Below, piece after piece: positions 1 to 64,000 of a stretch of DNA of 64,000 nt. Below the pieces are notes generated by a model. It saw nothing but the letters and a program-made list of their open reading frames with translations. It was not told the origin of the DNA and did no database searches. The stretch covers positions 186,001 to 250,000 of the forward strand of contig NZ_LT592170.1 in assembly GCF_900088825.1 (NCBI RefSeq), read 5' to 3'. The DNA comes from Thiomonas delicata (GTDB taxonomy: Bacteria; Pseudomonadota; Gammaproteobacteria; Burkholderiales; Burkholderiaceae_C). A program made the translations under genes and the position numbers. Each line of letters starts with the position of its first letter. Position 1 is the first letter of the stretch.

Positions 1-1970
1 CCGGTATTCAGACCCCGACGGTGCGCATCCACAACCGTCCGGCGTACAACTCCGAATGCTTCGGCAACCGTGACATGGGCATTTTCGAGCTGAACAACAG
101 CTACGAGGATGCCGAATTGGCGGACGTCATCTGGTCCATCGGCAACAATCCTTACGAAAACCAGACGAACTACTTCCTCGTGCACTGGCTGCCCAATCTG
201 CAGGGCGGCACGGTGGACAAGAAGAAGAAAATGTTCCCTGGCGAACCGGTCGGTCCTGGCAAATTCATCTTCGTCGACCCGCGTCGCAATCCGTCGATTT
301 CGATTTGTGAGGATCTGGCCAAGGATCAAGTTCTGCACTTGGCGATCAATCCCGGCAGCGATGGCGCCCTGTTCAATGGCCTGCTGACCTACATCGTCGA
401 TCAAGGCTGGATCAATAAGGACTTCATTGCCAACCACACGGAAGGTTTCGAGGCGGCTGTCAAGGCCAACGCCATGTCGCTGGACGAATGCAGTCGCATC
501 ACCGGCGTTCCGGTGGCGCAGATCAAGCAGGCTGCAGAGTGGAGCTACAAACCCAAGGCTCCGGGTAAGCAGCCACGCACCATGCATGCCTTCGAGAAAG
601 GCATCATCTGGGGCAACAACAACTACGTCACTGAACAAGCCATCGGTGCCGTTGTCGTGGCCACGCACAATGTGGGCAGCCGACGTGGGACAGGCTGGGT
701 GCGCATGGGCGGTCACCAGGAAGGTTACACACGGCCCCCATATCCGGAACCCAAGTCCCGCTATCCGGCCGCCGACTTTCCCATTCCGCGCCATGACAAA
801 TTGATCGAGGTTGATACTTACCTCATCAATGGCAAGGGCAAGATGATGACGTTCTGGGCGTGCAACACCTTCCAGACTACCAACAATGCCCAGGCTCTGC
901 GCGAAGCCGTCATTCGCCGCAGTCAGATCGTCAAACAGGCCATGGGCCAGGCACGTGGCGCCACGCCCAAGGAGATGGTGGACGTGATCTACAAGGCGAC
1001 GCAAAAGGGCGGGTTGTTTGTCGGGATGATGGATATCTATCCCACCATGATTGCCGAGGCGGCCCATGTGATGTTTCCGGGCGCTCTGCCGGGAGAAATG
1101 AACCACACCTCGATGAACGGTGAGCGCCGCCTGCGCCTCTCCGAGAAATTCATCGACCCGCCCGGCGAGGCGCTTCCCGACTGCCTGATCGCCGCGCGCA
1201 TCGCCAACACCATTCGCGTGATGTACGAGGCCGAAGGCAATGCCAAGATGGCCAAGCGCTTCGAAGGGTTCGAGTGGACAACCCCAGAAGATGCCTTCAA
1301 TGATGGATTCCGCCAGGTCGGTCGACCGGGCGCGCCCAAAATCGACAGCGAGGGTTACGCCACGGGCTACATGGCCACGTATGCACTGCTGCGCAAAGCT
1401 GGCAACAACGGCGTGCAGATGCCGATCAAGCAGGTTGATGGAGACAAGCTGCTGGGTTCGCCGACGCTTTATCCCGACGACAAGTTCGACACGCCCAATG
1501 GCAAGATCCAGGTCTTTCCAGCGAAGTGGGATGGTTGGCTCAAACAGGCAGCCGAGGTCAAGGCCAAGTACAAATTCTGGATCAACAACGGCCGGTTCAA
1601 CGAAGTCTGGCAGTCTTGGTACAACAACCAATACGACCCCTTCATCATGGACCGTTACCCGATGGCGGTGATCCAGATGAATCCTGCGGATATGGCGACC
1701 CTCGGCGTCAAGCCGACCGATGTGGTCGAAATCTACAACGACTACGGCACCACGATGGCCATGGCCTACCCGGAGCCGACCATCAAGCCCAACCAGTCCT
1801 TCGTCGTCTTCGGCGCTCCCAAAGGTGTCGTGGGTTCCGTGGTGACCACCGCCACAGATGTGCATTTCCTCGAATATCACAAGGGAACCTGGGCCGACAT
1901 TCGCCGCGTCGGCTCGATGCCGGACTGGCAACGCACCGTCTCGACCAAGAGCCGCATGTACGGGGTTTGA
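1..1970 (+). CDS. aioA: Arsenite oxidase large (molybdopterin) subunit AioA, 5' end outside window
   Basis: This is the C-terminal 655 residues of the catalytic subunit of periplasmic arsenite oxidase, which oxidises arsenite to arsenate at a bis-molybdopterin centre. The reading frame is already open at base 3, so about 170 residues are missing on the left, including the cysteines that bind the [3Fe-4S] cluster. Family members are about 830 residues long. The visible part covers the molybdopterin oxidoreductase core and the C-terminal molybdopterin dinucleotide-binding domain (about the last 150 residues, with IYNDYGTT and [12 protein letters not shown]). Two hairpins follow, then a cytochrome c gene that probably encodes its electron acceptor. 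aioB should lie just upstream, outside the window. Identification rests on overall similarity as I recognise it. Confidence 0.95.
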
Positions 1971-1980
1971 ATCGTTCCAA

Positions 1981-2010
1981 TTCTCCCAGGCCACGGCGGC
2001 CTCGGGAGAA
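1981..2010 (+). other. Stable hairpin downstream of aioA
   Basis: TTCTCCC pairs with GGGAGAA, and after a one-base bulge AGGCC pairs with GGCCT around a 5-base loop. There is no T-run, so it is not itself an intrinsic terminator. It sits 10 bases after the aioA stop and may protect the 3' end of aioBA mRNA or mark a processing site. Confidence 0.5.
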
Positions 2011-2039
2011 CCGCTGTCCTCCTCGGGCGGCAGTTCCTT

Positions 2040-2066
2040 GGGCTCCTACGCTGGGGCCCTTTTTTT
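2040..2066 (+). terminator. Intrinsic terminator between aioA and the cytochrome c gene
   Basis: GGGCTCC (2040-2046) pairs with GGGGCCC (2053-2059), one G-T wobble, around a 6-base loop, and is followed at once by seven T residues. This is a textbook rho-independent terminator. It lies between aioA and the next gene of what should be one operon, so it probably lowers read-through rather than ending the operon. Confidence 0.75.
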
Positions 2067-2089
2067 GAATGCGGGAGGAGGTGCATTCC

Positions 2090-2428
2090 ATGTCAACCCA
2101 TCAACCGAGAATCACGATGAAAAAGTTCTTTTTGTGCACATCTCTGGCCCTGTTCGCAGCCCAGGCCTGGGCCGCCCCTGACATGCTGGCTCTGGCCAAG
2201 CAGAAGAACTGCCTGGCCTGCCATGCAGTGGACGCCAAGATCGTCGGCCCCGCCTACAAGGCCGTGGCCGAAAAATACGCGGGCAAGCCCGGTGCCGAAC
2301 AGATGCTGGTCAACGCCGTGCTGCACGGCCATGTCGGCACCTGGGGTCAGGTGCCGATGCCGGCCAACACCGATGTCACCCCGGCGCAGGCCAAGCAATT
2401 GGTGGCATGGATCCTGAGCCTGAAATAA
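2090..2428 (+). CDS. Periplasmic monohaem c-type cytochrome (class I, c552-like)
   Basis: Small exported cytochrome, 112 residues from this start. A short hydrophobic signal segment (about residues 12-28, ending AWA) precedes the mature protein. The haem motif CLACH is at 41-45, the axial methionine is Met90 in VPMP, and the C-terminal helix is intact. I chose ATG 2090 because GGGAGGAGG lies 8 bases upstream. ATG 2117 (MKKFF...) gives a more classical signal peptide but a weaker ribosome site. Its position after aioA fits the Cyt1 gene of the Thiomonas aio operon, which would take electrons from arsenite oxidase. A close copy is embedded in the fusion gene at 2937-4142. Confidence 0.85.
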   Translation: MSTHQPRITMKKFFLCTSLALFAAQAWAAPDMLALAKQKNCLACHAVDAKIVGPAYKAVAEKYAGKPGAEQMLVNAVLHGHVGTWGQVPMPANTDVTPAQAKQLVAWILSLK

Positions 2429-2452
2429 AGCAGCAGGACAGAAAACGGAACG

Positions 2453-2483
2453 GCCGGTGGCGTCACCCCATGGCGCCTCCGGC
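2453..2483 (+). other. Inverted repeat between the cytochrome and aioF genes
   Basis: GCCGGTGGCG and CGCCTCCGGC can pair with one mismatch around an 11-base loop. No T-run follows. It may be an attenuator or RNA-processing site; function is inferred only from position in the 114-base gap. Confidence 0.35.
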
Positions 2484-2542
2484 TGGCATGATCCAAGCCC
2501 GCAACCTCGCAGGGAGTTCCCTTCATTCCACCCCCGGAAACC

Positions 2543-2899
2543 ATGCACCACGAACTTCCTTTTTCCAGTGGCGCTGACCGTCGCGCACGAGCCACCGGCA
2601 AGCTCCGTAGCACGGACGAGGACGACGTCGCCGCCGTCTTCGAGGCGGCCGCCGAACTGTTCGCCGCGCTGTCATCCCCGATGCGATTGAGCATCGTCTG
2701 CCACCTGCGCGAGCAGGACATGAACGTGCAGCAGATTGCCAACCGGATCGGCAGCAGCCAGCCCAACACGTCCCTGCATTTGCGCCAACTGCACCAGATC
2801 GGCATTGTGGATCGGTCGAGGAGCGGTCAGTCGGTGACGTACCGCATCCGCAACACCTTCGTGGCCGATCTGTGCAAGATCGTTTGCCCAGGCCATTGA
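2543..2899 (+). CDS. aioF: ArsR/SmtB-family regulator, AioF-like
   Basis: A 118-residue winged-helix regulator. The DNA-binding core spans about 35-105 (LFAALSSPMRLSIVCHL, then IGSSQPNTSLHLRQLHQIGIV as the recognition region). Cysteines are Cys53, Cys111 and Cys115; the C-terminal CxxxC pair is a likely arsenic-binding site. In Thiomonas arsenitoxydans the aio operon encodes such a protein, AioF, between two cytochrome genes, and it binds the aio promoter region when loaded with arsenic. The same position here supports the name. It differs from the ArsR of the ars operon at 21901-22272, which carries a CC-x6-C motif. A paralogue lies at 4464-4805. Confidence 0.85.
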   Translation: MHHELPFSSGADRRARATGKLRSTDEDDVAAVFEAAAELFAALSSPMRLSIVCHLREQDMNVQQIANRIGSSQPNTSLHLRQLHQIGIVDRSRSGQSVTYRIRNTFVADLCKIVCPGH

Positions 2900-2936
2900 G
2901 GGCGCGTGCAACAGCACTTGATCAGACCTCACCGCC

Positions 2937-4142
2937 ATGCATACCCCACCAGCCTCGCGCTCCAAACCCACACCCACGCACGAACTGCCGTTCGGGGCGA
3001 CCCTGCGCAAGCTGCTCCTGATCATCCCGGCGAGCTTCGCGCTGCCCGTGATCGTCCTGCTTCTGATCGCTTCCTACCTGTCCAACACAGTGGGACCAAA
3101 CCCGGATTCGTCGCCGATGTCCACCCGCGCCATCGTTCGGCGCATTGCACCAGTGGCACAACTCGTGGTCGCATCCGGCCCTCGAATGGCCGAAAAGTGG
3201 AACGCCGCCTCGCTCTCCGCGGCAGCGCCGACACCGAACGCCCAGGCCAAGACACCGGCCACCGCCCACGCACCTGTGGGCGGCACCAGCGCTTCGGCCA
3301 TGCTGACCCTGGCCCGGCGGAAGAACTGCCTGACCTGCCATACCGCCGATCACAAGGTCGTCGGCCCCGCGTACGAGGCCGTGGCCGAGAAATACGCGGG
3401 CAAACCCGGTGCCGAGCAGATGCTGGTCAATGCGGTGCTGCACGGCCACGTCGGCACCTGGGGCCAGGTGCCGACGCCGGCCGAACCGGGGACCAACTCG
3501 ATCGAGCTGCCCTCGGCATATTTTGACTTTCCTATGTCCAACGCCATGACTCTCGCGGAACCGATCGACTACGCCGAACTCATTTGCGAGCTCGTGCGCA
3601 AACGCCAGCAGACCTCACCCAAGCGGCTGGGCGAACCCGGCCCAGATGCCGGGCAGGTTCGCGAACTCTTCACCGCCGCTGCACAGGCGCCCGACCACGG
3701 TTTGATCCTGCCCTGGCGCTTCGTGCATGTCTCGGACGCCGGGCGCCAGCGGCTCGGCGAGGCGTTCGTGCAAGCCCTGCTCGAACGCGACCCCGACGCC
3801 ACCGCGCAGCAACGCTCCGAGGCACGGGCCAAGGCTGCGCGCGCGCCCTTCCTGGCGCTGGCCATCGCCCGCCCGCACGACGATGCCAGCCCCGAGATCC
3901 CGCCGCGCGAGCGCCTGGTCTCGCTCGGCTGTGCACTGCAAAACATGCTGCTGCTGGCGCACGCCCATGGCTTCGGCGCCGGGCTGGTCAGCGGGCAGGC
4001 GATGGAGTCGAGAGCCTTGCGCGACTTGTTCAGGCTTGCCGACAACGAACAAGCGGTTTGCTTCATCGCTGTCGGCACGGTGGCCAAAGCCAAGACCAGC
4101 CGGGTGCGCCCGTCGCCTGTCGATTTCGTCGAGACGTTGTGA
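2937..4142 (+). CDS. Fusion of membrane-anchored, degenerate cytochrome c with a nitroreductase-family domain
   Basis: One uninterrupted frame of 401 residues. Residues 26-48 are a membrane anchor, 50-115 an Ala/Pro-rich linker, and 116-182 a cytochrome domain nearly identical in DNA to the upstream cytochrome, with haem motif CLTCH at 131-135. Two features expected of that cytochrome are gone: the axial methionine is Thr180 (ACG where the paralogue has ATG) and the C-terminal helix is replaced by an unrelated stretch at 183-199. From about 204 to the end a nitroreductase-type flavin domain follows (APDHGLILPWRFVHV, GFGAGLVSG). In-frame ATGs at 3534 and 3546 could start a stand-alone nitroreductase, but no clear ribosome site precedes them. 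This occupies the Cyt2 position of the Thiomonas aio operon. Whether haem is attached and whether the fusion is translated intact are unknown. Confidence 0.8.
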   Translation: MHTPPASRSKPTPTHELPFGATLRKLLLIIPASFALPVIVLLLIASYLSNTVGPNPDSSPMSTRAIVRRIAPVAQLVVASGPRMAEKWNAASLSAAAPTPNAQAKTPATAHAPVGGTSASAMLTLARRKNCLTCHTADHKVVGPAYEAVAEKYAGKPGAEQMLVNAVLHGHVGTWGQVPTPAEPGTNSIELPSAYFDFPMSNAMTLAEPIDYAELICELVRKRQQTSPKRLGEPGPDAGQVRELFTAAAQAPDHGLILPWRFVHVSDAGRQRLGEAFVQALLERDPDATAQQRSEARAKAARAPFLALAIARPHDDASPEIPPRERLVSLGCALQNMLLLAHAHGFGAGLVSGQAMESRALRDLFRLADNEQAVCFIAVGTVAKAKTSRVRPSPVDFVETL

Positions 4143-4170
4143 AACTTTCAGTCGACGCACGGAGATTTCG

Positions 4171-4467
4171 ATGCAGACATCGCCCCGAAAAACCACCCAC
4201 CAAGTCGTGTATTTCGCCCAGAGTTTTCACCGCGGCGAGCCGGAGCAGCGCAGCATGATGCTGGCCATCGGCTCCCAAGGCTATGTCGAAGCGGCAGCGC
4301 GCGCGCACCGTGATTTGCATCCCGAGGACGGCGTTGCCGTCTATCGGGCACTCATGGACGAGCCCACACCGATGAGCTATCGCCTTGTGGACTACTTCAG
4401 TTCCGAGCTCGGCGAAGCCTGGCATGAGGGTTTCGCCCCGCACTACCAGCATGGATTGCTCGAGTGA
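4171..4467 (+). CDS. Small conserved-looking protein of unknown function in the aio cluster
   Basis: A 98-residue soluble protein that I do not recognise. It starts at ATG 4171 with GGAG six bases upstream, and its stop overlaps the GTG start of the next ArsR-type gene (GTGA). This suggests translational coupling and a role tied to that regulator. It has no signal peptide, membrane segment or cysteines; the sequence is rich in Glu, His and Tyr (PEQRSMMLAIGSQGY, YFSSELGEAWHEGF). Good start signals and tight packing argue that it is a real gene. Confidence 0.65.
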   Translation: MQTSPRKTTHQVVYFAQSFHRGEPEQRSMMLAIGSQGYVEAAARAHRDLHPEDGVAVYRALMDEPTPMSYRLVDYFSSELGEAWHEGFAPHYQHGLLE

Positions 4468-4805
4468 CGCACGCCCCGCAGATTTTTGCCAACACCCTCG
4501 CGACGACCGACCAGGCCCAAGAAGGTGACGCACTGGAGGCGGTGTTCCAGGAGGCCGCCGAACTCTTCGCCGCACTCGCCTGCCCGACGCGGTTGCAGAT
4601 CGTCTGCCAGTTGCGCCACGGCGACCAGACCGTGCATGGACTGGTTGACTGCATCGACAGTTCCCAACCCAATATCTCGGGCCATCTGCGCCTGCTCAGA
4701 CAGGCCGGCATCGTGCGCCGCGAGCGTAGCGGGCGACAGGTCACGTACCGCCTGAGCAGCACACTGGCCGACGCCTTGTGCGCAGCAGTCTGCATCGTCA
4801 ACTGA
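4464..4805 (+). CDS. Second ArsR/SmtB-family regulator, paralogue of AioF
   Basis: 113 residues, GTG start overlapping the stop of the preceding gene. The winged helix covers about 33-100, with recognition region [21 protein letters not shown]. Cysteines are at 40, 48, 63, 106 and 110. The C-terminal CxxxC (106/110) matches Cys111/Cys115 of the AioF-like protein and the rest of the fold aligns well, so this is probably a duplicate. It may bind As(III) or a related metalloid and control the molybdenum-cofactor genes just downstream or the aio promoter; that role is inferred from position only. Confidence 0.8.
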
Positions 4806-4846
4806 GATGCCGCACGCGCTGCATCCATCCCGCCCTCAGCCCCTGT

Positions 4847-5983
4847 ATGTCCGAGCGAACCATTCCCATCGTCGATCACCGCTACGCCTCCAGCGTGCCG
4901 GCCGTTCCCGCGCACTCCCTCGCGCCCGGTGCGCTGCTGGCCGACAAGTTGGGCCGGCCGCTGCACGATCTGCGCATCTCCATCACCGATCGCTGCAATT
5001 TCCGCTGCACCTATTGCATGCCCAAAGAGGTGTTCGACGCGCATTACGAATTCCTGCGCCACGCCGATCTGCTGCGCTTCGAGGAAATCGAGCGCCTGGC
5101 GCGCGTGTTCGTCGGCTTGGGCGTGCGCAAGCTGCGCATCACCGGCGGTGAGCCGCTGCTGCGCAAGGGCGTGGAGGACCTGGTGGCCATGCTCGCCGCC
5201 ATCCGCACGCCGGACGGCGAGCCGGTGGAACTGACCATGACCACCAACGCCTCCATCCTCGCGCGCAAGGCCGAAGCACTGGCGCGGGCCGGTTTGCACC
5301 GCGTGACCGTGAGCCTGGACGCCATTGACGACGCCGTCTTCCGCCGCATGAACGATATGGACTTTCCGGTGCAAACCGTGCTGGAAGGCATCGCCGCGGC
5401 GCAGGCCGCCGGACTGCATCCGGTGAAGGTGAACATGGTGGTGCAGCGCGGTGTGAACGACGACCAGATTCTGCCCATGATCGAGCATTTCCGCGGCAGC
5501 GGCGTCGTGCTGCGCTTCATCGAATTCATGGACGTGGGCAACACCAACGGCTGGCGCATGGATCAGGTGCTGCCCTCGGCCGAGTTGCTGGCGCGCATTG
5601 CCCAGCGCCACCCGCTGCACGCGCTCGACCCCACCGTGCTGGGCGAAACCGCCGAGCGCTGGCTGCTGGACGACGGCAGCCTTGAAATTGGCGCCATCTC
5701 CAGCGTCACCCAGGCCTTTTGCCACGACTGCAACCGCGCCCGCTTGTCGATGGAAGGCAAGCTCTACCTTTGCCTCTTCGCCAGCCACGGCCACGACCTG
5801 CGCGCCCTGCTGCGCGGCGACGCGCAGCAGGGCATACAACAGGCGAGCGACGCCGACTTGCAGGCCGCCCTCGCCCAAGTCTGGAGCCGGCGTGACGATC
5901 GCTATTCCGAGTTGCGCGGGTTTGATGGCGCAGGCTTGCTGCAGGCCGTGCGCAAGCCCGAGATGTTTGCCATCGGAGGGTGA
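4847..5983 (+). CDS. moaA: GTP 3',8-cyclase MoaA (molybdenum cofactor synthesis)
   Basis: Radical-SAM enzyme of 378 residues that starts molybdopterin synthesis by rearranging GTP. The first Fe-S site is CNFRCTYC (Cys50, 54, 57) and the second, C-terminal cluster is Cys292, 295 and 309 (CHDC...CLF). The ITGGEPLLR motif and the C-terminal Gly-Gly (FAIGG) are present. I start it at ATG 4847 because MoaA proteins begin shortly before this point; the extra upstream residues in frame look non-coding. It lies 41 bases after the ArsR gene and 4 bases before moeA. Together with moeA, moaD and moaE it probably supplies cofactor for arsenite oxidase. Confidence 0.93.
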
Positions 5984-5987
5984 GCGC

Positions 5988-7283
5988 ATGTCCGCAAGCC
6001 TGACGTTTCCTGATCTCGCCGCCGTCGTCTGTTGCGTCGGCAGCTACGACCCCGACGCCCTGCGCGTCGATCAGGTGCAGGACATCATCGCCTGTTTTGT
6101 ACGCTCCGTGCGCACCGCCGAGCGCGTCGATATTCGCGCCGCGCTCGGGCGCGTGCTCGCCGCAGACGTCATCGCTCCGTTCGACGTGCCCTCGCACGAC
6201 AACGCCGGCATGGACGGCTACGCGCTGCGCGGCGCCGATCTGGCGGCCGGCGGCGCGGCGGCGCCCACAGTTGTCGGCAAAGGTTTGGCCGGCCATGCCT
6301 ACACCGGCGCCGTGCCGAGCGGCGCCTGCGTGCGCATCATGACCGGCGCCGTCATGCCCGAAGGCTGCGACACCGTCGTGCCGCAGGAATTCGTGCGCTT
6401 GGAAGGCGACGTCGTGCACATCCCTGCAGGCGTGCTCAAGCCAGGCGACAACGCCCGCCAGCGTGGTGAAGACCTGCGCGCCGGTCAACCCGCACTGGCT
6501 GTGGGCAAGCTGCTGCGCCCGGCCGATATCGGGCTGGTTGCATCGCTCGGCTTACCTGAAGTAATGGTGTGGCGCAAGCTGCGCGTGGCCTTCATGTCCA
6601 CTGGGGATGAACTGCGCAGCCTGGGCGAGCCACCCGCGCAAGGCAGCGTGTACGACAGCAATCGCTACACCCTCTGGGCCATGCTCACGCGCCTGGGCTG
6701 CGACGTGCTCGACCTCGGCGTGGTGCGCGACGATCCCGCGCTGCTCGAAGCCGCGCTGCGCCAGGTTTGCGAAAACGCCGACGCCGTCATCACCTCCGGC
6801 GGTGTGTCGGTAGGCGAAGCCGACCATTTGCGCGCCGTCATGGCCAAACTCGGCGACGTAGCCTTCTGGCGCATCGCGATGCGCCCGGGACGTCCAATGG
6901 CTTTCGGCCGCATCGCCAGCGGGGTGCACACAGCGGTGCTGTTCGGCCTGCCGGGCAACCCGGTGGCGGTCATGGTGACCTTTTACGCCTTCGTGCGCGA
7001 GGCGCTGCTGCGCATGATGGGCGCTAGCCCCAAGCCGCAGCCACTGCTGCCGGTGCGCGCACTGCATGCGATCCGCAAGCGCCCGGGCCGCACCGAATAC
7101 CAACGCGCCGTGCTCGAGGCCCAAGCGGACGGCGGCTGGGGAGCACGCACCACTGGCGATCAGGGCTCTGGCATCCTACGCTCGATGAGCGCGGCACACG
7201 GCCTGCTGGTGCTGCCCCACGACCAGGGTGGCATCGACGCCGGGAAGATGGTCGATTTCCTGCCGTTCGAAGGGCTGGTGTGA
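5988..7283 (+). CDS. moeA: Molybdopterin molybdenumtransferase MoeA
   Basis: 431 residues, the usual MoeA length. It inserts molybdate into adenylylated molybdopterin. The N-terminal region carries the family motif DNAGMDGYAL, the middle TGDEL and ITSGGVSVGEADH, and the C-terminal part the LFGLPGNPVAV signature. ATG 5988 has GGAGGG from the end of moaA as its ribosome site, so the two genes are probably translationally linked. Dedicated moa/moe copies beside molybdoenzyme genes are common. The genome presumably has general copies elsewhere, since moaC and mogA/moaB are not seen here. Confidence 0.93.
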   Translation: MSASLTFPDLAAVVCCVGSYDPDALRVDQVQDIIACFVRSVRTAERVDIRAALGRVLAADVIAPFDVPSHDNAGMDGYALRGADLAAGGAAAPTVVGKGLAGHAYTGAVPSGACVRIMTGAVMPEGCDTVVPQEFVRLEGDVVHIPAGVLKPGDNARQRGEDLRAGQPALAVGKLLRPADIGLVASLGLPEVMVWRKLRVAFMSTGDELRSLGEPPAQGSVYDSNRYTLWAMLTRLGCDVLDLGVVRDDPALLEAALRQVCENADAVITSGGVSVGEADHLRAVMAKLGDVAFWRIAMRPGRPMAFGRIASGVHTAVLFGLPGNPVAVMVTFYAFVREALLRMMGASPKPQPLLPVRALHAIRKRPGRTEYQRAVLEAQADGGWGARTTGDQGSGILRSMSAAHGLLVLPHDQGGIDAGKMVDFLPFEGLV

Positions 7284-7419
7284 TGCGAATCTTGCAAACG
7301 CGTCGCGGCCAGCGTCTCGTGGAATCGGTGTCCGTTTGGCTGTGGGCGAGACAAGAGGGTTTCCCGCGGACAAGATCGCGCGTCGAGCGTGTCCTGGGGC
7401 AAACATGCGGAGGCGACGG

Positions 7420-7914
7420 ATGAAACCGACCCACCAGGAACAGCTTGCACTCGAGGTGATGTTGGCTCTGGCCAGGGCGCGCAGTGGGTCCACCAGCGTG
7501 CGGGATCTCGGAGCGGCGCTGCAGATGGCCCCGTCCACCCTGAAAACCTTGTTCGAGCGCTTGATGGACGCAGGACTGCTGCGCTGCAAGTCCGCCCCTG
7601 ATGATTGTTATGGGCTGGCACGCGCGCCACGTTGGATCACCGCGGCGGATATCGTCCTGGCGAGCCAACAAGGGCCTGGTGAGGCCGCCCATGGCCGGCT
7701 GATCGGAGCGCGGAACCGGGCCAGCCTGGAGGCCACCGCCTTGCGGGCACTCGAGACGGCCTTGAATCGCTGCAGCCTGGAGTTTTTACAAGCGATCACG
7801 CTGCAGGATCTTGCTCGGGGTGCGCCATGTTGCGGGAAGACGCGTTCCCATGCGCTGCAGGCTGTGCCAAGGCATCGCCGCTTTGTCGCAAGCCAACCCG
7901 GAGCGCGAACGTGA
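7420..7914 (+). CDS. Rrf2-like winged-helix transcription regulator
   Basis: 164 residues. The N-terminal 85 resemble the Rrf2 family DNA-binding domain (LALEVMLALA, a helix-turn-helix with MAPSTLKTLFERLMDAGLL, then a wing ending in ITAADIVLAS), and the C-terminal LEFLQAITLQDLA fits the same family. The Cys triad of Fe-S Rrf2 proteins such as IscR or NsrR is not clearly present. I start it at ATG 7420, with GGAGG six bases upstream; ATG 7405 is possible. Its stop shares one base with the ATG of the FNR-type gene, so the two regulators are probably made together. The 136 bases between moeA and this gene could hold a promoter. Confidence 0.65.
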   Translation: MKPTHQEQLALEVMLALARARSGSTSVRDLGAALQMAPSTLKTLFERLMDAGLLRCKSAPDDCYGLARAPRWITAADIVLASQQGPGEAAHGRLIGARNRASLEATALRALETALNRCSLEFLQAITLQDLARGAPCCGKTRSHALQAVPRHRRFVASQPGART

Positions 7915-8807
7915 TGAGCCGACAGCACGAGAGTGAGGGCGTACGCAAGGGTTGCGCCCAATGCCACCAATGCGCAATACGCGCACAGTGCATCTTCAAG
8001 CATTGGCCCCTGGAGGAGCTGAACGCTGTTGCCGAGAATATTGACGACGTGCAATACGGCCCACGGCAAGTACTCTACGAGCCTGGGAAGCGCGGCGACC
8101 ATGTTTACGTGATCCGCACCGATCTCGTCACGCTGGCTTGCATCGAACCCGACGGCCAGCGCCGGATCTCCCGGGTCGCCAAACGCGGGGACGTGATCGG
8201 ACTGGAGAGTCTGGTCACCCAGCCCTTTCTGCATCGGGCTTCGTCCGTCAAAACCGTGCGGGTCTGCCGCATCCCCATCACACGGCTCCAGGACAAGGAC
8301 GCAGGGCGGTGCGATGGGGGTCTGGACATGATGGAGCGTTGGCATCGCGCCCTGCAGCAGGCGGACGACTGGTCCTGCCTCTACGGGGGGCAGCGCCCCG
8401 TTGTGCCCCGGATGGCGCAATTGATCTTGGCGCTGACGGATCCGCCGTGGAGCGAGACGCTGTTGCTGCCCAAGCTGGACGATCTGGCTGCCCTGCTCGG
8501 CGTGGCGATGGAGTCGGCCAGCAGAGCCTTGTCTCAACTCAGGCAGCGCGGTTGGCTTGTGCGGCTGGGGCACGGCCGCTACGCCATCGAACGCGATGCG
8601 CTGGATGCCTATGTGCAGGTCCGAAAGCCGCTTTCGGCCCGGCAGCGCCGCGCGGGTATTGCGTCTGGCGCCAAGAGGCCGCAAGCTGAAGCGGGCTCTA
8701 CTCCGGCCACGCAGGCATCATCCCTGCCCACCGTTCCTCACCGCCGGTCCGGCGGTCAATTTGTCGGCATGGATCATGCACCCGTGCAGAACCGGCATCT
8801 GCCTTGA
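7914..8807 (+). CDS. FNR-type Crp/Fnr regulator with conserved Fe-S cysteines
   Basis: 297 residues from ATG 7914. The N-terminal cluster CAQCHQCAIRAQC gives Cys17, Cys20 and Cys26 in the C-x2-C-x5-C spacing of E. coli FNR. Cys118 in RVCRIPI aligns with FNR Cys122 (VCEIPF). A cyclic-nucleotide-type beta-barrel covers about 40-140. The recognition helix at about 200 has the order E-x-x-S-R (MESASRAL), as in FNR, predicting TTGAT half-sites. The last 55 residues are a low-complexity tail not seen in FNR. An oxygen- or NO-sensing role is inferred. A near-consensus target lies at 14239-14252. It is packed between the Rrf2-like gene and moaD. Confidence 0.85.
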   Translation: MSRQHESEGVRKGCAQCHQCAIRAQCIFKHWPLEELNAVAENIDDVQYGPRQVLYEPGKRGDHVYVIRTDLVTLACIEPDGQRRISRVAKRGDVIGLESLVTQPFLHRASSVKTVRVCRIPITRLQDKDAGRCDGGLDMMERWHRALQQADDWSCLYGGQRPVVPRMAQLILALTDPPWSETLLLPKLDDLAALLGVAMESASRALSQLRQRGWLVRLGHGRYAIERDALDAYVQVRKPLSARQRRAGIASGAKRPQAEAGSTPATQASSLPTVPHRRSGGQFVGMDHAPVQNRHLP

Positions 8808-8829
8808 TTTCCTTATCCTGGAGGTTCCC

Positions 8830-9087
8830 ATGAACATCACGGTTCGATACTTTGCCCATGTGCGCGAGTGCCTCGGCACGGGCCGGGAAGACCATGAACT
8901 GCCGGAGCAGATTCGCACCCTGGGTGAGATGCGCGCCTGGCTGATGACACGCAGTGAGCGCCACGCAGAGGCGCTGGATTCCGCGCGGCCCTTGCGCATG
9001 GCCTGCAACCAGACGATGGGGGATACTCAGACCGAGCTGCAGGCCGGATGCGAAGTGGCATTTTTCCCGCCGGTCACCGGGGGGTGA
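8830..9087 (+). CDS. moaD: Molybdopterin synthase small subunit MoaD
   Basis: 85-residue ubiquitin-fold sulfur carrier of molybdopterin synthase. It starts MNITVRYFAHVREC and ends in PPVTGG, the Gly-Gly tail that is adenylylated and thiocarboxylated. GGAGG (8820-8824) sits five bases before ATG 8830. moaE follows after 4 bases, so the two synthase subunits are made side by side. The activating enzyme MoeB is not in the window. Confidence 0.9.
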   Translation: MNITVRYFAHVRECLGTGREDHELPEQIRTLGEMRAWLMTRSERHAEALDSARPLRMACNQTMGDTQTELQAGCEVAFFPPVTGG

Positions 9088-9091
9088 GGCC

Positions 9092-9643
9092 GTGAACACC
9101 CTTCGCATCCAGTCTGAAGTCTTCGATGCCGGCGCTGAGCTGCGCGCATTGCGCGAGACCCGACGCGACATCGGCGCGGTGGTCTGCTTCGAGGGCGTGT
9201 GCCGCGACAGTCATCCGGAACAGGGTGCAGCGTCGGCCGACGTGCAGGCGATGGAACTCGAGCACTATCCGGGAATGACCGAGCAATCCATCGCGGCGAT
9301 GGTGGCCGAGGCGCAAAGCCGCTGGTCCTTGCTCGGCGTCACCGTGATCCATCGCGTCGGCCGTTTGTTGCCTGGGGACCCGATCGTCCTCGTGCTGGTG
9401 GCCAGCGTGCATCGCGCTGCGGCATTTTGCGCCGGGGAATTCTTGATGGACTATGTCAAAACGCAAGCCCCGTTCTGGAAAAAGGAAACCACAACGCTGG
9501 GCCCGGCTTGGGTCGATGCCCGCGAAAGCGATGACACGGCACTGCAACGCTGGGGGATCGACGCGCGGAATGCATCGACAGGTCACCGTGCCAATGCGCA
9601 AAATATCGAGCAGGGCGCAGCGCCTGGATCACGACATGAGTGA
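9092..9643 (+). CDS. moaE: Molybdopterin synthase catalytic subunit MoaE
   Basis: 183 residues with a GTG start. It converts cPMP to molybdopterin using the MoaD thiocarboxylate. Family hallmarks are visible: GAVVCFEGVCR near residue 30, MELEHYPGM, HRVGRLLPGD, ASVHRAAAF, and the active-site lysine region DYVKTQAPFWKKE at about 115-128. The last 25 residues are longer than usual and of low complexity. It closes the molybdenum-cofactor block that begins with moaA; no gene follows on this strand for about 200 bases. Confidence 0.9.
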   Translation: MNTLRIQSEVFDAGAELRALRETRRDIGAVVCFEGVCRDSHPEQGAASADVQAMELEHYPGMTEQSIAAMVAEAQSRWSLLGVTVIHRVGRLLPGDPIVLVLVASVHRAAAFCAGEFLMDYVKTQAPFWKKETTTLGPAWVDARESDDTALQRWGIDARNASTGHRANAQNIEQGAAPGSRHE

Positions 9644-10118
9644 CGCAAATGGCCCTCGATCTTGTCCTGAAGCGTCGTGAAAGATGTTTGACCGGTTTCC
9701 GATGCGATCGGCCCTGAGCATTCTTCGACTCGATCCGTCTCGCCAAGCTACGGGATCGACCCGATTGTCGATTGGGCCGAGAAACCAGCCGAGCGATGAT
9801 GGCCCGGCAGCTTGGAACGTCGAAACACCGGGGGGCGTGTGATGTGCAGGAAGAAGCGCAGCGATATCGACGAAACATTGGATCGCGCTCTTCGGCGCAG
9901 CACTTGGTCGCCCGACCACCCGGAAGCCGTTGATCCCGACCATTCGGGAGGGCGTCACCGGTGGGCCCGATGGGCGCATGGCCTGATGCGCTGGCTCCGT
10001 ACCCGGCATGCTTCCAGCGGCCGTGTTGCAAGCCGAAAATGAAATGCACCCATTCGCCCGCCTTGCCATTCCAATGATGAAGGACGCGCAGCCTCCCGTT
10101 CTCCACTCGCGGTGATCC
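9644..10118 (+). other. Gap between moaE and the ODP-like gene
   Basis: 475 bases with no convincing conserved gene. It holds one weak short frame (9842-10042). I see no terminator hairpin after moaE and no clear FNR-type box before 10119. Confidence 0.4.
9842..10042 (+). CDS. Possible small basic protein (weak)
   Basis: A frame of 66 residues from ATG 9842, beginning MCRKKRSDIDETLDRALRR and rich in Arg and His. A G-rich stretch upstream could act as a ribosome site. I recognise no family. The composition could equally be chance in this GC-rich DNA, so treat it as a candidate only. Confidence 0.25.
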   Translation: MCRKKRSDIDETLDRALRRSTWSPDHPEAVDPDHSGGRHRWARWAHGLMRWLRTRHASSGRVASRK

Positions 10119-10919
10119 ATGTCCATCGAACTCTACAAAGATCCGAACCACGCCTGCGTGATGTTCACCGACCTCGTGCCCGAAGAGGCCGAGGCGGTGC
10201 AGGCCAACCAGTTCCTGATCGTCGACCATGGTGAGGGCGTCATTCTCGACCCCGGCGGCAACATGACGTACAACGAGCTGAGCCTGGCCATGCGCAAGAC
10301 CATCGCGCCGCACAAGCTCGACTACATCCTGGCCTCGCACGCCGACCCCGACATCATCGCCTCGCTGGACCGCTGGATGACCTCGACCCAGGCCAAGCTG
10401 GTCATCTCCAGGCTGTGGGCGCGCTTCGCGCCGCATTTCTGCAAGCTCGGCAAGACGGACGACCGCGTCATCGCCGTTCCCGACGAGGGCGGACGGCTGC
10501 GCTTCGGTCGTACCGAACTCTGGCTGCTGCCAGCGCATTTCATGCATGCCGAAGGCAATTTCCAGTTCTACGATCCGGTGAGCAAGATCCTATTCTCGGG
10601 CGACCTGGGCGTATCGCTCGTCAGCGGGGAGAAAGCTTCGCACTTCCTGGAAAGTCTGACCCCCATGCCGCCGGGCATGGAAGCCTTCCACCGCCGCTAT
10701 ATGGTGAGCAACAAGATTCTGAAGCTGTGGGTGCGTATGGTGCGCGAACTCGACATCGGCATGATCGTGCCGCAGCACGGCGCGCCGATGAAGGGAGCCG
10801 CGATCGTCCAGTTGCTGGACTGGCTGGACGAACTGGCTTGCGGCATCGACCTGATGAGTGCCGCTCACTACCAGATTCCTAAACTGGAATTGAGCCCCTT
10901 GATTCGTCTGGGTTCATAG
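10119..10919 (+). CDS. Metallo-beta-lactamase-fold diiron protein (ODP / flavodiiron-core type)
   Basis: 266 residues, cytoplasmic. The fold is that of the diiron core of flavodiiron proteins without the flavodoxin domain. Likely metal ligands are His74, Asp76 and Asp78 (SHADPDIIAS), His143 (AHFMHAEGN), Asp162 (FSGDLG) and His220 (VPQHGAP). The flavodiiron motif is HxExDH; here Glu is Asp and the last His is Ile79. Such stand-alone cores (oxygen-binding diiron proteins) can act as O2 or NO sensors or reductases. A chemoreceptor gene converges on it from the other strand, which makes a sensory role attractive but unproven. A hydrolase role cannot be excluded. Confidence 0.75.
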   Translation: MSIELYKDPNHACVMFTDLVPEEAEAVQANQFLIVDHGEGVILDPGGNMTYNELSLAMRKTIAPHKLDYILASHADPDIIASLDRWMTSTQAKLVISRLWARFAPHFCKLGKTDDRVIAVPDEGGRLRFGRTELWLLPAHFMHAEGNFQFYDPVSKILFSGDLGVSLVSGEKASHFLESLTPMPPGMEAFHRRYMVSNKILKLWVRMVRELDIGMIVPQHGAPMKGAAIVQLLDWLDELACGIDLMSAAHYQIPKLELSPLIRLGS

Positions 10920-11243
10920 GCAAAATCAGAGAGCGAAGACGTCGAACTTGGGTGCACACATTCCTCGACGCGTTGGCCTATCACGGGAGGTCATTGCACC
11001 ATCGACCTCGCTAACAGCCCCTCTGAGCCATTTCATCGTCGCGGGATCTGCAGGACAGCAAACTGGCGTTCTGGCATGCACGCGTACATGGGGGAGGGGC
11101 AGGATGCCGCGAGCAAGGAACTGACACGGCTGTTGGTTGAACAGGTGGGTTTTGAGGCAGTCGATGGAGGTCGAGGACCCACTCAAGGATCCGACTGATC
11201 CAGTCTTGAGCTTCATTGGGCTCATTGCTGAGCGGGTCATTCC
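10920..11243. other. Gap between two convergent genes
   Basis: 324 bases between the converging ODP-like and chemoreceptor genes. A minus-strand frame (10926-11240) has no recognisable family and no ribosome site. I see no strong terminator hairpin. Confidence 0.4.
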
Positions 11244-12509
11244 TCAGGCATGTTCACCAGCAATCTGCTTGGAATGGGTCGTCGTTTGACGACCAATGTC
11301 GCTGCCCAGGATATGGAGCTTTTCCAGAACGTCTGCTTGAGCGTCCAACAGCGTGGTCGACAATCGGATCACCTCGGCGCGGTGATTGCTTTGGGCCGAT
11401 TGCAAGATCTGGCGCGCTACGGTATGGAGCTGGGCATGGATGGGCTCGATTGCGCGGAAGGCCGCGAGATCTCCGAACGTCGCCTTGCCTTGCGCGTCAT
11501 ACCATTGACCAAACGCACACTGGTGATGATTGGACACGTCCTCTGTTGGCATGGTGGACGGGCTCCGATCGGCTTCGGCCAGAATCTTGACAACGAAGTT
11601 TTTGTGATCATCCTCCGCAGCCTTGAGCAGCATTTGCGTGGCGAGCCTTTGCATGTCTCGGACCTGACCCTGCAACTTGGACACGATGACATCAACGGCC
11701 GCCAGCTCCTTCCTGGACTGGCTGCTGGCGCTTCCGATGCGGTGTACCTGCCCGGCCATGGTTTCGGTGTTGGTTTCAATGCGGACGGTGGCATCCTGCA
11801 CCTGGCGCGCGAGGTTGCGAACCTCATCAGCCACCACTGCAAAGCCGCGTCCGGCCTCGCCGGCGCGTGCTGCCTCGATAGCGGCGTTCAATGCCAGCAG
11901 ATTGGTCTGATAGGAAATTTTGCGAATATCGTGAACCAAAAGAGCGATGGACTTCATCTGGTCGTTCAGCTCGGTGACCGAGCGCTCGTTGTCCATCATC
12001 ACCGCATCCACCTTGCGGATGGCTTGGTCGACCGCTTGCATCGACTCACCAACTTCCGACTCGGCACGGGAGAGCGCTCCCAAGGTTGCCTTGAGTCGCT
12101 CGTTGAGCTGCACGGCTTCACGTCGGGCAGAGATATTGCGCAAACTGGCATGCAGGCAGCAGACTTGGCTCTGCGGGTCGCGAACGACCGCAATCACGAC
12201 GGAAAACAGGAAAGTCCCGATTTCCACTTGCTGGCGAAGAGCGTCACGAGTTCCGCTGGCCACGTCCCGCAAGGCCATGCGCATCTCATCTCCCCTGCCG
12301 CAGATCGGCCACAAAGGGGCGCCGATGACCTGACGCGGTTCAATCCCACCGAGTGCGGGTTTGAACATGTCGGCGAAACGCTCGAATGTGCTTTGCGCCG
12401 TGGGATTGGCATAGAAAATGGGAAAGTCCCCTTCGGCATCGGCCAGAAGATCCAGCGTTTCCAGGCTCTGCAAGGCTTGTTCGAGAAAATGGCGTGTGGT
12501 GTGATCCAT
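11244..12509 (-). CDS. Soluble methyl-accepting chemotaxis protein: PAS - MCP signalling - CZB
   Basis: 421 residues from ATG 12509, with no membrane segment. Residues about 10-125 form a PAS-like sensor ([11 protein letters not shown]). About 140-295 is the coiled signalling domain, whose hairpin tip is [21 protein letters not shown] with [13 protein letters not shown] after it. About 300-370 is a CZB zinc-binding domain with expected ligands His302, Cys331 (CAFGQW), His358 and His362. CZB receptors respond to oxidants or zinc. The MobC-like gene ends 28 bases upstream on the same strand, so the two may be cotranscribed. No che genes are nearby; it would have to use the cell's general chemotaxis or a c-di-GMP-linked system. 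Confidence 0.85.
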
Positions 12510-12537
12510 GACAAAGATTTCGGGGGCAGTGGTCGAA

Positions 12538-12909
12538 TCAATCGGGGACGATATTCTCGGCCGTCGATCGGCCCACCCACCCCGCCGTCTCTCGGTGTCC
12601 GGTGGCCGCAGCGGTCGCACGCGCAAGATCGCGCAGTCTGTCCAGACTCGCCAGAAACCTCATCCACACATCATGGTGACAGCCCCCTGAGTTGGCATGT
12701 AGGCCTCTCAACATGTCTGCCTGCTGTCTGAGTTCGCTGACGGCTTCAATCAGGGGCAAGGTGTCGATCTCGCAGCCTAGAGAGGCATGCCGGATGTACT
12801 CGCTGACGGTCAGGCTGTGAGACGAGGCGAGATTGATCAGTCTCTGGTGATCGGAGGCTTCCAGTTGGATCGTAAATCGGCGTGGTCGCCGCACATCACC
12901 TCGAGACAC
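12538..12909 (-). CDS. MobC-like ribbon-helix-helix mobilisation accessory protein
   Basis: 123 residues with GTG start at 12909, overlapping the end of the cytochrome c5 gene by 14 bases. The N-terminal part [15 protein letters not shown]...[14 protein letters not shown] resembles the ribbon-helix-helix relaxosome accessory proteins of the MobC/NikA type. The rest (about 55-123) is helical with a leucine-rich stretch. No relaxase gene is present, so it is probably a remnant of a mobilisable element or a protein reused as a regulator. Confidence 0.5.
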
Positions 12910-13444
12910 GATTGTTCTTGTACCTGTCCTCTGGCTTGCCCGTCAGATTCTTGGAGGGTCGATTTTGTGGCGGAGCCAACGACGCAAGCATGAAGTCCAC
13001 GGCAGCCTTCACATCGGCGTCGCTGGCATGGGATCCGCCGCGTGGCGGCATCACGCCCGCACTGCCGGAGTAGCCGTGGATGGCGTGCTCATCAAGAACA
13101 TCGATACCCTTGGCGAGATGCGGTTGCCAACTCCATGCGTCCCCAAGCTTGGGAGCGCCGGAGTGCTGGGCAAATTGGATGGCCTGTTGCAAAGACGTCA
13201 ATTTCGAATCGACCCATGGCCGATCCGACGCCACGGGGCCGTGGCAGGCGCTACACACCTGTTTGTACAAAGCCGCGCCGCGCGCAAGGACCTTTTCGCT
13301 CGCGTTGACATGAATCGTGACCGACGCTGTACTCGCCGACTTGGAGGGGACTTGGGTCGCCGGTTCCCCTGCCGCAGATGCCTGCATCAGAGCGAGCAGG
13401 GAAACGGCAGCCACAGCAAACGAAGACGAAAAACAAACTCTCAT
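12896..13444 (-). CDS. Cytochrome c5-family monohaem protein
   Basis: About 182 residues from ATG 13444 (MRVCFSSSFAVAAVSLLAL..., a clear signal peptide ending ASA). ATG 13474 is an alternative start. The haem motif CSACH lies near the middle and the axial methionine is in GVMPPRGG, followed by the AVDFML helix, all typical of cytochrome c5/c555. It is periplasmic and a likely electron carrier. The small membrane protein gene lies 58 bases upstream on the same strand. Two ALA/SER-rich stretches surround the domain. Its partner is unknown; arsenite oxidase, thiosulfate oxidation enzymes or a terminal oxidase are possible. Confidence 0.8.
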   Translation of the reverse strand: MRVCFSSSFAVAAVSLLALMQASAAGEPATQVPSKSASTASVTIHVNASEKVLARGAALYKQVCSACHGPVASDRPWVDSKLTSLQQAIQFAQHSGAPKLGDAWSWQPHLAKGIDVLDEHAIHGYSGSAGVMPPRGGSHASDADVKAAVDFMLASLAPPQNRPSKNLTGKPEDRYKNNRVSR

Positions 13445-13502
13445 CCTGAAGACATCGCGCAATGATGGACTCATTGGGTTTGCAGACGGTTTTGCCGTGA
13501 TC

Positions 13503-13715
13503 TCAATTTTGTGCGCTGGATGTTTTGGGCGACATTTTCGGAGTGGCTGTGAAAAATGCAAATGCCGCGATGAATAATGAAAAACCAAGTGCCAGGAATG
13601 GAAGATTGTGGGTCATTCCGTGCATCCATCCCCCAGACCAACTCAGAGTCGCACCTAAAAAGATGGCAAACCCGACGAGAAGACTGATCATTCCATAAAG
13701 ATGATGTTTTTTCAA
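13503..13715 (-). CDS. Small membrane protein with two transmembrane helices, TTG start
   Basis: 70 residues starting LKKHHLYGM (TTG at 13713-13715). Reading on the minus strand, AAGGAGA lies 7-8 bases before this TTG, which decides the start over the later ATG. Two hydrophobic helices, about 9-23 and 36-53, are separated by a Trp/His/Met-rich loop (WSGGWMHGMTHN). The C-terminal tail is polar. I recognise no family. The Met/His loop could bind a metal or haem, but this is a guess. It is followed by the cytochrome c5 gene. Confidence 0.55.
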   Translation of the reverse strand: MKKHHLYGMISLLVGFAIFLGATLSWSGGWMHGMTHNLPFLALGFSLFIAAFAFFTATPKMSPKTSSAQN

Positions 13716-14375
13716 AATAAATCTCCTTGAACAAGTTTCAAAAAGGTTTTCCCTGCCCCTGGGATAAACCGGCGAATTGAGCCCGTGGTGGTCCCGCCTT
13801 CGCCCTGGCCTTTGCCGAAGATTCCATGGACTCGACGCAAGGAAGCGCTCTGGGCCACGCAACCTGGCGCGCCTGTGGCAACCCACCCCATACGTCGTTG
13901 AGGATTCATGGCTTGCCCTCATGCATCCTCGTGCAAGACTTTATTGGGCCACACCGACTCCAGCTATTAGGGAAAGTCTGCATAAGCCGTGGCTGATATT
14001 GGGGCAACATACACGGTTGATCTTGCTGCGTCACAAACGCATGGGAAAGGGGGCGGCCTCAAATCTGAAGTGCAACACCCCAAGCCTGGGTGGCTTCAAG
14101 AGCGCAAAAACCACGTCGTACCCGTGCGCCTGCGACGGACTCGTTTACTCAGACAAGTATCGGAACGATGCATCATGGAGTTTGCCCGGACAAACGATGG
14201 GATTTTCCAGCCGGGCTGATCGTGCCGAACACATATTCTTGACTTGAATCAAGATCGCTGCATTTGAAAATACTTAGCGTGGAAAATGGAAACGCGTCGG
14301 TCGTTTGCCATAGTTGGTCAGATCCCTCCGAACAATCGATCCCGCTTCCCCGTCAATCATGTCGAGACATCACCC
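13716..14375. other. Intergenic region between divergent genes
   Basis: 660 bases, less GC-rich than the neighbours. No convincing gene on either strand. It should hold promoters for the minus-strand cytochrome/membrane-protein genes and for the plus-strand CoxG gene; the only site I can define is the FNR-like box at 14239-14252. Confidence 0.5.
14239..14252 (+). promoter_or_regulatory. FNR/Crp-type operator
   Basis: TTGAC-TTGA-ATCAA matches the FNR consensus TTGAT-N4-ATCAA with one mismatch. It lies 124 bases upstream of the coxG-like ATG. The FNR-type protein encoded at 7914-8807 has the E-x-x-S-R recognition helix expected to read this sequence. The link is inferred. Confidence 0.55.
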
Positions 14376-14939
14376 ATGGACGTCCAAGGCAAACGCCACA
14401 TTCCCCTGACTCCTGCGCAAACCTGGGAGGCGCTCAACGCGACCCGGATGCTGAAGGCGTGCATTCCAGGTTGCGAGTGGGTGACGCAGACTGGCGAGGG
14501 GCAGTTCGAAGTCGTGCAGGTGCTCGATATCGCCGGCTACAAGACGCGTTTCTCCAGTACGCTGACGCTCGAGGACGTGAACCCGCCGCACAGCTATGTG
14601 CTGCGCTTCGAAGGCAATGGCGGCAATGCCGGTTTCGGCATCGGCCGCGCGCTCATCGCGCTGCAGCCCAGCGACGGCGGGACGCGGATGAACTATCAGG
14701 CCAGCGCCGAGGTGGGCGGCGCCATCGCGCAGATGGGACAGAGTGCGGTGGATCAGGCCGTCAAGGGCTTGATCGAGGAGTTCTTCAACCGCTTCGAGCG
14801 CAATGTGCGCGGCGAGGCGGCCGGCCAGACCCCGGGCAGCATGGTCGAGCGCCTGTGGTTCATGATGCCGCCCTGGGCCTGGGCCATTTCCACGCTGGTG
14901 GCCGTGTTCATCCTCTACTGGGGCGTCATGCAGTCGTGA
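14376..14939 (+). CDS. CoxG-like SRPBCC-fold protein with C-terminal membrane anchor
   Basis: 187 residues from ATG 14376. The first 145 form a START/SRPBCC-type domain as in CO dehydrogenase subunit G (MDVQGKRHIPLTPAQTWEALN, CIPGCEWV, VGGAIAQMGQSAVDQAVKGLIEEFFNRF). Residues about 163-185 are a C-terminal transmembrane helix. In carboxydotrophs CoxG anchors the molybdenum CO dehydrogenase to the membrane; no coxMSL genes are seen here, so a general lipid- or cofactor-binding role is as likely. Its stop overlaps the GTG start of the thioredoxin-like gene. An FNR-like box lies upstream. Confidence 0.75.
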   Translation: MDVQGKRHIPLTPAQTWEALNATRMLKACIPGCEWVTQTGEGQFEVVQVLDIAGYKTRFSSTLTLEDVNPPHSYVLRFEGNGGNAGFGIGRALIALQPSDGGTRMNYQASAEVGGAIAQMGQSAVDQAVKGLIEEFFNRFERNVRGEAAGQTPGSMVERLWFMMPPWAWAISTLVAVFILYWGVMQS

Positions 14940-15331
14940 ACGCGCAGGCGATATCCGCCGCAGACCGCGAGCCAACCTCTGGACCCTTGATCGTGGCCTG
15001 CCTGTGTGCGCAGTGGTGCGTCGCGTGCAACCTGTGGCAGGCCAATTTCCGGGCATTGGCGCAGCGCATCCCACGAGCCAGGATGCTGTGGGTGGATGTG
15101 GAGGATGCGCATGCCGTGCTGGGCGACTACGAGGTGGAGAACTTTCCCACCCTCATCGTGCAGCGGGGCCCTTGGCTGCTGCATGGAGGCCCGCTGCCAC
15201 CGCAGATTGGAGTGTGGATGCGTCTGGTCGAGGAATTCGTCCGCCTGTCCGCGGATGAGGCAGCGGCAGTGGCGGCCAAGCTGGCACAAACGCAACCCGA
15301 GCTGCCCGATCTTCGAGCTTTCGCGGAATAG
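14936..15331 (+). CDS. Thioredoxin-fold protein
   Basis: 131 residues starting at GTG 14936, overlapping the coxG-like stop (GTGA). A thioredoxin active site WCVAC is at 27-31, with extra cysteines at 22 and 24. VENFPTLIVQRG carries the cis-Pro. No signal peptide, so probably cytoplasmic. The last 30 residues are a helical extension. Both ArsC proteins of the island are of the thioredoxin-coupled type, so this could serve as their reductant, but the pairing with the CoxG-like protein suggests another, undefined role. Confidence 0.75.
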   Translation: MNAQAISAADREPTSGPLIVACLCAQWCVACNLWQANFRALAQRIPRARMLWVDVEDAHAVLGDYEVENFPTLIVQRGPWLLHGGPLPPQIGVWMRLVEEFVRLSADEAAAVAAKLAQTQPELPDLRAFAE

Positions 15332-15451
15332 GTTTCGCGCGTGGCAATGTCACTGTTCTCGGCATCGCCGATCGATGATGAGAACGGGTCTGGCTGTGCA
15401 ACGCATGTTGCCATGGACCCGCTTCGTATCCTGGCACGTGCGATGAACGCT

Positions 15452-16738
15452 TCAAGCCAGACTCAGACGCAGTGCGAGCGCGGTCAGCGTGATCAGCAGG
15501 ACGGGCACGGTCAGCAGGACACCCACCTTGAAGTAGTACCCCCAACCGATGGTCATGCCCTTGCGCGCGAGCACGTGCAGCCAGAGCAAGGTGGCCAGAC
15601 TGCCGATGGGCGTGAACTTCGGCCCCAGATCACAGCCGATGACATTGGCATAGATCATGGCCTCGCGCACCGTGCCAGTGGCGTTCGTCGTCGCAACGGA
15701 GAGCGCACCCACAAGGACCGTTGGCATGTTGTTCATCACCGAGGAGAGGAATGCCGTCAGCACGCCCGTGCCAAACGCCGCGCCCCAGACACCATAGTTG
15801 GCGAAAACATTCAGCAGGTCCGCCAGATACCCAGTGATTCCGGCGTTGCGCAGGCCATACACCACCAGATACATCCCCAGCGAGAAAATGACGATCTGCC
15901 AGGGTGCTTCGCGCAACACCTTCCGGGTGCTGATGACATGGCCGCGCGCAGCCACGCCGAGGAGCAGCAGCGCACCGAAGACCGCGACGGCGCTGACCGG
16001 CACACCTAGCGGTTCAAGACCAAAGTACCCGAGCAGCAGGAGCGCCAGCACCACCCACCCGATGCGGAACGTGGCCGGATCGTGAATGGCCTCATGCGGC
16101 TGTTTGAGCTGCGCCATGTCGTATTGGGCGGGGATGCTGGGCCGGAAATAGAGCAGCAGCACGACCAAGCTGGCGGCGATCGCGGCGATATCCACCGGGA
16201 CCATGATCGCGGCGTATGCGTTGAAGCCGATGTTGAAGAAATTGGCCGAGACGATATTGACCAGGTTGGACACCATCAACGGCAGGCTGGATGTATCGGC
16301 GATGAAGCCGGCGGCCATGACGAAAGCCAGTGTTGCCGCCGGACTGAACCCGAGCGCCAGCAGCATCGCCATCACGATCGGCGTCAGAATCAGCGCTGCG
16401 CCGTCATTGGCGAACAAGGCCGCCACGGCTGCGCCCAGCAGGACCAGGAAGGCGAAGAGTCCGCGCCCGTTGCCGCGCCCCCAACGTGCCACACGCAGCG
16501 CCGCCCACTCGAAAAAGCCGGCTTCATCGAGCAACAGGCTGATGATGATGGTGGCGACGAAAGTAATGGTGGCGTTCCAAACGATGTGCCAAACCGCCGG
16601 AATATCGGCGAGATGAATCACGCCGGTCAGAAGGGCGGCAATGGCGCCGAAAGTCGCGCTCCAGCCGATGCCCAGCCCGCGCGGTTGCCAGATCACCAAG
16701 ACGAGCGTGGCGATGAAGATCAGCAGTGCGATCAGCAT
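15452..16738 (-). CDS. arsB: Arsenite efflux membrane protein ArsB
   Basis: 428 residues, about 11-12 membrane helices, starting [21 protein letters not shown]. It exports arsenite and antimonite from the cytoplasm. Typical ArsB stretches are seen: [43 protein letters not shown] and [22 protein letters not shown]. With the ATPase ArsA encoded in the same operon it should form an ATP-driven pump. It is the last gene of the minus-strand ars operon, 4 bases after the CBS-protein gene. No terminator hairpin was recognised after it. Confidence 0.95.
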
Positions 16739-16742
16739 CGGC

Positions 16743-17225
16743 TCAGTTCTTGCGCATGGGGTTGAAGGCATCCGGGCCGCTGTTGGCCAGGCGCTTGACC
16801 AGATCGAAGCGCGAGATCATGCCGACCAGCCGTTCGTGCTCGATCACCGGCAGGGACTTGATGCTGTGATCCACCAGCAGACGCGCGGCCACGGTGACAT
16901 GGTCTTCGGGTGCCACGGTGAGGACTTCCCGCGTCATGACCTGCGCGGCCGTGCGGCCCTCGGCCTTGTCCGGCTCCGGCGTACGCCGGCGAAACACGGA
17001 GCGGTAGAAGTTCTCCTTCCAGACCGATTCGCGCGGCTCCAACCGCTCGTCGGCCGCACGATGCACCAGGTCGCCCTCGGTCACGAGGCCGAGCAGGTGT
17101 CCCTCGGCATCGGTCACCGGAACGCCGTTGATGCGGTGCTCGATCAAGATGCGGGCGATCTCCGCCACGGGCGTCTCCGGTGCGATCCGGATCGGGTTCG
17201 GGGTCATCAGGTCACGGACTTTCAT
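16743..17225 (-). CDS. Two-CBS-domain protein in the ars operon
   Basis: 160 residues from ATG 17225. Two CBS motifs (about 8-60, [18 protein letters not shown]; and 95-150, [18 protein letters not shown]) form a Bateman module, which in other proteins binds adenine nucleotides and reports energy state. It overlaps the flavoprotein gene upstream by 14 bases and is followed 4 bases later by arsB, so it is translated with the pump. Such CBS genes recur in some ars operons; a regulatory link to ArsAB is plausible but not established here. Confidence 0.85.
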
Positions 17226-18636
17226 GCTGTGTTCCTTTCTCAAGATTTGTGGGTCGATCGGCGGTGAACGACTTGTCAGCACCGGTTTTCACCGCGCTCA
17301 TCCAGGCCTGCGCCCCCATCTGCACCGGGTCCCAGGGGCTGCTGAACGGAGGTGTGTAGCTGAGATCGAGATCGTTCAAGTCTTCGACGCCCATGCCGTG
17401 GAACAGGGCTGCTGCGAACACGTCGATGCGTTTCGACACCTCCGAACGCCAGTGGCCGAGGATCTGCGCGCCGAGGAGACGACCAGTGCGGCGATCGCCG
17501 GTCACCCGGATGCGGAGCTTATGCGCGCCTGGGTAATAGGCCTTGTGATCCCAGGTTTCGATCTCGAGGGTGACGGGATCGAAGCCGGCCGTGCGCGCCT
17601 CAGCTTCGCACAAGCCCGTCCGTGCGATCGCCAACTCGAACACCTTCACGGTCTGGCTGCCGACCGAGCCCGCGAAAGAGCGCTCTCCGCCCACCGCGTT
17701 CTCGCCGGCCACACGGCCCTGTTTGTGCGCGGTCGTCCCAAGCGGCAGGTACACCGGTCGCTGGAGGATCCGATGCCAGGTCTCGACGCAGTCGCCGGCG
17801 GCCCCGATGCCGGGGATCGTGGTTTCCATGCGCTGCGTGACGCGGATGGCGCCCGAGGGCCCCAGTGCAATCCCAGCCGTGGCGGCAAGGGTGGTGTCAG
17901 GGCGCACGCCGGTGGCGACCAGCACCAGATCGGCAGTGGCGGCAAACCCGCCCGAACCCGACACCGTAAGACCGCGCCGGTTGCCGGCGGCTTCGATGCG
18001 CTCGACGGTGCAACCGGCTACGACCCGCACGCCATGGCGTGACAACTCCTCCCCGATCAGTCTGCCGAACGACGGATCGACGCTTGGGAACACGGGATCG
18101 GTATGGCTCACGAGTGTGACATCGATCCCCCGATGCCGCAGCGCGTCGGCCATCTCCACGCCGATATAGCCCGCGCCGACGATGAGGGCCGAACGCGCTT
18201 CGCCCGTCGTGAGATGGTGATGGACCGCGAAGCTGTCCGCCATGGTGTGCAGGCCATAAACGCCGGGGAGATCGAGGCCGGGTAACCCTTGGGGACGGAC
18301 TGGGACGGCACCGGTGGCGATGATCAGGTGGTCATAGCGCATCGTCTCCGCACGGCCGTTCGCCCCGCGCACGACATCGACCCTCTTTCCCACAGGATGA
18401 ATGACTACGGCCCGATGGTTCGTCAGGATGTCGATGCCGTCGAACGCGGTGCGATGGGCGAGTTGCCGGTGATCCGGCGTCTCGCCGCTGAGGTAGAAGG
18501 GCAGGCCGCAGATGCTGTAGTTCGGGTACGCGTCGGCCAACAGGACGGATATCTCGGCTCGGGGATCGATCTCGTGAGCCCGCAATGCCGCGCTGATGCC
18601 CGCATCGCTGCCGCCGATGATGAGCAGGCGCGTCAT
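17212..18636 (-). CDS. CoA-disulfide-reductase-like FAD/NAD(P)H oxidoreductase
   Basis: 474 residues from ATG 18636, with AAGGA on the minus strand before it. The N-terminal Rossmann FAD motif is LLIIGGSDAGISAALRA. The single redox cysteine is Cys43 in YSICGLPFY, the same position as in CoA disulfide reductase. A second Rossmann motif ALIVGAGYIGVEMA binds NAD(P)H, and GIGAAGDC is the second FAD contact. A dimerisation domain fills the C-terminal third. It probably reduces a low-molecular-weight disulfide or persulfide. In an ars operon it might supply thiols for arsenate reduction or detoxify metalloid-thiol adducts; both are inferred. Confidence 0.85.
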   Translation of the reverse strand: MTRLLIIGGSDAGISAALRAHEIDPRAEISVLLADAYPNYSICGLPFYLSGETPDHRQLAHRTAFDGIDILTNHRAVVIHPVGKRVDVVRGANGRAETMRYDHLIIATGAVPVRPQGLPGLDLPGVYGLHTMADSFAVHHHLTTGEARSALIVGAGYIGVEMADALRHRGIDVTLVSHTDPVFPSVDPSFGRLIGEELSRHGVRVVAGCTVERIEAAGNRRGLTVSGSGGFAATADLVLVATGVRPDTTLAATAGIALGPSGAIRVTQRMETTIPGIGAAGDCVETWHRILQRPVYLPLGTTAHKQGRVAGENAVGGERSFAGSVGSQTVKVFELAIARTGLCEAEARTAGFDPVTLEIETWDHKAYYPGAHKLRIRVTGDRRTGRLLGAQILGHWRSEVSKRIDVFAAALFHGMGVEDLNDLDLSYTPPFSSPWDPVQMGAQAWMSAVKTGADKSFTADRPTNLEKGTQHESP

Positions 18637-18724
18637 ACTTGTTCCTTTTCCAGGTTTGGCGCCGGAGAGAATCGCCTCGTGCTCCGCCGCTGGCGATCCG
18701 GAGCGATGCATACGCGATGAGGGG

Positions 18725-19237
18725 TCACGCCCTGTTTTCTGTACGTTGTTGGCCCAGATCACGCAACTGGGTTTGCAGCGACATGCGGTCGATCTTGTCG
18801 ATAGGCAGGGCGAGGAGCGGACGGATGCGAGAGGCGATTTGGAAGTGCACGTTGGCGAAGGCCTTGAGTTGACGCTCACGATCCCCGACAACCGCGGCTG
18901 GATCAGCGAAACCCCAGTGGGCGGTGATGGGTTGACCCGGCCATGCGGGACAGGCTTCGCCAGCCGCCTGATTGCAGACTGTAAAAATGAAATCCATCGA
19001 CGGCGCATCCGGCGCCGCAAACTCCGTCCAGCTCTTGCTGCGCAAGCCGTGAAGGTCATAGTGCTGACCGGCGAGCACTTCGAGCGTGAGCGGATGCACT
19101 TCGCCGCGAGGATGACTACCCGCGCTGTACGCCTTGAACCGATCTCGACCGAGATGGTTCAAGATGACTTCCGCCATGATGCTGCGCGCGGAATTGCCGG
19201 TGCAGATGAACAGCGCGTTGTAGATTTTTGCGGCCAT
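18725..19237 (-). CDS. arsC: Arsenate reductase ArsC, thioredoxin-coupled (LMW phosphatase fold), copy 1
   Basis: 170 residues. It reduces arsenate to arsenite. The anion-binding loop is CTGNSARS, with nucleophile Cys12; two further redox cysteines lie in FTVCNQAAGEACPAW. The fold is that of low-molecular-weight tyrosine phosphatases. It starts one base after the arsA stop, so it is in the same operon. It differs clearly in sequence from the second arsC at 21385-21897, so it is not a recent duplicate. An 88-base gap separates it from the flavoprotein gene. Confidence 0.93.
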   Translation of the reverse strand: MAAKIYNALFICTGNSARSIMAEVILNHLGRDRFKAYSAGSHPRGEVHPLTLEVLAGQHYDLHGLRSKSWTEFAAPDAPSMDFIFTVCNQAAGEACPAWPGQPITAHWGFADPAAVVGDRERQLKAFANVHFQIASRIRPLLALPIDKIDRMSLQTQLRDLGQQRTENRA

Positions 19238-19238
19238 G

Positions 19239-21023
19239 TCAAGCTCTTTCGGTGATGAGGCTGGGGCGGGCAGTCAGTTCCAGCAGGCGATCGACGCCGA
19301 CGGGCTCTTCTTTCAGCAGCGGCACGACCGCGTAGCGCCGGGCATGGCGGGTCGCGACGGCGTCGATTTCCCGCAGTTCGTGGCTGGCACGCTGACGCAG
19401 CAAGGGCGAGTTCGGCGCGGCCGCCGCGATGCTGTTGTTGATGATCCAGGCCCAGGGCTCGATCCCGGCGCGGCGCAGGTCGGCCTGCAGGTTTGCCGCC
19501 TCCAGCACCGGGGTGGTTTCGGCCAACGCCACGATCAGCACCTTGGTCTGCCTGGGGTCCTGCAACTGCATCATCGGGGTGGTGTAGTGCAGCCCGGTGC
19601 CGGCCATCTGGCGGGCGATTTCTCGGTGATAGGCGCCTGTCGCGTCGAGCAGCAGCAAGGTGTGGCCGGTCGGTGCCGTGTCCATCACCACGAACTTCCT
19701 GCCTGCCTCGCGGATGATGTGCGAGAAGGCCTGGAACACCGCGATTTCCTCGGTGCAGGGCGAGCGCAGGTCCTCGTCCAGCAGCGCCCGGCCTTCCGCA
19801 TCGAGCCGCGCGCCCTTGGTGGCCAATATGTGCTGCCGGTAGCGCTCGGTTTCGATGTGCGGGTCGATCCGGCTGACCGTGAGGTTGTCCAGCGCGCCGC
19901 TCAGCGTCTCAGACAAATGCGCTGCCGGGTCGGACGTGGTGAGATGAACCGGCAGGCCGCGATGGGACAGTTCGGCCGCGATGGCGGCGGCCAGGGTGGT
20001 CTTGCCTACGCCGCCCTTGCCCATCAGCATCACCAGGCCGCGGCCGTCTTCGGCGATGCCATCGACCAAGGCGGACAGACTGGGGGCATCAAGTACGAGT
20101 ACGGCCGGAGCCGCATGGGTGCTGGGCGCTTGCGAGGCCGTCGTGACCAGCAACTGGCGCAAGGCATCCAGGCCGACCAGGTTGAAGGGCTTGAGTGCGA
20201 CCCGATCGCGGGGCAGAGTTTTGAGCACCTCAGGGATTGCGTCCAATGCGGTCCGTTCGTGCGCGCAGATGGCTGCGGCCAGAGGGTCGTGCGCGGCTTC
20301 TTCCGGCGGCAGGACGCCGTTGATCACCAGATACTGCTGCGACAGGCCAATGCCGGCGAGTTCCTCATGGGTGCGTGCAACCTCCCGCAAGGCGGCTGGC
20401 TGGGCGCGGGCCACCAGAATCAAGCGGGTACGCTGGGCATCGGCCAAAGCCTCCACGGCCGCCTTGTATTGGGCGCGCTGCTTGCCCAGTCCGGCCAATG
20501 GGCCGAGGCAGGAGGCATCGCCCTTGTCCGCTTCAAGGAAATCACTCCATGCGCCGGGCAATTGCAACAGCCGGATGGTATGGCCGGTCGGGGCCGTATC
20601 AAAAATGATGTGGTCGTAGTCAGCGGTCAGAGCCGAGTCGGTGAGCAACGCGGTGAATTCGTCGAAGGCGGCGATTTCGGTGGTGCAGGCGCCGGAGAGC
20701 TGTTCCTCGATGCCGTTGACGATGTCGTCCGGCAGCGTCCCGCGCACCGGGCCGACGATGCGCTCCCGGTACTGCTGTGCCGCTTGCTGCGGGTCGATTT
20801 CCAGAGCCGACAGACCGGGCACACCATTGATGTGGGTGATCGTGTTGCCGATGGCCTGGCCGAACACCTGGCCAATGTTGGACGCTGGATCGGTACTGAC
20901 CAGCAGCACCCGTATGCCTTGTCCGGCAAGTTGCATGGCGGTGGCGCAGGACAGCGATGTCTTGCCCACGCCGCCTTTGCCGGTGAAAAAGAAAAAGCGC
21001 GGCGGCTGTTCGAGAAATTTCAT
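19239..21023 (-). CDS. arsA: Arsenite-stimulated pump ATPase ArsA
   Basis: 594 residues from ATG 21023. It is a duplicated P-loop ATPase: the first half has GKGGVGKTS near residue 15, the second GKGGVGKTT near residue 335, and each has a DTAPTGHT signature. The three metalloid-binding cysteines of the family lie in SGACTTEI, DASCLGPL and SPCTEEI. It energises ArsB for arsenite export. It lies between arsD (18 bases upstream) and arsC copy 1. Confidence 0.95.
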   Translation of the reverse strand: MKFLEQPPRFFFFTGKGGVGKTSLSCATAMQLAGQGIRVLLVSTDPASNIGQVFGQAIGNTITHINGVPGLSALEIDPQQAAQQYRERIVGPVRGTLPDDIVNGIEEQLSGACTTEIAAFDEFTALLTDSALTADYDHIIFDTAPTGHTIRLLQLPGAWSDFLEADKGDASCLGPLAGLGKQRAQYKAAVEALADAQRTRLILVARAQPAALREVARTHEELAGIGLSQQYLVINGVLPPEEAAHDPLAAAICAHERTALDAIPEVLKTLPRDRVALKPFNLVGLDALRQLLVTTASQAPSTHAAPAVLVLDAPSLSALVDGIAEDGRGLVMLMGKGGVGKTTLAAAIAAELSHRGLPVHLTTSDPAAHLSETLSGALDNLTVSRIDPHIETERYRQHILATKGARLDAEGRALLDEDLRSPCTEEIAVFQAFSHIIREAGRKFVVMDTAPTGHTLLLLDATGAYHREIARQMAGTGLHYTTPMMQLQDPRQTKVLIVALAETTPVLEAANLQADLRRAGIEPWAWIINNSIAAAAPNSPLLRQRASHELREIDAVATRHARRYAVVPLLKEEPVGVDRLLELTARPSLITERA

Positions 21024-21040
21024 GACGGTATTTCCCGCGT

Positions 21041-21385
21041 TCAGCAGCAGTCTTGCGCGGCTTTCGACTCTGCTGCCGGTTGTGAAATGCCTGCCCAGCG
21101 AGCCAGCTCCATGCGGTTGGGGTAGCGGCCCGCCAATGCCACTGCACCGTCCACCAGAACCAGGGGCAGGGCTTCCTGGCCGGAGCGTTCCAGGAATGCT
21201 TTGACCGTCGGGTTTTCGGCGAATGCCAGCGGTTGCCGGGCCAGATTGAAACGCTCGATCTGCGCACCGTTTTGCTTGGCCCAATCGGCGTCCGCCGAAA
21301 AGCTGACCAGACTTTGATCGACCTCCACGCCGCACACGCCAGTGCTGCAGCACAGGGCCGGGTCATAGATTTGAATGGCTTTCAT
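21041..21385 (-). CDS. arsD: Arsenite metallochaperone ArsD
   Basis: 114 residues. It hands arsenite to ArsA. The essential cysteines Cys12, Cys13 and Cys18 are in ALCCSTGVC, and the protein ends in a Cys-Cys pair (113/114). The thioredoxin-like fold segment ALPLVLVDG is present. Its ATG shares a base with the stop of the upstream arsC, so the two are translationally coupled. The arsD-arsA order is the classical one. Confidence 0.95.
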   Translation of the reverse strand: MKAIQIYDPALCCSTGVCGVEVDQSLVSFSADADWAKQNGAQIERFNLARQPLAFAENPTVKAFLERSGQEALPLVLVDGAVALAGRYPNRMELARWAGISQPAAESKAAQDCC

Positions 21386-21897
21386 TATGAATCTCCATCA
21401 ATGGTTGAATTTTTGTCACAAAAAAAAGGCGTACCGATCCGATCCAGATGCGTCTTCAAGCATGCAGGATCGCTCTTCAACTCCGTCAGCGGCAGGGAGA
21501 GGAAGGCCTCGATGCGGGTGCGCAGGATGCGATAGGCTGTCATGAAGGCAGCATTGATGGCCTCGTCGTCCCCAGTTGCATGCGCAGGGTCTTCGACACC
21601 CCAATGCGCGCGCAGGACCGGGCCAAGATAGGCCGGGCAGGCTTCGCCTGCGGCGCTGGAGCAGACGGTGATCACGATGTCCGGGGTTTTGGGCAAGTCG
21701 TCCCAGGACTTGCTGGAGAGTCCAACGGCCGGGATGCCTTCCCGCTCCAGCAAGGCCAGCGAGCGCGGATGCACCTGCCCGGTTGGATGGTTGCCCGCGC
21801 TCATCGCCATCCAGCCGGCGGGAGCCAGGTGGTTGAACGTGGCTTCGGCCAGAATCGAGCGGCAGGAGTTCCCTGTGCAGAGAAAGAGGATGTTCAT
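21385..21897 (-). CDS. arsC: Arsenate reductase ArsC, thioredoxin-coupled, copy 2
   Basis: 170 residues. The nucleophile Cys7 sits in CTGNSCRS, which has an extra cysteine where copy 1 has alanine. The two resolving cysteines are in ITVCSSAAGEACPAY. The C-terminal 30 residues carry two more cysteines not shared with copy 1. It is the second gene of the operon, 3 bases after arsR, and overlaps arsD by one base. Two unequal arsC genes in one operon suggest assembly from two ars clusters. Confidence 0.93.
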   Translation of the reverse strand: MNILFLCTGNSCRSILAEATFNHLAPAGWMAMSAGNHPTGQVHPRSLALLEREGIPAVGLSSKSWDDLPKTPDIVITVCSSAAGEACPAYLGPVLRAHWGVEDPAHATGDDEAINAAFMTAYRILRTRIEAFLSLPLTELKSDPACLKTHLDRIGTPFFCDKNSTIDGDS

Positions 21898-21900
21898 GGC

Positions 21901-22272
21901 TCAGGTTTCGACTAGGGTTGGCGAAGCTGTCGGCAGTGCCGTGTCGCAGTAGGTTGAAGCGCTGCTCAAGCCCGGACATTGCCCCGGGCGCCCGGAGCAG
22001 CACTCCTCGGTGAGATAGGCGATCAGATCCAGCATCAATGGAATGTTCGCCCGATAGCGCAGGTAGCGCCCCTCCTGTTCCACAGTGAGAAGGCGGGCCT
22101 GGGTCAGGGCCTTCAAATGGAAGGAGAGGTTGGTCGGCGGCACGTCAAGGGTGATCGCGATCTCGCCAGCCACCAAGCCCTCAGGCCCCTTTTTGACAAG
22201 CAGCCGATACACGTCCAACCGCACACCTGACGAGAGCGATTCGAAGATTGAAGTTGCGGATATTTTTTCCAT
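21901..22272 (-). CDS. arsR: ArsR-family arsenic repressor of the ars operon
   Basis: 123 residues. A winged helix (about 10-85, LDVPPTNLSFHLKALTQARLL) precedes a C-terminal cysteine motif EECCSGRPGQC, giving Cys91, Cys92 and Cys99, with Cys109 after it. This C-terminal arrangement resembles the As(III) site of the Acidithiobacillus ferrooxidans ArsR, not the helix-4 site of plasmid R773. It heads the minus-strand operon arsR-arsC-arsD-arsA-arsC and probably represses it. No clear ribosome site precedes ATG 22272. Confidence 0.93.
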   Translation of the reverse strand: MEKISATSIFESLSSGVRLDVYRLLVKKGPEGLVAGEIAITLDVPPTNLSFHLKALTQARLLTVEQEGRYLRYRANIPLMLDLIAYLTEECCSGRPGQCPGLSSASTYCDTALPTASPTLVET

Positions 22273-22274
22273 TT

Positions 22275-22298
22275 TTCAAGTCTACAACAATGATTGAA
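22275..22298 (-). promoter_or_regulatory. Possible ArsR operator in front of arsR
   Basis: An inverted pair TTCAA (22275-22279) and TTGAA (22294-22298) lies in the AT-rich stretch directly before the arsR start. This is where an autoregulatory ArsR site is expected, but the spacing does not match a consensus I can cite. Confidence 0.3.
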
Positions 22299-22374
22299 TT
22301 CATGCCTTGTGCTGTACGCATGCAGACATATGAATGACATGCAGTTGCTTTAGCAAGAGTCAACAATCACGAAA

Positions 22375-22563
22375 TTGTCACATCGTGAGCCTAGTGTGAA
22401 AGGCCCTGCTGCATTGCATAACAGGGGCCGAGACTTTCCTGTGCCGTCCTTCGACCCGACCGTTGCGATGGTGCCGAGCGTTTCTGGCCAATTCGTAGCG
22501 CGCGTGCCAAAATCCATCCACGCCAAGCTCTCTCGTGCCCAAGCCGAGGGCGTGCCTTATTGA
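22375..22563 (+). pseudogene. hicB-like antitoxin remnant, 5' part, cut by IS630
   Basis: The end of this frame, SGQFVARVPKSIHAKLSRAQAEGV, matches the C-terminal ribbon-helix-helix part of HicB-type antitoxins. The frame stops inside the first bases of the insertion sequence. After removal of the IS the reading continues, shifted by one base, as LNALALVAEGLG (23674-23728). So the gene carries both an IS insertion and a frameshift. The upstream 30 residues are not recognisable. No hicA toxin gene is seen. Confidence 0.6.
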
Positions 22564-23673
22564 GCCGGCATCAACGAACTTGAATCAAGCCGCATAACGA
22601 ACCGGTCCATGTTCGAAGTATTTGCGAATCCGCTCAGGCTGACGTTGCACGCTGCGCAGGTGGCGTGCGGTGGCCTTGACCAGTTGCAGCTTCGTGCGCG
22701 CCGGGGCCAGAGTCGTCACCGCTTGCTTGATGTCGGCGTTGGCCATCTCGTCGGGGTTGAGTTCGGGGCTGTAGCTGGGCAGGTAGAACACCTCGATCGC
22801 ATCGGCGTGCTCGGCCAGCCAAGCTTTCACGGGCTTGGCGTGATGCACCCGCAGGTTGTCCAGGATCAGGAACAACTTCTTGCTCGCCCTTTTGATCAGC
22901 CGGCGCAGGAAGTCGATCAGGATGTCCGTGTTGAGCGCGCCGTCGAAAATGCGCCAGCGCATCTGCCCCTTGTTGGTCACGGTGGAGATCACCGACAGGC
23001 CGTGGCGCTTGTTGTTGACGCGGATCACCGGCGTTTGCCCCTTGGGCGCGAAGCCGCGACCCCGTACGTCGTCGCTGCGCAGCCCGCTCTCGTCGCCCCA
23101 GTGAATCTCCGCACCTTCGGACTTGGCCTTCGCGGCGATGACCGGGTAGTCCTCCTCGAGCCACTTCTTGACCGCCGCGGGCGACTGCTCGTACGCCTTT
23201 TTCATCGGCTTTTGCGGCGTGAAGCCCCAGCGCGCCAGGTACAGGCCCATCGTGCGCACCGCCAACCGGATGCCAAAGCGCTGCTCGATGAGCTGCGCGA
23301 CCGCCGTGCGGGTCCACAGCGCGTAGGGCATCTTCAACGGGTCAGGCGTCTTGTCGGTGATGAGCTTGCGCACCGTCGCCTCCTGTGCCGCGTCCAGCAG
23401 CCGGCCATCGCCGCTCTTGCGCCCACTGGGTGCGTCGCGCAAGGCCTTCGCGCCCGCCGCTTCGTGGCGCTTGCAGATGTCGAACACACCGGTGCGGCTC
23501 AACCCAGTCTGCGCCGCAATCTCGTCGTAGGTCCGGCCCGCTTTGCGTAGGCGGATGACCTGCACGCGTCTCTCGTGTCGCGCGTCGCGCGACAGCGATC
23601 TCATGTCAGTTGCTTCCATCACACCAACATGATGGCGCATGCGAATACTTCAAGTTAAATACTTCCGAATCAA
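22560..23673 (-). mobile_element. IS630-family insertion sequence
   Basis: The element is 1114 bases. Its ends are imperfect inverted repeats of about 40 bases that share TTGA at the tip, then CGG, AACTTGAA and CGCAT at the same offsets. A TA dinucleotide flanks both ends (22558-22559 and 23674-23675), as expected for the TA target duplication of IS630. It encodes one transposase and looks intact. It sits inside a hicB-like gene. Confidence 0.85.
22585..23640 (-). CDS. IS630-family transposase
   Basis: 351 residues from ATG 23640; ATG 23604 (MRSLSRD) is a possible later start. The N-terminal helix-turn-helix domain (GRTYDEIAAQTGLSRTGVFDICKRH) is followed by a winged-helix region and the DDE catalytic domain, with Asp in HWGDESGL, Asp in LILDNLRVHH and Glu/Asp in YSPELNPDEM. 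The frame is complete and fills the element from end to end, so it may be active. The family inserts at TA. Confidence 0.93.
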   Translation of the reverse strand: MRHHVGVMEATDMRSLSRDARHERRVQVIRLRKAGRTYDEIAAQTGLSRTGVFDICKRHEAAGAKALRDAPSGRKSGDGRLLDAAQEATVRKLITDKTPDPLKMPYALWTRTAVAQLIEQRFGIRLAVRTMGLYLARWGFTPQKPMKKAYEQSPAAVKKWLEEDYPVIAAKAKSEGAEIHWGDESGLRSDDVRGRGFAPKGQTPVIRVNNKRHGLSVISTVTNKGQMRWRIFDGALNTDILIDFLRRLIKRASKKLFLILDNLRVHHAKPVKAWLAEHADAIEVFYLPSYSPELNPDEMANADIKQAVTTLAPARTKLQLVKATARHLRSVQRQPERIRKYFEHGPVRYAA

Positions 23674-23728
23674 TAATGCGTTGGCCTTGGTCGCGGAGGG
23701 CCTGGGGACGCGTGATCCTCATCCCTGA
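23674..23728 (+). pseudogene. hicB-like antitoxin remnant, 3' part
   Basis: Directly after the IS, the host sequence reads LNALALVAEGLG before a stop at 23728, which is the usual end of a HicB-type antitoxin. It is one base out of frame with the 5' part (a likely 2-base deletion), so the gene was probably already broken or was damaged later. Confidence 0.5.
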
Positions 23729-23856
23729 ACGCTGTCTGTTCCCGGCGGTCCGCTTGGGATCGTCTCAGAAACGGATCGCAAAGTGCGTTCAGCGTATGTC
23801 CTCTTTCCCTGCCCTACCCTGGGCTCATCCCCGTACCCCACCCGTCTGCCTCCACT

Positions 23857-24323
23857 TCAGCTTCCACTGTCGAATCTTCCAAATCTGCATCCCTGGACGC
23901 TGCGCTGGCCCAAACCCGGGCGTTCAACCGCCTGCGTAACCTCGCGGAGAAAGCCGCCAAGGATGCCGGATTGCAGGTTCTGCGCCCGGTGGCGCAGACC
24001 TATCTGGCCGGCTTGCCGGTGCTGAAACTGCAAGCGGCTGAGGATGACCAGCCCGGTCGTGCGCCCTATTTGCTGCCGTTGGCGGCGGACATTCACACCC
24101 AGTTCGCGCGGTGGATGCGCGCCCAGCCTGCAAGCCAAACCCTCTCGGGCACGGCTTTGCATCCGTTGTCCAAGCAACTGCTGTATCCGCATCTCTCCTC
24201 GCCAGCGTACAGGCGGGTGGTTTGGGTGCGCACCTGCGGGTCAACCTGGATGGCTCGCCCGCAGGGGCCATCACCCCGGGGCGCCGGGACGCGGCCCGGC
24301 AACGCCTGGCCCGCCAGCCTTGA
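23857..24323 (+). pseudogene. Degenerate coding remnant of unrecognised family
   Basis: Coding-like sequence without a proper start: RAFNRLRNLAEKAAKDAG, LRPVAQTYLAGLPVLKL, YLLPLAADIHTQFARWMRA and ALHPLSKQLLYPHLSS read in one frame. Near 24200 the sensible reading appears to change frame to GAHLRVNLDGSPAGAITPG and ends at 24323. This pattern suggests an old gene with a frameshift and lost 5' end. I do not recognise the family; it does not look like a Tns protein. Confidence 0.35.
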
Positions 24324-24400
24324 GTCCGCCATGACGTTCAGCACCCGAGTCGGTAACGACTGAAAAATCCGTAAACAGTCCAGTAGTTCCTTAACGCGAC

Positions 24401-24467
24401 AGGATAGAACTTTATTTTTCAGGATAGTACTTTATTTGTTAGGATAGAATTTCATTTGGCGTCAACA
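24401..24467 (-). mobile_element. End of a Tn7-like transposon beside glmS (putative TnsB-binding sites)
   Basis: Three tandem 20-base repeats (24401-24420, 24421-24440, 24441-24460) have the minus-strand core AAATAAAGT-x-CTATCCT; the third copy is more diverged. The core resembles the AATAAAGTCT part of Tn7 TnsB sites as I remember them. Moving toward glmS, the minus strand then reads TGTTGTTGTTGACGCC, giving the TGT tip typical of Tn7 ends at 24467 (or 24470/24473). That is about 24 bases beyond the glmS stop codon, where Tn7 inserts. Tight clustering of the sites resembles the Tn7 right end. No tns genes are visible in this window. Confidence 0.6.
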
Positions 24468-24491
24468 ACAACACCGGAACATCAAACTTCT

Positions 24492-26300
24492 CTACTCCAC
24501 CGTGACGCTCTTGGCCAGGTTGCGGGGTTTGTCGACGTCGGTGCCGCGGGCGACGGCGGTGTGGTAGGCGAGGAGTTGCAGGGGCACCACGTGCACGATG
24601 GGCGACAGCAGGCCGTAGTGCTCGGGCAGGCGGATGGCGTGCACGCCGGGGCTGGCCTCGATGCGCGTGCCGGCATCGGTGAACACGTAGAGCTCGCCGC
24701 CCCGCGCGCGCACCTCCTGAAGGTTGCTCTTGAGCTTGTCGAGCAGGACGTCGTTGGGGGCCACGGTGACCACGGGCATTTCGTCGGTCACGAGGGCGAG
24801 CGGGCCGTGCTTGAGTTCGCCGGCGGGGTAGGCCTCGGCGTGGATGTAGGAAATTTCCTTGAGCTTGAGCGCGCCTTCCTGGGCGATGGGAAAGTGCATG
24901 CCGCGGCCGAGGAACAGGGCGTTGTTCTTGCGCGTGAAGGCTTCGGCCCAGGCGATGATCTGCGGCTCGGTGGCGAGCGCCGCCTGCAGGGCCACCGGGA
25001 GATGGCGCAGGGCCTGGAGATGGTCGCGCTCGGCCTGCGCGTCGAGCCGGCCGCGCTGCTTGGCCAGCACCAGCGCGAGCAGGAACAGCGCGACCAATTG
25101 CGTGGTGAAGGCCTTGGTGGAGGCCACGCCGATTTCGACCCCGGCGTGGGTGAGAAAGCGCAGCGAGGCCTCGCGCATCATGGCGCTGCCGGCGACGTTG
25201 CAGATGGCCAGCTGGCGCGTCATGCCCAGGGCGCGGGCGTGACGCAGCGCGGAGAGGGTGTCGGCCGTCTCGCCTGACTGGGAGACGCCGATCACCAGGG
25301 TTTCGGGGTCGGGCACGCTGTCGCGGGTGCGGTATTCGCTGGCCGTTTCCACGTCCACGGGAATGCGGGCCAGGGCCTCGATCCAGTGGCGGGCGACGGC
25401 CCCGGCGTAGCTGCTGGTGCCGCAGGCCAGGATGAGCACGCGGCGCACGCCGGCCAGCGTCCCCGCGGAGTCGCCGAACAGCGCCGGATCGATGTGCTCG
25501 ATGCCGCCGAGGGTATCGGCCACCGCGCGCGGCTGTTCGAAGATTTCCTTCTGCATGTAATGGCGGTAGGGACCGAGTTCGGTGGCGCCGCTGTAGGCCT
25601 CCAGCGGACGCCAGTCGCGCAGCGCGGGCTGGTCGGCGGCGTCCACCAGGCGGAAGGCGCCGGCGGTGATGCACACCACGTCGCCCTCTTCCAGATAGGC
25701 CACCTGATGCGCGGCGCCGGCCAGGGCCAGCGCGTCGGAAGCGATGTAGAAACCGTCGCTCCCCTGACCGAGAACCAGCGGATTGCCGGCGCGGGCGCCG
25801 ACCACCACGCCCGGCTCGCCGGCGTGCAGCACGGCAATGGCGTAGGCGCCGCGCAGACGGCGCACCGCCTGGCGCACGGCGGCGAACAAATCGCCCGCGT
25901 AGAGGCTGTGGATGAGGTGGGCAATGACTTCGGTGTCGGTCTGGCTGTCGAACGCGTAGCCTGCGGCGCGCAGCTCGGCGCGCAGTTCGTCGTGGTTCTC
26001 GATGATGCCGTTGTGCACCAGCGCGACCTGGTCGCGCGAAATCATGGGGTGCGCATTGTGCGTGGCCGGCGCGCCGTGCGTGGCCCAGCGGGTGTGGCAG
26101 ATGCCGGTGACGGCCTGGAGGCCCTCGGCCTGCACGCGTAGGTCGGCCACGCGCTGGGTGGTGCGCAGGCGCGAGATGCCGCCGTCTTTCTGCACCGCCA
26201 GCCCGCAGGAGTCGTAGCCCCGGTACTCAAGCCGCTGCAGGCCTTCCAGCAGGGTCGGCACGATGTCGTGTTGCGCTGCTGCGCCGACGATTCCGCACAT
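24492..26300 (-). CDS. glmS: Glutamine-fructose-6-phosphate aminotransferase GlmS
   Basis: 602 residues. It makes glucosamine-6-phosphate from fructose-6-phosphate and glutamine for cell-wall synthesis. Cys2 (MCGIVGA) is the class II amidotransferase nucleophile. Two SIS domains follow ([30 protein letters not shown], and [19 protein letters not shown]). It ends [11 protein letters not shown], the conserved C-terminus whose coding DNA is the Tn7 target attTn7. It lies 3 bases after glmU on the same strand. No glmS ribozyme would be expected in this group. Confidence 0.97.
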
Positions 26301-26303
26301 GGG

Positions 26304-27698
26304 TCAGCTTCCTTCGCTATTTTTGGTCGGCCGCTTCCAGCCTTCCAGGGTGACGGCGCGGGCGCGCGCCACGGTGAGCTTACCGGCCGGGACGGCGCGG
26401 GTCACGGTGGACCCCGCGCCGATGGTGGCGCCGGCGCCCACGGTGATGGGCGCCACCAGCACCGAGTTCGAGCCGGTGTGGGCATCGTCCCCGATGACGG
26501 TGCGGTGTTTGTTGGCGCCGTCGTAATTGGCGACGATGGTGCCGGCGCCGATGTTCACCCGCGCGCCCACCTCGGCGTCGCCGACGTAGGAGAGATGGTT
26601 GGCCTTTGCGCCTTGGCCCATGCTGGCGTTCTTCACCTCGACGAAGTTGCCGATGTGCACGCCGTCGCCCAGCGTGGCCTGGGGCCGCAGGCGGGCGAAG
26701 GGACCGATCTGGGCCTGCGCGCCGATGGTGGCGCCGTCAAGGTGGCAAAACGGCTGCACGACGCTGCCGCGGCCGACGCGCACGTCGCGCAGCACGGCGT
26801 AGGGGCCGACGTGCACGCCGTCGGCCAGTTCCACCTGGCCCTCGAACACGCAGCCCACGTCGATGAACACGTCCTGTCCGCAAGTGACCGCGCCGCGGAT
26901 GTCAATGCGCGCCGGATCGGCCAGGGTCACACCGGCCTGCAGCAGGACCTGGGCCTGCCGGGCCTGCACGATGCGCTCGAGTTGCGCCAGCTGGGCGCGG
27001 TCGTTCACGCCCAGGGTTTCGTCCGGGTCGGCGCTCGCGAAGGCCTGCACGCCCACGCCCTGGGCGATCGCCTGCGCGACGACGTCGGTGAGGTAGTACT
27101 CACCCTGGGCGTTGTCGTTGCGCAGGGCCGCCACCCAGCGCTTGAGCAGCGCGGCCGGCGCGGCGAGGATGCCGGTGTTGACCTCGGCAATCGTTCGCTC
27201 GGCCTCGTTCGCATCCTTGTGCTCGACGATGCGCAGCACCTGCCCCGCCGCGTCGCGCACGATGCGGCCATAGCCGCCGGGGTCGGGCAGGGTCACGGTC
27301 AGCAAGGCCAGGCTTCCAGCGCGCGCCGCATCGATGAGCGGCCGCAGCGTGGCCGCGCGCACCAGGGGCACGTCGCCATACAGCACGAGGACCACCGCCG
27401 CGTCGTCCAGCCATGGGGCTGCTTGCAACACGGCGTGCCCGGTGCCGAGTTGGGGACTTTGCTCGCAGAACTGCGCATCGGCCTGGGCGAAGCGTTCGCG
27501 CACCTGCGCGGCGCCATGGCCGACGACCACGACGCGCCGCTGCGCCTGCAGCTGCGCGGCGGTGTCGAGCACATGGGCCAGCAACGGCCTTCCGGCCAGC
27601 GGCTGGAGCACCTTGGGATGGGCGGAGCGCATGCGCGTGCCGCGGCCTGCGGCGAGCACGACGACCTGCAGGGCGGGAGTTGAGATGGGTTCGGGCAT
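26304..27698 (-). CDS. glmU: Bifunctional UDP-GlcNAc pyrophosphorylase / GlcN-1-P acetyltransferase GlmU
   Basis: 464 residues. The N-terminal uridyltransferase domain starts with [18 protein letters not shown] and contains LYGDVPLV. From about 250 the left-handed beta-helix of hexapeptide repeats carries the acetyltransferase ([35 protein letters not shown]). It produces UDP-GlcNAc, so glmU-glmS form a pathway pair with a 3-base gap. The start at ATG 27698 follows a G-rich leader. Confidence 0.97.
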
Positions 27699-27759
27699 GG
27701 GTGGATTCTAGGGTTCGGTGCCGGCCCGCGGCCCCCTGCAGTGCGGGGATGGCGGGCAC

Positions 27760-27788
27760 AAAAAAAGGCCGGTGCTGGCACCGGCCTT
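27760..27788 (-). terminator. Intrinsic terminator after the membrane cytochrome gene
   Basis: A perfect 11-bp stem, AAGGCCGGTGC / GCACCGGCCTT, with a 2-base spacer (4-base loop if the last pair opens). On the minus strand it is followed by seven T residues. It lies 30 bases beyond the stop of the gene at 27818 and before glmU. Confidence 0.85.
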
Positions 27789-27817
27789 CGGAAGTCGGCA
27801 GAGACCGCGGACCCGAT

Positions 27818-28618
27818 TCAGGTCGGCTGCGGCTGCTGGGAAGAGCGCGAACCGGGCGGCAATTCGGCCACGACGCGCTGCTGCAGGAAGCCGGGCAGGC
27901 CGATCCACATATCGATCAGCGACACGCCCATCTCCAGCATCGCGATCGGGCAGGACAGCGCCCCGCCCACCAGCACCATCCAGGCGAAGTCGGGGTTCAT
28001 GTGGGTGAGGAACCAACCGGAATAATCGAGCAGCATGGCCAGGAAGGGCGCGATCACCGAAATGGCCTTGATCTGGTTGTTCACCCGCGTCTGCAGGAAG
28101 ATCCAGCCGGCGATCCAGAAAATGACCCCGAGCATGGTCAGGTGCACCATGCCGCCCATGAGCATGCTGCTGTACGACATGCCGGTGTTGACCGCGGCGA
28201 CCTTCTTCACGTCGTCGTAAGAGGCCAGGGGCGGATTGTGCAACTGCTTGCTCATCGCCACGCTGTGGCACATCATGCAATGCTGATCGATGATGGGCTT
28301 GATCTGCGATTCATACTCGGCCTTGCTCTGGCCGCCGACCACCCAATGGTCGATGGTCTGCGTGATCTTGGGCCACTGGTCCTTGGGCACGCCGGCGTTC
28401 GTGAGCATCGTCGGCAAAACGGTCTGCAATTTGCTCGACGAGCGGTCGCCGTAATAGGAAATTTGAATGTCTTTGAGCGTCACGCCCGACTTGCCGTCGA
28501 GCCCGGTGTGGGTCACGTAGAGGTAGGCCTCGGCAGCGAGCAGGCCAACACAGACCATGATGATGAAACCTGTATGCAACAGTTTTTCGGATAGAGAGAG
28601 TTTGTTCAGAAGGCGCAT
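27818..28618 (-). CDS. Membrane-bound monohaem c-type cytochrome of unknown function
   Basis: 266 residues. A first membrane helix (about 14-35) is followed by a periplasmic domain with haem motif CMMCH at about 114-118 (IIDQHCMMCHSVAM). Three or four more helices follow (MVHLTMLGVIFWIAGWIFL, ISVIAPFLAMLLDYSGWFL, WMVLVGGALSCPIAMLEMG). Histidines and methionines in the helices could bind a second haem. I do not know a characterised relative. An intrinsic terminator follows. The cioBA oxidase operon lies 166 bases upstream on the same strand, so a role in feeding a quinol or oxidase pathway is possible. Confidence 0.75.
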   Translation of the reverse strand: MRLLNKLSLSEKLLHTGFIIMVCVGLLAAEAYLYVTHTGLDGKSGVTLKDIQISYYGDRSSSKLQTVLPTMLTNAGVPKDQWPKITQTIDHWVVGGQSKAEYESQIKPIIDQHCMMCHSVAMSKQLHNPPLASYDDVKKVAAVNTGMSYSSMLMGGMVHLTMLGVIFWIAGWIFLQTRVNNQIKAISVIAPFLAMLLDYSGWFLTHMNPDFAWMVLVGGALSCPIAMLEMGVSLIDMWIGLPGFLQQRVVAELPPGSRSSQQPQPT

Positions 28619-28784
28619 GATGGAGCTGCCGGCGGTTGCAAACGAGAAATGACAAGGATCAAAAATTGCTGTTTTTCGAGCATCCTACTCCGTAAAAACC
28701 CTAGTCATCAAGGCTGACATGGCGCCGGCGCGTATCAGCTTATTTCACAAAACCGGCGCAACACGGTTTGGGCATCCGGCCGGT

Positions 28785-29810
28785 TCAAGGCGCGGAGGTG
28801 GGTCGCGAGGGGGCATCCGCCATGCGCTCGGCCCCCTCGTGCACGACGATCCTGCCGCGGAACACCAGGTACTGATAGGCGTTATAGCCGATCATCACCG
28901 GCAGCAGCATGCCGATGCCGACGAGCATGAACAGCAGCGTCGGCGCACTCGACGCGGCCTGCAGGATGGTGACGTGCCCGGGCACCATGGCCGGGTAGAT
29001 GCTCAGCGCCAGGCCGCCGAACGACACGGCGAACAGCAGCACCGAGGCGCGGAACGGGCCGCGCACACCCCGGCGCAGCGCGTGGAGGATGTAGCCGAAA
29101 GCCGACACGGCCAGCAGCCCGAGCACCCCCAGAATCGGCATGCGATGCGGATCGAGCCAAGCGTTGCGCACCTCGACGCTGGCGAACGGCGTGGCGAGGG
29201 TCAGGACGGCGGCCATGCCCACCGTCGTCCAGAGGCTGACGCGGGCATGCCGGCGCGACGCCTGCCCGAGGCCCCCGCTGGTTCGCATGACGAGGTAGCT
29301 GGCCCCCAGCAGGGAGTAGCCGGCCACGACGCCCAGCGCGGCAACGGCCGAGAAGGCCCACCCCACCCAACCCTCGCGCAGCCCCGAAACGAGTTGACCG
29401 AGGATGGCGCCCTGCGCCAATGCCGCCAACAGGCTTCCGGCGCCGAAAACGCGGTCCCAACCGCGCTTGTCGCGTGCCGCATGGCGAAACTCGAAGGCGG
29501 CGCCGCGCAGGATGAGTCCGCCGATCATCACCATCACCGGCCCGTACAGCGCGTGCAGCACCATGGCGTACACGGCGGGGAAAGCGCCGAACAGCGCGCC
29601 GCCCAAGACCACCAGCCAGGTTTCGTTCGCGTCCCACACGTGGCCGATGGATTCGAGCATCGCGCTGCGGTGGGTTTCGCGCCGCGTGGCGAGGGACAGA
29701 ATGCCGATGCCCAGGTCGAAGCCGTCGGTGATGACGTAGAACGCCAGGATCAGCCCCAAGATGAGGAACCATGCATTGGCAAGCAAGGGCTGCAAACTGT
29801 TGTCGATCAT
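28785..29810 (-). CDS. cioB: Cyanide-insensitive / bd-type quinol oxidase subunit II
   Basis: 341 residues, about 9 membrane helices. It starts MIDNSLQPLLANAWFLILGLILAFYVITDGFDLGIG, the CydB-family N-terminus, and contains WDANETWLVVLGGALFGAFP. It forms the quinol oxidase with the subunit I encoded 39 bases upstream. bd-type oxidases work at low oxygen and resist cyanide and NO. No cydX-like small gene was recognised between this gene and its neighbours. Confidence 0.93.
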   Translation of the reverse strand: MIDNSLQPLLANAWFLILGLILAFYVITDGFDLGIGILSLATRRETHRSAMLESIGHVWDANETWLVVLGGALFGAFPAVYAMVLHALYGPVMVMIGGLILRGAAFEFRHAARDKRGWDRVFGAGSLLAALAQGAILGQLVSGLREGWVGWAFSAVAALGVVAGYSLLGASYLVMRTSGGLGQASRRHARVSLWTTVGMAAVLTLATPFASVEVRNAWLDPHRMPILGVLGLLAVSAFGYILHALRRGVRGPFRASVLLFAVSFGGLALSIYPAMVPGHVTILQAASSAPTLLFMLVGIGMLLPVMIGYNAYQYLVFRGRIVVHEGAERMADAPSRPTSAP

Positions 29811-29849
29811 GATGGTCGTGCGCGATGCGTCGCTTGGCTCGGCACCGGA

Positions 29850-31247
29850 TCAATGCTCATAAATGCCGCCCTTGACGTCGAGCACCCGTCGCGGGTCCTG
29901 CGGCGGCTGCAAGCTCAAGTCGGACCCGGCACGCAACCAGCGCCGCGCGAAGATGAAAAAGGTGACGAGCAGGACCACGTAGAACACCGCGAACATGGCC
30001 ATGCTGGCCGACACGGTATAGGGCGAGAGCGCCGACGCGCCCTGCTGCGTGCGCAATAGTCCATAGACGATCCACGGCTGACGCCCAACCTCGCGCACCA
30101 GCCAGCCCATTTCCACCGCGACGTAGGGCAGCGGGACCGTCAGCACCCAGGCCCACAACAGTTTGCGATGCGCCAGCAGGGCGTCGACCTTGCCGCGCGC
30201 CTTGCGCCAGGCCCAGAGCGTCCAGAACGCCAGGAACACGAACCAGAAACCGATGCCCGCCATGATGCGGAAGGCGTAGAACAACAGCGGCACCATGGGC
30301 GGCTGGTCGGCGCGCGGCATGTCGGCCAGGCCGATGACCCGGCCGCTCAGGCTGTGCGTGGCCAGCACGCTGAGCATGTCCGGCAGTTCGATCGCCCAGT
30401 CGTTTTTCTGCGCGGCCTGGTCGGGCCATGCCAGCAGCGCCCAGGGCGCGCCCACGCCCGGTCCGTTGGTGTGCCAATGTCCCTCGATGGCCGCGCCCTT
30501 GGCCGGCTGCTCCCGGAACACCTCCACGCCGCTGGAGTCGCCGATCCAGACCTGCAGCGGCGCCAGCACCACCAGCGCCAGCAAGGCGATCTTGAACGAC
30601 TTGAAGAAGAACTCCGGGTGGCGCCTGCGCAGCAGGTAGTAGGCCGAGGCTCCGGCCACGACGAACGCCCCGGTCTCCAGCGCGGCCACGTACATATGCG
30701 CCACGCCCCAGGGCATGTCGGGGTTGAAGATGGCGGCCATGTAGTCGGTGACCACCAGCCTGCCGTTGTCCAGCGTCACGCCGGCCGGGGTCTGCATCCA
30801 GGAATTGGCCACCATGATCCAGAACGCCGACAGGCTGGCGCCGAGCGCGACCATGACGGTGGCGAACAGGTGCGCGCCCCTGCTCACCCTGCCCCAGCCG
30901 AACAACATGATGCCGATGAAGCCGGCTTCCAGCATGAAGGCCATCGCGCCCTCGAAGCCCAGGATGTTGCCGAAGAACTCGCCGGCGACGTTGGAAAAAC
31001 CCGCCCAGTTGGTGCCGAACTGGAACTCCAGCGGTATGCCGCTGACCACGCCGACCGTGAAATTCAGCACCAGCAACTTGCTCCAGAAACGGGCGTGACG
31101 GTAGTAGGCGACGTCGCGCGTCTTGAGCCAGAGGGCCTCCACCGCGACGAGGAAAACCGCCAGGCCGATGCTGAGGATGGGCCAGAGGATGTGGAACATG
31201 GCGGTCATCGCGAACTGGCCGCGCGACAGATCGATGGCGGTTTGCAT
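29850..31247 (-). CDS. cioA: Cyanide-insensitive / bd-type quinol oxidase subunit I
   Basis: 465 residues from ATG 31247. Subunit I carries haems b558, b595 and d. LSRGQFAMTAMFHILWPILSIG at the N-terminus contains a haem-ligand His, GWLVREVGRQPW is the conserved C-terminal stretch, and GRQPW is a bd-oxidase hallmark. The Q-loop is short, which fits the CIO rather than the long-loop E. coli type. It is the first gene of cioAB. The 243 bases before it hold no recognisable operator. Confidence 0.93.
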   Translation of the reverse strand: MQTAIDLSRGQFAMTAMFHILWPILSIGLAVFLVAVEALWLKTRDVAYYRHARFWSKLLVLNFTVGVVSGIPLEFQFGTNWAGFSNVAGEFFGNILGFEGAMAFMLEAGFIGIMLFGWGRVSRGAHLFATVMVALGASLSAFWIMVANSWMQTPAGVTLDNGRLVVTDYMAAIFNPDMPWGVAHMYVAALETGAFVVAGASAYYLLRRRHPEFFFKSFKIALLALVVLAPLQVWIGDSSGVEVFREQPAKGAAIEGHWHTNGPGVGAPWALLAWPDQAAQKNDWAIELPDMLSVLATHSLSGRVIGLADMPRADQPPMVPLLFYAFRIMAGIGFWFVFLAFWTLWAWRKARGKVDALLAHRKLLWAWVLTVPLPYVAVEMGWLVREVGRQPWIVYGLLRTQQGASALSPYTVSASMAMFAVFYVVLLVTFFIFARRWLRAGSDLSLQPPQDPRRVLDVKGGIYEH

Positions 31248-31490
31248 GACGGACCTTGCTCGGGGTCGAGGCGGCAGGGGCAAGATCGCCCGCCCTTGCA
31301 TGCGGTTTGCAGCCAGAGCCGCCCACGCACCCTGAAATGGGATGAATCTAGGGTTTGTACGGATTATGGTTCCGCGCCGTTTTTGGCGTGGATACGTTTT
31401 GGAGTATCCATGCGCGCATCAAGCCGATGAGCCCGCCACCGGCCCGAAACGCGCCGCCGCGCGGGCAAGGCGGGCCACTATCATGGCCGC

Positions 31491-32885
31491 ATGGCGCATG
31501 AGTCCGAACCGCCCGCATCCGCAGAGACGTCGCCCCGGCTTGGAACCTCGCGGCGCCGCGCCCTGACCCGGCTGATCCGCAGCCGCTCGCGCCGTCTCCT
31601 GCTCCAATTCGGCCTCCCCTGGGGCGGCGCCTTGCTCGTCGGCCTGGCCGCCGTGCTGTACGCGAACTGGAGCACCGCCGCCTACAACCAGTTCGTCGCC
31701 TGGATCGCCGGGCGGCCCTGGCTGGCCTTCCTCATCACGCCGGCCTTCACGGTGCTGGCGGTGTTCCTCACCCGCCGCTGGTTCTCCGGCAGCGAAGGCA
31801 GCGGCATCCCGCAGGTGATCGCCGCCTTGCACGCGCCGCGCGACGAAACCCTGATGAAGCGCTTGTTCGGCCTGCGCGTCATTTTCGGCAAACTGTTCAT
31901 TTCGCTGCTGGGATTCCTCGGCGGCATGACCATCGGCCGCGAGGGGCCCACCGTGCACATCGGCGCGGCCATCATGGCCGAGACGCGGCGCTTCTATCCG
32001 CACCCCGGGCCCAGGCTGGAGCGCCAGCTGCTGCTGGCCGGCGCGGCGGCCGGGCTGTCCGGCGCCTTCAACACCCCGCTGGCCGGCATCATCTTCGCCA
32101 TCGAGGAAATCGCGCGCGACTTCGAGAACCGCACCAACGGCACCATGATCACCGCCGTGGTGTTCTCCGGCCTGACCTCGCTGGCCCTGGCCGGCAATTA
32201 CCTGTATTTCGGCCAGCTCAACGTGCCGCACAGCTTCAGCATCCACTTCGTCCTGCCCGTGCTGCTCACGGCCCTGCTCTGCGGCCTGCTCGGCGCGGCG
32301 TTCAACTGGGCCCTGCTGCGCTGGGAGGTCTGGATGCCCAGGCCGCTGCAGCTCTGGCGCGCCGACAAGCCGCTGCTCTACGCCCTGATCATCGGCCTCG
32401 CCATCGCGGCGCTCGGGGTGTCCACCGGGGGCGAAACCTGGGGCAGCGGCTACGAGCAGGCGCGTCGGCTGCTCGAAGGCACGGCCCCACTTAGCCAGGG
32501 CTACGCCATCACCAAATGGGCCTCGATGATCATCAGCTACATGGCCGGCATTCCCGGCGGCCTGTTCTCGCCCTCGCTGTCCATCGGCGCCGGTCTGGCG
32601 CAATGGGTGCATGCCGTCTTCGCCTGGGCACCGTTGCCGGCGCTGATCGCGCTGTGCATGACGGGGTATCTCGCGGCCGTGACGCAATCGCCGCTGACCT
32701 CCTTCGTCATCGTCATGGAAATGACCAACGGCAGCGGCATGGTCATCCCGATGATGGCCACCGCCCTGCTGGCCACGCGCGTGTCGGCCCTGTTCACGCC
32801 GCCGCTGTACGAGGCGTTGGCGCAGAAGAACTACTTCCCCAAGGCGCCGGCGCCGCAGCCGGCGCCCGAAGCCAGGGCCGACTGA
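31491..32885 (+). CDS. CLC-family chloride channel or H+/Cl- exchanger
   Basis: 464 residues, inner membrane. All three CLC selectivity motifs are present: GSEGSGIPQ (about 100), GREGPTVHIG (about 145, with the gating glutamate) and GGLFSPSLSIG (about 355). The gating Glu is kept, so exchange is possible, although the internal proton glutamate was not checked. In bacteria CLC exchangers help with acid resistance, which would suit a moderately acidophilic host. A 30-residue basic N-terminal tail precedes the first helix. It stands alone, divergent from cioAB. Confidence 0.92.
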   Translation: MAHESEPPASAETSPRLGTSRRRALTRLIRSRSRRLLLQFGLPWGGALLVGLAAVLYANWSTAAYNQFVAWIAGRPWLAFLITPAFTVLAVFLTRRWFSGSEGSGIPQVIAALHAPRDETLMKRLFGLRVIFGKLFISLLGFLGGMTIGREGPTVHIGAAIMAETRRFYPHPGPRLERQLLLAGAAAGLSGAFNTPLAGIIFAIEEIARDFENRTNGTMITAVVFSGLTSLALAGNYLYFGQLNVPHSFSIHFVLPVLLTALLCGLLGAAFNWALLRWEVWMPRPLQLWRADKPLLYALIIGLAIAALGVSTGGETWGSGYEQARRLLEGTAPLSQGYAITKWASMIISYMAGIPGGLFSPSLSIGAGLAQWVHAVFAWAPLPALIALCMTGYLAAVTQSPLTSFVIVMEMTNGSGMVIPMMATALLATRVSALFTPPLYEALAQKNYFPKAPAPQPAPEARAD

Positions 32886-32974
32886 ACCGCGCCGGCCCGG
32901 GCGGTGATGCGCAAGACAAGCCGGCGCGGCGGCGCTAGGCTTGCAGGCACAACGACACCCCTGGAGGAGACACC

Positions 32975-34276
32975 ATGCAGGCAACCCAAGCCGCCGCCGG
33001 CGATACCGCAACGCTCGAGGCCGCCACCTACCGCAAGGTCGGCTGGCGGCTCATTCCCTTCCTGATGCTGTGCTACTTCGTCGCCTACCTGGACCGCGTC
33101 AACGTCGGCTTCGCGCAATTGCAGATGAAGTCGGACCTGCAGTTTTCCGATGCGGTCTACGGCTTCGGCGCGGGCATCTTCTTCCTCGGCTATTTCCTGT
33201 TCGAGGTGCCGAGCAATCTGGTGCTGCACCGCGTCGGCGCCCGCATCTGGATCGCCCGCATCATGATCACCTGGGGGCTGATCTCCGCCCTCACCATGTT
33301 CATCCAGACGCCCGCCATGTTCTACGTAGCGCGCTTCCTGCTGGGCCTGGCCGAAGCGGGATTCTTCCCCGGCATCATCCTCTACCTCACCTACTGGTAC
33401 CCGGCGGCCCGGCGCAGCCAGATGACGGCCTGGTTCATGTCGGCCGTGGCGCTCTCGGGCTTGATCGGCGGGCCGGTGTCGGGCTGGATCCTGCACACCT
33501 TCCACGGTCACGCCGGCCTGGCCGGCTGGCAGTGGCTGTTCCTGCTCGAAGGCCTGCCGGCGGTGGTTCTCGGCGTGGTGGTGCTGCTCTATCTGGATAA
33601 CGGCATCGCCCAGGCGCGATGGCTGACCGACGCCGAAAAGACCCTGCTGCAGGAGCGCATCGCCAGCGAAGCCCAGACCAAGACCCATGCCTCGGCGCTG
33701 CAAGCCATGGCAAGCCCGCGCGTATGGCTGCTGGCGCTGGTGTATTTCTCGGTGGTGATGGGCTTGTACGGACTGGGCTTCTGGCTGCCGCTGCTGTTCA
33801 AGACCACGGGCGTGAGCGACCCGCTCGTCATCGGCTGGCTGGTGGCCATTCCCTACGGCGTGTCCATCCTCGCCATGATTCTGGTGGGCCGCCGCTCGGA
33901 CGCCAAGCGCGAGCGACGCTGGCATGTCGCCATTCCCGCGCTGCTCGGGGCCGCGGGGCTGCTGCTGTCCACGCTGTGGACCGACAACACCCTGGGCGCG
34001 GTGCTCACGCTGACCCTCGCCACCTGCGGCATCATGACCGTGCTGCCGCTGTTCTGGAGCCTGCCGACCGCGTTTCTCACCGGCACGGCGGCCGCGGCGG
34101 GCATCGCCTTGATCAACGCCCTGGGCAACCTGGCCGGCTTCTTCGGCCCCAGCATCGTCGGCTGGGTCAAGCAGGCCACGCACAGCACCAACGGCGGCAT
34201 CCTCGTGCTGGCCGCCTTCATGGTACTGTGCGCGCTGCTGGTGCTGAGCCTGCCGGGCCGCGACATCGACCGATAG
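32975..34276 (+). CDS. MFS transporter, anion:cation symporter (ACS) type
   Basis: 433 residues, 12 membrane helices. ATG 32975 follows GGAGGAGA. The motif YFVAYLDRVNVGFAQLQM in helix 1 and the EVPSNLVLHRVGARIWIARIMI stretch are typical of the ACS family, which takes up organic anions such as tartrate, phthalate or sugar acids. Substrate is not predictable here, since no catabolic genes are adjacent. It lies 89 bases after the CLC gene and 77 before dps. Confidence 0.9.
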   Translation: MQATQAAAGDTATLEAATYRKVGWRLIPFLMLCYFVAYLDRVNVGFAQLQMKSDLQFSDAVYGFGAGIFFLGYFLFEVPSNLVLHRVGARIWIARIMITWGLISALTMFIQTPAMFYVARFLLGLAEAGFFPGIILYLTYWYPAARRSQMTAWFMSAVALSGLIGGPVSGWILHTFHGHAGLAGWQWLFLLEGLPAVVLGVVVLLYLDNGIAQARWLTDAEKTLLQERIASEAQTKTHASALQAMASPRVWLLALVYFSVVMGLYGLGFWLPLLFKTTGVSDPLVIGWLVAIPYGVSILAMILVGRRSDAKRERRWHVAIPALLGAAGLLLSTLWTDNTLGAVLTLTLATCGIMTVLPLFWSLPTAFLTGTAAAAGIALINALGNLAGFFGPSIVGWVKQATHSTNGGILVLAAFMVLCALLVLSLPGRDIDR

Positions 34277-34353
34277 CCCCATGCACGCGGCCCGTCCCCG
34301 GCATAAGCCGGACGCCGCGCTGGATTGTTTCTCAACGACCGGGAGAACCACCG

Positions 34354-34872
34354 ATGAGCAAGACCAAGACCTCAGGCCCCAAGCTGCACGCCACCTCCAG
34401 CAATGTGCAGATCGGCATCGCCGACAAGGACCGCGCCGCCATTGCGCAAGGGCTTTCGCACCTGCTGGCCGACACCTACACGCTCTACCTGACGACCCAC
34501 AATTTCCACTGGAACGTCACCGGCCCGATGTTCAACACCCTGCACATGATGTTCATGACCCAGTACACGGAGTTGTGGAACGCGGTGGACCCGGTGGCCG
34601 AGCGCATCCGGGCGCTGGGCTATGCGGCCCCCGGCTCCTACACCGCCTACGGCCAGCTCACCAAGCTGGGCGACGTGCCGCTGATTCCGCCCAAGGCCGA
34701 GGACATGGTGCGCATTCTGGTGAAAGGCAACGAGGCGGTGGCTGCCACCGCGCGCGAACTGCTGCCGCTGACCGAAAAGGCCGGCGACCAGCCCACCACC
34801 GACCTGCTGTCGGCGCGCATGGACATCCATGAGAAATCGGCCTGGATGCTGAGATCCCTGCTCGAAGGTTAA
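34354..34872 (+). CDS. dps: Dps-family DNA-binding ferritin
   Basis: 172 residues from ATG 34354, with GGGAGAA upstream. Ferroxidase-centre residues are in LTTHNFHWNVTGPMFNTLHMMF and the HE pair in DIHEKSAWMLRSLLEG. The N-terminal 20 residues are lysine-bearing, as in Dps proteins that bind DNA. It stores iron and protects DNA from peroxide. The gene has good spacing and probably its own promoter in the preceding gap. Confidence 0.93.
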   Translation: MSKTKTSGPKLHATSSNVQIGIADKDRAAIAQGLSHLLADTYTLYLTTHNFHWNVTGPMFNTLHMMFMTQYTELWNAVDPVAERIRALGYAAPGSYTAYGQLTKLGDVPLIPPKAEDMVRILVKGNEAVAATARELLPLTEKAGDQPTTDLLSARMDIHEKSAWMLRSLLEG

Positions 34873-34912
34873 AGCTCCGCGCGGGGACGACGCGCCCCGC
34901 GGCGGGGCCCGG

Positions 34913-35305
34913 TCAGTCGCGGCCATGACCGTGGCCATGGCCATGCTCTTCCCGATCCCTCTCCCGCATGCCCCGCTCGGGGCCGTATTCGGGCGTGCGG
35001 ACGAAGTACACCGGCACGCCGCAAGCGTTGTAGCGGCGGCAGTACTTGGCCCATTTCCTGGCCTGGCCCGGGGGCACGTGCATGTACACGGGGGCCGGCG
35101 CCACGACCGTGGGCGGGGGTGGCGCGATGATGACCGGCTGCGCGTACACCACGGGAGGCGGCGTGTTGCCGATGTCGACCCTGCCGTAGACGCCCGGCGC
35201 AAGCTGGCCGCCCACGCTCAAGGACACGCTTTGCGCCTGGGCAGGGGTTGCCGGCAGGCTTGCCGCGGCGAGCAGGGCCATGGCGGCGATGCGAACTGGG
35301 TTCAT
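34913..35305 (-). CDS. Exported Pro-rich protein with His-rich tail
   Basis: 130 residues from ATG 35305, with AGGAGG before it on the minus strand. A signal peptide (about 1-24, ending AQA) precedes a short beta-like stretch (VSLSVGGQLAPGVYGRVDIG), a Pro-rich segment (about 48-78), and a block with paired cysteines (KYCRRYNACGVPVYFVRTPEYG). The last residues, EEHGHGHGHGRD, look able to bind metal such as Ni or Zn. It resembles a class of short periplasmic proteins common in betaproteobacteria, function unknown. It converges on dps. Confidence 0.75.
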   Translation of the reverse strand: MNPVRIAAMALLAAASLPATPAQAQSVSLSVGGQLAPGVYGRVDIGNTPPPVVYAQPVIIAPPPPTVVAPAPVYMHVPPGQARKWAKYCRRYNACGVPVYFVRTPEYGPERGMRERDREEHGHGHGHGRD

Positions 35306-35412
35306 CGGAATGCCTCCTGAACATTGGGATGTGAGAACGTGCGACGCTCGAACCATAACGCAGGCCACGCCTGGCTGTTGACAGGCGCAGCCGCGGCTCG
35401 GCGCCGGAGATA

Positions 35413-36279
35413 ATGCGCCGCATGGCATCACGACTTCGCCTCTGGCTCGACCTCATCCGCTGGAACCGGCCCGCCGGCTGGCTGCTGCTGCTGTGGCCCA
35501 CCCTCTCGGCCCTGTGGATGGCGGCGGGAGGCTTTCCCGGCGCGACCCTGCTGGCGGTGTTCGTGCTCGGCACCATCCTCATGCGCTCGGCCGGCTGCAC
35601 CGTGAACGACGTGGCCGACCGCGATTTCGACCGCCACGTGCGCCGCACCGCGCACCGGCCCGTCACCTCCGGCGCGGTGTCGCCGCGCGAGGCGCTGGCG
35701 GTGGGCGCGGCGCTGGCGCTGGCCGCCTTCGCCCTGGTGCTGCTGACCAACGCGCTGACCATCGCCCTGTCGTTCGCCGCGCTGCTCATCGCCACGGCCT
35801 ATCCGTTCACCAAGCGCTGGCTGGCCGTGCCCCAGGCCTATCTGGGCGTGGCCTTCAGCTTCGGCATCCCCATGGCGTTCGCCGCGGCGCGCGGCGACGT
35901 GCCGCTGCTGGCCTGGTGGCTGCTGGCGGGGAACCTGTTCTGGGTGCTGGCCTACGACACGGAATACGCCATGGTGGACCGCGAGGACGACCTGAAGATC
36001 GGCATCAAGACCTCGGCCATCACCTTCGGCCGGGCGGACGTGGCCGCGGTGATGGCGAGCTATGCGATCTACCTCGCGATGTGGCTGGCAGCCGGCCTGC
36101 AACTGGGCTTGGGCTGGCCGTTCGCGCTCGGCCTGCTGGCTGCGGCCGGCATGGCGGTCTGGCACTACACACTCATCCGCCAGCGCGACCCGGCGCACTG
36201 CTTCACCGCTTTTCGCCACAACCACTGGCTGGGCTTCGCGGTGTTCGCCGGCACCGCAGCCGCCTACGCGCTGCGCTGA
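35413..36279 (+). CDS. ubiA: 4-hydroxybenzoate octaprenyltransferase UbiA
   Basis: 288 residues, about 8 membrane helices. It attaches the polyprenyl chain to 4-hydroxybenzoate in ubiquinone synthesis. The two Mg-diphosphate motifs are NDVADRDFD and [15 protein letters not shown] 35413 is near GGAG; ATG 35422 is an alternative. The gene stands alone, and its 3' end faces gdhA across a 22-base palindrome at 36295-36316 that may act as a two-way terminator. Confidence 0.95.
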
Positions 36280-36294
36280 AACGCTCATCCCCAG

Positions 36295-36316
36295 CCCTCC
36301 CCATGCATGGGGAGGG
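36295..36316. repeat. 22-base palindromic repeat, copy 1
   Basis: A perfect palindrome with arms CCCTCCCCATG / CATGGGGAGGG, between the converging ubiA and gdhA stops. A second copy, differing by one base, is at 42106-42127, again downstream of a gene end. This looks like a dispersed REP-type element that may block 3' exonucleases or end transcription. Confidence 0.7.
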
Positions 36317-36326
36317 AGCCGGGTTC

Positions 36327-37619
<1,293 letters not shown>

Positions 37620-37658
37620 TGATGTCTCCGTGCGTTGTGATGGCGCTCGTGGCGCCGA

Positions 37659-37692
37659 AGTGAATGGCGGCCTGGTAAGGCCGCCATTCACT
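37659..37692 (-). promoter_or_regulatory. Perfect 15-bp hairpin in the gdhA leader
   Basis: AGTGAATGGCGGCCT pairs fully with AGGCCGCCATTCACT around the loop GGTA. No T-run is seen on either strand. It lies 40 bases upstream of the gdhA ATG and 83 beyond the stop of the aldo/keto reductase gene. It could be an mRNA-stability element, a factor-assisted terminator for the upstream gene, or a binding site. Confidence 0.5.
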
Positions 37693-37774
37693 GTAACTGC
37701 GCCGTGAGGCCGGCGCCACCCCGCCGCGCAAGGTACGGACTGGTCAAGCTGATGCAAATCAGCAGATCTGCAGA

Positions 37775-38761
37775 TCAGCGGTTCAACGCCTGCATGGCCG
37801 CGTCGGGATAGCGCATGCCGCTGGCCGCCCCCGGGGGCATGGCCTGGTGGATGCGCAGCAGATCCTCCGTGCTCAGCGGCACCTGCAGCGCGCCCAGGTT
37901 TTCCTCCAGGCGCTCGATGCGCCGCGTGCCCGGAATGGGGATGATGTCGTCGCCCTGCGCCAGCAGCCAGGCCAGCGCCAACTGCGCCGCGGTGCAGCCG
38001 CGCTCGGCGGCCATGTCCCGCAGCGTGTCGGCCAGGCGCAGGTTGTGGGCCAGGTTCTCCGGCGTGAAGCGCGGGTTGTGCCGGCGCCAGTCGTCCGGCG
38101 CCAGATCGTCCAGTTGGCGAATCGCGCCGGTGAGAAACCCCCGTCCCAGCGGGCTGTACGCGACGAAGGCCATGCCCAGTTCGCGCACCGTATCCAGCAG
38201 CTCGCCCTCCGGGTCGCGGCTCCACAGCGAGTATTCCGTCTGCAGCGCGGCGATCGGGTGCACCGCGTGGGCACGCCGGATGGTGGCCGGCGCCGCCTCG
38301 GACAAGCCCAGCCAGCGCACCTTGCCGGCGCGCACCAGGCCGGCCATCGCCCCCACCGTGTCTTCGATGGGCACCTGCGGATCGACCCGGTGTTGGTAGT
38401 ACAGGTCGATCACGTCCACCTGCAGCCGTCGCAGGCTGGCATCGCAGGCCTGGCGCACGTACTCCGGCCGGCCGTTGACCCCGGCGAAGCTGCGGTCCGG
38501 CCCACGCACATTGCCGAACTTGGTCGCCAGCACCACCTGGCTGCGCCGGCCGCGAATGGCGCGGCCCACCAGCTCTTCGTTGTGGCCGGCGCCGTACATG
38601 TCGGCCGTGTCCAGAAAATTCAGGCCCAGATCGAGCGCGCGATGGATGGTGGCGATCGACTGCGCCTCGTCGGCCGGCCCGTAGAACTCCGACATACCCA
38701 TGCAGCCCAGACCCAAGGCGGACACCAGCGGACCGCTGGTGCCAAGATGTCGCATTTGCAT
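37775..38761 (-). CDS. Aldo/keto reductase
   Basis: 328 residues from ATG 38761, with GGGGAG 7 bases upstream. The (beta/alpha)8 NADPH-dependent fold is indicated by [17 protein letters not shown] (catalytic Asp and Tyr), ATKFG (Lys) and YYQHRVDP (His). It belongs to the AKR13-like group ([13 protein letters not shown]). Substrate unknown. It is monocistronic, 155 bases upstream of gdhA on the same strand. Confidence 0.9.
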
Positions 38762-38895
38762 CACAAGACTCCCCGACTGCCGGGCCCCGGATGCCGGCAC
38801 CCGATGCACTGGCATCCTAGAAAAAACCCCGCGCCGACACTGCAACAGTTTGTTCGCCGTGCGGCGCGATGCCGATCTTTGGCGCCCGCCCGGCC

Positions 38896-39069
38896 TCAGC
38901 CCTCCCGCTCCTTGCGCAGCGCGACCCGCGCCGCCCGCCGCTCGGCCTTGCGCGACTTGCCGTGCGTCCCCGCCTTGCGCTGAAGCGTCGGCGCCACCAG
39001 CGGATTGCGCGGCACCGACGGCGGCAGGCGCAGGATCTTGGCGCGGGCGCGTTTGCGGGAGAGTTTCAA
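38896..39069 (-). CDS. Small, very basic protein (57 residues, TTG start)
   Basis: On the minus strand a TTG at 39069 opens a frame rich in Lys and Arg: [17 protein letters not shown], then [19 protein letters not shown] and [11 protein letters not shown] before the stop. An in-frame stop lies four codons upstream of the TTG, so no earlier start exists. GGTGGA just before could serve as a weak ribosome site. The NPLV...RKAG.HGKS pattern looks like a conserved short protein of betaproteobacteria that I cannot name. Possibly ribosome- or RNA-associated from its charge. Confidence 0.45.
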
Positions 39070-39146
39070 GGGTCCACCCGCTCAGGCCACACTACGATGA
39101 GCTGCTTCACTTTACCGAGCATGCTCAAAACCGTCAGCCTTTCATG

Positions 39147-41156
39147 CTATGGCTTTGGTTCTGCCGACCCCTGCTGCCGCTCAGAATTTGCGCCATGGCC
39201 TACCGCTTTGCCGGGCGATTGAGCAGTGACAAATGTCCCACCATTCGCACCCTCTTTCCCGACACCCGACGCATAGAACGCCAGATCAAATCCAAACCAC
39301 GTTTTCTTGGGGTCGATTGTTACCACAGTCCCAGTATCGCCATGTTCCCATGGTTTGAGCGCATTCACATTAACTGGCTGCAAGGTCGATTGCGGCAGTG
39401 TTGCAAAAATTCTGGCGACAGGATCGTAGATATTCGGGTCCAAGCTCTGTAGATGGTGCAAACTTTCACGCACTTCCGGACAAGCATCGGGGTAGAACGC
39501 GCATGCCTTTGCAAGGGTTAAAGCTGAATTATTTGGCTTTTTATTCAGTGCATAGAGATAAGCCAGCTTCTGCATAAACCACGCGCCCGTGTAATTTCCT
39601 ACTGCACGCTCTCCCAAGGCAATTTTTTCGCGTAACATGAACGGATCGACACTCAAACTGTAAAAATTAAGTGCCTCTACGATAGGCGAAAATCCAGGAC
39701 TTACGATAATATTTTGCAAATTTCTTTGATAGATTCCTTGATATTTCTTATATACTGAACTGTCAGCCGCCAAGGCTGTTAATTTCACGATATCTATATA
39801 CCTAGCACTTGCCCATCCCATGAACGCAAGCATGATCAACGGCAATAAACCAAGAAGAACCTGCACAGAGCGTGTTACAGGCCACTGCACTGCTGTACTG
39901 TCAAGTACACCCCAACACAAGGCAAACGGAATAAGATAATAGACATACCAAAGTGGAAACTCCGTCATGCTGTAACCCAACAGCATCACGCATACCCCTA
40001 GTGCGGGAACCTTCCATGCCGGCCAGGCTGCCAAACCAGTCCCCCATAGCTGCCTTGATATCAGCCACAAGCTGATACAGCCTGGTACCAACAATGCCAG
40101 CAAACCCGAGATACCAAATTCCGCCCCAATTTGCGCAAAGATATTGTGCGCATTGGTCGAGAACAAAGGATGCGCCTGCTGCAACCCCAGGCGAAACTCC
40201 CAATCAGAAAAGCTCCCAAACCCACCGCCGAATATCGGATGCGACTTAAATTCTGCCCACGCCACTTGCAGCATACCAAGGCGTTGCCCAAGACCCCGAT
40301 CCACCAACCGCTGCGTTCCTGGAGGAAACAACTGCCCAAGGCCTAGGCCAACATAGATTATCCATTGCAACATTAAATACGCTAACCCCACACCCAAAAC
40401 CCCTAATAGCGCAGCCCTGAATCTACTGCGGGGTTCGGCCCATAACATGCCAAAGCAAAGTCCCACGACAAATAAAAACCCAAAAGCGACTCGGCTTTGG
40501 GTCAGCGCAATACCACTCACCAGCAATAGCATAAGCGCGGCGACCAATGCCCGCTTCGCCACAACATATGCAACTCCTTGTCGCCCCCAATAAGCCAACG
40601 CCATCAATCCGAAACCAAGCACTAACGCAGATTGGTTACGTTGACCTAAATTTCCTGAGGGTGCTTGCAAAACCTGGCGTGGGAATAACCAGAAGGACTC
40701 TCCACCAGGATTAAAAAGCTGCACCCATATTAATAATGCAGTGCCCATCCCTGCCAAAAAAAAAGAAAAAAGCAAAAATCCCATAAGCCTTTCAGCGCCC
40801 CCCTGCCGCGCTACATTATGGCCGTACCATGCGGCCATTGCAGCGATAAGCAACGCCCCCAAAGGCCATAGCATGTAATCGAGACTTGCTTCCGGATGAA
40901 TCCGCACACCAACTAACAATAATACAATGAAAATGAGCGCAGAAATACTTGCCCATGGCAACTGCCATCGCGTCCTTAATAGCCCACCAACCACTGAGAT
41001 TGTGAATGCAAGCAAAAAACCTGCGCCAGCGGCAATCTCTTGATAAAAGCTCGGGATCGGCAGAAAGTGCTGGGGCGCCAATACTGCCGCGACGAATCCA
41101 AGAGCAATTAACACCAATGATAAATTTAGAATGAATAGATCTTTGGTTTTCAGCAC
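39147..41156 (-). CDS. PglL/Wzy-type O-oligosaccharyltransferase or O-antigen polymerase
   Basis: 669 residues with GTG start at 41156. About 12 membrane helices fill the first 430 residues. The signature PSGNLGQRNQSALVLGFG is the Wzy/ligase stretch found in PglL- and TfpW-like pilin glycosyltransferases, and STNAHNIFAQIGAEFG is the C-terminal periplasmic loop with the conserved His. The last 200 residues are a soluble tail, as in PglL C-terminal domains. It lies immediately downstream of pilA, the usual place for pilin glycosylation genes. Base composition is more AT-rich than the neighbours, hinting at transfer. An O-antigen role is less likely without other wzy-cluster genes. Confidence 0.8.
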   Translation of the reverse strand: MLKTKDLFILNLSLVLIALGFVAAVLAPQHFLPIPSFYQEIAAGAGFLLAFTISVVGGLLRTRWQLPWASISALIFIVLLLVGVRIHPEASLDYMLWPLGALLIAAMAAWYGHNVARQGGAERLMGFLLFSFFLAGMGTALLIWVQLFNPGGESFWLFPRQVLQAPSGNLGQRNQSALVLGFGLMALAYWGRQGVAYVVAKRALVAALMLLLVSGIALTQSRVAFGFLFVVGLCFGMLWAEPRSRFRAALLGVLGVGLAYLMLQWIIYVGLGLGQLFPPGTQRLVDRGLGQRLGMLQVAWAEFKSHPIFGGGFGSFSDWEFRLGLQQAHPLFSTNAHNIFAQIGAEFGISGLLALLVPGCISLWLISRQLWGTGLAAWPAWKVPALGVCVMLLGYSMTEFPLWYVYYLIPFALCWGVLDSTAVQWPVTRSVQVLLGLLPLIMLAFMGWASARYIDIVKLTALAADSSVYKKYQGIYQRNLQNIIVSPGFSPIVEALNFYSLSVDPFMLREKIALGERAVGNYTGAWFMQKLAYLYALNKKPNNSALTLAKACAFYPDACPEVRESLHHLQSLDPNIYDPVARIFATLPQSTLQPVNVNALKPWEHGDTGTVVTIDPKKTWFGFDLAFYASGVGKEGANGGTFVTAQSPGKAVGHGANSERQQGSAEPKP

Positions 41157-41207
41157 GGCAGCACTCGCTCATTGTGAAACTCAATTATCGCAACTCAAAT
41201 CTCAGAA

Positions 41208-41231
41208 ATAAAAAACCCGCCTTGCGGCGGG
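41208..41231 (-). terminator. Intrinsic terminator of pilA
   Basis: CCCGCC and GGCGGG form a stem around the loop (TTGC on the + strand); on the minus strand six T residues follow. It lies 21 bases after the pilA stop and before the glycosyltransferase gene, which is then probably expressed by read-through or its own promoter. Confidence 0.85.
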
Positions 41232-41251
41232 TGTAAGTCCCGGAGATGAGA

Positions 41252-41689
41252 TTAAGTGCAAGAAGAGGGAAGATAATTGGTAGAAATTGAACCTGCTTTG
41301 CAAGTCCACGAGAATGAGCCCCCGCTGGATGCGCCAACAAGCAGTAAAGTCTTACCGGAAATATTGGTATTCACCTTGGTCCCGCCATAAGTAATGGTAA
41401 TGGTGCCTGGCGTCGTGCCGACATCAACGCTAGTCACATAATTGCCATTGATGCTAGCCGCCTGGGCCAGGCCAGCTGATGCGTTGCTTGCGGGCCAGGT
41501 ACCGTGATTCGAGGCATATTCTGTCATCGCCGTCTTGGCACCATCTGCCAGTGAAAGGCCTTCCGTGACCTGTGCGCGGATGGTGTAGTTCTGATACGCC
41601 GGAATCGCGATCGCGGCCAGAATGCCGATGATGGCCACCACGATCATCAACTCGATCAGGGTGAAGCCTTGTTGCAGTTGCTTTTTCAT
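41252..41689 (-). CDS. pilA: Type IV pilin, major-pilin type (copy 1)
   Basis: 145 residues. The short leader MKKQLQQG is cut before Phe9 by the prepilin peptidase; [27 protein letters not shown] is the canonical N-terminal helix, with Glu13 as mature Glu5. The C-terminal disulfide loop is Cys130-Cys144. AGGAGC precedes the start. A sigma-54-like promoter lies at 41806-41820 and a terminator follows. The adjacent oligosaccharyltransferase suggests the pilin is glycosylated. Confidence 0.95.
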
Positions 41690-41805
41690 GAAAACAGCTC
41701 CTAGAAGTGTGAAGGCTTGCGGCCATTGCGCCGGAAAACACCGGTGTCGACGCCTGGCCGTTGTTGGGTTGACGTCAATCCCCCCTGCGGGGCCGGTTCG
41801 GAAAA

Positions 41806-41820
41806 GCAGCTTCCATGCCA
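41806..41820 (-). promoter_or_regulatory. Sigma-54 (RpoN) promoter of pilA
   Basis: The minus strand reads TGGCATGGAAGCTGCT: GG, exactly ten bases, then GC, close to the consensus TGGCACG-N4-TTGC. Transcription would start near 41795, about 105 bases before the pilA ATG. In many proteobacteria pilA is RpoN-dependent through PilSR. Confidence 0.7.
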
Positions 41821-42105
41821 GCGCGGTTGTTCACACATTGTGTGATCTGCTTCACGGTTTGGCGCCCATTCCAAAGTCCAGCCGGACAATTTTTGGTCTT
41901 AACTGACAATTTTTGATTCGATGCACCGGAACTTGTCAGTGCCGGTTGGCTTCCCGATGATCTGCCGACGTGCGCCGCTGCGCGCCTGAAAACTGATATG
42001 CAAATCTTGTGCCGAAGCGCCGCATGGAAACCGCGGGTCCGCGCAAAACGGGGGCTATTGCGATTTCCACAGACGACGGCCGACGCATGGCGGGTGAGCT
42101 GTGCC

Positions 42106-42127
42106 CCCTCCCCATACATGGGGAGGG
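42106..42127. repeat. 22-base palindromic repeat, copy 2
   Basis: Arms CCCTCCCCAT / ATGGGGAGGG around AC; it differs from the copy at 36295-36316 by a single base in the centre. It lies about 190 bases downstream of the second pilin gene. Confidence 0.7.
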
Positions 42128-42317
42128 TTGGGGTGGGGAGGAGTCGGGCGGTCAGGAATTTGGGAAACATCAACCGGGCTTCGGACCTTGTCTGCCCGAT
42201 ACCGCCGCGCGATCGGGGCTGCGATTGGAAGATCGCGGCTCAAGACAAGCGGGCAGGCCATGGGCTCCCGCACGCGCGGCTGAGGCCGCGCCTGATTCAG
42301 GCCAAGCGACAAGAAAC

Positions 42318-42791
42318 CTAGGCGCAGGAGCTCGGCAGGTACTGCCGGGGCACGGCGGTGGCGGGAGCGGTGCCGCCCGGCGCGGTGGTGCAGGTCCATA
42401 GCAAGCCGTCCGCGGACGACTTGCCGGACAGGTAGAGGGTTTTGTTCTGGATCGCGGTGTTGGCGTTCCCGCCGTAGACGATGGTGATGAGGCCGTTGGC
42501 GGCGTCCACGCGCTTGACGTAGTTGCCCGTGATGGACTGCGGCTGCGCCAGACCGGCGGACTGATTGCTGCCGGGAAATGCGCCGTGCTGGGAATAAAAG
42601 TCCCACACCGCCACCTTGGCGCCGGTGGCCAGGCTCAGCCCTTCCGTGACCTGGGCGCGGACGGTGTAGTTCTGGTAGGCGGGGATGGCGATGGCGGCCA
42701 GGATGCCGATGATGGCAACCACGATCATCAGCTCGATCAGGGTGAAACCCTTGTTCAAAAAGCCGGCGGCTGGACGCTGGACGTGGCGCAT
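42318..42791 (-). CDS. Type IV pilin (copy 2)
   Basis: 157 residues from ATG 42791, with AGGGAA upstream. The leader ([15 protein letters not shown]) is longer than in copy 1 and is cut before Phe16; the hydrophobic helix is identical over some 25 residues. The C-terminal disulfide loop ends PSSCA, as PSSCT in copy 1. The middle region differs. Tandem pilin copies may give antigenic or functional variation. No sigma-54-like site was found before it. Confidence 0.92.
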
Positions 42792-43120
42792 GGTGGATTC
42801 CCTGTGGTCGTTGGTTCTGTAGGTGGTTTGCCCGTAGCGCTGCGCGGCCATGCCGGACTGTCTGCGCCTGCGCGCGCCTGGATGAAGCGAAGCCTCCGCA
42901 ACAATTAGGCCTGAGCATACGCGCGGAAGGCGTGACGGATTTCACGGAAACCCCGTCAAAATCAACGCATTAAAACGGTTGGCGGCCGAAAAACGTCAGC
43001 CGCTTTTGATTCTTGACACAGACGTGACGAAAAGTGTCGGTACGTGCGGCGGACATTCAAAAGCCCGCGCGCGTTGCGTTGACTACACTTGACGTAAACG
43101 TCAACCGGACACCCGCCCGC
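42792..43120. other. Divergent promoter region between pilin copy 2 and liuR
   Basis: 329 bases with no gene. It holds the LiuR box at 43089-43104. No other clear element was recognised. Confidence 0.5.
43089..43104 (+). promoter_or_regulatory. LiuR operator in front of liuR
   Basis: TTGACGTAAACGTCAA, a near-perfect palindrome 16 bases long that ends 16 bases before the liuR ATG. It matches the known LiuR box type of beta- and gammaproteobacteria and implies autoregulation. A variant with 14 of 16 bases equal lies before liuA. Confidence 0.8.
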
Positions 43121-43528
43121 ATGGCCGAACCGAGCAAGAGCACCTACACGATCACCGAACTGGCGCGCGAGTTCGGCCTCACGCCGCGCGCGATCCGCTT
43201 CTACGAGGAAGCCGGCCTGCTCAGCCCGCGACGCCAAGGGCGCCAGCGCGTGTACGCGCAGCGCGACCGCACGCGGCTGAAGCTGACCCAGCGCGGCAAG
43301 CGGCTGGGCATGAGCCTGGCGGAGATCAAGGAGCTGGTGACCATGTACGAGTCGCCGCGCGACACCGCGCCGCAACTGCGCCGCTACCTAGAAGTGCTCG
43401 CGCTGCACCGGCGCGACATCGAGGACCGCATGGCCGACCTGCAGGCCACGATGGCCGAGATCGGCGCCTACGAGGCCGAGGCGCGCGCCCTGCTGCGGGA
43501 TTTAGGTGACGAGGAAAGGCCGGCCTGA
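43121..43528 (+). CDS. liuR: MerR-family regulator LiuR
   Basis: 135 residues from ATG 43121. The N-terminal MerR helix-turn-helix (TITELAREFGLTPRAIRFYEEAGLLSPRR) is followed by a long dimerisation helix and no metal-binding cysteines. It controls branched-chain amino acid degradation in related bacteria. The matching box before it and before liuA supports the name. A vapBC pair now separates it from the liuA gene it should control. Confidence 0.88.
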   Translation: MAEPSKSTYTITELAREFGLTPRAIRFYEEAGLLSPRRQGRQRVYAQRDRTRLKLTQRGKRLGMSLAEIKELVTMYESPRDTAPQLRRYLEVLALHRRDIEDRMADLQATMAEIGAYEAEARALLRDLGDEERPA

Positions 43529-43533
43529 GACAA

Positions 43534-43962
43534 TCAGCCCGGCGAGTCGAGCCAGTTCTCCACGACGAGGCCGGGAACTCTGGAAAACTCACCCACGTTG
43601 ACTGTCACCAGGGTTGCCGCTTCTTGCAGCGCATGGGCGGCGATCAGCATGTCGTTGGGACCGATGCTCTGGCCCGTGCGCTCGAGATGCCAGCGCAAAA
43701 CGGCATAGTGCACGTCGACGGGTTGTTCGATGGGCCGAATGTCCAGTGCCGAGAGCACGGCCTCGACCTGCCGCAACAAACGCGGCGACCGGCTTTTTTC
43801 CGCGCCGAAGCGCAATTCCGCGCTCACGACGATGGACGTGAACACGGCGTTTTCACCCACCTGCGCAATGGCCTGCGCGACCGGGCCGCGCGGGCTTCGG
43901 ACCAAGGCGAAGAGGATGTTGGTGTCCAGCAGATACTGCGGCCCACGTTGCGGCGCGCTCAC
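43534..43962 (-). CDS. vapC: VapC-type PIN-domain toxin (pair 1)
   Basis: 142 residues. A PIN-domain ribonuclease with acidic residues in YLLDTNILFALV, SAELRFGAE and IGPNDMLIAAHAL. It overlaps the antitoxin gene by 4 bases, the usual arrangement. It points toward liuR and ends 6 bases from the liuR stop. The pair lies inside the liu region and is probably a horizontally acquired module. Confidence 0.9.
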   Translation of the reverse strand: MSAPQRGPQYLLDTNILFALVRSPRGPVAQAIAQVGENAVFTSIVVSAELRFGAEKSRSPRLLRQVEAVLSALDIRPIEQPVDVHYAVLRWHLERTGQSIGPNDMLIAAHALQEAATLVTVNVGEFSRVPGLVVENWLDSPG

Positions 43963-44201
43963 AGCGCCACGTCGTCCAGCGCGCCGAGTTCCGCGTCCAC
44001 GTCGGGAAACGGCTCGGCAAGATCGGGCAGGTCCGCGAGCGTGGCAAGCAGGCCCAGGACAGGCAGAGGCTCAATGATGAGTCGCGCACCTTCGCGGCGG
44101 ATCACCGCGTCGCGCGTAGGAAGTTCCATGTCGCGTGGAATCCTGACCGCCTGATTGCGGCCGTTGCGAAAGAGGCGCACGTGGCGTTGGGCGGTATCCA
44201 T
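43959..44201 (-). CDS. vapB: VapB-type AbrB-fold antitoxin (pair 1)
   Basis: 80 residues. The N-terminal AbrB-like swapped-hairpin (VRLFRNGRNQAVRIPRDMELP) binds DNA; the acidic C-terminus (LPDLAEPFPDVDAELGALDD) should wrap the toxin. It precedes vapC on the same strand. A palindrome at 44218-44235 just upstream is the likely operator. Confidence 0.88.
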   Translation of the reverse strand: MDTAQRHVRLFRNGRNQAVRIPRDMELPTRDAVIRREGARLIIEPLPVLGLLATLADLPDLAEPFPDVDAELGALDDVAL

Positions 44202-44217
44202 CCAGTCACTCCCATAA

Positions 44218-44235
44218 CATATGTTTGAACATATG
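44218..44235 (-). promoter_or_regulatory. Operator of vapBC pair 1
   Basis: CATATGTT, two bases, AACATATG: a perfect inverted repeat 16 bases before the vapB start. It is AT-rich in GC-rich surroundings and fits a VapB(C) autoregulatory site. Confidence 0.65.
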
Positions 44236-44351
44236 CCGCATGGATCCTGGTGTCAACCACTGCGGCCTTCCCGGGCGCAGCACGACACAGTGCCAGGGTC
44301 GTGTGTTTACAAAGTCCTGCAGTCTTTCTACAGTAACGCCTAGATATTCCT

Positions 44352-44367
44352 ATTACGTAAACGTCAA
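44352..44367 (+). promoter_or_regulatory. LiuR operator in front of liuA
   Basis: ATTACGTAAACGTCAA shares 14 of 16 bases with the box before liuR. It ends 75 bases before the liuA ATG, in the gap after vapB. It should bring the liuA transcript under LiuR. Confidence 0.75.
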
Positions 44368-44442
44368 TTGAGGTCAGCCCAGGCTTGGGTTGTGATTGAC
44401 GGGCCGGCGCGGCGCGCACGGATCACGACACGAGGAGATGTG

Positions 44443-45621
44443 ATGGAAATGCCCGGACTGGACTTTCAACTCGGCGACGACGTCGACGCGCTGCGCGACG
44501 CGGTGCGCGACTTCGCGCAGACGGAAATCGCCCCGCGCGCCGCGCAGATCGACAGCACGGACCAGTTCCCGATGGATCTGTGGCGCAAGTTCGGCGAGCT
44601 CGGGCTGCTCGGCGTGACCGTGCCGGAGGCGGACGGCGGCACGGGCATGGGCTATCTGGCGCACATGGTGGCGATGGAGGAAATCTCCCGCGCCAGCGCC
44701 TCGGTGGGGCTGAGCTACGGCGCGCACAGCAATCTGTGCGTCAACCAGATCCGGCGCAACGGGACGGCCGCGCAGAAACGCACCTATCTTCCCGCGCTGC
44801 TGTCCGGCGCGCATGTCGGCGCGCTGGCGATGAGCGAGGCCGGCGCGGGTTCGGACGTAGTCGGCATGAAGCTGCGCGCCGACCGGCATGGCGACGACTT
44901 CGTGCTCAACGGCACCAAGATGTGGATCACCAACGGCCCGGACGCCGACGTGCTGGTGGTCTACGCCAAGACCGACCCCGGCGCGGGCAGCAAGGGCATC
45001 ACGGCCTTCATCGTGGAACGAGGCATGCCCGGCTTTTCGGTGGCGCAAAAGCTGGACAAGCTGGGCATGCGCGGCAGCCACACCGGCGAATTGGTGTTCC
45101 AGGACGTGCGGGTTCCGGCCGCCAACGTGCTGGGGGCCGTGGGCGCCGGCGCCAAGGTGCTGATGAGCGGGCTGGACTACGAGCGCGCCGTGCTGGCGGC
45201 CGGGCCGGTGGGCATCATGCAGGCTGTGATGGACAACGTGGTGCCCTATGTGCACCAGCGCGCCCAGTTCGGCCGGGCCATCGGCGAGTTCCAGCTCATC
45301 CAGGCCAAGCTGGCCGATATGTACACCGTGCTGCAGGCGGCGCGCAGCCTGCTCTACACCGTGGGCAAGAACCTCGACGCCCTGGGCGACGGCCACGCGC
45401 GCGGCGTGCGCAAGGACTGCGCCGCGGTGATTCTGTGGTGCGCCGAGAAAGCCACCTGGATGGCGGGCGAAGGCATCCAGATCTTCGGCGGCAACGGCTA
45501 TATCAACGACTACCCGCTGGGGCGGCTGTGGCGCGACGCCAAGCTGTACGAGATTGGCGCGGGCACGTCGGAGATCCGCAGGATGCTCATCGGCCGGGAG
45601 CTGTTCGCGGAGACGGCATGA
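44443..45621 (+). CDS. liuA: Isovaleryl-CoA dehydrogenase
   Basis: 392 residues from ATG 44443, with GAGGAG upstream. FAD enzyme for the step isovaleryl-CoA to 3-methylcrotonyl-CoA in leucine degradation. The catalytic base of this subfamily is the Glu in GLDYERAVL (Glu247), and the C-terminal loop [12 protein letters not shown] has Gly where other acyl-CoA dehydrogenases keep their catalytic Glu, which is the isovaleryl-type signature. MCC, hydratase and HMG-CoA lyase genes downstream complete the pathway. Confidence 0.94.
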
Positions 45622-45716
45622 TGCGCGGGCCTCTTGCCGCGCGGCGTCACGAGGCGGCGCACGGGCGGCCGCGTCGTTCATGTCGGCCGGGCGCGGGCCC
45701 GGCCAGCACCTCGACC

Positions 45717-46880
45717 TCAGGCCAACTGGGCCTGCGTCGTGGCTACGGCGCGCAGCCCGGCCGCGTCGAGCGCGGCGTCCAGCCGGCGCACGCAGGCGGG
45801 CACGTCGGCCCACTTGTCCAGCCCGAACAGGCCGATGCGGAAGCTGCGGAAATCGGCCGGCTCGTCGCAGGCCAGCGGCACGCCGGCGGCGATTTGCAAG
45901 CCCTGCGCGGCCAACGCCTTGCCGCTTTGAAGGTCCGGGTCGCGGGTGTAGCTGACCACCACGCCCGGCGCCTGGAACCCGGGCGCCGCCACGCTGCGCA
46001 GACCACGGCGCTGCAGACTCTCGCGCACCGCGCGGCCGAGCTCGATTTGCGCCGCCTTGAGCTTGGGCAGCCCGACGTCGAAGGCCTCGCGCATGACGTC
46101 GCGCACCTGCGCCAGCGCGTCGGTGGGCATGGTGGCGTGGTAGGCATGGCCGCCGCCCTCGTAGGCCTGCATGATCTGGTGCCATTTCTTGAGATCGCAG
46201 GAATAACTGTCGCTCTGCGTCGATTGCAGGCGCTGCACGGCGCGCTCGCCCAGCATGGCGAAACCGGCGCATGGCGGGCCGCTCCAGCCCTTTTGCGGCG
46301 CCGACACCAGCACGTCCACGCCGACGTCGCGCATGTCGACCCACATCGCGCCGGAGGCGATGCAGTCCAGCACGAACAGGCCGTCCACCGCGCGCACGGC
46401 CTCGCCCACGGCGCGCAGGTAGTCGTCGGGCAGCATCATGCCGGCGGAAGTTTCCACGTGCGGCGCGAACACCACGGCCGGACGCTCGCGCCGGATTGCG
46501 GCGACCACCTCGTCGATCGGCGCCGGGGCGAAGGGGGATTCGGGCGCGTCGGCGGTGCGCCGCGCCTTGAGCACGGTGATCTGGTCCGACAGCTTGCCGG
46601 TCTCGATGATCTGCGACCAGCGGAAGCTGAACCAGCCGTTGCGGATCACCAGCACGCGCCCGCCCGGCACGAACTGGCGCGCCACGGCCTCCATCGCGAA
46701 GGTTCCGCTGCCCGGCACGATCACGGCGGCATCCGCGCCATAGGCCTGCTTGAGCATGGCCGCGATGTCGGTCATCACGCCCTGGAAACGCCTGGCCATG
46801 TGGTTGAGCGCGCGGTCGGTGTAGACCACGGAATATTCCAGCAGGCCATCGGGGTCGACATGGGGCAGCAGTCCGGGCAT
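45717..46880 (-). CDS. Class V aminotransferase (alanine-glyoxylate / serine-pyruvate type)
   Basis: 387 residues from ATG 46880, with AGGAGA before it. PLP enzyme; the Schiff-base lysine is in SAPQKGWSGPP, the cofactor-binding Asp in FVLDCIASG. VPGSGTFAMEA is the phosphate loop. It resembles bacterial serine-glyoxylate or alanine-glyoxylate aminotransferases. It is transcribed against the liu genes and has no obvious partner here. Confidence 0.88.
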   Translation of the reverse strand: MPGLLPHVDPDGLLEYSVVYTDRALNHMARRFQGVMTDIAAMLKQAYGADAAVIVPGSGTFAMEAVARQFVPGGRVLVIRNGWFSFRWSQIIETGKLSDQITVLKARRTADAPESPFAPAPIDEVVAAIRRERPAVVFAPHVETSAGMMLPDDYLRAVGEAVRAVDGLFVLDCIASGAMWVDMRDVGVDVLVSAPQKGWSGPPCAGFAMLGERAVQRLQSTQSDSYSCDLKKWHQIMQAYEGGGHAYHATMPTDALAQVRDVMREAFDVGLPKLKAAQIELGRAVRESLQRRGLRSVAAPGFQAPGVVVSYTRDPDLQSGKALAAQGLQIAAGVPLACDEPADFRSFRIGLFGLDKWADVPACVRRLDAALDAAGLRAVATTQAQLA

Positions 46881-47076
46881 GGCGTGTCTCCTGAAAGATC
46901 GAGGGGGTTGAATGTCGCGCACGGCGGCAAAGACCTCGTTCGGGCCTTTCGCCGCGGCAGCGTCGTGCGGTTAACTAGCCTAGCATGGGCCCGGCGCGCC
47001 GGGAGCGCCCCCCTCCCTGTTCCTGGACACGCGGCGCGGGTACAGTCGGTGCCGTGGTCTTGCCGATGAGGGCTCG

Positions 47077-48888
47077 ATGAACCAATTCCCCCCGCGCCTG
47101 GATTCGAAGGTGGCCTTCGCCATCGCGCGTGCCATGCTCGACGGGTTCAACAAGCATTACCGGCTGTTCCGCGAGGTCAGCCGCGAAGCCAAGGCGCGCT
47201 TCGAGGCCGCCGACTGGGCCGGTCAGCAGCGCGCGCAGCGCGAGCGCATCGCCTTCTACGACATGCGGGTGGACGAGGCGACCGAGCACCTGCAGACCGC
47301 GTTCGACGCCGCGCACCTGGACACCGAAACCTGGCACCAGGCCAAGCTGCACTACATCGGCCTGCTCACCAACCACCTGCAGCCGGAACTGGCCGAGACC
47401 TTCTTCAACTCGGTGACGACCAAAATCCTGCACCGCAGGCATTTCCACAACGACATCCTGTTCGTGCGCCCGGCCGTGTCCACCGAGTACATCGAATACG
47501 ACGAGCCCGCGGCCCAGCCCACCTTCCGCGCCTATTACCCGCAGCGCGACACCCTGGGCGACACCCTCACGCGCATCATCCACAACTACCAGCTGCAGCG
47601 CCCGTTCGAGAACCTGGAGCGCGACATCGGCCTGGTGCTCGACGCAGTGGAAAAGCGCCTGGCGGGGGCGCGGCTGCGCAGCAATTTCCAGATCCAGGTG
47701 CTGTCCTCGCTGTTCTACCGCAACAAGGGCGCCTATGTGGTGGGCAAGATCATCAACGGCTTCTGGGAATTTCCGCTGGCCCTGCCGATCCTGCACAACG
47801 AGCGCGGCCGGCTCATCATCGATACCGCGCTGCTCGAGGAGGACGACCTGCTGCTGGTGTTCTCGTTCGCGCGCGCCTACTTCATGGTGGACATGGCGGT
47901 GCCCTCGGCCTACGTGCAGTTCCTGCGTTCGCTGATGCCACGCAAGCCGCGCTCGGAGCTGTACAGCGCGCTGGGCCTGGCCAAGCAGGGCAAGACGCTG
48001 TTCTACCGCGACTTCCTCTACCACCTGCGGCATTCGAGCGACCGCTTCACCACCGCGCCCGGCATCCGCGGCATGGTGATGCTGGTGTTCACCCTGCCGT
48101 CGTTTCCCTTCGTGTTCAAGGTCATCCGCGACTTCTACCCCGCGCCCAAGGACACCACGCGCGAGAAGATCAAGAGCAAGTACCTGCTGGTCAAGCGGCA
48201 CGACCGCGTCGGCCGCATGGCCGACACGCTGGAATATTCCAACGTGGCCTTCCCGCGCGAGCGCTTCGACCCGGAGCTGATCGCCGAACTCAAGGCCACC
48301 TGCCCCTCGCAGCTGGAGGAGGACGGCGGCCTGCTCGTCATCCGCCACTGCTACATCGAGCGGCGCATGATTCCGCTGAACATCTACTTGCAGGAAGCCA
48401 CGCCGGAGCAGCTGGAGGCGGCGGTGACCGACTACGGCAACGCGATCAAGGACATGGTGGCGGCGAACATCTTTCCCGGCGACATGCTGTGGAAGAACTT
48501 CGGCATCACCCGCCACGGCAAGGTGGTGTTCTACGACTACGACGAGATCGAATACATCACCGACTGCAACTTCCGCCGCGTGCCCGAGCCCCGTTGCGAG
48601 CAGGACGAGATGTCCGCCGAGCCCTGGTACCCGGTCGGCCCGCACGACGTCTTCCCCGAAACCTTCGGCACCTTCCTGCTCGCCAACCCCAAGGTGCGTG
48701 AGGTGTTCATGCGCCACCACGCCGACCTGCTGGACGCGGCGTTCTGGCAAAACCAGCAGCAGCGCACGCGCGAAGGCCATGTGTTCGACGTGTTTCCCTA
48801 CGACGCGTCGCGGCGCTTCAACCAGCAGATCGGCGAAGCGCCGCCCGCCGCATCCCCACCCTCGTCAACCCCTCTGGAGACCCCATGA
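47077..48888 (+). CDS. aceK: Isocitrate dehydrogenase kinase/phosphatase AceK
   Basis: 603 residues. It phosphorylates and dephosphorylates isocitrate dehydrogenase to divert carbon into the glyoxylate shunt. The N-terminal regulatory half begins [20 protein letters not shown]; the kinase half contains [11 protein letters not shown] (lysine), [30 protein letters not shown] (catalytic and metal Asp). It overlaps the thiolase gene by 4 bases (ATGA). aceA/aceB are not in the window. The coupling to acetyl-CoA-producing genes makes metabolic sense, since leucine degradation yields only acetyl-CoA units. Confidence 0.95.
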
Positions 48889-50066
48889 ATTCAGATCCGA
48901 TCGTCATCGTCTCGGCCGCGCGCACCCCCATCGGCGGCCTGCTCGGCGACTTCGCCGCCCTGCCCGCCTGGGAACTGGGCGCCGTCGCCATCCGCGCCGC
49001 CGTCGAACGCGCCGGCATCAAGCCCGACGCCGTGGACGAAGTGCTCATGGGCAACTGCCTGATGGCGGGGCAAGGCCAGGCCCCGGCGCGGCAGGCTGCG
49101 CTCAAGGCCGGGCTGCCGCAGTCGGCGGGGGCGGTGACGCTGTCGAAGATGTGCGGCTCGGGCATGCGGGCGATGATGTTCGCCCACGACATGCTGGCCG
49201 CGGGCTCGGCCGATGCCGTGGTGGCCGGCGGCATGGAGAGCATGACCAACGCGCCCCACCTGGCCTTCGTGCGCAAGGGCGTGAAATACGGCGCCACCCA
49301 GTTCTACGACCACATGGCGATGGACGGGCTGGAAGACGCCTACGACCGCGGCAAGGCGATGGGCGTGTTCGCCGAAAGCTGCGTGGCGAAATACAACTTC
49401 ACGCGCGAGGCGATGGACGCCTTCGCGGTGGCCTCCACCGAGCGCAGCAAGAAGGCCAACGAGGACGGCAGCTTCGACTGGGAATTGGCCGCGGTGGCCG
49501 TGCCCGGCAAGGGCGGCGAAGTGCTCGTCAAGCACGACGAGCAGCCGTTCAAAGCCAAGCTGGACAAGATTCCCGGGCTCAAACCCGCGTTCAAGAAGGA
49601 CGGCACCATCACCGCCGCGACCTCGTCGAGCATTTCCGACGGCGCCGCGGCCACGGTGCTGATGCGCGCGTCCACCGCCAGGCAGCTGGGCTGCGCGCCG
49701 CTGGCACGCATCGTCGCGCATGCCGTGCACGCGCAGGCGCCCGAGTGGTTCACCACCGCGCCGGTCGGCGCGATCCGGAAGGTGCTCGCCAAGGCCGGCT
49801 GGACGGCGAAGGACGTGGATCTGTGGGAAGTCAACGAAGCCTTCGCCGCGGTGACCATGGCGGCGATGCGCGAGTTCGACCTGCCGCACGACATCGTCAA
49901 CGTGCACGGCGGCGCGGTGGCGCTGGGCCACCCCATCGGCGCCTCGGGCGCGCGCATCGTGGTCACCCTGCTCGGCGCACTGCGCAAGCGCGGGCTGAAA
50001 AAGGGCGTGGCGGCGCTGTGCATCGGTGGCGGCGAAGCCACGGCGCTTGCGCTGGAGTTGCTGTGA
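48885..50066 (+). CDS. Acetyl-CoA acetyltransferase (thiolase)
   Basis: 393 residues. Biosynthetic/degradative thiolase with nucleophile Cys90 ([11 protein letters not shown]), the His region [19 protein letters not shown] and the second cysteine in [12 protein letters not shown]. It splits acetoacetyl-CoA to two acetyl-CoA or runs in reverse. It starts on the aceK stop (ATGA), so it is coupled to aceK. In this setting it probably completes the use of acetoacetate from HMG-CoA lyase. Confidence 0.94.
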
Positions 50067-50134
50067 GTCCGCGGCGCGAGATGCCCGCGCCCACTCTGAC
50101 AATCTCGATCGCCGAAAACGCTCTGGAAACGACC

Positions 50135-50515
50135 ATGCGCAAGACCATCGGTTCAGGCTCCACGTTCGAGGCCCTGGCCGGCTACAGCCGCGCCGTGGTG
50201 GACGGCATTTATGTGCACGTGTCGGGCACCACCGGGTTCGACTACGCGCGCATGACCATCGACCCGGACGTGGTGGAACAGACACACCAGTGCATGCGCA
50301 ACATCGCGGACGCGCTGCGCCAGGCGGGCTGCGGCCTCGACGAGGTGGTGCGGGTGCGCTACCTGCTGACCGACGCCGCGGACTTCGAGCGCCTCGCGCC
50401 GGTGTTCGGCGCGTATTTCGCGCGGGCCCGTCCGGCGGCCACCGCGCAGGTCTGCGGCCTGATCGATCCGCGCATGCGCATCGAAATCGAAGTCACGGCC
50501 AAACTTCCGAACTGA
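50135..50515 (+). CDS. RidA/YjgF-family protein
   Basis: 126 residues from ATG 50135; ATG 50081 would add 18 residues. The trimeric RidA fold is indicated by AVVDGIYVHVSGTTGF, CMRNIADALRQAGCGLDEVVRVRYLL and the arginine region near the end (PAATAQVCGL). RidA proteins hydrolyse reactive imines and enamines. It may also act on enamine-like catabolic intermediates. The acyl-CoA dehydrogenase gene begins 3 bases after its stop. Confidence 0.85.
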   Translation: MRKTIGSGSTFEALAGYSRAVVDGIYVHVSGTTGFDYARMTIDPDVVEQTHQCMRNIADALRQAGCGLDEVVRVRYLLTDAADFERLAPVFGAYFARARPAATAQVCGLIDPRMRIEIEVTAKLPN

Positions 50516-50517
50516 CC

Positions 50518-51645
50518 ATGCTGCTCGATGACGACCACCGGATGATCCGCGACGCGGTGCGCGATTTCGTGCGCGCCGAGATCGCCCCGCACGCCGCGCG
50601 ATGGGCGCGCGAATCCCGCTTTCCGCGCGAAGCCCTGCAAGGCCTGGCGCAACTCGGCTGCCTGGGCGTCGCCGTGCCCACCGCATGGGACGGCGCCGGG
50701 CTGGACTACCTGGCGCTGGCGCTGGCCATCGAGGAGATCGCCGCCGGCGACGGCGCCACCAGCACCATCGTCAGCGTCAACAACTGCCCGGTGTGTTCCA
50801 TCCTGACGGCCTGGGGCAGCGAGGCGCAGAAGGAACGCTGGCTCAAGCCGCTGGCGCGCGGCGCGATGATCGGCGCCTTCGCGCTCACCGAGCCGCAGGC
50901 CGGCTCCGACGCCTCGGCCCTGCGCGCCACGGCCTGGAGGGATGGCCAGCATTACGTGCTCGACGGCGTCAAGCAGTTCATCACCAGCGGCAAGCACGGC
51001 GACGTGGCCATCGTGCTCGCCGCCACCGACCGCGCGGCGGGCAAGAAAGGCATCAGCGCCTTCATCGTGCCGACCGATGCGCCCGGCTACGGCGTCGAGC
51101 GGGTGGAGCACAAGACTGGCCAGACCGCGTCCGACACCGCACAGATCCGCTTCGAGAACTGCCGCGTGCCGCTGGAAAACCGCATCGGCGCCGAAGGCGA
51201 GGGCTACAGGATCGCGCTCTCGGGCCTGGAGGGCGGGCGCATCGGCATCGCCTCGCAGGCGGTGGGCATGGCGCGCGCCGCGTTCGAAGCCGCGCTGGCC
51301 TACGCCCGCCAGCGCGAGGCCTTCGGCAAACCCATCTTCGAACATCAGGCCGTGCAGTTCCGCCTGGCCGAGATGGCCATGCGCATCGAGGCCGCACGCC
51401 AACTGGTCTGGCACGCGGCCAGCCTGAAGGATGCGGGACAACCTTGCCTGAAGGAGGCGGCGATGGCCAAGCTGTTGGCCAGCACCATGGCCGAGGCCGT
51501 GTGCAGCGACGCCATGCAGATCCACGGCGGCTACGGCTACGTGAGCGATTTTCCCGTCGAGCGCATCTGGCGCGACGTGCGCGTGTGCCAGATCTACGAA
51601 GGCACGAGCGACGTGCAGAAGATGCTCATCGCCCGCGCGCTATAA
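50518..51645 (+). CDS. Acyl-CoA dehydrogenase (short/branched-chain type)
   Basis: 375 residues from ATG 50518. The FAD motif [15 protein letters not shown] and FITSGKHGD, and the C-terminal [15 protein letters not shown] with the catalytic Glu in IYEGTSDVQ, place it in the short- or branched-chain acyl-CoA dehydrogenases, not isovaleryl-type. It may act on 2-methylbutyryl-, isobutyryl- or butyryl-CoA. It lies in a dense same-strand run from aceK to the acyl-CoA ligase. Confidence 0.92.
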
Positions 51646-51674
51646 CGTCGGGAACAGCCCCCCGGAGACCCGTC

Positions 51675-52277
51675 ATGCCCGTCAGCCCCATCGCCTTCTT
51701 CTTCGATTTTTCCTCGCCCTATTCCTACCTGGCCAGCACGCGGATCGAGGCGCTGGCGGCCAAGCACGACCGCAACCTCGAATGGGTGCCCATCCTGTTG
51801 GGCCCGGTGTTCGCCATGACCGGCGCCAAGCCCCTGACGGACCAGCCGCTCAAAGGCGATTACGCGCGCATCGACATTCCGCGCTCGGCCCGCTTCCTGG
51901 GCGTGCCCTATGCCCACCCGGAACCCTTCCCCGTGGCCACCTACCAGGCCGCGCGCGCGCTCGTCGGCCTGCAGCGCGATCGGCCCGAACTGGCGGCGCC
52001 GTGGGCGCACGCCTGCTTCGCCGCGTATTTCACCCAAGGCCGCAACATCGCCGAGGTGCCGGTGCTGCACGAACTGGCACGGGATCTGGGGCTGGACGCC
52101 GCCCGGATCGACGCCTGGTGCGCGGACCCGCAGATCAAGGCCCAGCTCAAGGCCAACGGCGACCGCGCGCTGCAAAGCGGCGTGTGCGGCGCGCCGTTCT
52201 TCATCGTCGACGAGGAGCCGTTCTGGGGCGTGGACCGCCTGCCCCAGCTCGACGCCTGGCTCACCGCCCGCTTCTGA
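51675..52277 (+). CDS. DsbA-fold isomerase (2-hydroxychromene-2-carboxylate isomerase / GST-kappa type)
   Basis: 200 residues from ATG 51675. The thioredoxin-like fold with helical insert is indicated by [14 protein letters not shown] at the N-terminus, where a Ser replaces the CxxC cysteine, and [21 protein letters not shown] at the C-terminus. Such proteins use glutathione, as in naphthalene catabolism or GST kappa. No aromatic catabolic genes are adjacent, so the substrate is unknown. Confidence 0.88.
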
Positions 52278-52357
52278 ACCTCACCTCCGCACATCCCATC
52301 GCACCACCCGCAGGCAGACGGCGCCCGAACGCCGCAAGCCCCTGCCCGGAGACAACC

Positions 52358-54055
52358 ATGACGACGCCCCTCACCGCCAGCTATGCCTGCGGCACCGACC
52401 GCGAACCGCTGATCACCCAGACCCTGGGCGATTTCTTCGACGCCATGGCCGCCCGCCAGGGCGAGCACGCAGCCCTGGTGTCGCGCCACCAGGGCCGCCG
52501 CCTGAGCTATGCCGAGCTGCGGCGCGAAGTCGATACGCTGGCCAGCGCCATGCTGCGCAGCGGGTTGCGCAAGGGCGACCGCGTCGGCATCTGGGCGCAC
52601 AACGGCGTGGAATGGGTGCTGATGCAGCTGGCCACGGCCAAGGTGGGCATCATCCTGGTCAACATCAACCCGGCCTACCGCACCAGCGAGGTGGAATACG
52701 CGCTGAACAAGGTGGCCTGCCGCGCGCTGGTGACCATGCCCAGTTTCAAGACCAGCGACTACCTGGCCATGCTGCGCGAACTCGCGCCGGAGCTGGACCG
52801 CTGCGCGCCGGGCGAGCTGCGCGCCGCGCGCCTGCCCGAGCTGCGGCTGGTGGTGACGCTCGGGGACGCCGAACAGCCGGGCATGCTGCGCTTCGCCGAC
52901 TGGAACGCGCGCGGCAGCGCCGACGACCCGGCGGTGGCCGAGGCCGCGGCGGCGCTGGACGCGCACGAGCCCATCAACATCCAGTTCACCAGCGGCACCA
53001 CGGGCTTTCCCAAGGGCGCCACGCTGACCCACAACAACATCCTGAACAACGGCTATTTCATCGGCGAGGCCATGAAACTCACCGCGGCGGACCGGCTGTG
53101 TATTCCGGTGCCGCTGTACCACTGCTTCGGCATGGTGCTGGGCAACCTGGCCTGCTTCACGCACGGCGCCACCATCGTCTATCCCAACGACGCCTTCGAC
53201 CCGCTGGCCACGCTGCAGGCCGTGCAGGACGAAGCCTGCACCGGGCTGCACGGCGTGCCGACCATGTTCATCGCCATGCTGGACCACCCGCGCTTCAAGG
53301 CGTTCGACCTGTCCACGCTGCGCACCGGCATCATGGCCGGCAGCCCCTGTCCGACCGAGGTGATGAAGCGCGTGGTGCGGGACATGCACCTGAGCGAGAT
53401 CACCATCGCCTACGGCATGACGGAAACCGCGCCGGTGAGCTGCCAGAGCTCGACCGACACGCCACTGGAGAAGCGCGTGAGCACGGTGGGCCGGGTGCAG
53501 CCGCATCTGGAGGTGAAGATCATCGACCCGCAGACCGGCGACGTGGTGCCGCGCGGCTCGCCCGGCGAACTGTGCACCCGGGGCTATTCGGTGATGCACG
53601 GCTACTGGGGCGACGCGGACAAGACGCGCGAGGTCATCGACGCCGAGGGCTGGATGCACACCGGCGACCTGGCGACCATGGACGCCGAGGGCTACGTGAA
53701 CATCGTCGGGCGCATCAAGGACATGGTGATCCGCGGCGGCGAGAACGTCTATCCGCGCGAGATCGAGGAATTCCTCTACCGCCACCCGCAGGTGCAGGAC
53801 GTGCAGGTGGTGGGCGTGCCCGACGCGAAGTACGGCGAGGAGTTGTGCGCCTGGATCATCCCCAAGCCCGGCGCCGCGCCCACCGAGGACGACATCCGCG
53901 ACTTCTGCAAAGGGCAGATCGCGCACTACAAGATCCCGCGTTATATCCGCTTCGTGCAGAGCTTCCCCATGACCATCACCGGCAAGGTGCAGAAGTTCAA
54001 GATCCGCGAGGCCATGAAGCAGGAACTCGGCCTGCGGGACGCCGAAACCGCCTGA
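52358..54055 (+). CDS. AMP-forming acyl-CoA synthetase
   Basis: 565 residues from ATG 52358. The P-loop-like motif is [20 protein letters not shown], followed by [24 protein letters not shown] and the C-terminal lysine segment [12 protein letters not shown]. It resembles the medium-chain/branched acid ligases in liu clusters. It would activate a fatty or branched acid such as isovalerate for the adjacent dehydrogenases. It lies 80 bases after the isomerase gene and 63 before the MCC beta subunit gene. Confidence 0.92.
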
Positions 54056-54118
54056 GCCCGCCGCTTGCGCCGGGGCCGGCCGGCCCCGGTTCCGCACTCC
54101 ACGCCACCCTCAACACCC

Positions 54119-55732
54119 ATGCCCCGCATCGAATCCCGCACCGACCTCCGCAGCCCCGCCAGCATCGCCAACGCCGATGCCGTGCGCGCCCTGGTGGACG
54201 ACCTGAACGCCAAGCTCGCCGCGGCCGCGCTCGGCGGCGGCGAAGCCGCGCGCGCCAAGCACACCGCGCGCGGCAAGCTGCTGCCGCGCGAACGCGTGGC
54301 GCAGTTGCTCGACCCCGGCACGCCCTTCCTGGAGTTCTCGGCCCTGGCCGGCCTCGGCCTGTACGGCGACGCGGCGCCGGGGGCGGGCATCATCACCGGC
54401 ATCGGCCGCGTGAACGGGCGCGAATGCGTCATCGTCTGCAACGACGCCACGGTCAAGGGCGGCACCTACTACCCCCTCACCGTGAAAAAGCACCTGCGCG
54501 CGCAGGACATCGCCGCCGAGAACCGGCTGCCCTGCATCTACCTGGTGGACTCGGGCGGCGCCAACCTGCCCAACCAGGACGAGGTGTTCCCCGATCGCGA
54601 CCACTTCGGGCGCATCTTCTACAACCAGGCCACCATGTCGGCGGCCGGCATCCCGCAGGTCGCGGTGGTGATGGGTTCGTGCACCGCGGGAGGCGCCTAC
54701 GTGCCGGCGATGAGCGACGAGTCGGTCATCGTCGCCAGGCAGGGCACCATCTTCCTCGCCGGCCCGCCGCTGGTGAAGGCCGCCATCGGCGAGGTGGTGA
54801 GCGCCGAGGACCTCGGCGGCGCCGACGTGCACACGCGCCTGTCCGGCGTGGCCGACCACTACGCGCACGACGACGCCGAGGCGCTGGCCATCACCCGCCG
54901 CATCGTCGGCCACCTGCCGGCGCCCCCCGCCAAGCCGCAGGGCCTGGACCTGCGCGAACCGCGCGAGCCCGCCTACCCCGCCGAGGACCTGCGCGCCCTG
55001 GCGCCGCTGGACCTGCGCAAGCCGCTGGACGTGCGCGAGATCATCGCCCGCATCACCGACGGTTCGGAACTCGACGAATTCAAGGCCCGCTACGGCACCA
55101 CTCTGGTGTGCGGCTTCGCCCACATCCACGGCATGCCGGTGGGCATCGTGGCCAACAACGGCATCTTGTTCTCCGAGTCGGCGCTCAAGGGCGCGCACTT
55201 CATCGAACTGTGCTGCCAGCGCCGCATTCCGCTGGTGTTCCTGCAGAACATCACCGGCTTCATGATCGGGCGCAAGGCCGAGAACGAAGGCATCGCCCGC
55301 AACGGCGCCAAGATGGTGACCGCGGTGGCCTGCGCCCAGGTGCCCAAGTTCACCGTCATCGTCGGCGGGTCGTTCGGCGCCGGCAACTACGGCATGTGCG
55401 GCCGCGCCTACGGCCCGCGCCAGCTCTGGATGTGGCCCAACGCGCGCATCTCGGTGATGGGCGGCGAGCAGGCCGCCTCGGTGCTGGCCACCGTGCGGCG
55501 CGACGGCATCGAGGCCAAGGGCGGCGCCTGGAGCGCAGACGAGGAGGAGGCGTTCAAGGCGCCCATCCGCGCCCAGTACGAAACTCAGGGCCACCCGTAT
55601 TACGCCACGGCCCGGCTGTGGGACGACGGCATCATCGACCCGGCCGATACGCGCCGCGTGCTGGCATTGGGGCTCTCGGCCGCGCTGAACGCGCCGATTC
55701 CCGAAACGCGGTTCGGCGTGTTCCGGATGTGA
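54119..55732 (+). CDS. liuB: Methylcrotonyl-CoA carboxylase beta (carboxyltransferase) subunit
   Basis: 537 residues from ATG 54119. Carboxyltransferase domain with [16 protein letters not shown] (MCC-specific), [31 protein letters not shown] and [16 protein letters not shown]. It transfers CO2 from biotin to 3-methylcrotonyl-CoA. The alpha subunit is encoded about 3.9 kb downstream (59606), which is an unusual split; vapBC pair 2, dinB, liuC, bioB and a membrane protein lie between. Confidence 0.95.
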
Positions 55733-55739
55733 CAAGCAT

Positions 55740-55753
55740 ACAATGCGCATTGT
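55740..55753 (+). promoter_or_regulatory. Palindrome before vapBC pair 2
   Basis: ACAATGCGCATTGT, a perfect 14-base palindrome 20 bases before the vapB start and 7 after the liuB stop. It is a likely VapB autoregulatory site. Confidence 0.55.
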
Positions 55754-55773
55754 TATCAGACCTTATACACATC

Positions 55774-56028
55774 ATGCGCACGAACATCGACATCGACGAC
55801 GCCTTGATGGAAGCCGCCATGCGCGCCGGCCCGTTCAAAACCAAGAAAGACGCGGTGGAAGCCGGGCTGCAACTCTTGCGCCGGCAGGCGGCCTATCGCG
55901 ATCTGCTCGCCCTGCGCGGCAAGCTGCGCTGGGAAGACCCCCTGGCCGCGGGCGCCGCGCCGCCCATGGTGCAGGAGTCGCGCAAGGCTTACGGTTCCGC
56001 GACGGATCCTGGCAAGGCGGCGAAATGA
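55774..56028 (+). CDS. vapB: VapB-type antitoxin, Arc/MetJ-like (pair 2)
   Basis: 84 residues from ATG 55774. The N-terminal MRTNIDIDDALMEAAM is the ribbon-helix-helix start common to VapB antitoxins of this type, followed by KTKKDAVEAGLQLLRRQAAYRDLLALRGKLRWE. It overlaps the toxin gene by ATGA. It is of a different fold class from pair 1 at 43959, so the two loci are independent acquisitions. Confidence 0.88.
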   Translation: MRTNIDIDDALMEAAMRAGPFKTKKDAVEAGLQLLRRQAAYRDLLALRGKLRWEDPLAAGAAPPMVQESRKAYGSATDPGKAAK

Positions 56029-56423
56029 TCCTTGTGGACAGCTCGGTGTGGATCGACTTCTTCAACGGCCGCACCACCCGTCAGACCGACCAGCTCGCCT
56101 GGCTGCTGGAGGACATGGCGCCGCTGGCGGTGGCCGACCTGGTGCTGTTCGAGGTGCTGCGCGGCTTCCGCCACGAGCGCGACCATCTCGCCGCGCGCAA
56201 GACCCTGGCCGCATTGACCACGGTGGACATCGGCGGCGAACACAACGCCCTGCAGGCGGTGCAGCACGACCGCCTGCTGCGCGCGATGGGTTACACCGTC
56301 CGCAGCCCCATCGACATCCTGCAAGCCAGCTACTGCATCGAGCACGACCACGCCCTGCTGCACAACGACGCCGACTTCGACGTCATGGAAGACCTGCGCG
56401 GCCTCAAGGTCTGGCGGCACTGA
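56025..56423 (+). CDS. vapC: VapC-type PIN-domain toxin (pair 2)
   Basis: 132 residues from ATG 56025. PIN-domain acidic residues are in MILVDSSVWIDFF, LVLFEVLRGF, SPIDILQASYCIEHD and LLHNDADFDVM. Likely an RNase inhibited by the VapB encoded just upstream. It interrupts the stretch between liuB and liuC. Confidence 0.9.
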   Translation: MILVDSSVWIDFFNGRTTRQTDQLAWLLEDMAPLAVADLVLFEVLRGFRHERDHLAARKTLAALTTVDIGGEHNALQAVQHDRLLRAMGYTVRSPIDILQASYCIEHDHALLHNDADFDVMEDLRGLKVWRH

Positions 56424-56466
56424 TTCACCATTCCCGTTCATTGCCCACGAACAAGCCGCGCCCACC

Positions 56467-57000
56467 ATGACCGCCCTGCGCAACCATCTGTGCACCATGG
56501 CCCGTTATCACGCCTGGGCCACACGCAAGCTGCTCGACGAACATGTCGCGCAACTGCCCGAGGCCGACTACCGGCGGGATTGCGGCCTGTTTTTCAAGAG
56601 CCTCCACGGCACGCTCAACCATCTGCTGGTGGGCGACGCGCTGCTGTGGTTTCCGCGTCTGGCCGAGGGCGTGTCGCCCAAGATCAAGCTCGACATGGAA
56701 GCCGAGCCAGACCGCCCCCGCCTGCGCCAGCGTCTGCTCGACGCGGTCGCGGTCTGGGAGCCTTTCGTCGCGCACCTGAGCGGGGAGCGCCTTGCCGGCG
56801 AGCTGCACTACACCACCACCCAGGGCGTACCGACCAGCCTGCCCTACGCCGCCACGCTGGCCCATGCCTTGAACCACGGCACCCACCACCGCGGGCAGAT
56901 CACGGCCGCGCTCACCATGATGGGCCACCCCAGCCCGGAAATCGATCTGGTGTGGATGCTCCAGGCCGAGCGCCGACAACAGGAACAGCAGCAAGCATGA
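56467..57000 (+). CDS. DinB-family protein
   Basis: 177 residues. A four-helix bundle with three metal-binding histidines in SLHGTLNHLLVGD and NHGTHHRGQI, the DinB/YfiT pattern. Such proteins include thiol-dependent enzymes; the exact substrate is unknown. Its stop overlaps the ATG of liuC (ATGA), so the two are translated together. Confidence 0.88.
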   Translation: MTALRNHLCTMARYHAWATRKLLDEHVAQLPEADYRRDCGLFFKSLHGTLNHLLVGDALLWFPRLAEGVSPKIKLDMEAEPDRPRLRQRLLDAVAVWEPFVAHLSGERLAGELHYTTTQGVPTSLPYAATLAHALNHGTHHRGQITAALTMMGHPSPEIDLVWMLQAERRQQEQQQA

Positions 57001-57788
57001 ATCCGTCATCCATCACCGTGTCCCGTGCCGGGGCCGTGGCCACCGTCACGCTGGCGCGCCCAGGCGTGCGCAACGCCTTCGACGCCGCCACCATCGCCGC
57101 GCTGCACGCCGCCTTCATCGAACTCGGCGCGCAGGCGCAGGTCCGCGTCATCGTGCTGGCGGCCGAAGGCCCGGCCTTCTGCGCCGGCGCCGACCTCAAC
57201 TGGATGCGCGCCATGGCCGGCTACAGCGAAGCCGAGAACCGCGAGGACGCCATGCAACTGGCACGCATGCTGCGCGCCGTGGCCGAGTGTCCCAAGCCCG
57301 TCATCGCCCGCGTGCAGGGCGACGCCTTCGGCGGCGGGGTGGGCCTGGTGGCTGCATGCGACCTGGCCGCAGCCGCCGCGCCCGCGCGCTTTTGCCTGAG
57401 CGAAGTCAAACTCGGGCTGATTCCGGCCACCATCGCGCCCTACGTGCTGCGCGCCATGGGCGCGCGCGCCGCGCAGCGCTACACGCTCACCGCCGAAGTG
57501 TTCTCCGCGGCGACCGCGCAGCAGCACGGCTTGGTGCACGAGGTGGCCGCCGACGCCGCACAGCTCGACGCCCAGGTGCAACAATGGTGCGCGGCCCTGC
57601 AGGCCGCCTCGCCGCAGGCCCTGGCCGCCGCCAAGCGCCTGCTGGCCGACGTGGCCGCGCGCCACGTCAACGAGGCGCTGCTGGCCGACACCGCCGAACG
57701 CATCGCCCAGGCCCGCGCCAGCGACGACGGGCGGGAAGGCATCGCCGCCTTCCTGCAGCGCCGCAAGCCGTCCTGGGCGAACACCTGA
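56997..57788 (+). CDS. liuC: Enoyl-CoA hydratase, probable methylglutaconyl-CoA hydratase
   Basis: 263 residues. Crotonase fold with oxyanion-hole stretches [13 protein letters not shown] and [18 protein letters not shown] and the catalytic region [17 protein letters not shown], close to the methylglutaconyl-CoA hydratase (AUH) subgroup, which has LIPATI. It hydrates 3-methylglutaconyl-CoA to HMG-CoA between MCC and HMG-CoA lyase. It is in the run dinB-liuC-bioB. Confidence 0.92.
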
Positions 57789-57807
57789 CCTTACACAGAC
57801 CCACGCC

Positions 57808-58836
57808 ATGACCACAACGCACGCATCCCCGACCTGGACGCCCGAGCGCATCGAAACCCTGCTCGCCCTGCCCCTACCCGAATTGATGTGGCAAGCGCAG
57901 CAGACGCATCGCGCCCACTTCGACCCCACTGAGGTGCAGCTGTCCTCGCTGCTGTCGATCAAGACCGGCGGCTGCCCGGAAGACTGCGGCTACTGCCCAC
58001 AGTCCGCCCACCACGAAGCCGGCGTGAAGGCCGACAAGCTGATGGACCCCGACCTCGTGCTGGCCAACGCCCAGGCGGCGAAGGACGCCGGCGCCAGCCG
58101 CTTCTGCATGGGCGCCGCCTGGCGCGAACCCAAGGACCGCGACATCGACAAGGTGGCCGCCATCGTCGAGGGCGTCAAGGCCATGGGCCTGGAAACCTGC
58201 ATGACCCTGGGCATGCTCAACGCCCAGCAGGCGCAGCGCCTGGCCGACGCCGGGCTGGACTACTACAACCACAACCTCGACACCTCGCCCGAGTTCTACG
58301 GCAACATCATCACCACCCGCACCTACCAGGAGCGTCTGGACACGCTGCAGGTCGTGCGCGAGGCCGGCATGCACGTGTGCTGCGGCGGCATCGTCGGCAT
58401 GGGCGAGAGCCGGCGCGACCGCGCCGGGCTGCTGGCGCAGCTCGCCGGGCTCGATCCCTACCCGGAATCCGTGCCCATCAACTCCCTGGTGCGCGTGGCC
58501 GGCACGCCGCTGGAACAGGCGCCCGACCTCGACCCCTTCGAATTCGTGCGCACCGTGGCCGCTGCGCGCATCACCATGCCGAAGGCCTGGGTGCGCCTGT
58601 CGGCCGGCCGCAAGGAGCTGGGCGACGGCATCCAGGCGCTGTGCTTCCTCGCCGGCGCCAATTCCATCTTCTACGGCGACACCCTTCTGGTGACCGGCAA
58701 CGCCGATGTGGATGCTGACCGCGCGCTGTTCACGCGCCTGGGCTTGCATGCGGCGAGCGACGGTGCAGCGACTCAAGCAGCGCAGCCCCAAGCCGCACCC
58801 GCCCAGACCCGCATACCCATCCAGCCAGCCGCATAG
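57808..58836 (+). CDS. bioB: Biotin synthase BioB
   Basis: 342 residues. Radical-SAM enzyme that inserts sulfur into dethiobiotin. The SAM cluster motif is Cys56, Cys60 and Cys63 ([11 protein letters not shown]), and the auxiliary cluster ligands lie in FCMGAAW, TCMTLG and CCGGIVG. bioA, bioF and bioD are not seen here. Its place among the liu genes fits the biotin need of methylcrotonyl-CoA carboxylase. The last 35 residues are an Ala/Gln/Pro-rich tail. Confidence 0.96.
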
Positions 58837-58887
58837 TCCTTGACGGGTCGCGCGCGCCAATCTTGCCGTCGACCCGCACCCGCGCCC

Positions 58888-59601
58888 ATGCCCGCCACCA
58901 CCCCCGACACGCTGCAGCTTCTTGCCCTCGCCGCCGCGCTCGGCTGGGCCAGCGGGCTGCGCGCCTTCCTGGTCATGTTCGCCGTCGGCGTGGCGGGACT
59001 GGCCGGCTGGGTGCAGTTGCCACCCGGTCTGCACATATTGGCCAGCCCGGTGGCGGTCGGCATCACCGGGCTGCTGGCCTTGCTCGAGTTCATCGGCGAC
59101 AAGATTCCCGGCGTCGACAGCCTGCTGGACTTCGTCTCCACCCTGCTGCGCATTCCGGCTGGCGCCATGCTCGCGGCCAGTGTGTTCGGGCTGGACCACG
59201 GGTTCATCGCCGCGCTCGCCGCCGCGGCCGGCGGCAGTCTGGCGGCGGTGAGCCACGGCACCAAGCTGACCACGCGCGCGGCCATCAACACCTCACCGGA
59301 ACCCTTCTCCAACATCGGCGCCTCCCTGGGCGAGGATGCCTTGGTCCTTGGCGGCTTGTGGCTGGCGTGGAACCACCCGGTGGTGTTTTTCCTCGCCCTG
59401 GCCGCGCTGCTCGTCGCCATGGTATGGCTGGCGCATCGCAGTTTCCATTTCGTGCGCGGCCTGCTCGGCCGATTGGTGCGGCTGTTCAGCGGTCGCCCCG
59501 AACCCGGGCCGCCAGCCGCGCCACCGCCGCCTGTCAGGGCACTGCCCAAGATGCACGACGTGACCGATGTCGACCCGGTCGAACCCAACGCCAAGAACTG
59601 A
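58888..59601 (+). CDS. DUF4126-type membrane protein
   Basis: 237 residues from ATG 58888. It has about 5-6 membrane helices (LLALAAALGWASGLRAFLVMF, VAVGITGLLALLEFIGDKIPG, MLAASVFGLDHGFIAALAAAAGG) and the DKIPGVDS and GTKLTTRAAINTSPEPFSNI stretches seen in DUF4126 proteins. The C-terminal 60 residues are soluble and Pro-rich. Function unknown. It lies directly before liuD, with a 4-base gap. Confidence 0.82.
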   Translation: MPATTPDTLQLLALAAALGWASGLRAFLVMFAVGVAGLAGWVQLPPGLHILASPVAVGITGLLALLEFIGDKIPGVDSLLDFVSTLLRIPAGAMLAASVFGLDHGFIAALAAAAGGSLAAVSHGTKLTTRAAINTSPEPFSNIGASLGEDALVLGGLWLAWNHPVVFFLALAALLVAMVWLAHRSFHFVRGLLGRLVRLFSGRPEPGPPAAPPPPVRALPKMHDVTDVDPVEPNAKN

Positions 59602-59605
59602 CACC

Positions 59606-61690
59606 ATGTTCAACAAAATCCTCATTGCCAACCGCGGCGAAATCGCCTGCCGCATCGCCGCCACCTGCCGCAGATTGGGCATCCGCACGGTGGCCGTGTA
59701 TTCAGAGGCCGACGCCCAGGCCGCACACGTGGCGGCTTGCGACGAAGCGGTTTGCATCGGCCCGGCCCAGGCGGCGCAGAGTTACCTGAACGCGGCGCGC
59801 ATCCTGCAGGCCGCGCGTGACACCGGCGCGCAGGCGGTGCATCCGGGCTATGGCTTCCTGAGCGAGAACGCGGAATTCGCCGAAGCCTGCGCCCAGGCGG
59901 GTGTCGTATTCATCGGCCCGCCTCCGGGCGCGATTCGCGCCATGGGCCTGAAGGCGGAGTCCAAGCGCCTGATGCAGGCCGCCGGCGTGCCCCTGGTGCC
60001 GGGCTACCACGGTGCGGCGCAGGACGATTCCCTGCTGGCCGCCGAGGCGGCGCGCATCGGTTACCCGGTGCTGATCAAGGCCAGCGCGGGCGGCGGCGGC
60101 AAGGGCATGCGCGAGGTGCTCGACGCGGCGGACTTTCCCGCCGCGCTGGCCTCGTGCCGGCGCGAGGCGCAGGCGGCGTTCGGCAACGACGCGGTGCTGG
60201 TCGAGCGCCTGGTGCGCAACCCGCGCCATATCGAGATCCAGGTGTTCGCCGACGCGCACGGCAAAACCGTGGCGCTGTTCGAGCGCGACTGCTCGCTGCA
60301 GCGCCGCCACCAGAAGGTCGTGGAGGAAGCCCCCGCGCCGGGTCTGAGCGACGCGCAGCGCACCGAGCTGGCGCAGGCCGCGGTGGCCGCCGCGCAAGCG
60401 GTGGGCTATGTGGGCGCCGGCACAGTGGAGTTCATCGCCGAGGGCGACGGCCAGGGCGGGATTCGCGGCTTCTACTTCATGGAGATGAACACGCGGCTGC
60501 AAGTGGAGCACCCCGTCACCGAGATGATCACCGGGCTGGACCTGGTGGCCTGGCAGTTGCGCGTGGCCGCCGGCGAGGCGCTGCCCGCCGCACCGGCACG
60601 ACCGCATGGCCATGCGGTGGAGGTGCGCCTGTACGCCGAGAACCCGGTCGCCGGCTTCCTGCCGTCGACCGGACGCCTGGCCCGCTTCGCCCTGCCGCCG
60701 CACGTGGCCTTCGAGGTCGGCGCCGACACGCAGCAGCGGCCGGCCGCGCTGCGCGTGGACAGCGGGGTACGCGAGGGCGACGTCATCACGCCGCACTACG
60801 ACCCGATGATCGCCAAGCTCATCGCCTGGGGCGAGACCCGCGAGCAGGCGCTGGCGCGCCTAGCCGGCGCGCTGGCAGCGGTGCGCGTGGTCGGCCCCGA
60901 GACCAATGCCGCCTTCCTGCTGCGGCTGCTGCAGTCGCCCGACTTCGCCGCCGCGCGCATGGATACCGGCCTCATCGCCCGCGAACTGGACACGCTGCTG
61001 GCCAGCCCGCTCAGCGCCGAACAGATCTGCGCGGCCGCCACCTGCGCCCAGTTGGAGGCCGAACGCGCGCGACAAACCACCGACCCCTGGAGCGCGCGCG
61101 ACGGCTGGAGCAACGGCGCCATGCCGCCGCGCCGTCTGCGCTGGCGCCAGGACAACCGCACGCCGATGGAGGCGTTGCTGCAGCGCGCCCATGGCGGTTG
61201 GCGGCTGGCGCTCGGCGAGGGCGCGGCCCAACCCCTGCGCTGGCATGCGGCGCCCAGCGGCGCCCACGAATTGCACCTGGCCGCAAGCTGGGGCGACTTC
61301 GCCCTGCGCGCCCACGTGGCGCACGACCCCGTCGCGCCCAAACGCTTGCATGTGTTCGCGCAGGGCGGGCACGGCATTGCCGAACTGCACGACGCAATCA
61401 CGCTCGCGGCGAGCGCCGGAGCCGGCGGCAGCGGCAGTCTGGCGGCGCCCATGCCGGGGCGCATCGCCGCCGTGCTGGTGCGGCCCGGGCAGCAGGTCGC
61501 CGGTGGTCAGCCCATGGTGGTGCTGGAGGCCATGAAAATGGAACACACCCTGCACGCCGCGGATGACGGCGTGGTCGACGCTGTGCTGGTGGCCGTGGGC
61601 GAGCAGATCCAGGAAGGCGCCTTGTTGCTGCGCATGCGCGACGCCACGGCGCAGGCCGCCACGCCCGATACCGAGGACGCCGCCGCATGA
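59606..61690 (+). CDS. liuD: Methylcrotonyl-CoA carboxylase alpha (biotin carboxylase / BCCP) subunit
   Basis: 694 residues from ATG 59606. The N-terminal biotin carboxylase (NKILIANRGEIACRI, ATP-grasp GGGGKGMREV, EMNTRLQVEHPVTE) is followed from about 460 by a linker and BT domain, and the C-terminal BCCP has biotinyl Lys644 in EAMKMEH. With the beta subunit it forms the holoenzyme. The stop overlaps the next ATG (ATGA). Confidence 0.96.
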   Translation: MFNKILIANRGEIACRIAATCRRLGIRTVAVYSEADAQAAHVAACDEAVCIGPAQAAQSYLNAARILQAARDTGAQAVHPGYGFLSENAEFAEACAQAGVVFIGPPPGAIRAMGLKAESKRLMQAAGVPLVPGYHGAAQDDSLLAAEAARIGYPVLIKASAGGGGKGMREVLDAADFPAALASCRREAQAAFGNDAVLVERLVRNPRHIEIQVFADAHGKTVALFERDCSLQRRHQKVVEEAPAPGLSDAQRTELAQAAVAAAQAVGYVGAGTVEFIAEGDGQGGIRGFYFMEMNTRLQVEHPVTEMITGLDLVAWQLRVAAGEALPAAPARPHGHAVEVRLYAENPVAGFLPSTGRLARFALPPHVAFEVGADTQQRPAALRVDSGVREGDVITPHYDPMIAKLIAWGETREQALARLAGALAAVRVVGPETNAAFLLRLLQSPDFAAARMDTGLIARELDTLLASPLSAEQICAAATCAQLEAERARQTTDPWSARDGWSNGAMPPRRLRWRQDNRTPMEALLQRAHGGWRLALGEGAAQPLRWHAAPSGAHELHLAASWGDFALRAHVAHDPVAPKRLHVFAQGGHGIAELHDAITLAASAGAGGSGSLAAPMPGRIAAVLVRPGQQVAGGQPMVVLEAMKMEHTLHAADDGVVDAVLVAVGEQIQEGALLLRMRDATAQAATPDTEDAAA

Positions 61691-62637
61691 AGCTCGCCGT
61701 GTGGGACCCCGACGAGCCGTTTCGCCGCTGGCGCGACGCGCTGGTGCAGCACGCCTCGGAACTGAGCCTGGCGATCGAGGTCGTCGACGCCGCCGCCGAT
61801 CCCGAGGCGCAGGCCGATTTCGCCCTGGTGTGGAAACCGCCGTCGGACTGGTTGGCCGGCCAGATGGGATTGCGCGCGGTGTTCAACCTCGGCGCCGGGG
61901 TCGACGCCGTGCTGCCGCTGATGCAGCGCGCCCTGCCCGGCGTGCCGCTGATCCGCCTGGAAGACGCCGGCATGGGCCGGCAGATGGCCGACTACGTGGC
62001 CGAAGGCGTGCTGCACGCCTACCGCCGCATGGCCGACTACGCCGCGCTGCAGCGGCAGATCAAGTGGGAGCCGCTGCCGCTAGCCCCGCGCGGCGGTTAC
62101 AACGTCGGCTTCCTGGGCCTGGGCCAGATGGGCTATGCCGCCGCGCGGCGCGTGGCCGACATGGACTTCCCGGTGCTGGCCTGCACCCGCAGCGGAGAAG
62201 CGCGCGACGGATTCGATGCGCCCTGGCCGTTCTACCCGCTGGCGCGGATGGACGAATTCCTCGCCCAGACCCGGGTGCTGGTGGTGCTGCTGCCGCTCAC
62301 CGCGCAGACCCGCGGCCTGCTGGACTACGCCGCGCTGAACCGCCTGCCCAAGGGCGCGCACCTGATCAACGCCGGGCGCGGCGCGGTCGTCGACACCGGC
62401 GACCTGCTCGATCTGCTCGACACCGGCCACATCGCCAGCGCCCTGCTCGACGTGTTCGACGCCGAACCGCTGCCCGCGAGCGACGCGCTGTGGCGCCACC
62501 CGCGCGTGCGCGTCACCCCGCATGTCGCGGCGCAAACCCTGGTCGGACCCTCGGCCGCGCAGGTCATGCGCAAGATCGCCGCGATCGAACGCGGCGACCG
62601 GCCCGGCGGCCTGGTCGATACGCGGTTGGGCTATTGA
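61687..62637 (+). CDS. D-2-hydroxyacid dehydrogenase (glyoxylate/hydroxypyruvate reductase A type)
   Basis: 316 residues. NAD(P)-binding Rossmann motif NVGFLGLGQMGYAAA; catalytic residues in NAGRGAVVDT (Arg), DVFDAEPLP (Glu) and TPHVAAQT (His). It is close to the GhrA group. Its start overlaps the liuD stop, so it is in the same operon; a direct role in leucine degradation is not known. It could handle glyoxylate from the shunt that AceK switches on. Confidence 0.9.
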   Translation: MKLAVWDPDEPFRRWRDALVQHASELSLAIEVVDAAADPEAQADFALVWKPPSDWLAGQMGLRAVFNLGAGVDAVLPLMQRALPGVPLIRLEDAGMGRQMADYVAEGVLHAYRRMADYAALQRQIKWEPLPLAPRGGYNVGFLGLGQMGYAAARRVADMDFPVLACTRSGEARDGFDAPWPFYPLARMDEFLAQTRVLVVLLPLTAQTRGLLDYAALNRLPKGAHLINAGRGAVVDTGDLLDLLDTGHIASALLDVFDAEPLPASDALWRHPRVRVTPHVAAQTLVGPSAAQVMRKIAAIERGDRPGGLVDTRLGY

Positions 62638-62675
62638 GCGCCCGGCCTTCCCAACAAGGCAACAAGGAGACTGCG

Positions 62676-63623
62676 ATGCCCACGATGCACTTGCCGCAGC
62701 ACGTCAAGCTGGTCGAGGTCGGCCCGCGCGACGGGCTGCAGAACGAGGCCAACCCGGTGCCGCCGGAGGTGAAGGTCGAACTGATCGACCGGCTCTCGGC
62801 CGCCGGCCTGCCCAATGTCGAAGCGGCCGCCTTCGTCTCGCCCAGATGGGTGCCGCAAATGGCCGACGGCGCCGAGGTCATGGCCCGCATCCGGCGCCGG
62901 CCCGGCACCGTGTATTCGGCGCTGGTACCGAACATGAAGGGCATGGAGGCGGCGCTGGCCGCCAGCGTCGGCGAGGTGGTGGTGTTCAGCGCCGCCTCGG
63001 AAGCCTTCGCCCAGGCCAACATCAACTGCTCCATCGCCGAATCCATCGCCCGCTTCGAACCCGTGGCGCAAGCCGCCAAGGCGGCCGGCGTGCGCCTGCG
63101 CGGCAGCATTTCCTGCGCGCTGGGCTGCCCCTACCAGGGCGAGGTCGAGCCGCGAGCCGTGGTGGACGTGGTGCAGCGCATGGCCGCGCTGGGCTGCGAC
63201 GAGATCGACATCGCCGACACCATCGGCGTGGGCACCCCGGGCGCGGTGCAGGCGGTGTTCGAAGCCGCCGCCGGCGTTTTCCCGCTCGACCGCCTGGCCG
63301 GGCATTTCCACGACACCTACGGCCAGGCCCTGGCCAACATCCTGGCCGCGCTGCAAAGCGGAGTTTCCGCGTTCCACGCCTCCGTGGCGGGTTTGGGCGG
63401 CTGCCCCTACGCCAAGGGCGCCACCGGCAACGTCGCCACCGAGGACGTGCTCTACATGCTCGAGGGCCTGGGGCTACGCACGGGCGTGGACCTGCGCGCC
63501 GTGGCCGAGACCGGCGACTTCATCAGCCGCGCCATCGGCCGCCCGAACAACAGCCGGGCCGGACGCGCGCTGCTGGCAAAATGGTCGGCGCAGAACGCCA
63601 ACCCCACGGCCTGCGCCGCCTGA
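62676..63623 (+). CDS. liuE: Hydroxymethylglutaryl-CoA lyase
   Basis: 315 residues from ATG 62676, with AAGGAGA upstream. TIM-barrel lyase that splits HMG-CoA to acetoacetate and acetyl-CoA, the last leucine step. The signatures VEVGPRDGLQNE, SISCALGCPYQGEV, GHFHDTYGQAL (metal His) and SVAGLGGCPYAKGATGN with the catalytic Cys are all present. Confidence 0.95.
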   Translation: MPTMHLPQHVKLVEVGPRDGLQNEANPVPPEVKVELIDRLSAAGLPNVEAAAFVSPRWVPQMADGAEVMARIRRRPGTVYSALVPNMKGMEAALAASVGEVVVFSAASEAFAQANINCSIAESIARFEPVAQAAKAAGVRLRGSISCALGCPYQGEVEPRAVVDVVQRMAALGCDEIDIADTIGVGTPGAVQAVFEAAAGVFPLDRLAGHFHDTYGQALANILAALQSGVSAFHASVAGLGGCPYAKGATGNVATEDVLYMLEGLGLRTGVDLRAVAETGDFISRAIGRPNNSRAGRALLAKWSAQNANPTACAA

Positions 63624-63666
63624 CCTTCCGGCGCCATCGGCGCGCACGCTGACCGACGAGGACACC

Positions 63667-64000
63667 ATGGCCGACTCCCCGCAACTCGACTTCTACCATG
63701 CCCCCCAGACCCGCTCCACCGGGGTGCTGACCCTGATCGAAGAACTGGGCCTGCGCGAAGGCACCGACTTCACGATGCACCTGCTCGACATGAAAGCCGG
63801 CGAACAGCGGCAGCCCGCCTACCTAGCGGTCAACCCGATGGGCAAGGTCCCGGCGCTGCGCCACGGCGAGGCGCTGATCACCGAGCAGGGCGCGGTGTAC
63901 ATCTACCTGGCCGACCTGTTCCCGCAGGCGGGCCTGGCGCCGGCCGTCGGCGACGTGCTGCGCGGCCCCTACCTGCGCTGGCTGGTGTTCTACGGTTCCA
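63667..64000 (+). CDS. Glutathione S-transferase, 3' end outside window
   Basis: First 111 residues of a GST. The N-terminal thioredoxin-like domain includes FYHAPQTRSTGVLTLIEELG, VNPMGKVPALRHG (cis-Pro) and ITEQGAVYIYLADLFP, with the helical domain just beginning. It starts 44 bases after liuE. The reading frame is open at the window edge; class and substrate cannot be set. Confidence 0.88.
   Translation, partial: MADSPQLDFYHAPQTRSTGVLTLIEELGLREGTDFTMHLLDMKAGEQRQPAYLAVNPMGKVPALRHGEALITEQGAVYIYLADLFPQAGLAPAVGDVLRGPYLRWLVFYGS

Follow-up and report, generated by a model that had tools for sequence, protein, structure and literature searches.

Does a single reading frame that joins a c-type cytochrome to a nitroreductase encode a new haem–flavin protein, or does it mark the decay of a cytochrome gene that was fused with its neighbour? 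The frame lies in a stretch of 64,000 nt from Thiomonas delicata, which we call the window and to which coordinates refer unless a contig or locus is named. The original prediction, made from the window sequence, had offered both readings. Genomes are given below by handles, of which G000 is the window's own genome.

The fused frame in its operon

The frame lies in an arsenite-oxidation operon, as predicted, with aioA, cytC, and a gene in the place of aioF upstream. The features of the region are as follows.

3..1970, + strand: aioA (arsenite oxidase large subunit), 3' part; frame open at the window edge
2117..2428, + strand: cytC, first monohaem cytochrome c, intact; PF00034 E 4.7e-10; Met in VPMPAN
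2543..2899, + strand: ArsR/SmtB regulator in the place of aioF (orf1); PF01022 E 5.1e-11; taken as aioF from its place and family
2937..4142, + strand: fused frame cyc2::nitR, 401 aa, from the ORF list and Pfam
3012..3068, + strand: membrane anchor LLLIIPASFALPVIVLLLI, residues 26–44; hydropathy maximum 2.9
3327..3341, + strand: haem motif CLTCH, residues 131–135, from the translation
3474..3476, + strand: codon 180, ACG (Thr), at the axial Met site; ATG in G002 and G027
3482..3483, + strand: fusion junction, the end of homology to cytC and intact cyc2
3483..3545, + strand: 63-nt leader, now a linker; full-length match in fusion copies only, among the sequences searched
3546..4142, + strand: nitR, nitroreductase (YdjA type); its own start probably ATG 3546, aligned by eye with the nitR of G393 and G335
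4171..4467, + strand: 98-aa ORF; no family in Pfam, NCBIfam, or PHROG
4464..4805, + strand: second ArsR-type regulator; PF01022 E 2.6e-13

From their sequences, we take the genes after the second ArsR gene to be moaA and moeA, and a minus-strand frame at 22585–23640 presumably encodes an IS630-type transposase. As predicted, a cytochrome and a nitroreductase share one frame behind an anchor: the ORF of 401 codons matched the nitroreductase family PF00881 (E 1.2e-24), and the hydropathy scan detected one strong hydrophobic segment at residues 26–44. The positive residues of the anchor lie N-terminal to its hydrophobic stretch, which would put everything past it in the periplasm. Paralogues in L048 and L049 have an anchor similar to that of the fused frame.

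The available parts of the literature describe for T. arsenitoxydans a cyc2 cotranscribed with aioBA (PMC10820871, citing Slyemi 2013) and AioF in the aioBA operon (PMC7533571), for Acidovorax NO1 a nitR beside the aio genes whose disruption delayed arsenite oxidation (PMC3834237), and for Herminiimonas arsenicoxydans a nitroreductase gene, aoxC, beside the aio genes (PMC2848651). Since nitR/aoxC is known beside aio genes and cyc2 in the T. arsenitoxydans operon, the frame was read as cyc2 joined to nitR. It belongs to the same operon as the T. arsenitoxydans aio cyc2, and its identity with that published gene is deduced from its position following the ArsR/SmtB gene (orf1/aioF), whereas the window frame continues into nitR. 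In NO1 and H. arsenicoxydans the nitroreductase adjoins the operon cytochrome as it does here, but it is described there as a separate gene in the accessible text (PMC3834237, PMC2848651), whereas the window nitR is joined to the frame of an anchored cytochrome.

The cytochrome half had been called almost identical to cytC. The two are homologous, but identity over the shared stretch was only 160/184 nt (87%), and the residue differed at 10 of the 61 shared codons. The homology stops at 3482, directly 3' of the PTPA motif, which is PMPA in cytC, so that the fused frame has neither the final helix nor the stop, as had been predicted. The substitution of Met by Thr180 (ATG to ACG), judged against cytC, was likewise borne out. 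When the fused frame was compared with class I cytochromes c, the CxxCH motif was present as CLTCH, while the axial Met, 45 residues past the His of CxxCH, was replaced in the window copy by Thr180. The C-terminal helix of class I cytochromes packs on the N-terminal helix and is needed for the fold. PF00034 matched residues 126–169 of the fused frame only, at 16.8 bits, which is below the cut-off of 21.3, while the neighbouring cytC scored 41.1 bits. An AlphaFold model of residues 118–225, comprising the truncated cytochrome and the first nitR helix, gave a low pLDDT of 47, and the control, intact cytC, gave only a little more, 59, with both alignments only 7 rows deep. The cyc2 half, without its last helix and in this haplotype without the axial Met, is probably decaying and non-functional.

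The nitroreductase half appears well preserved. We collected 46 nitR loci, 35 of which entered the alignment A2; six cytC rows, which were misaligned onto nitR, were left out. Among these 35 loci and the window (36 rows), none of the 39 near-invariant residues was changed in the window nitR. The closest solved sequences were 3k6h, 7tmf, and YdjA (3bm1). The NCBIfam model NF008088 gave 92 bits against a cut-off of 183, which counts against the YdjA-type assignment; the enzyme is predicted to bind FMN and to use NAD(P)H. The position of nitR in an aio operon, behind aioBA and the operon cytochrome, was found in the window and in its relatives. In its native form nitR most likely starts at 3546, because the G393 nitR opens with ATG ACT CTC GCC GAA, which corresponds to window 3546, and the G335 nitR also aligns there. 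A simple scan of eight starts detected no Shine–Dalgarno sequence at 3546, nor at cytC, aioF, or 2937, and gave a match at the 98-aa ORF alone.

Fused and unfused forms in related genomes

A search for the same two-domain order in relatives had been proposed, and it revealed the fusion in four genomes of two genera, with no further example in the searches of the family, the second genus, and the nitR loci described below. In G000, three copies of the frame, identical in DNA, lie on contigs C4, C5, and C8 (5.4 kb); C8 may be either a further, incomplete copy or a fragment left by the assembly. One copy each was found in three other genomes (G002, G027, and G268). In the genus of the window, aioA was detected in 9 of 28 genomes (E <= 1e-100, window aioA as query) and the full fusion in 3 of the 28; in a second genus, aioA was detected in 4 of 13 genomes and the fusion junction in one, G268. 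The 18 aioA loci of the two genera (14 in the first, including the partial C8, and 4 in the second) comprised six with the fusion junction, in four genomes, one with an intact cyc2, and 11 without a cyc2-anchor match in the fetched stretch. The 401-codon frame was open in five of the six fusion copies, in three genomes.

Beyond these genera, 399 genomes of the family were searched (E <= 1e-30, up to four candidates scored per genome), and the full-length or junction-spanning matches listed belonged to G000, G002, and the split copy of G268; G027 was not among them. At the level of the order, 399 genomes were searched at E <= 1e-55, a threshold that can pick up close copies only. No place in the plasmid and phage collections covered 80% of the query. 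A contig scan with the fusion protein returned 64 stretches that fit a pattern, none of which was confirmed. No CxxCH was found upstream in the nitR frame in the 44 scorable loci of the 46; the other two were L142, where the match starts inside nitR, and L144, where it starts at a contig edge. The same was the case for nine of the nitR rows that reach left of the junction, to residue 183 or lower (G013, G054, G140, G225, G307, G346, G363, G809, and G813), of which G346 has a CxxCH further up, past stops. Two fusion candidates were rejected: G075 C1:1807615 had no cytC or cyc2 match, and in G011 cytC and nitR are separate with TAG between them. No donor of the 63-nt leader was found beyond the fusion copies in the sequences searched. 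Full-text searches for a cytochrome c–nitroreductase fusion in connection with arsenite oxidase, in a collection covering few subscription journals, found no paper.

G027 carries both forms, one locus being fused and the other having separate cyc2 and nitR. Their sequences agree at 99.96% of positions along 4627 bp up to the junction and then diverge. The unfused cyc2 encodes 205 aa, has PMPAN and the last helix, and ends with PMPANTDVTPTQAKDLVTWILGLNKAR followed by TGA; the likely ATG of nitR lies 285 bp further on. The domain of this intact cyc2 matched cytochrome c551 (1dvv and relatives) with E 1.2e-21 and has the Met in the PMP motif, whereas the fused copy ends directly past this motif and the window has Thr in place of the Met. 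An intact cyc2 was seen at this one locus only, and it might conceivably be derived rather than ancestral. At its 3' end it differs from cytC about as much as elsewhere along the gene, which speaks against repair of that end with cytC sequence. Separate neighbouring cytC and nitR genes with a stop between them were also found in G011, G019, G393, G075, and a Hydrogenophaga plasmid. The 98-aa ORF behind nitR was 97 to 100% identical in G002, the fused G027 locus, and G268, and 45% identical in the unfused G027 locus.

The fusion copies themselves differ little. Within 1206 nt, G002 differed from the window at 3 nt, G027 at 7 nt, and G268 at 3 nt and one deleted base. Taken together, the copies show 4 changes that alter an amino acid, 3 silent ones, and a single frameshift, which are too few to test selection; because the differences are so few, the open frame in five of six copies has little power either way. 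Codon 180 is ACG in the three G000 copies and in G268, and ATG in G002 and G027. The Met180 retained in the fused G002 and G027 indicates that its loss was separate from the fusion event and rules out that the two were one event. Since cytC and the intact cyc2 have the Met too, its loss most likely followed the fusion; nor is the loss the peculiarity of one strain. In G268 the deletion of 1 bp falls in codon 216, inside nitR and 3' of 3546 (window-equivalent 3583, L093). The cyc2 frame consequently stops at 255 aa, and the first start in the remaining nitR frame is a GTG, giving 182 residues. This frameshift, lying inside nitR, argues against nitR being needed in G268 as much as it argues against the fusion.

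Origin and possible function of the fused frame

These data favour a single deletion fusion that spread with arsenic islands, after which the cyc2 half is probably non-functional and nitR is most likely expressed from its own start; we give this account a probability of about 75%. The ancestral aio operon would have had an anchored cyc2 followed by a separate nitR. A deletion would have taken the last 23 codons and the stop of cyc2 together with much of the spacer, so that cyc2 ran on in frame into the nitR leader at a point 63 nt 5' of the nitR start at 3546. The fusion would then have spread with arsenic islands through transfer and gene conversion. Arsenite oxidase probably passes its electrons to the intact cytC, and NitR, translated from 3546, most likely stays a soluble cytoplasmic flavoprotein. 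Were the full frame made, the anchor would put NitR on the periplasmic side, away from its usual cofactors, since free FMN and NAD(P)H are not to be expected there. We infer the direction of the event, the internal start, the loss of cytochrome function, the topology, and the route of spread from comparisons of sequences. Of the two original readings, the decaying duplicate fused by deletion thus gained support from the intact cyc2 and separate nitR of G027, the nitR start equivalent to 3546 in G393, the Met retained in two fused genomes, and the frameshift in one copy, while the haem–flavin protein did not.

According to that other reading, the full fusion would be made and would work as a membrane-tethered haem–flavin redox protein, whose truncated haem domain links the respiratory side with the flavin by electron transfer or, with its haem five-coordinate, acts as a ligand sensor. 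The frame is indeed open in five of six copies, CxxCH is kept, the nitR domain is intact, and G000 has two to three copies. However, the cytochrome lacks its last helix, the Met is present in two of the four genomes, the G268 frame is broken, and the nitroreductase would lie on the periplasmic side as judged from the anchor. Moreover, the divergence is too small to show selection, and neither the scorable nitR loci nor the nine further ones had a CxxCH upstream in frame; no other example emerged from the searches. We therefore regard a working haem–flavin protein as very unlikely. The wider proposal, that an anchored protein whose truncated c-type haem domain can become five-coordinate through loss of the Met is made in one piece with a nitroreductase, couples periplasmic arsenite respiration to a flavin reaction, and was spread among Thiomonas-type bacteria by arsenic islands, is scarcely to be expected.

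It is also conceivable, although unlikely, that the fused mRNA is a neutral by-product and that neither half matters in this copy of the operon, other nitroreductase genes being present. The G268 frameshift in nitR itself is consistent with this, as are the second nitR-like genes of G000 (C4:1690907), G002, and G268 and the cytC remnants in other aio operons. On the other hand, the window nitR keeps all 39 near-invariant sites, and the reported effect of nitR disruption in Acidovorax NO1 (available text of PMC3834237) speaks for a role of the gene. An error of sequencing or assembly as the cause of the missing stop has a negligible chance: G000 is a draft genome of 54 contigs, but the 63-nt junction stretch is the same in G002, G027, and G268 except for one silent site. 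The junction in four genomes of two genera rules out both a sequencing error and a deletion confined to a single strain. The original prediction was to fall if related strains had separate intact genes and the frame were a single-strain deletion, or if a sequencing error accounted for the missing stop; of these, only the separate intact genes were found.

The deletion account would mean that the fusion has been caught early, since an unfused form, fused forms with and without the Met, and a frameshifted form are all found among close relatives. G268, which is putatively Thiomonas sp. 3As, has Thr180 and the frameshift, which suggests that the T. arsenitoxydans aio cyc2 as described may be a truncated, Met-less cytochrome. 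If so, this matters for models of how electrons leave arsenite oxidase. The 3As genome was obtained from clone libraries with Phred/Phrap assembly, according to the available part of its description (PMC2829063).

Probable exchange between arsenic islands

Divergence along the operon was uneven. Measured in 300-bp bins, the window differed from G002 and G027 by <=1.7% between 2899 and 4098, and by 6 to 22% between 1699 and 2898, the upstream stretch with cytC and aioF. This mosaic fits repeated exchange between arsenic islands. Arsenic islands are described as duplicated and rearranged, with four aio loci in strain CB3, in the accessible text of PMC4589449.

In G000, the aio block occurs two to three times on C4, C5, and C8 (L043, L044, and L045), with more than 4 kb differing by at most one base, and the flanks of C4 and C5 differ by up to 16%. 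This pattern looks like gene conversion.

Remnants of cytC were seen in aio operons of a second type. The one on C5 of G002 (L081:4220-4640) is broken in several frames, and in G004 (L082, about 8728-9037) cytC is cut near the haem motif and lies directly before nitR. A 4.1-kb contig labelled Bordetella (L104), without cyc2, contains part of aioA followed by cytC, aioF, and nitR, with identities to the window of 95%, 89%, and 67%, respectively.
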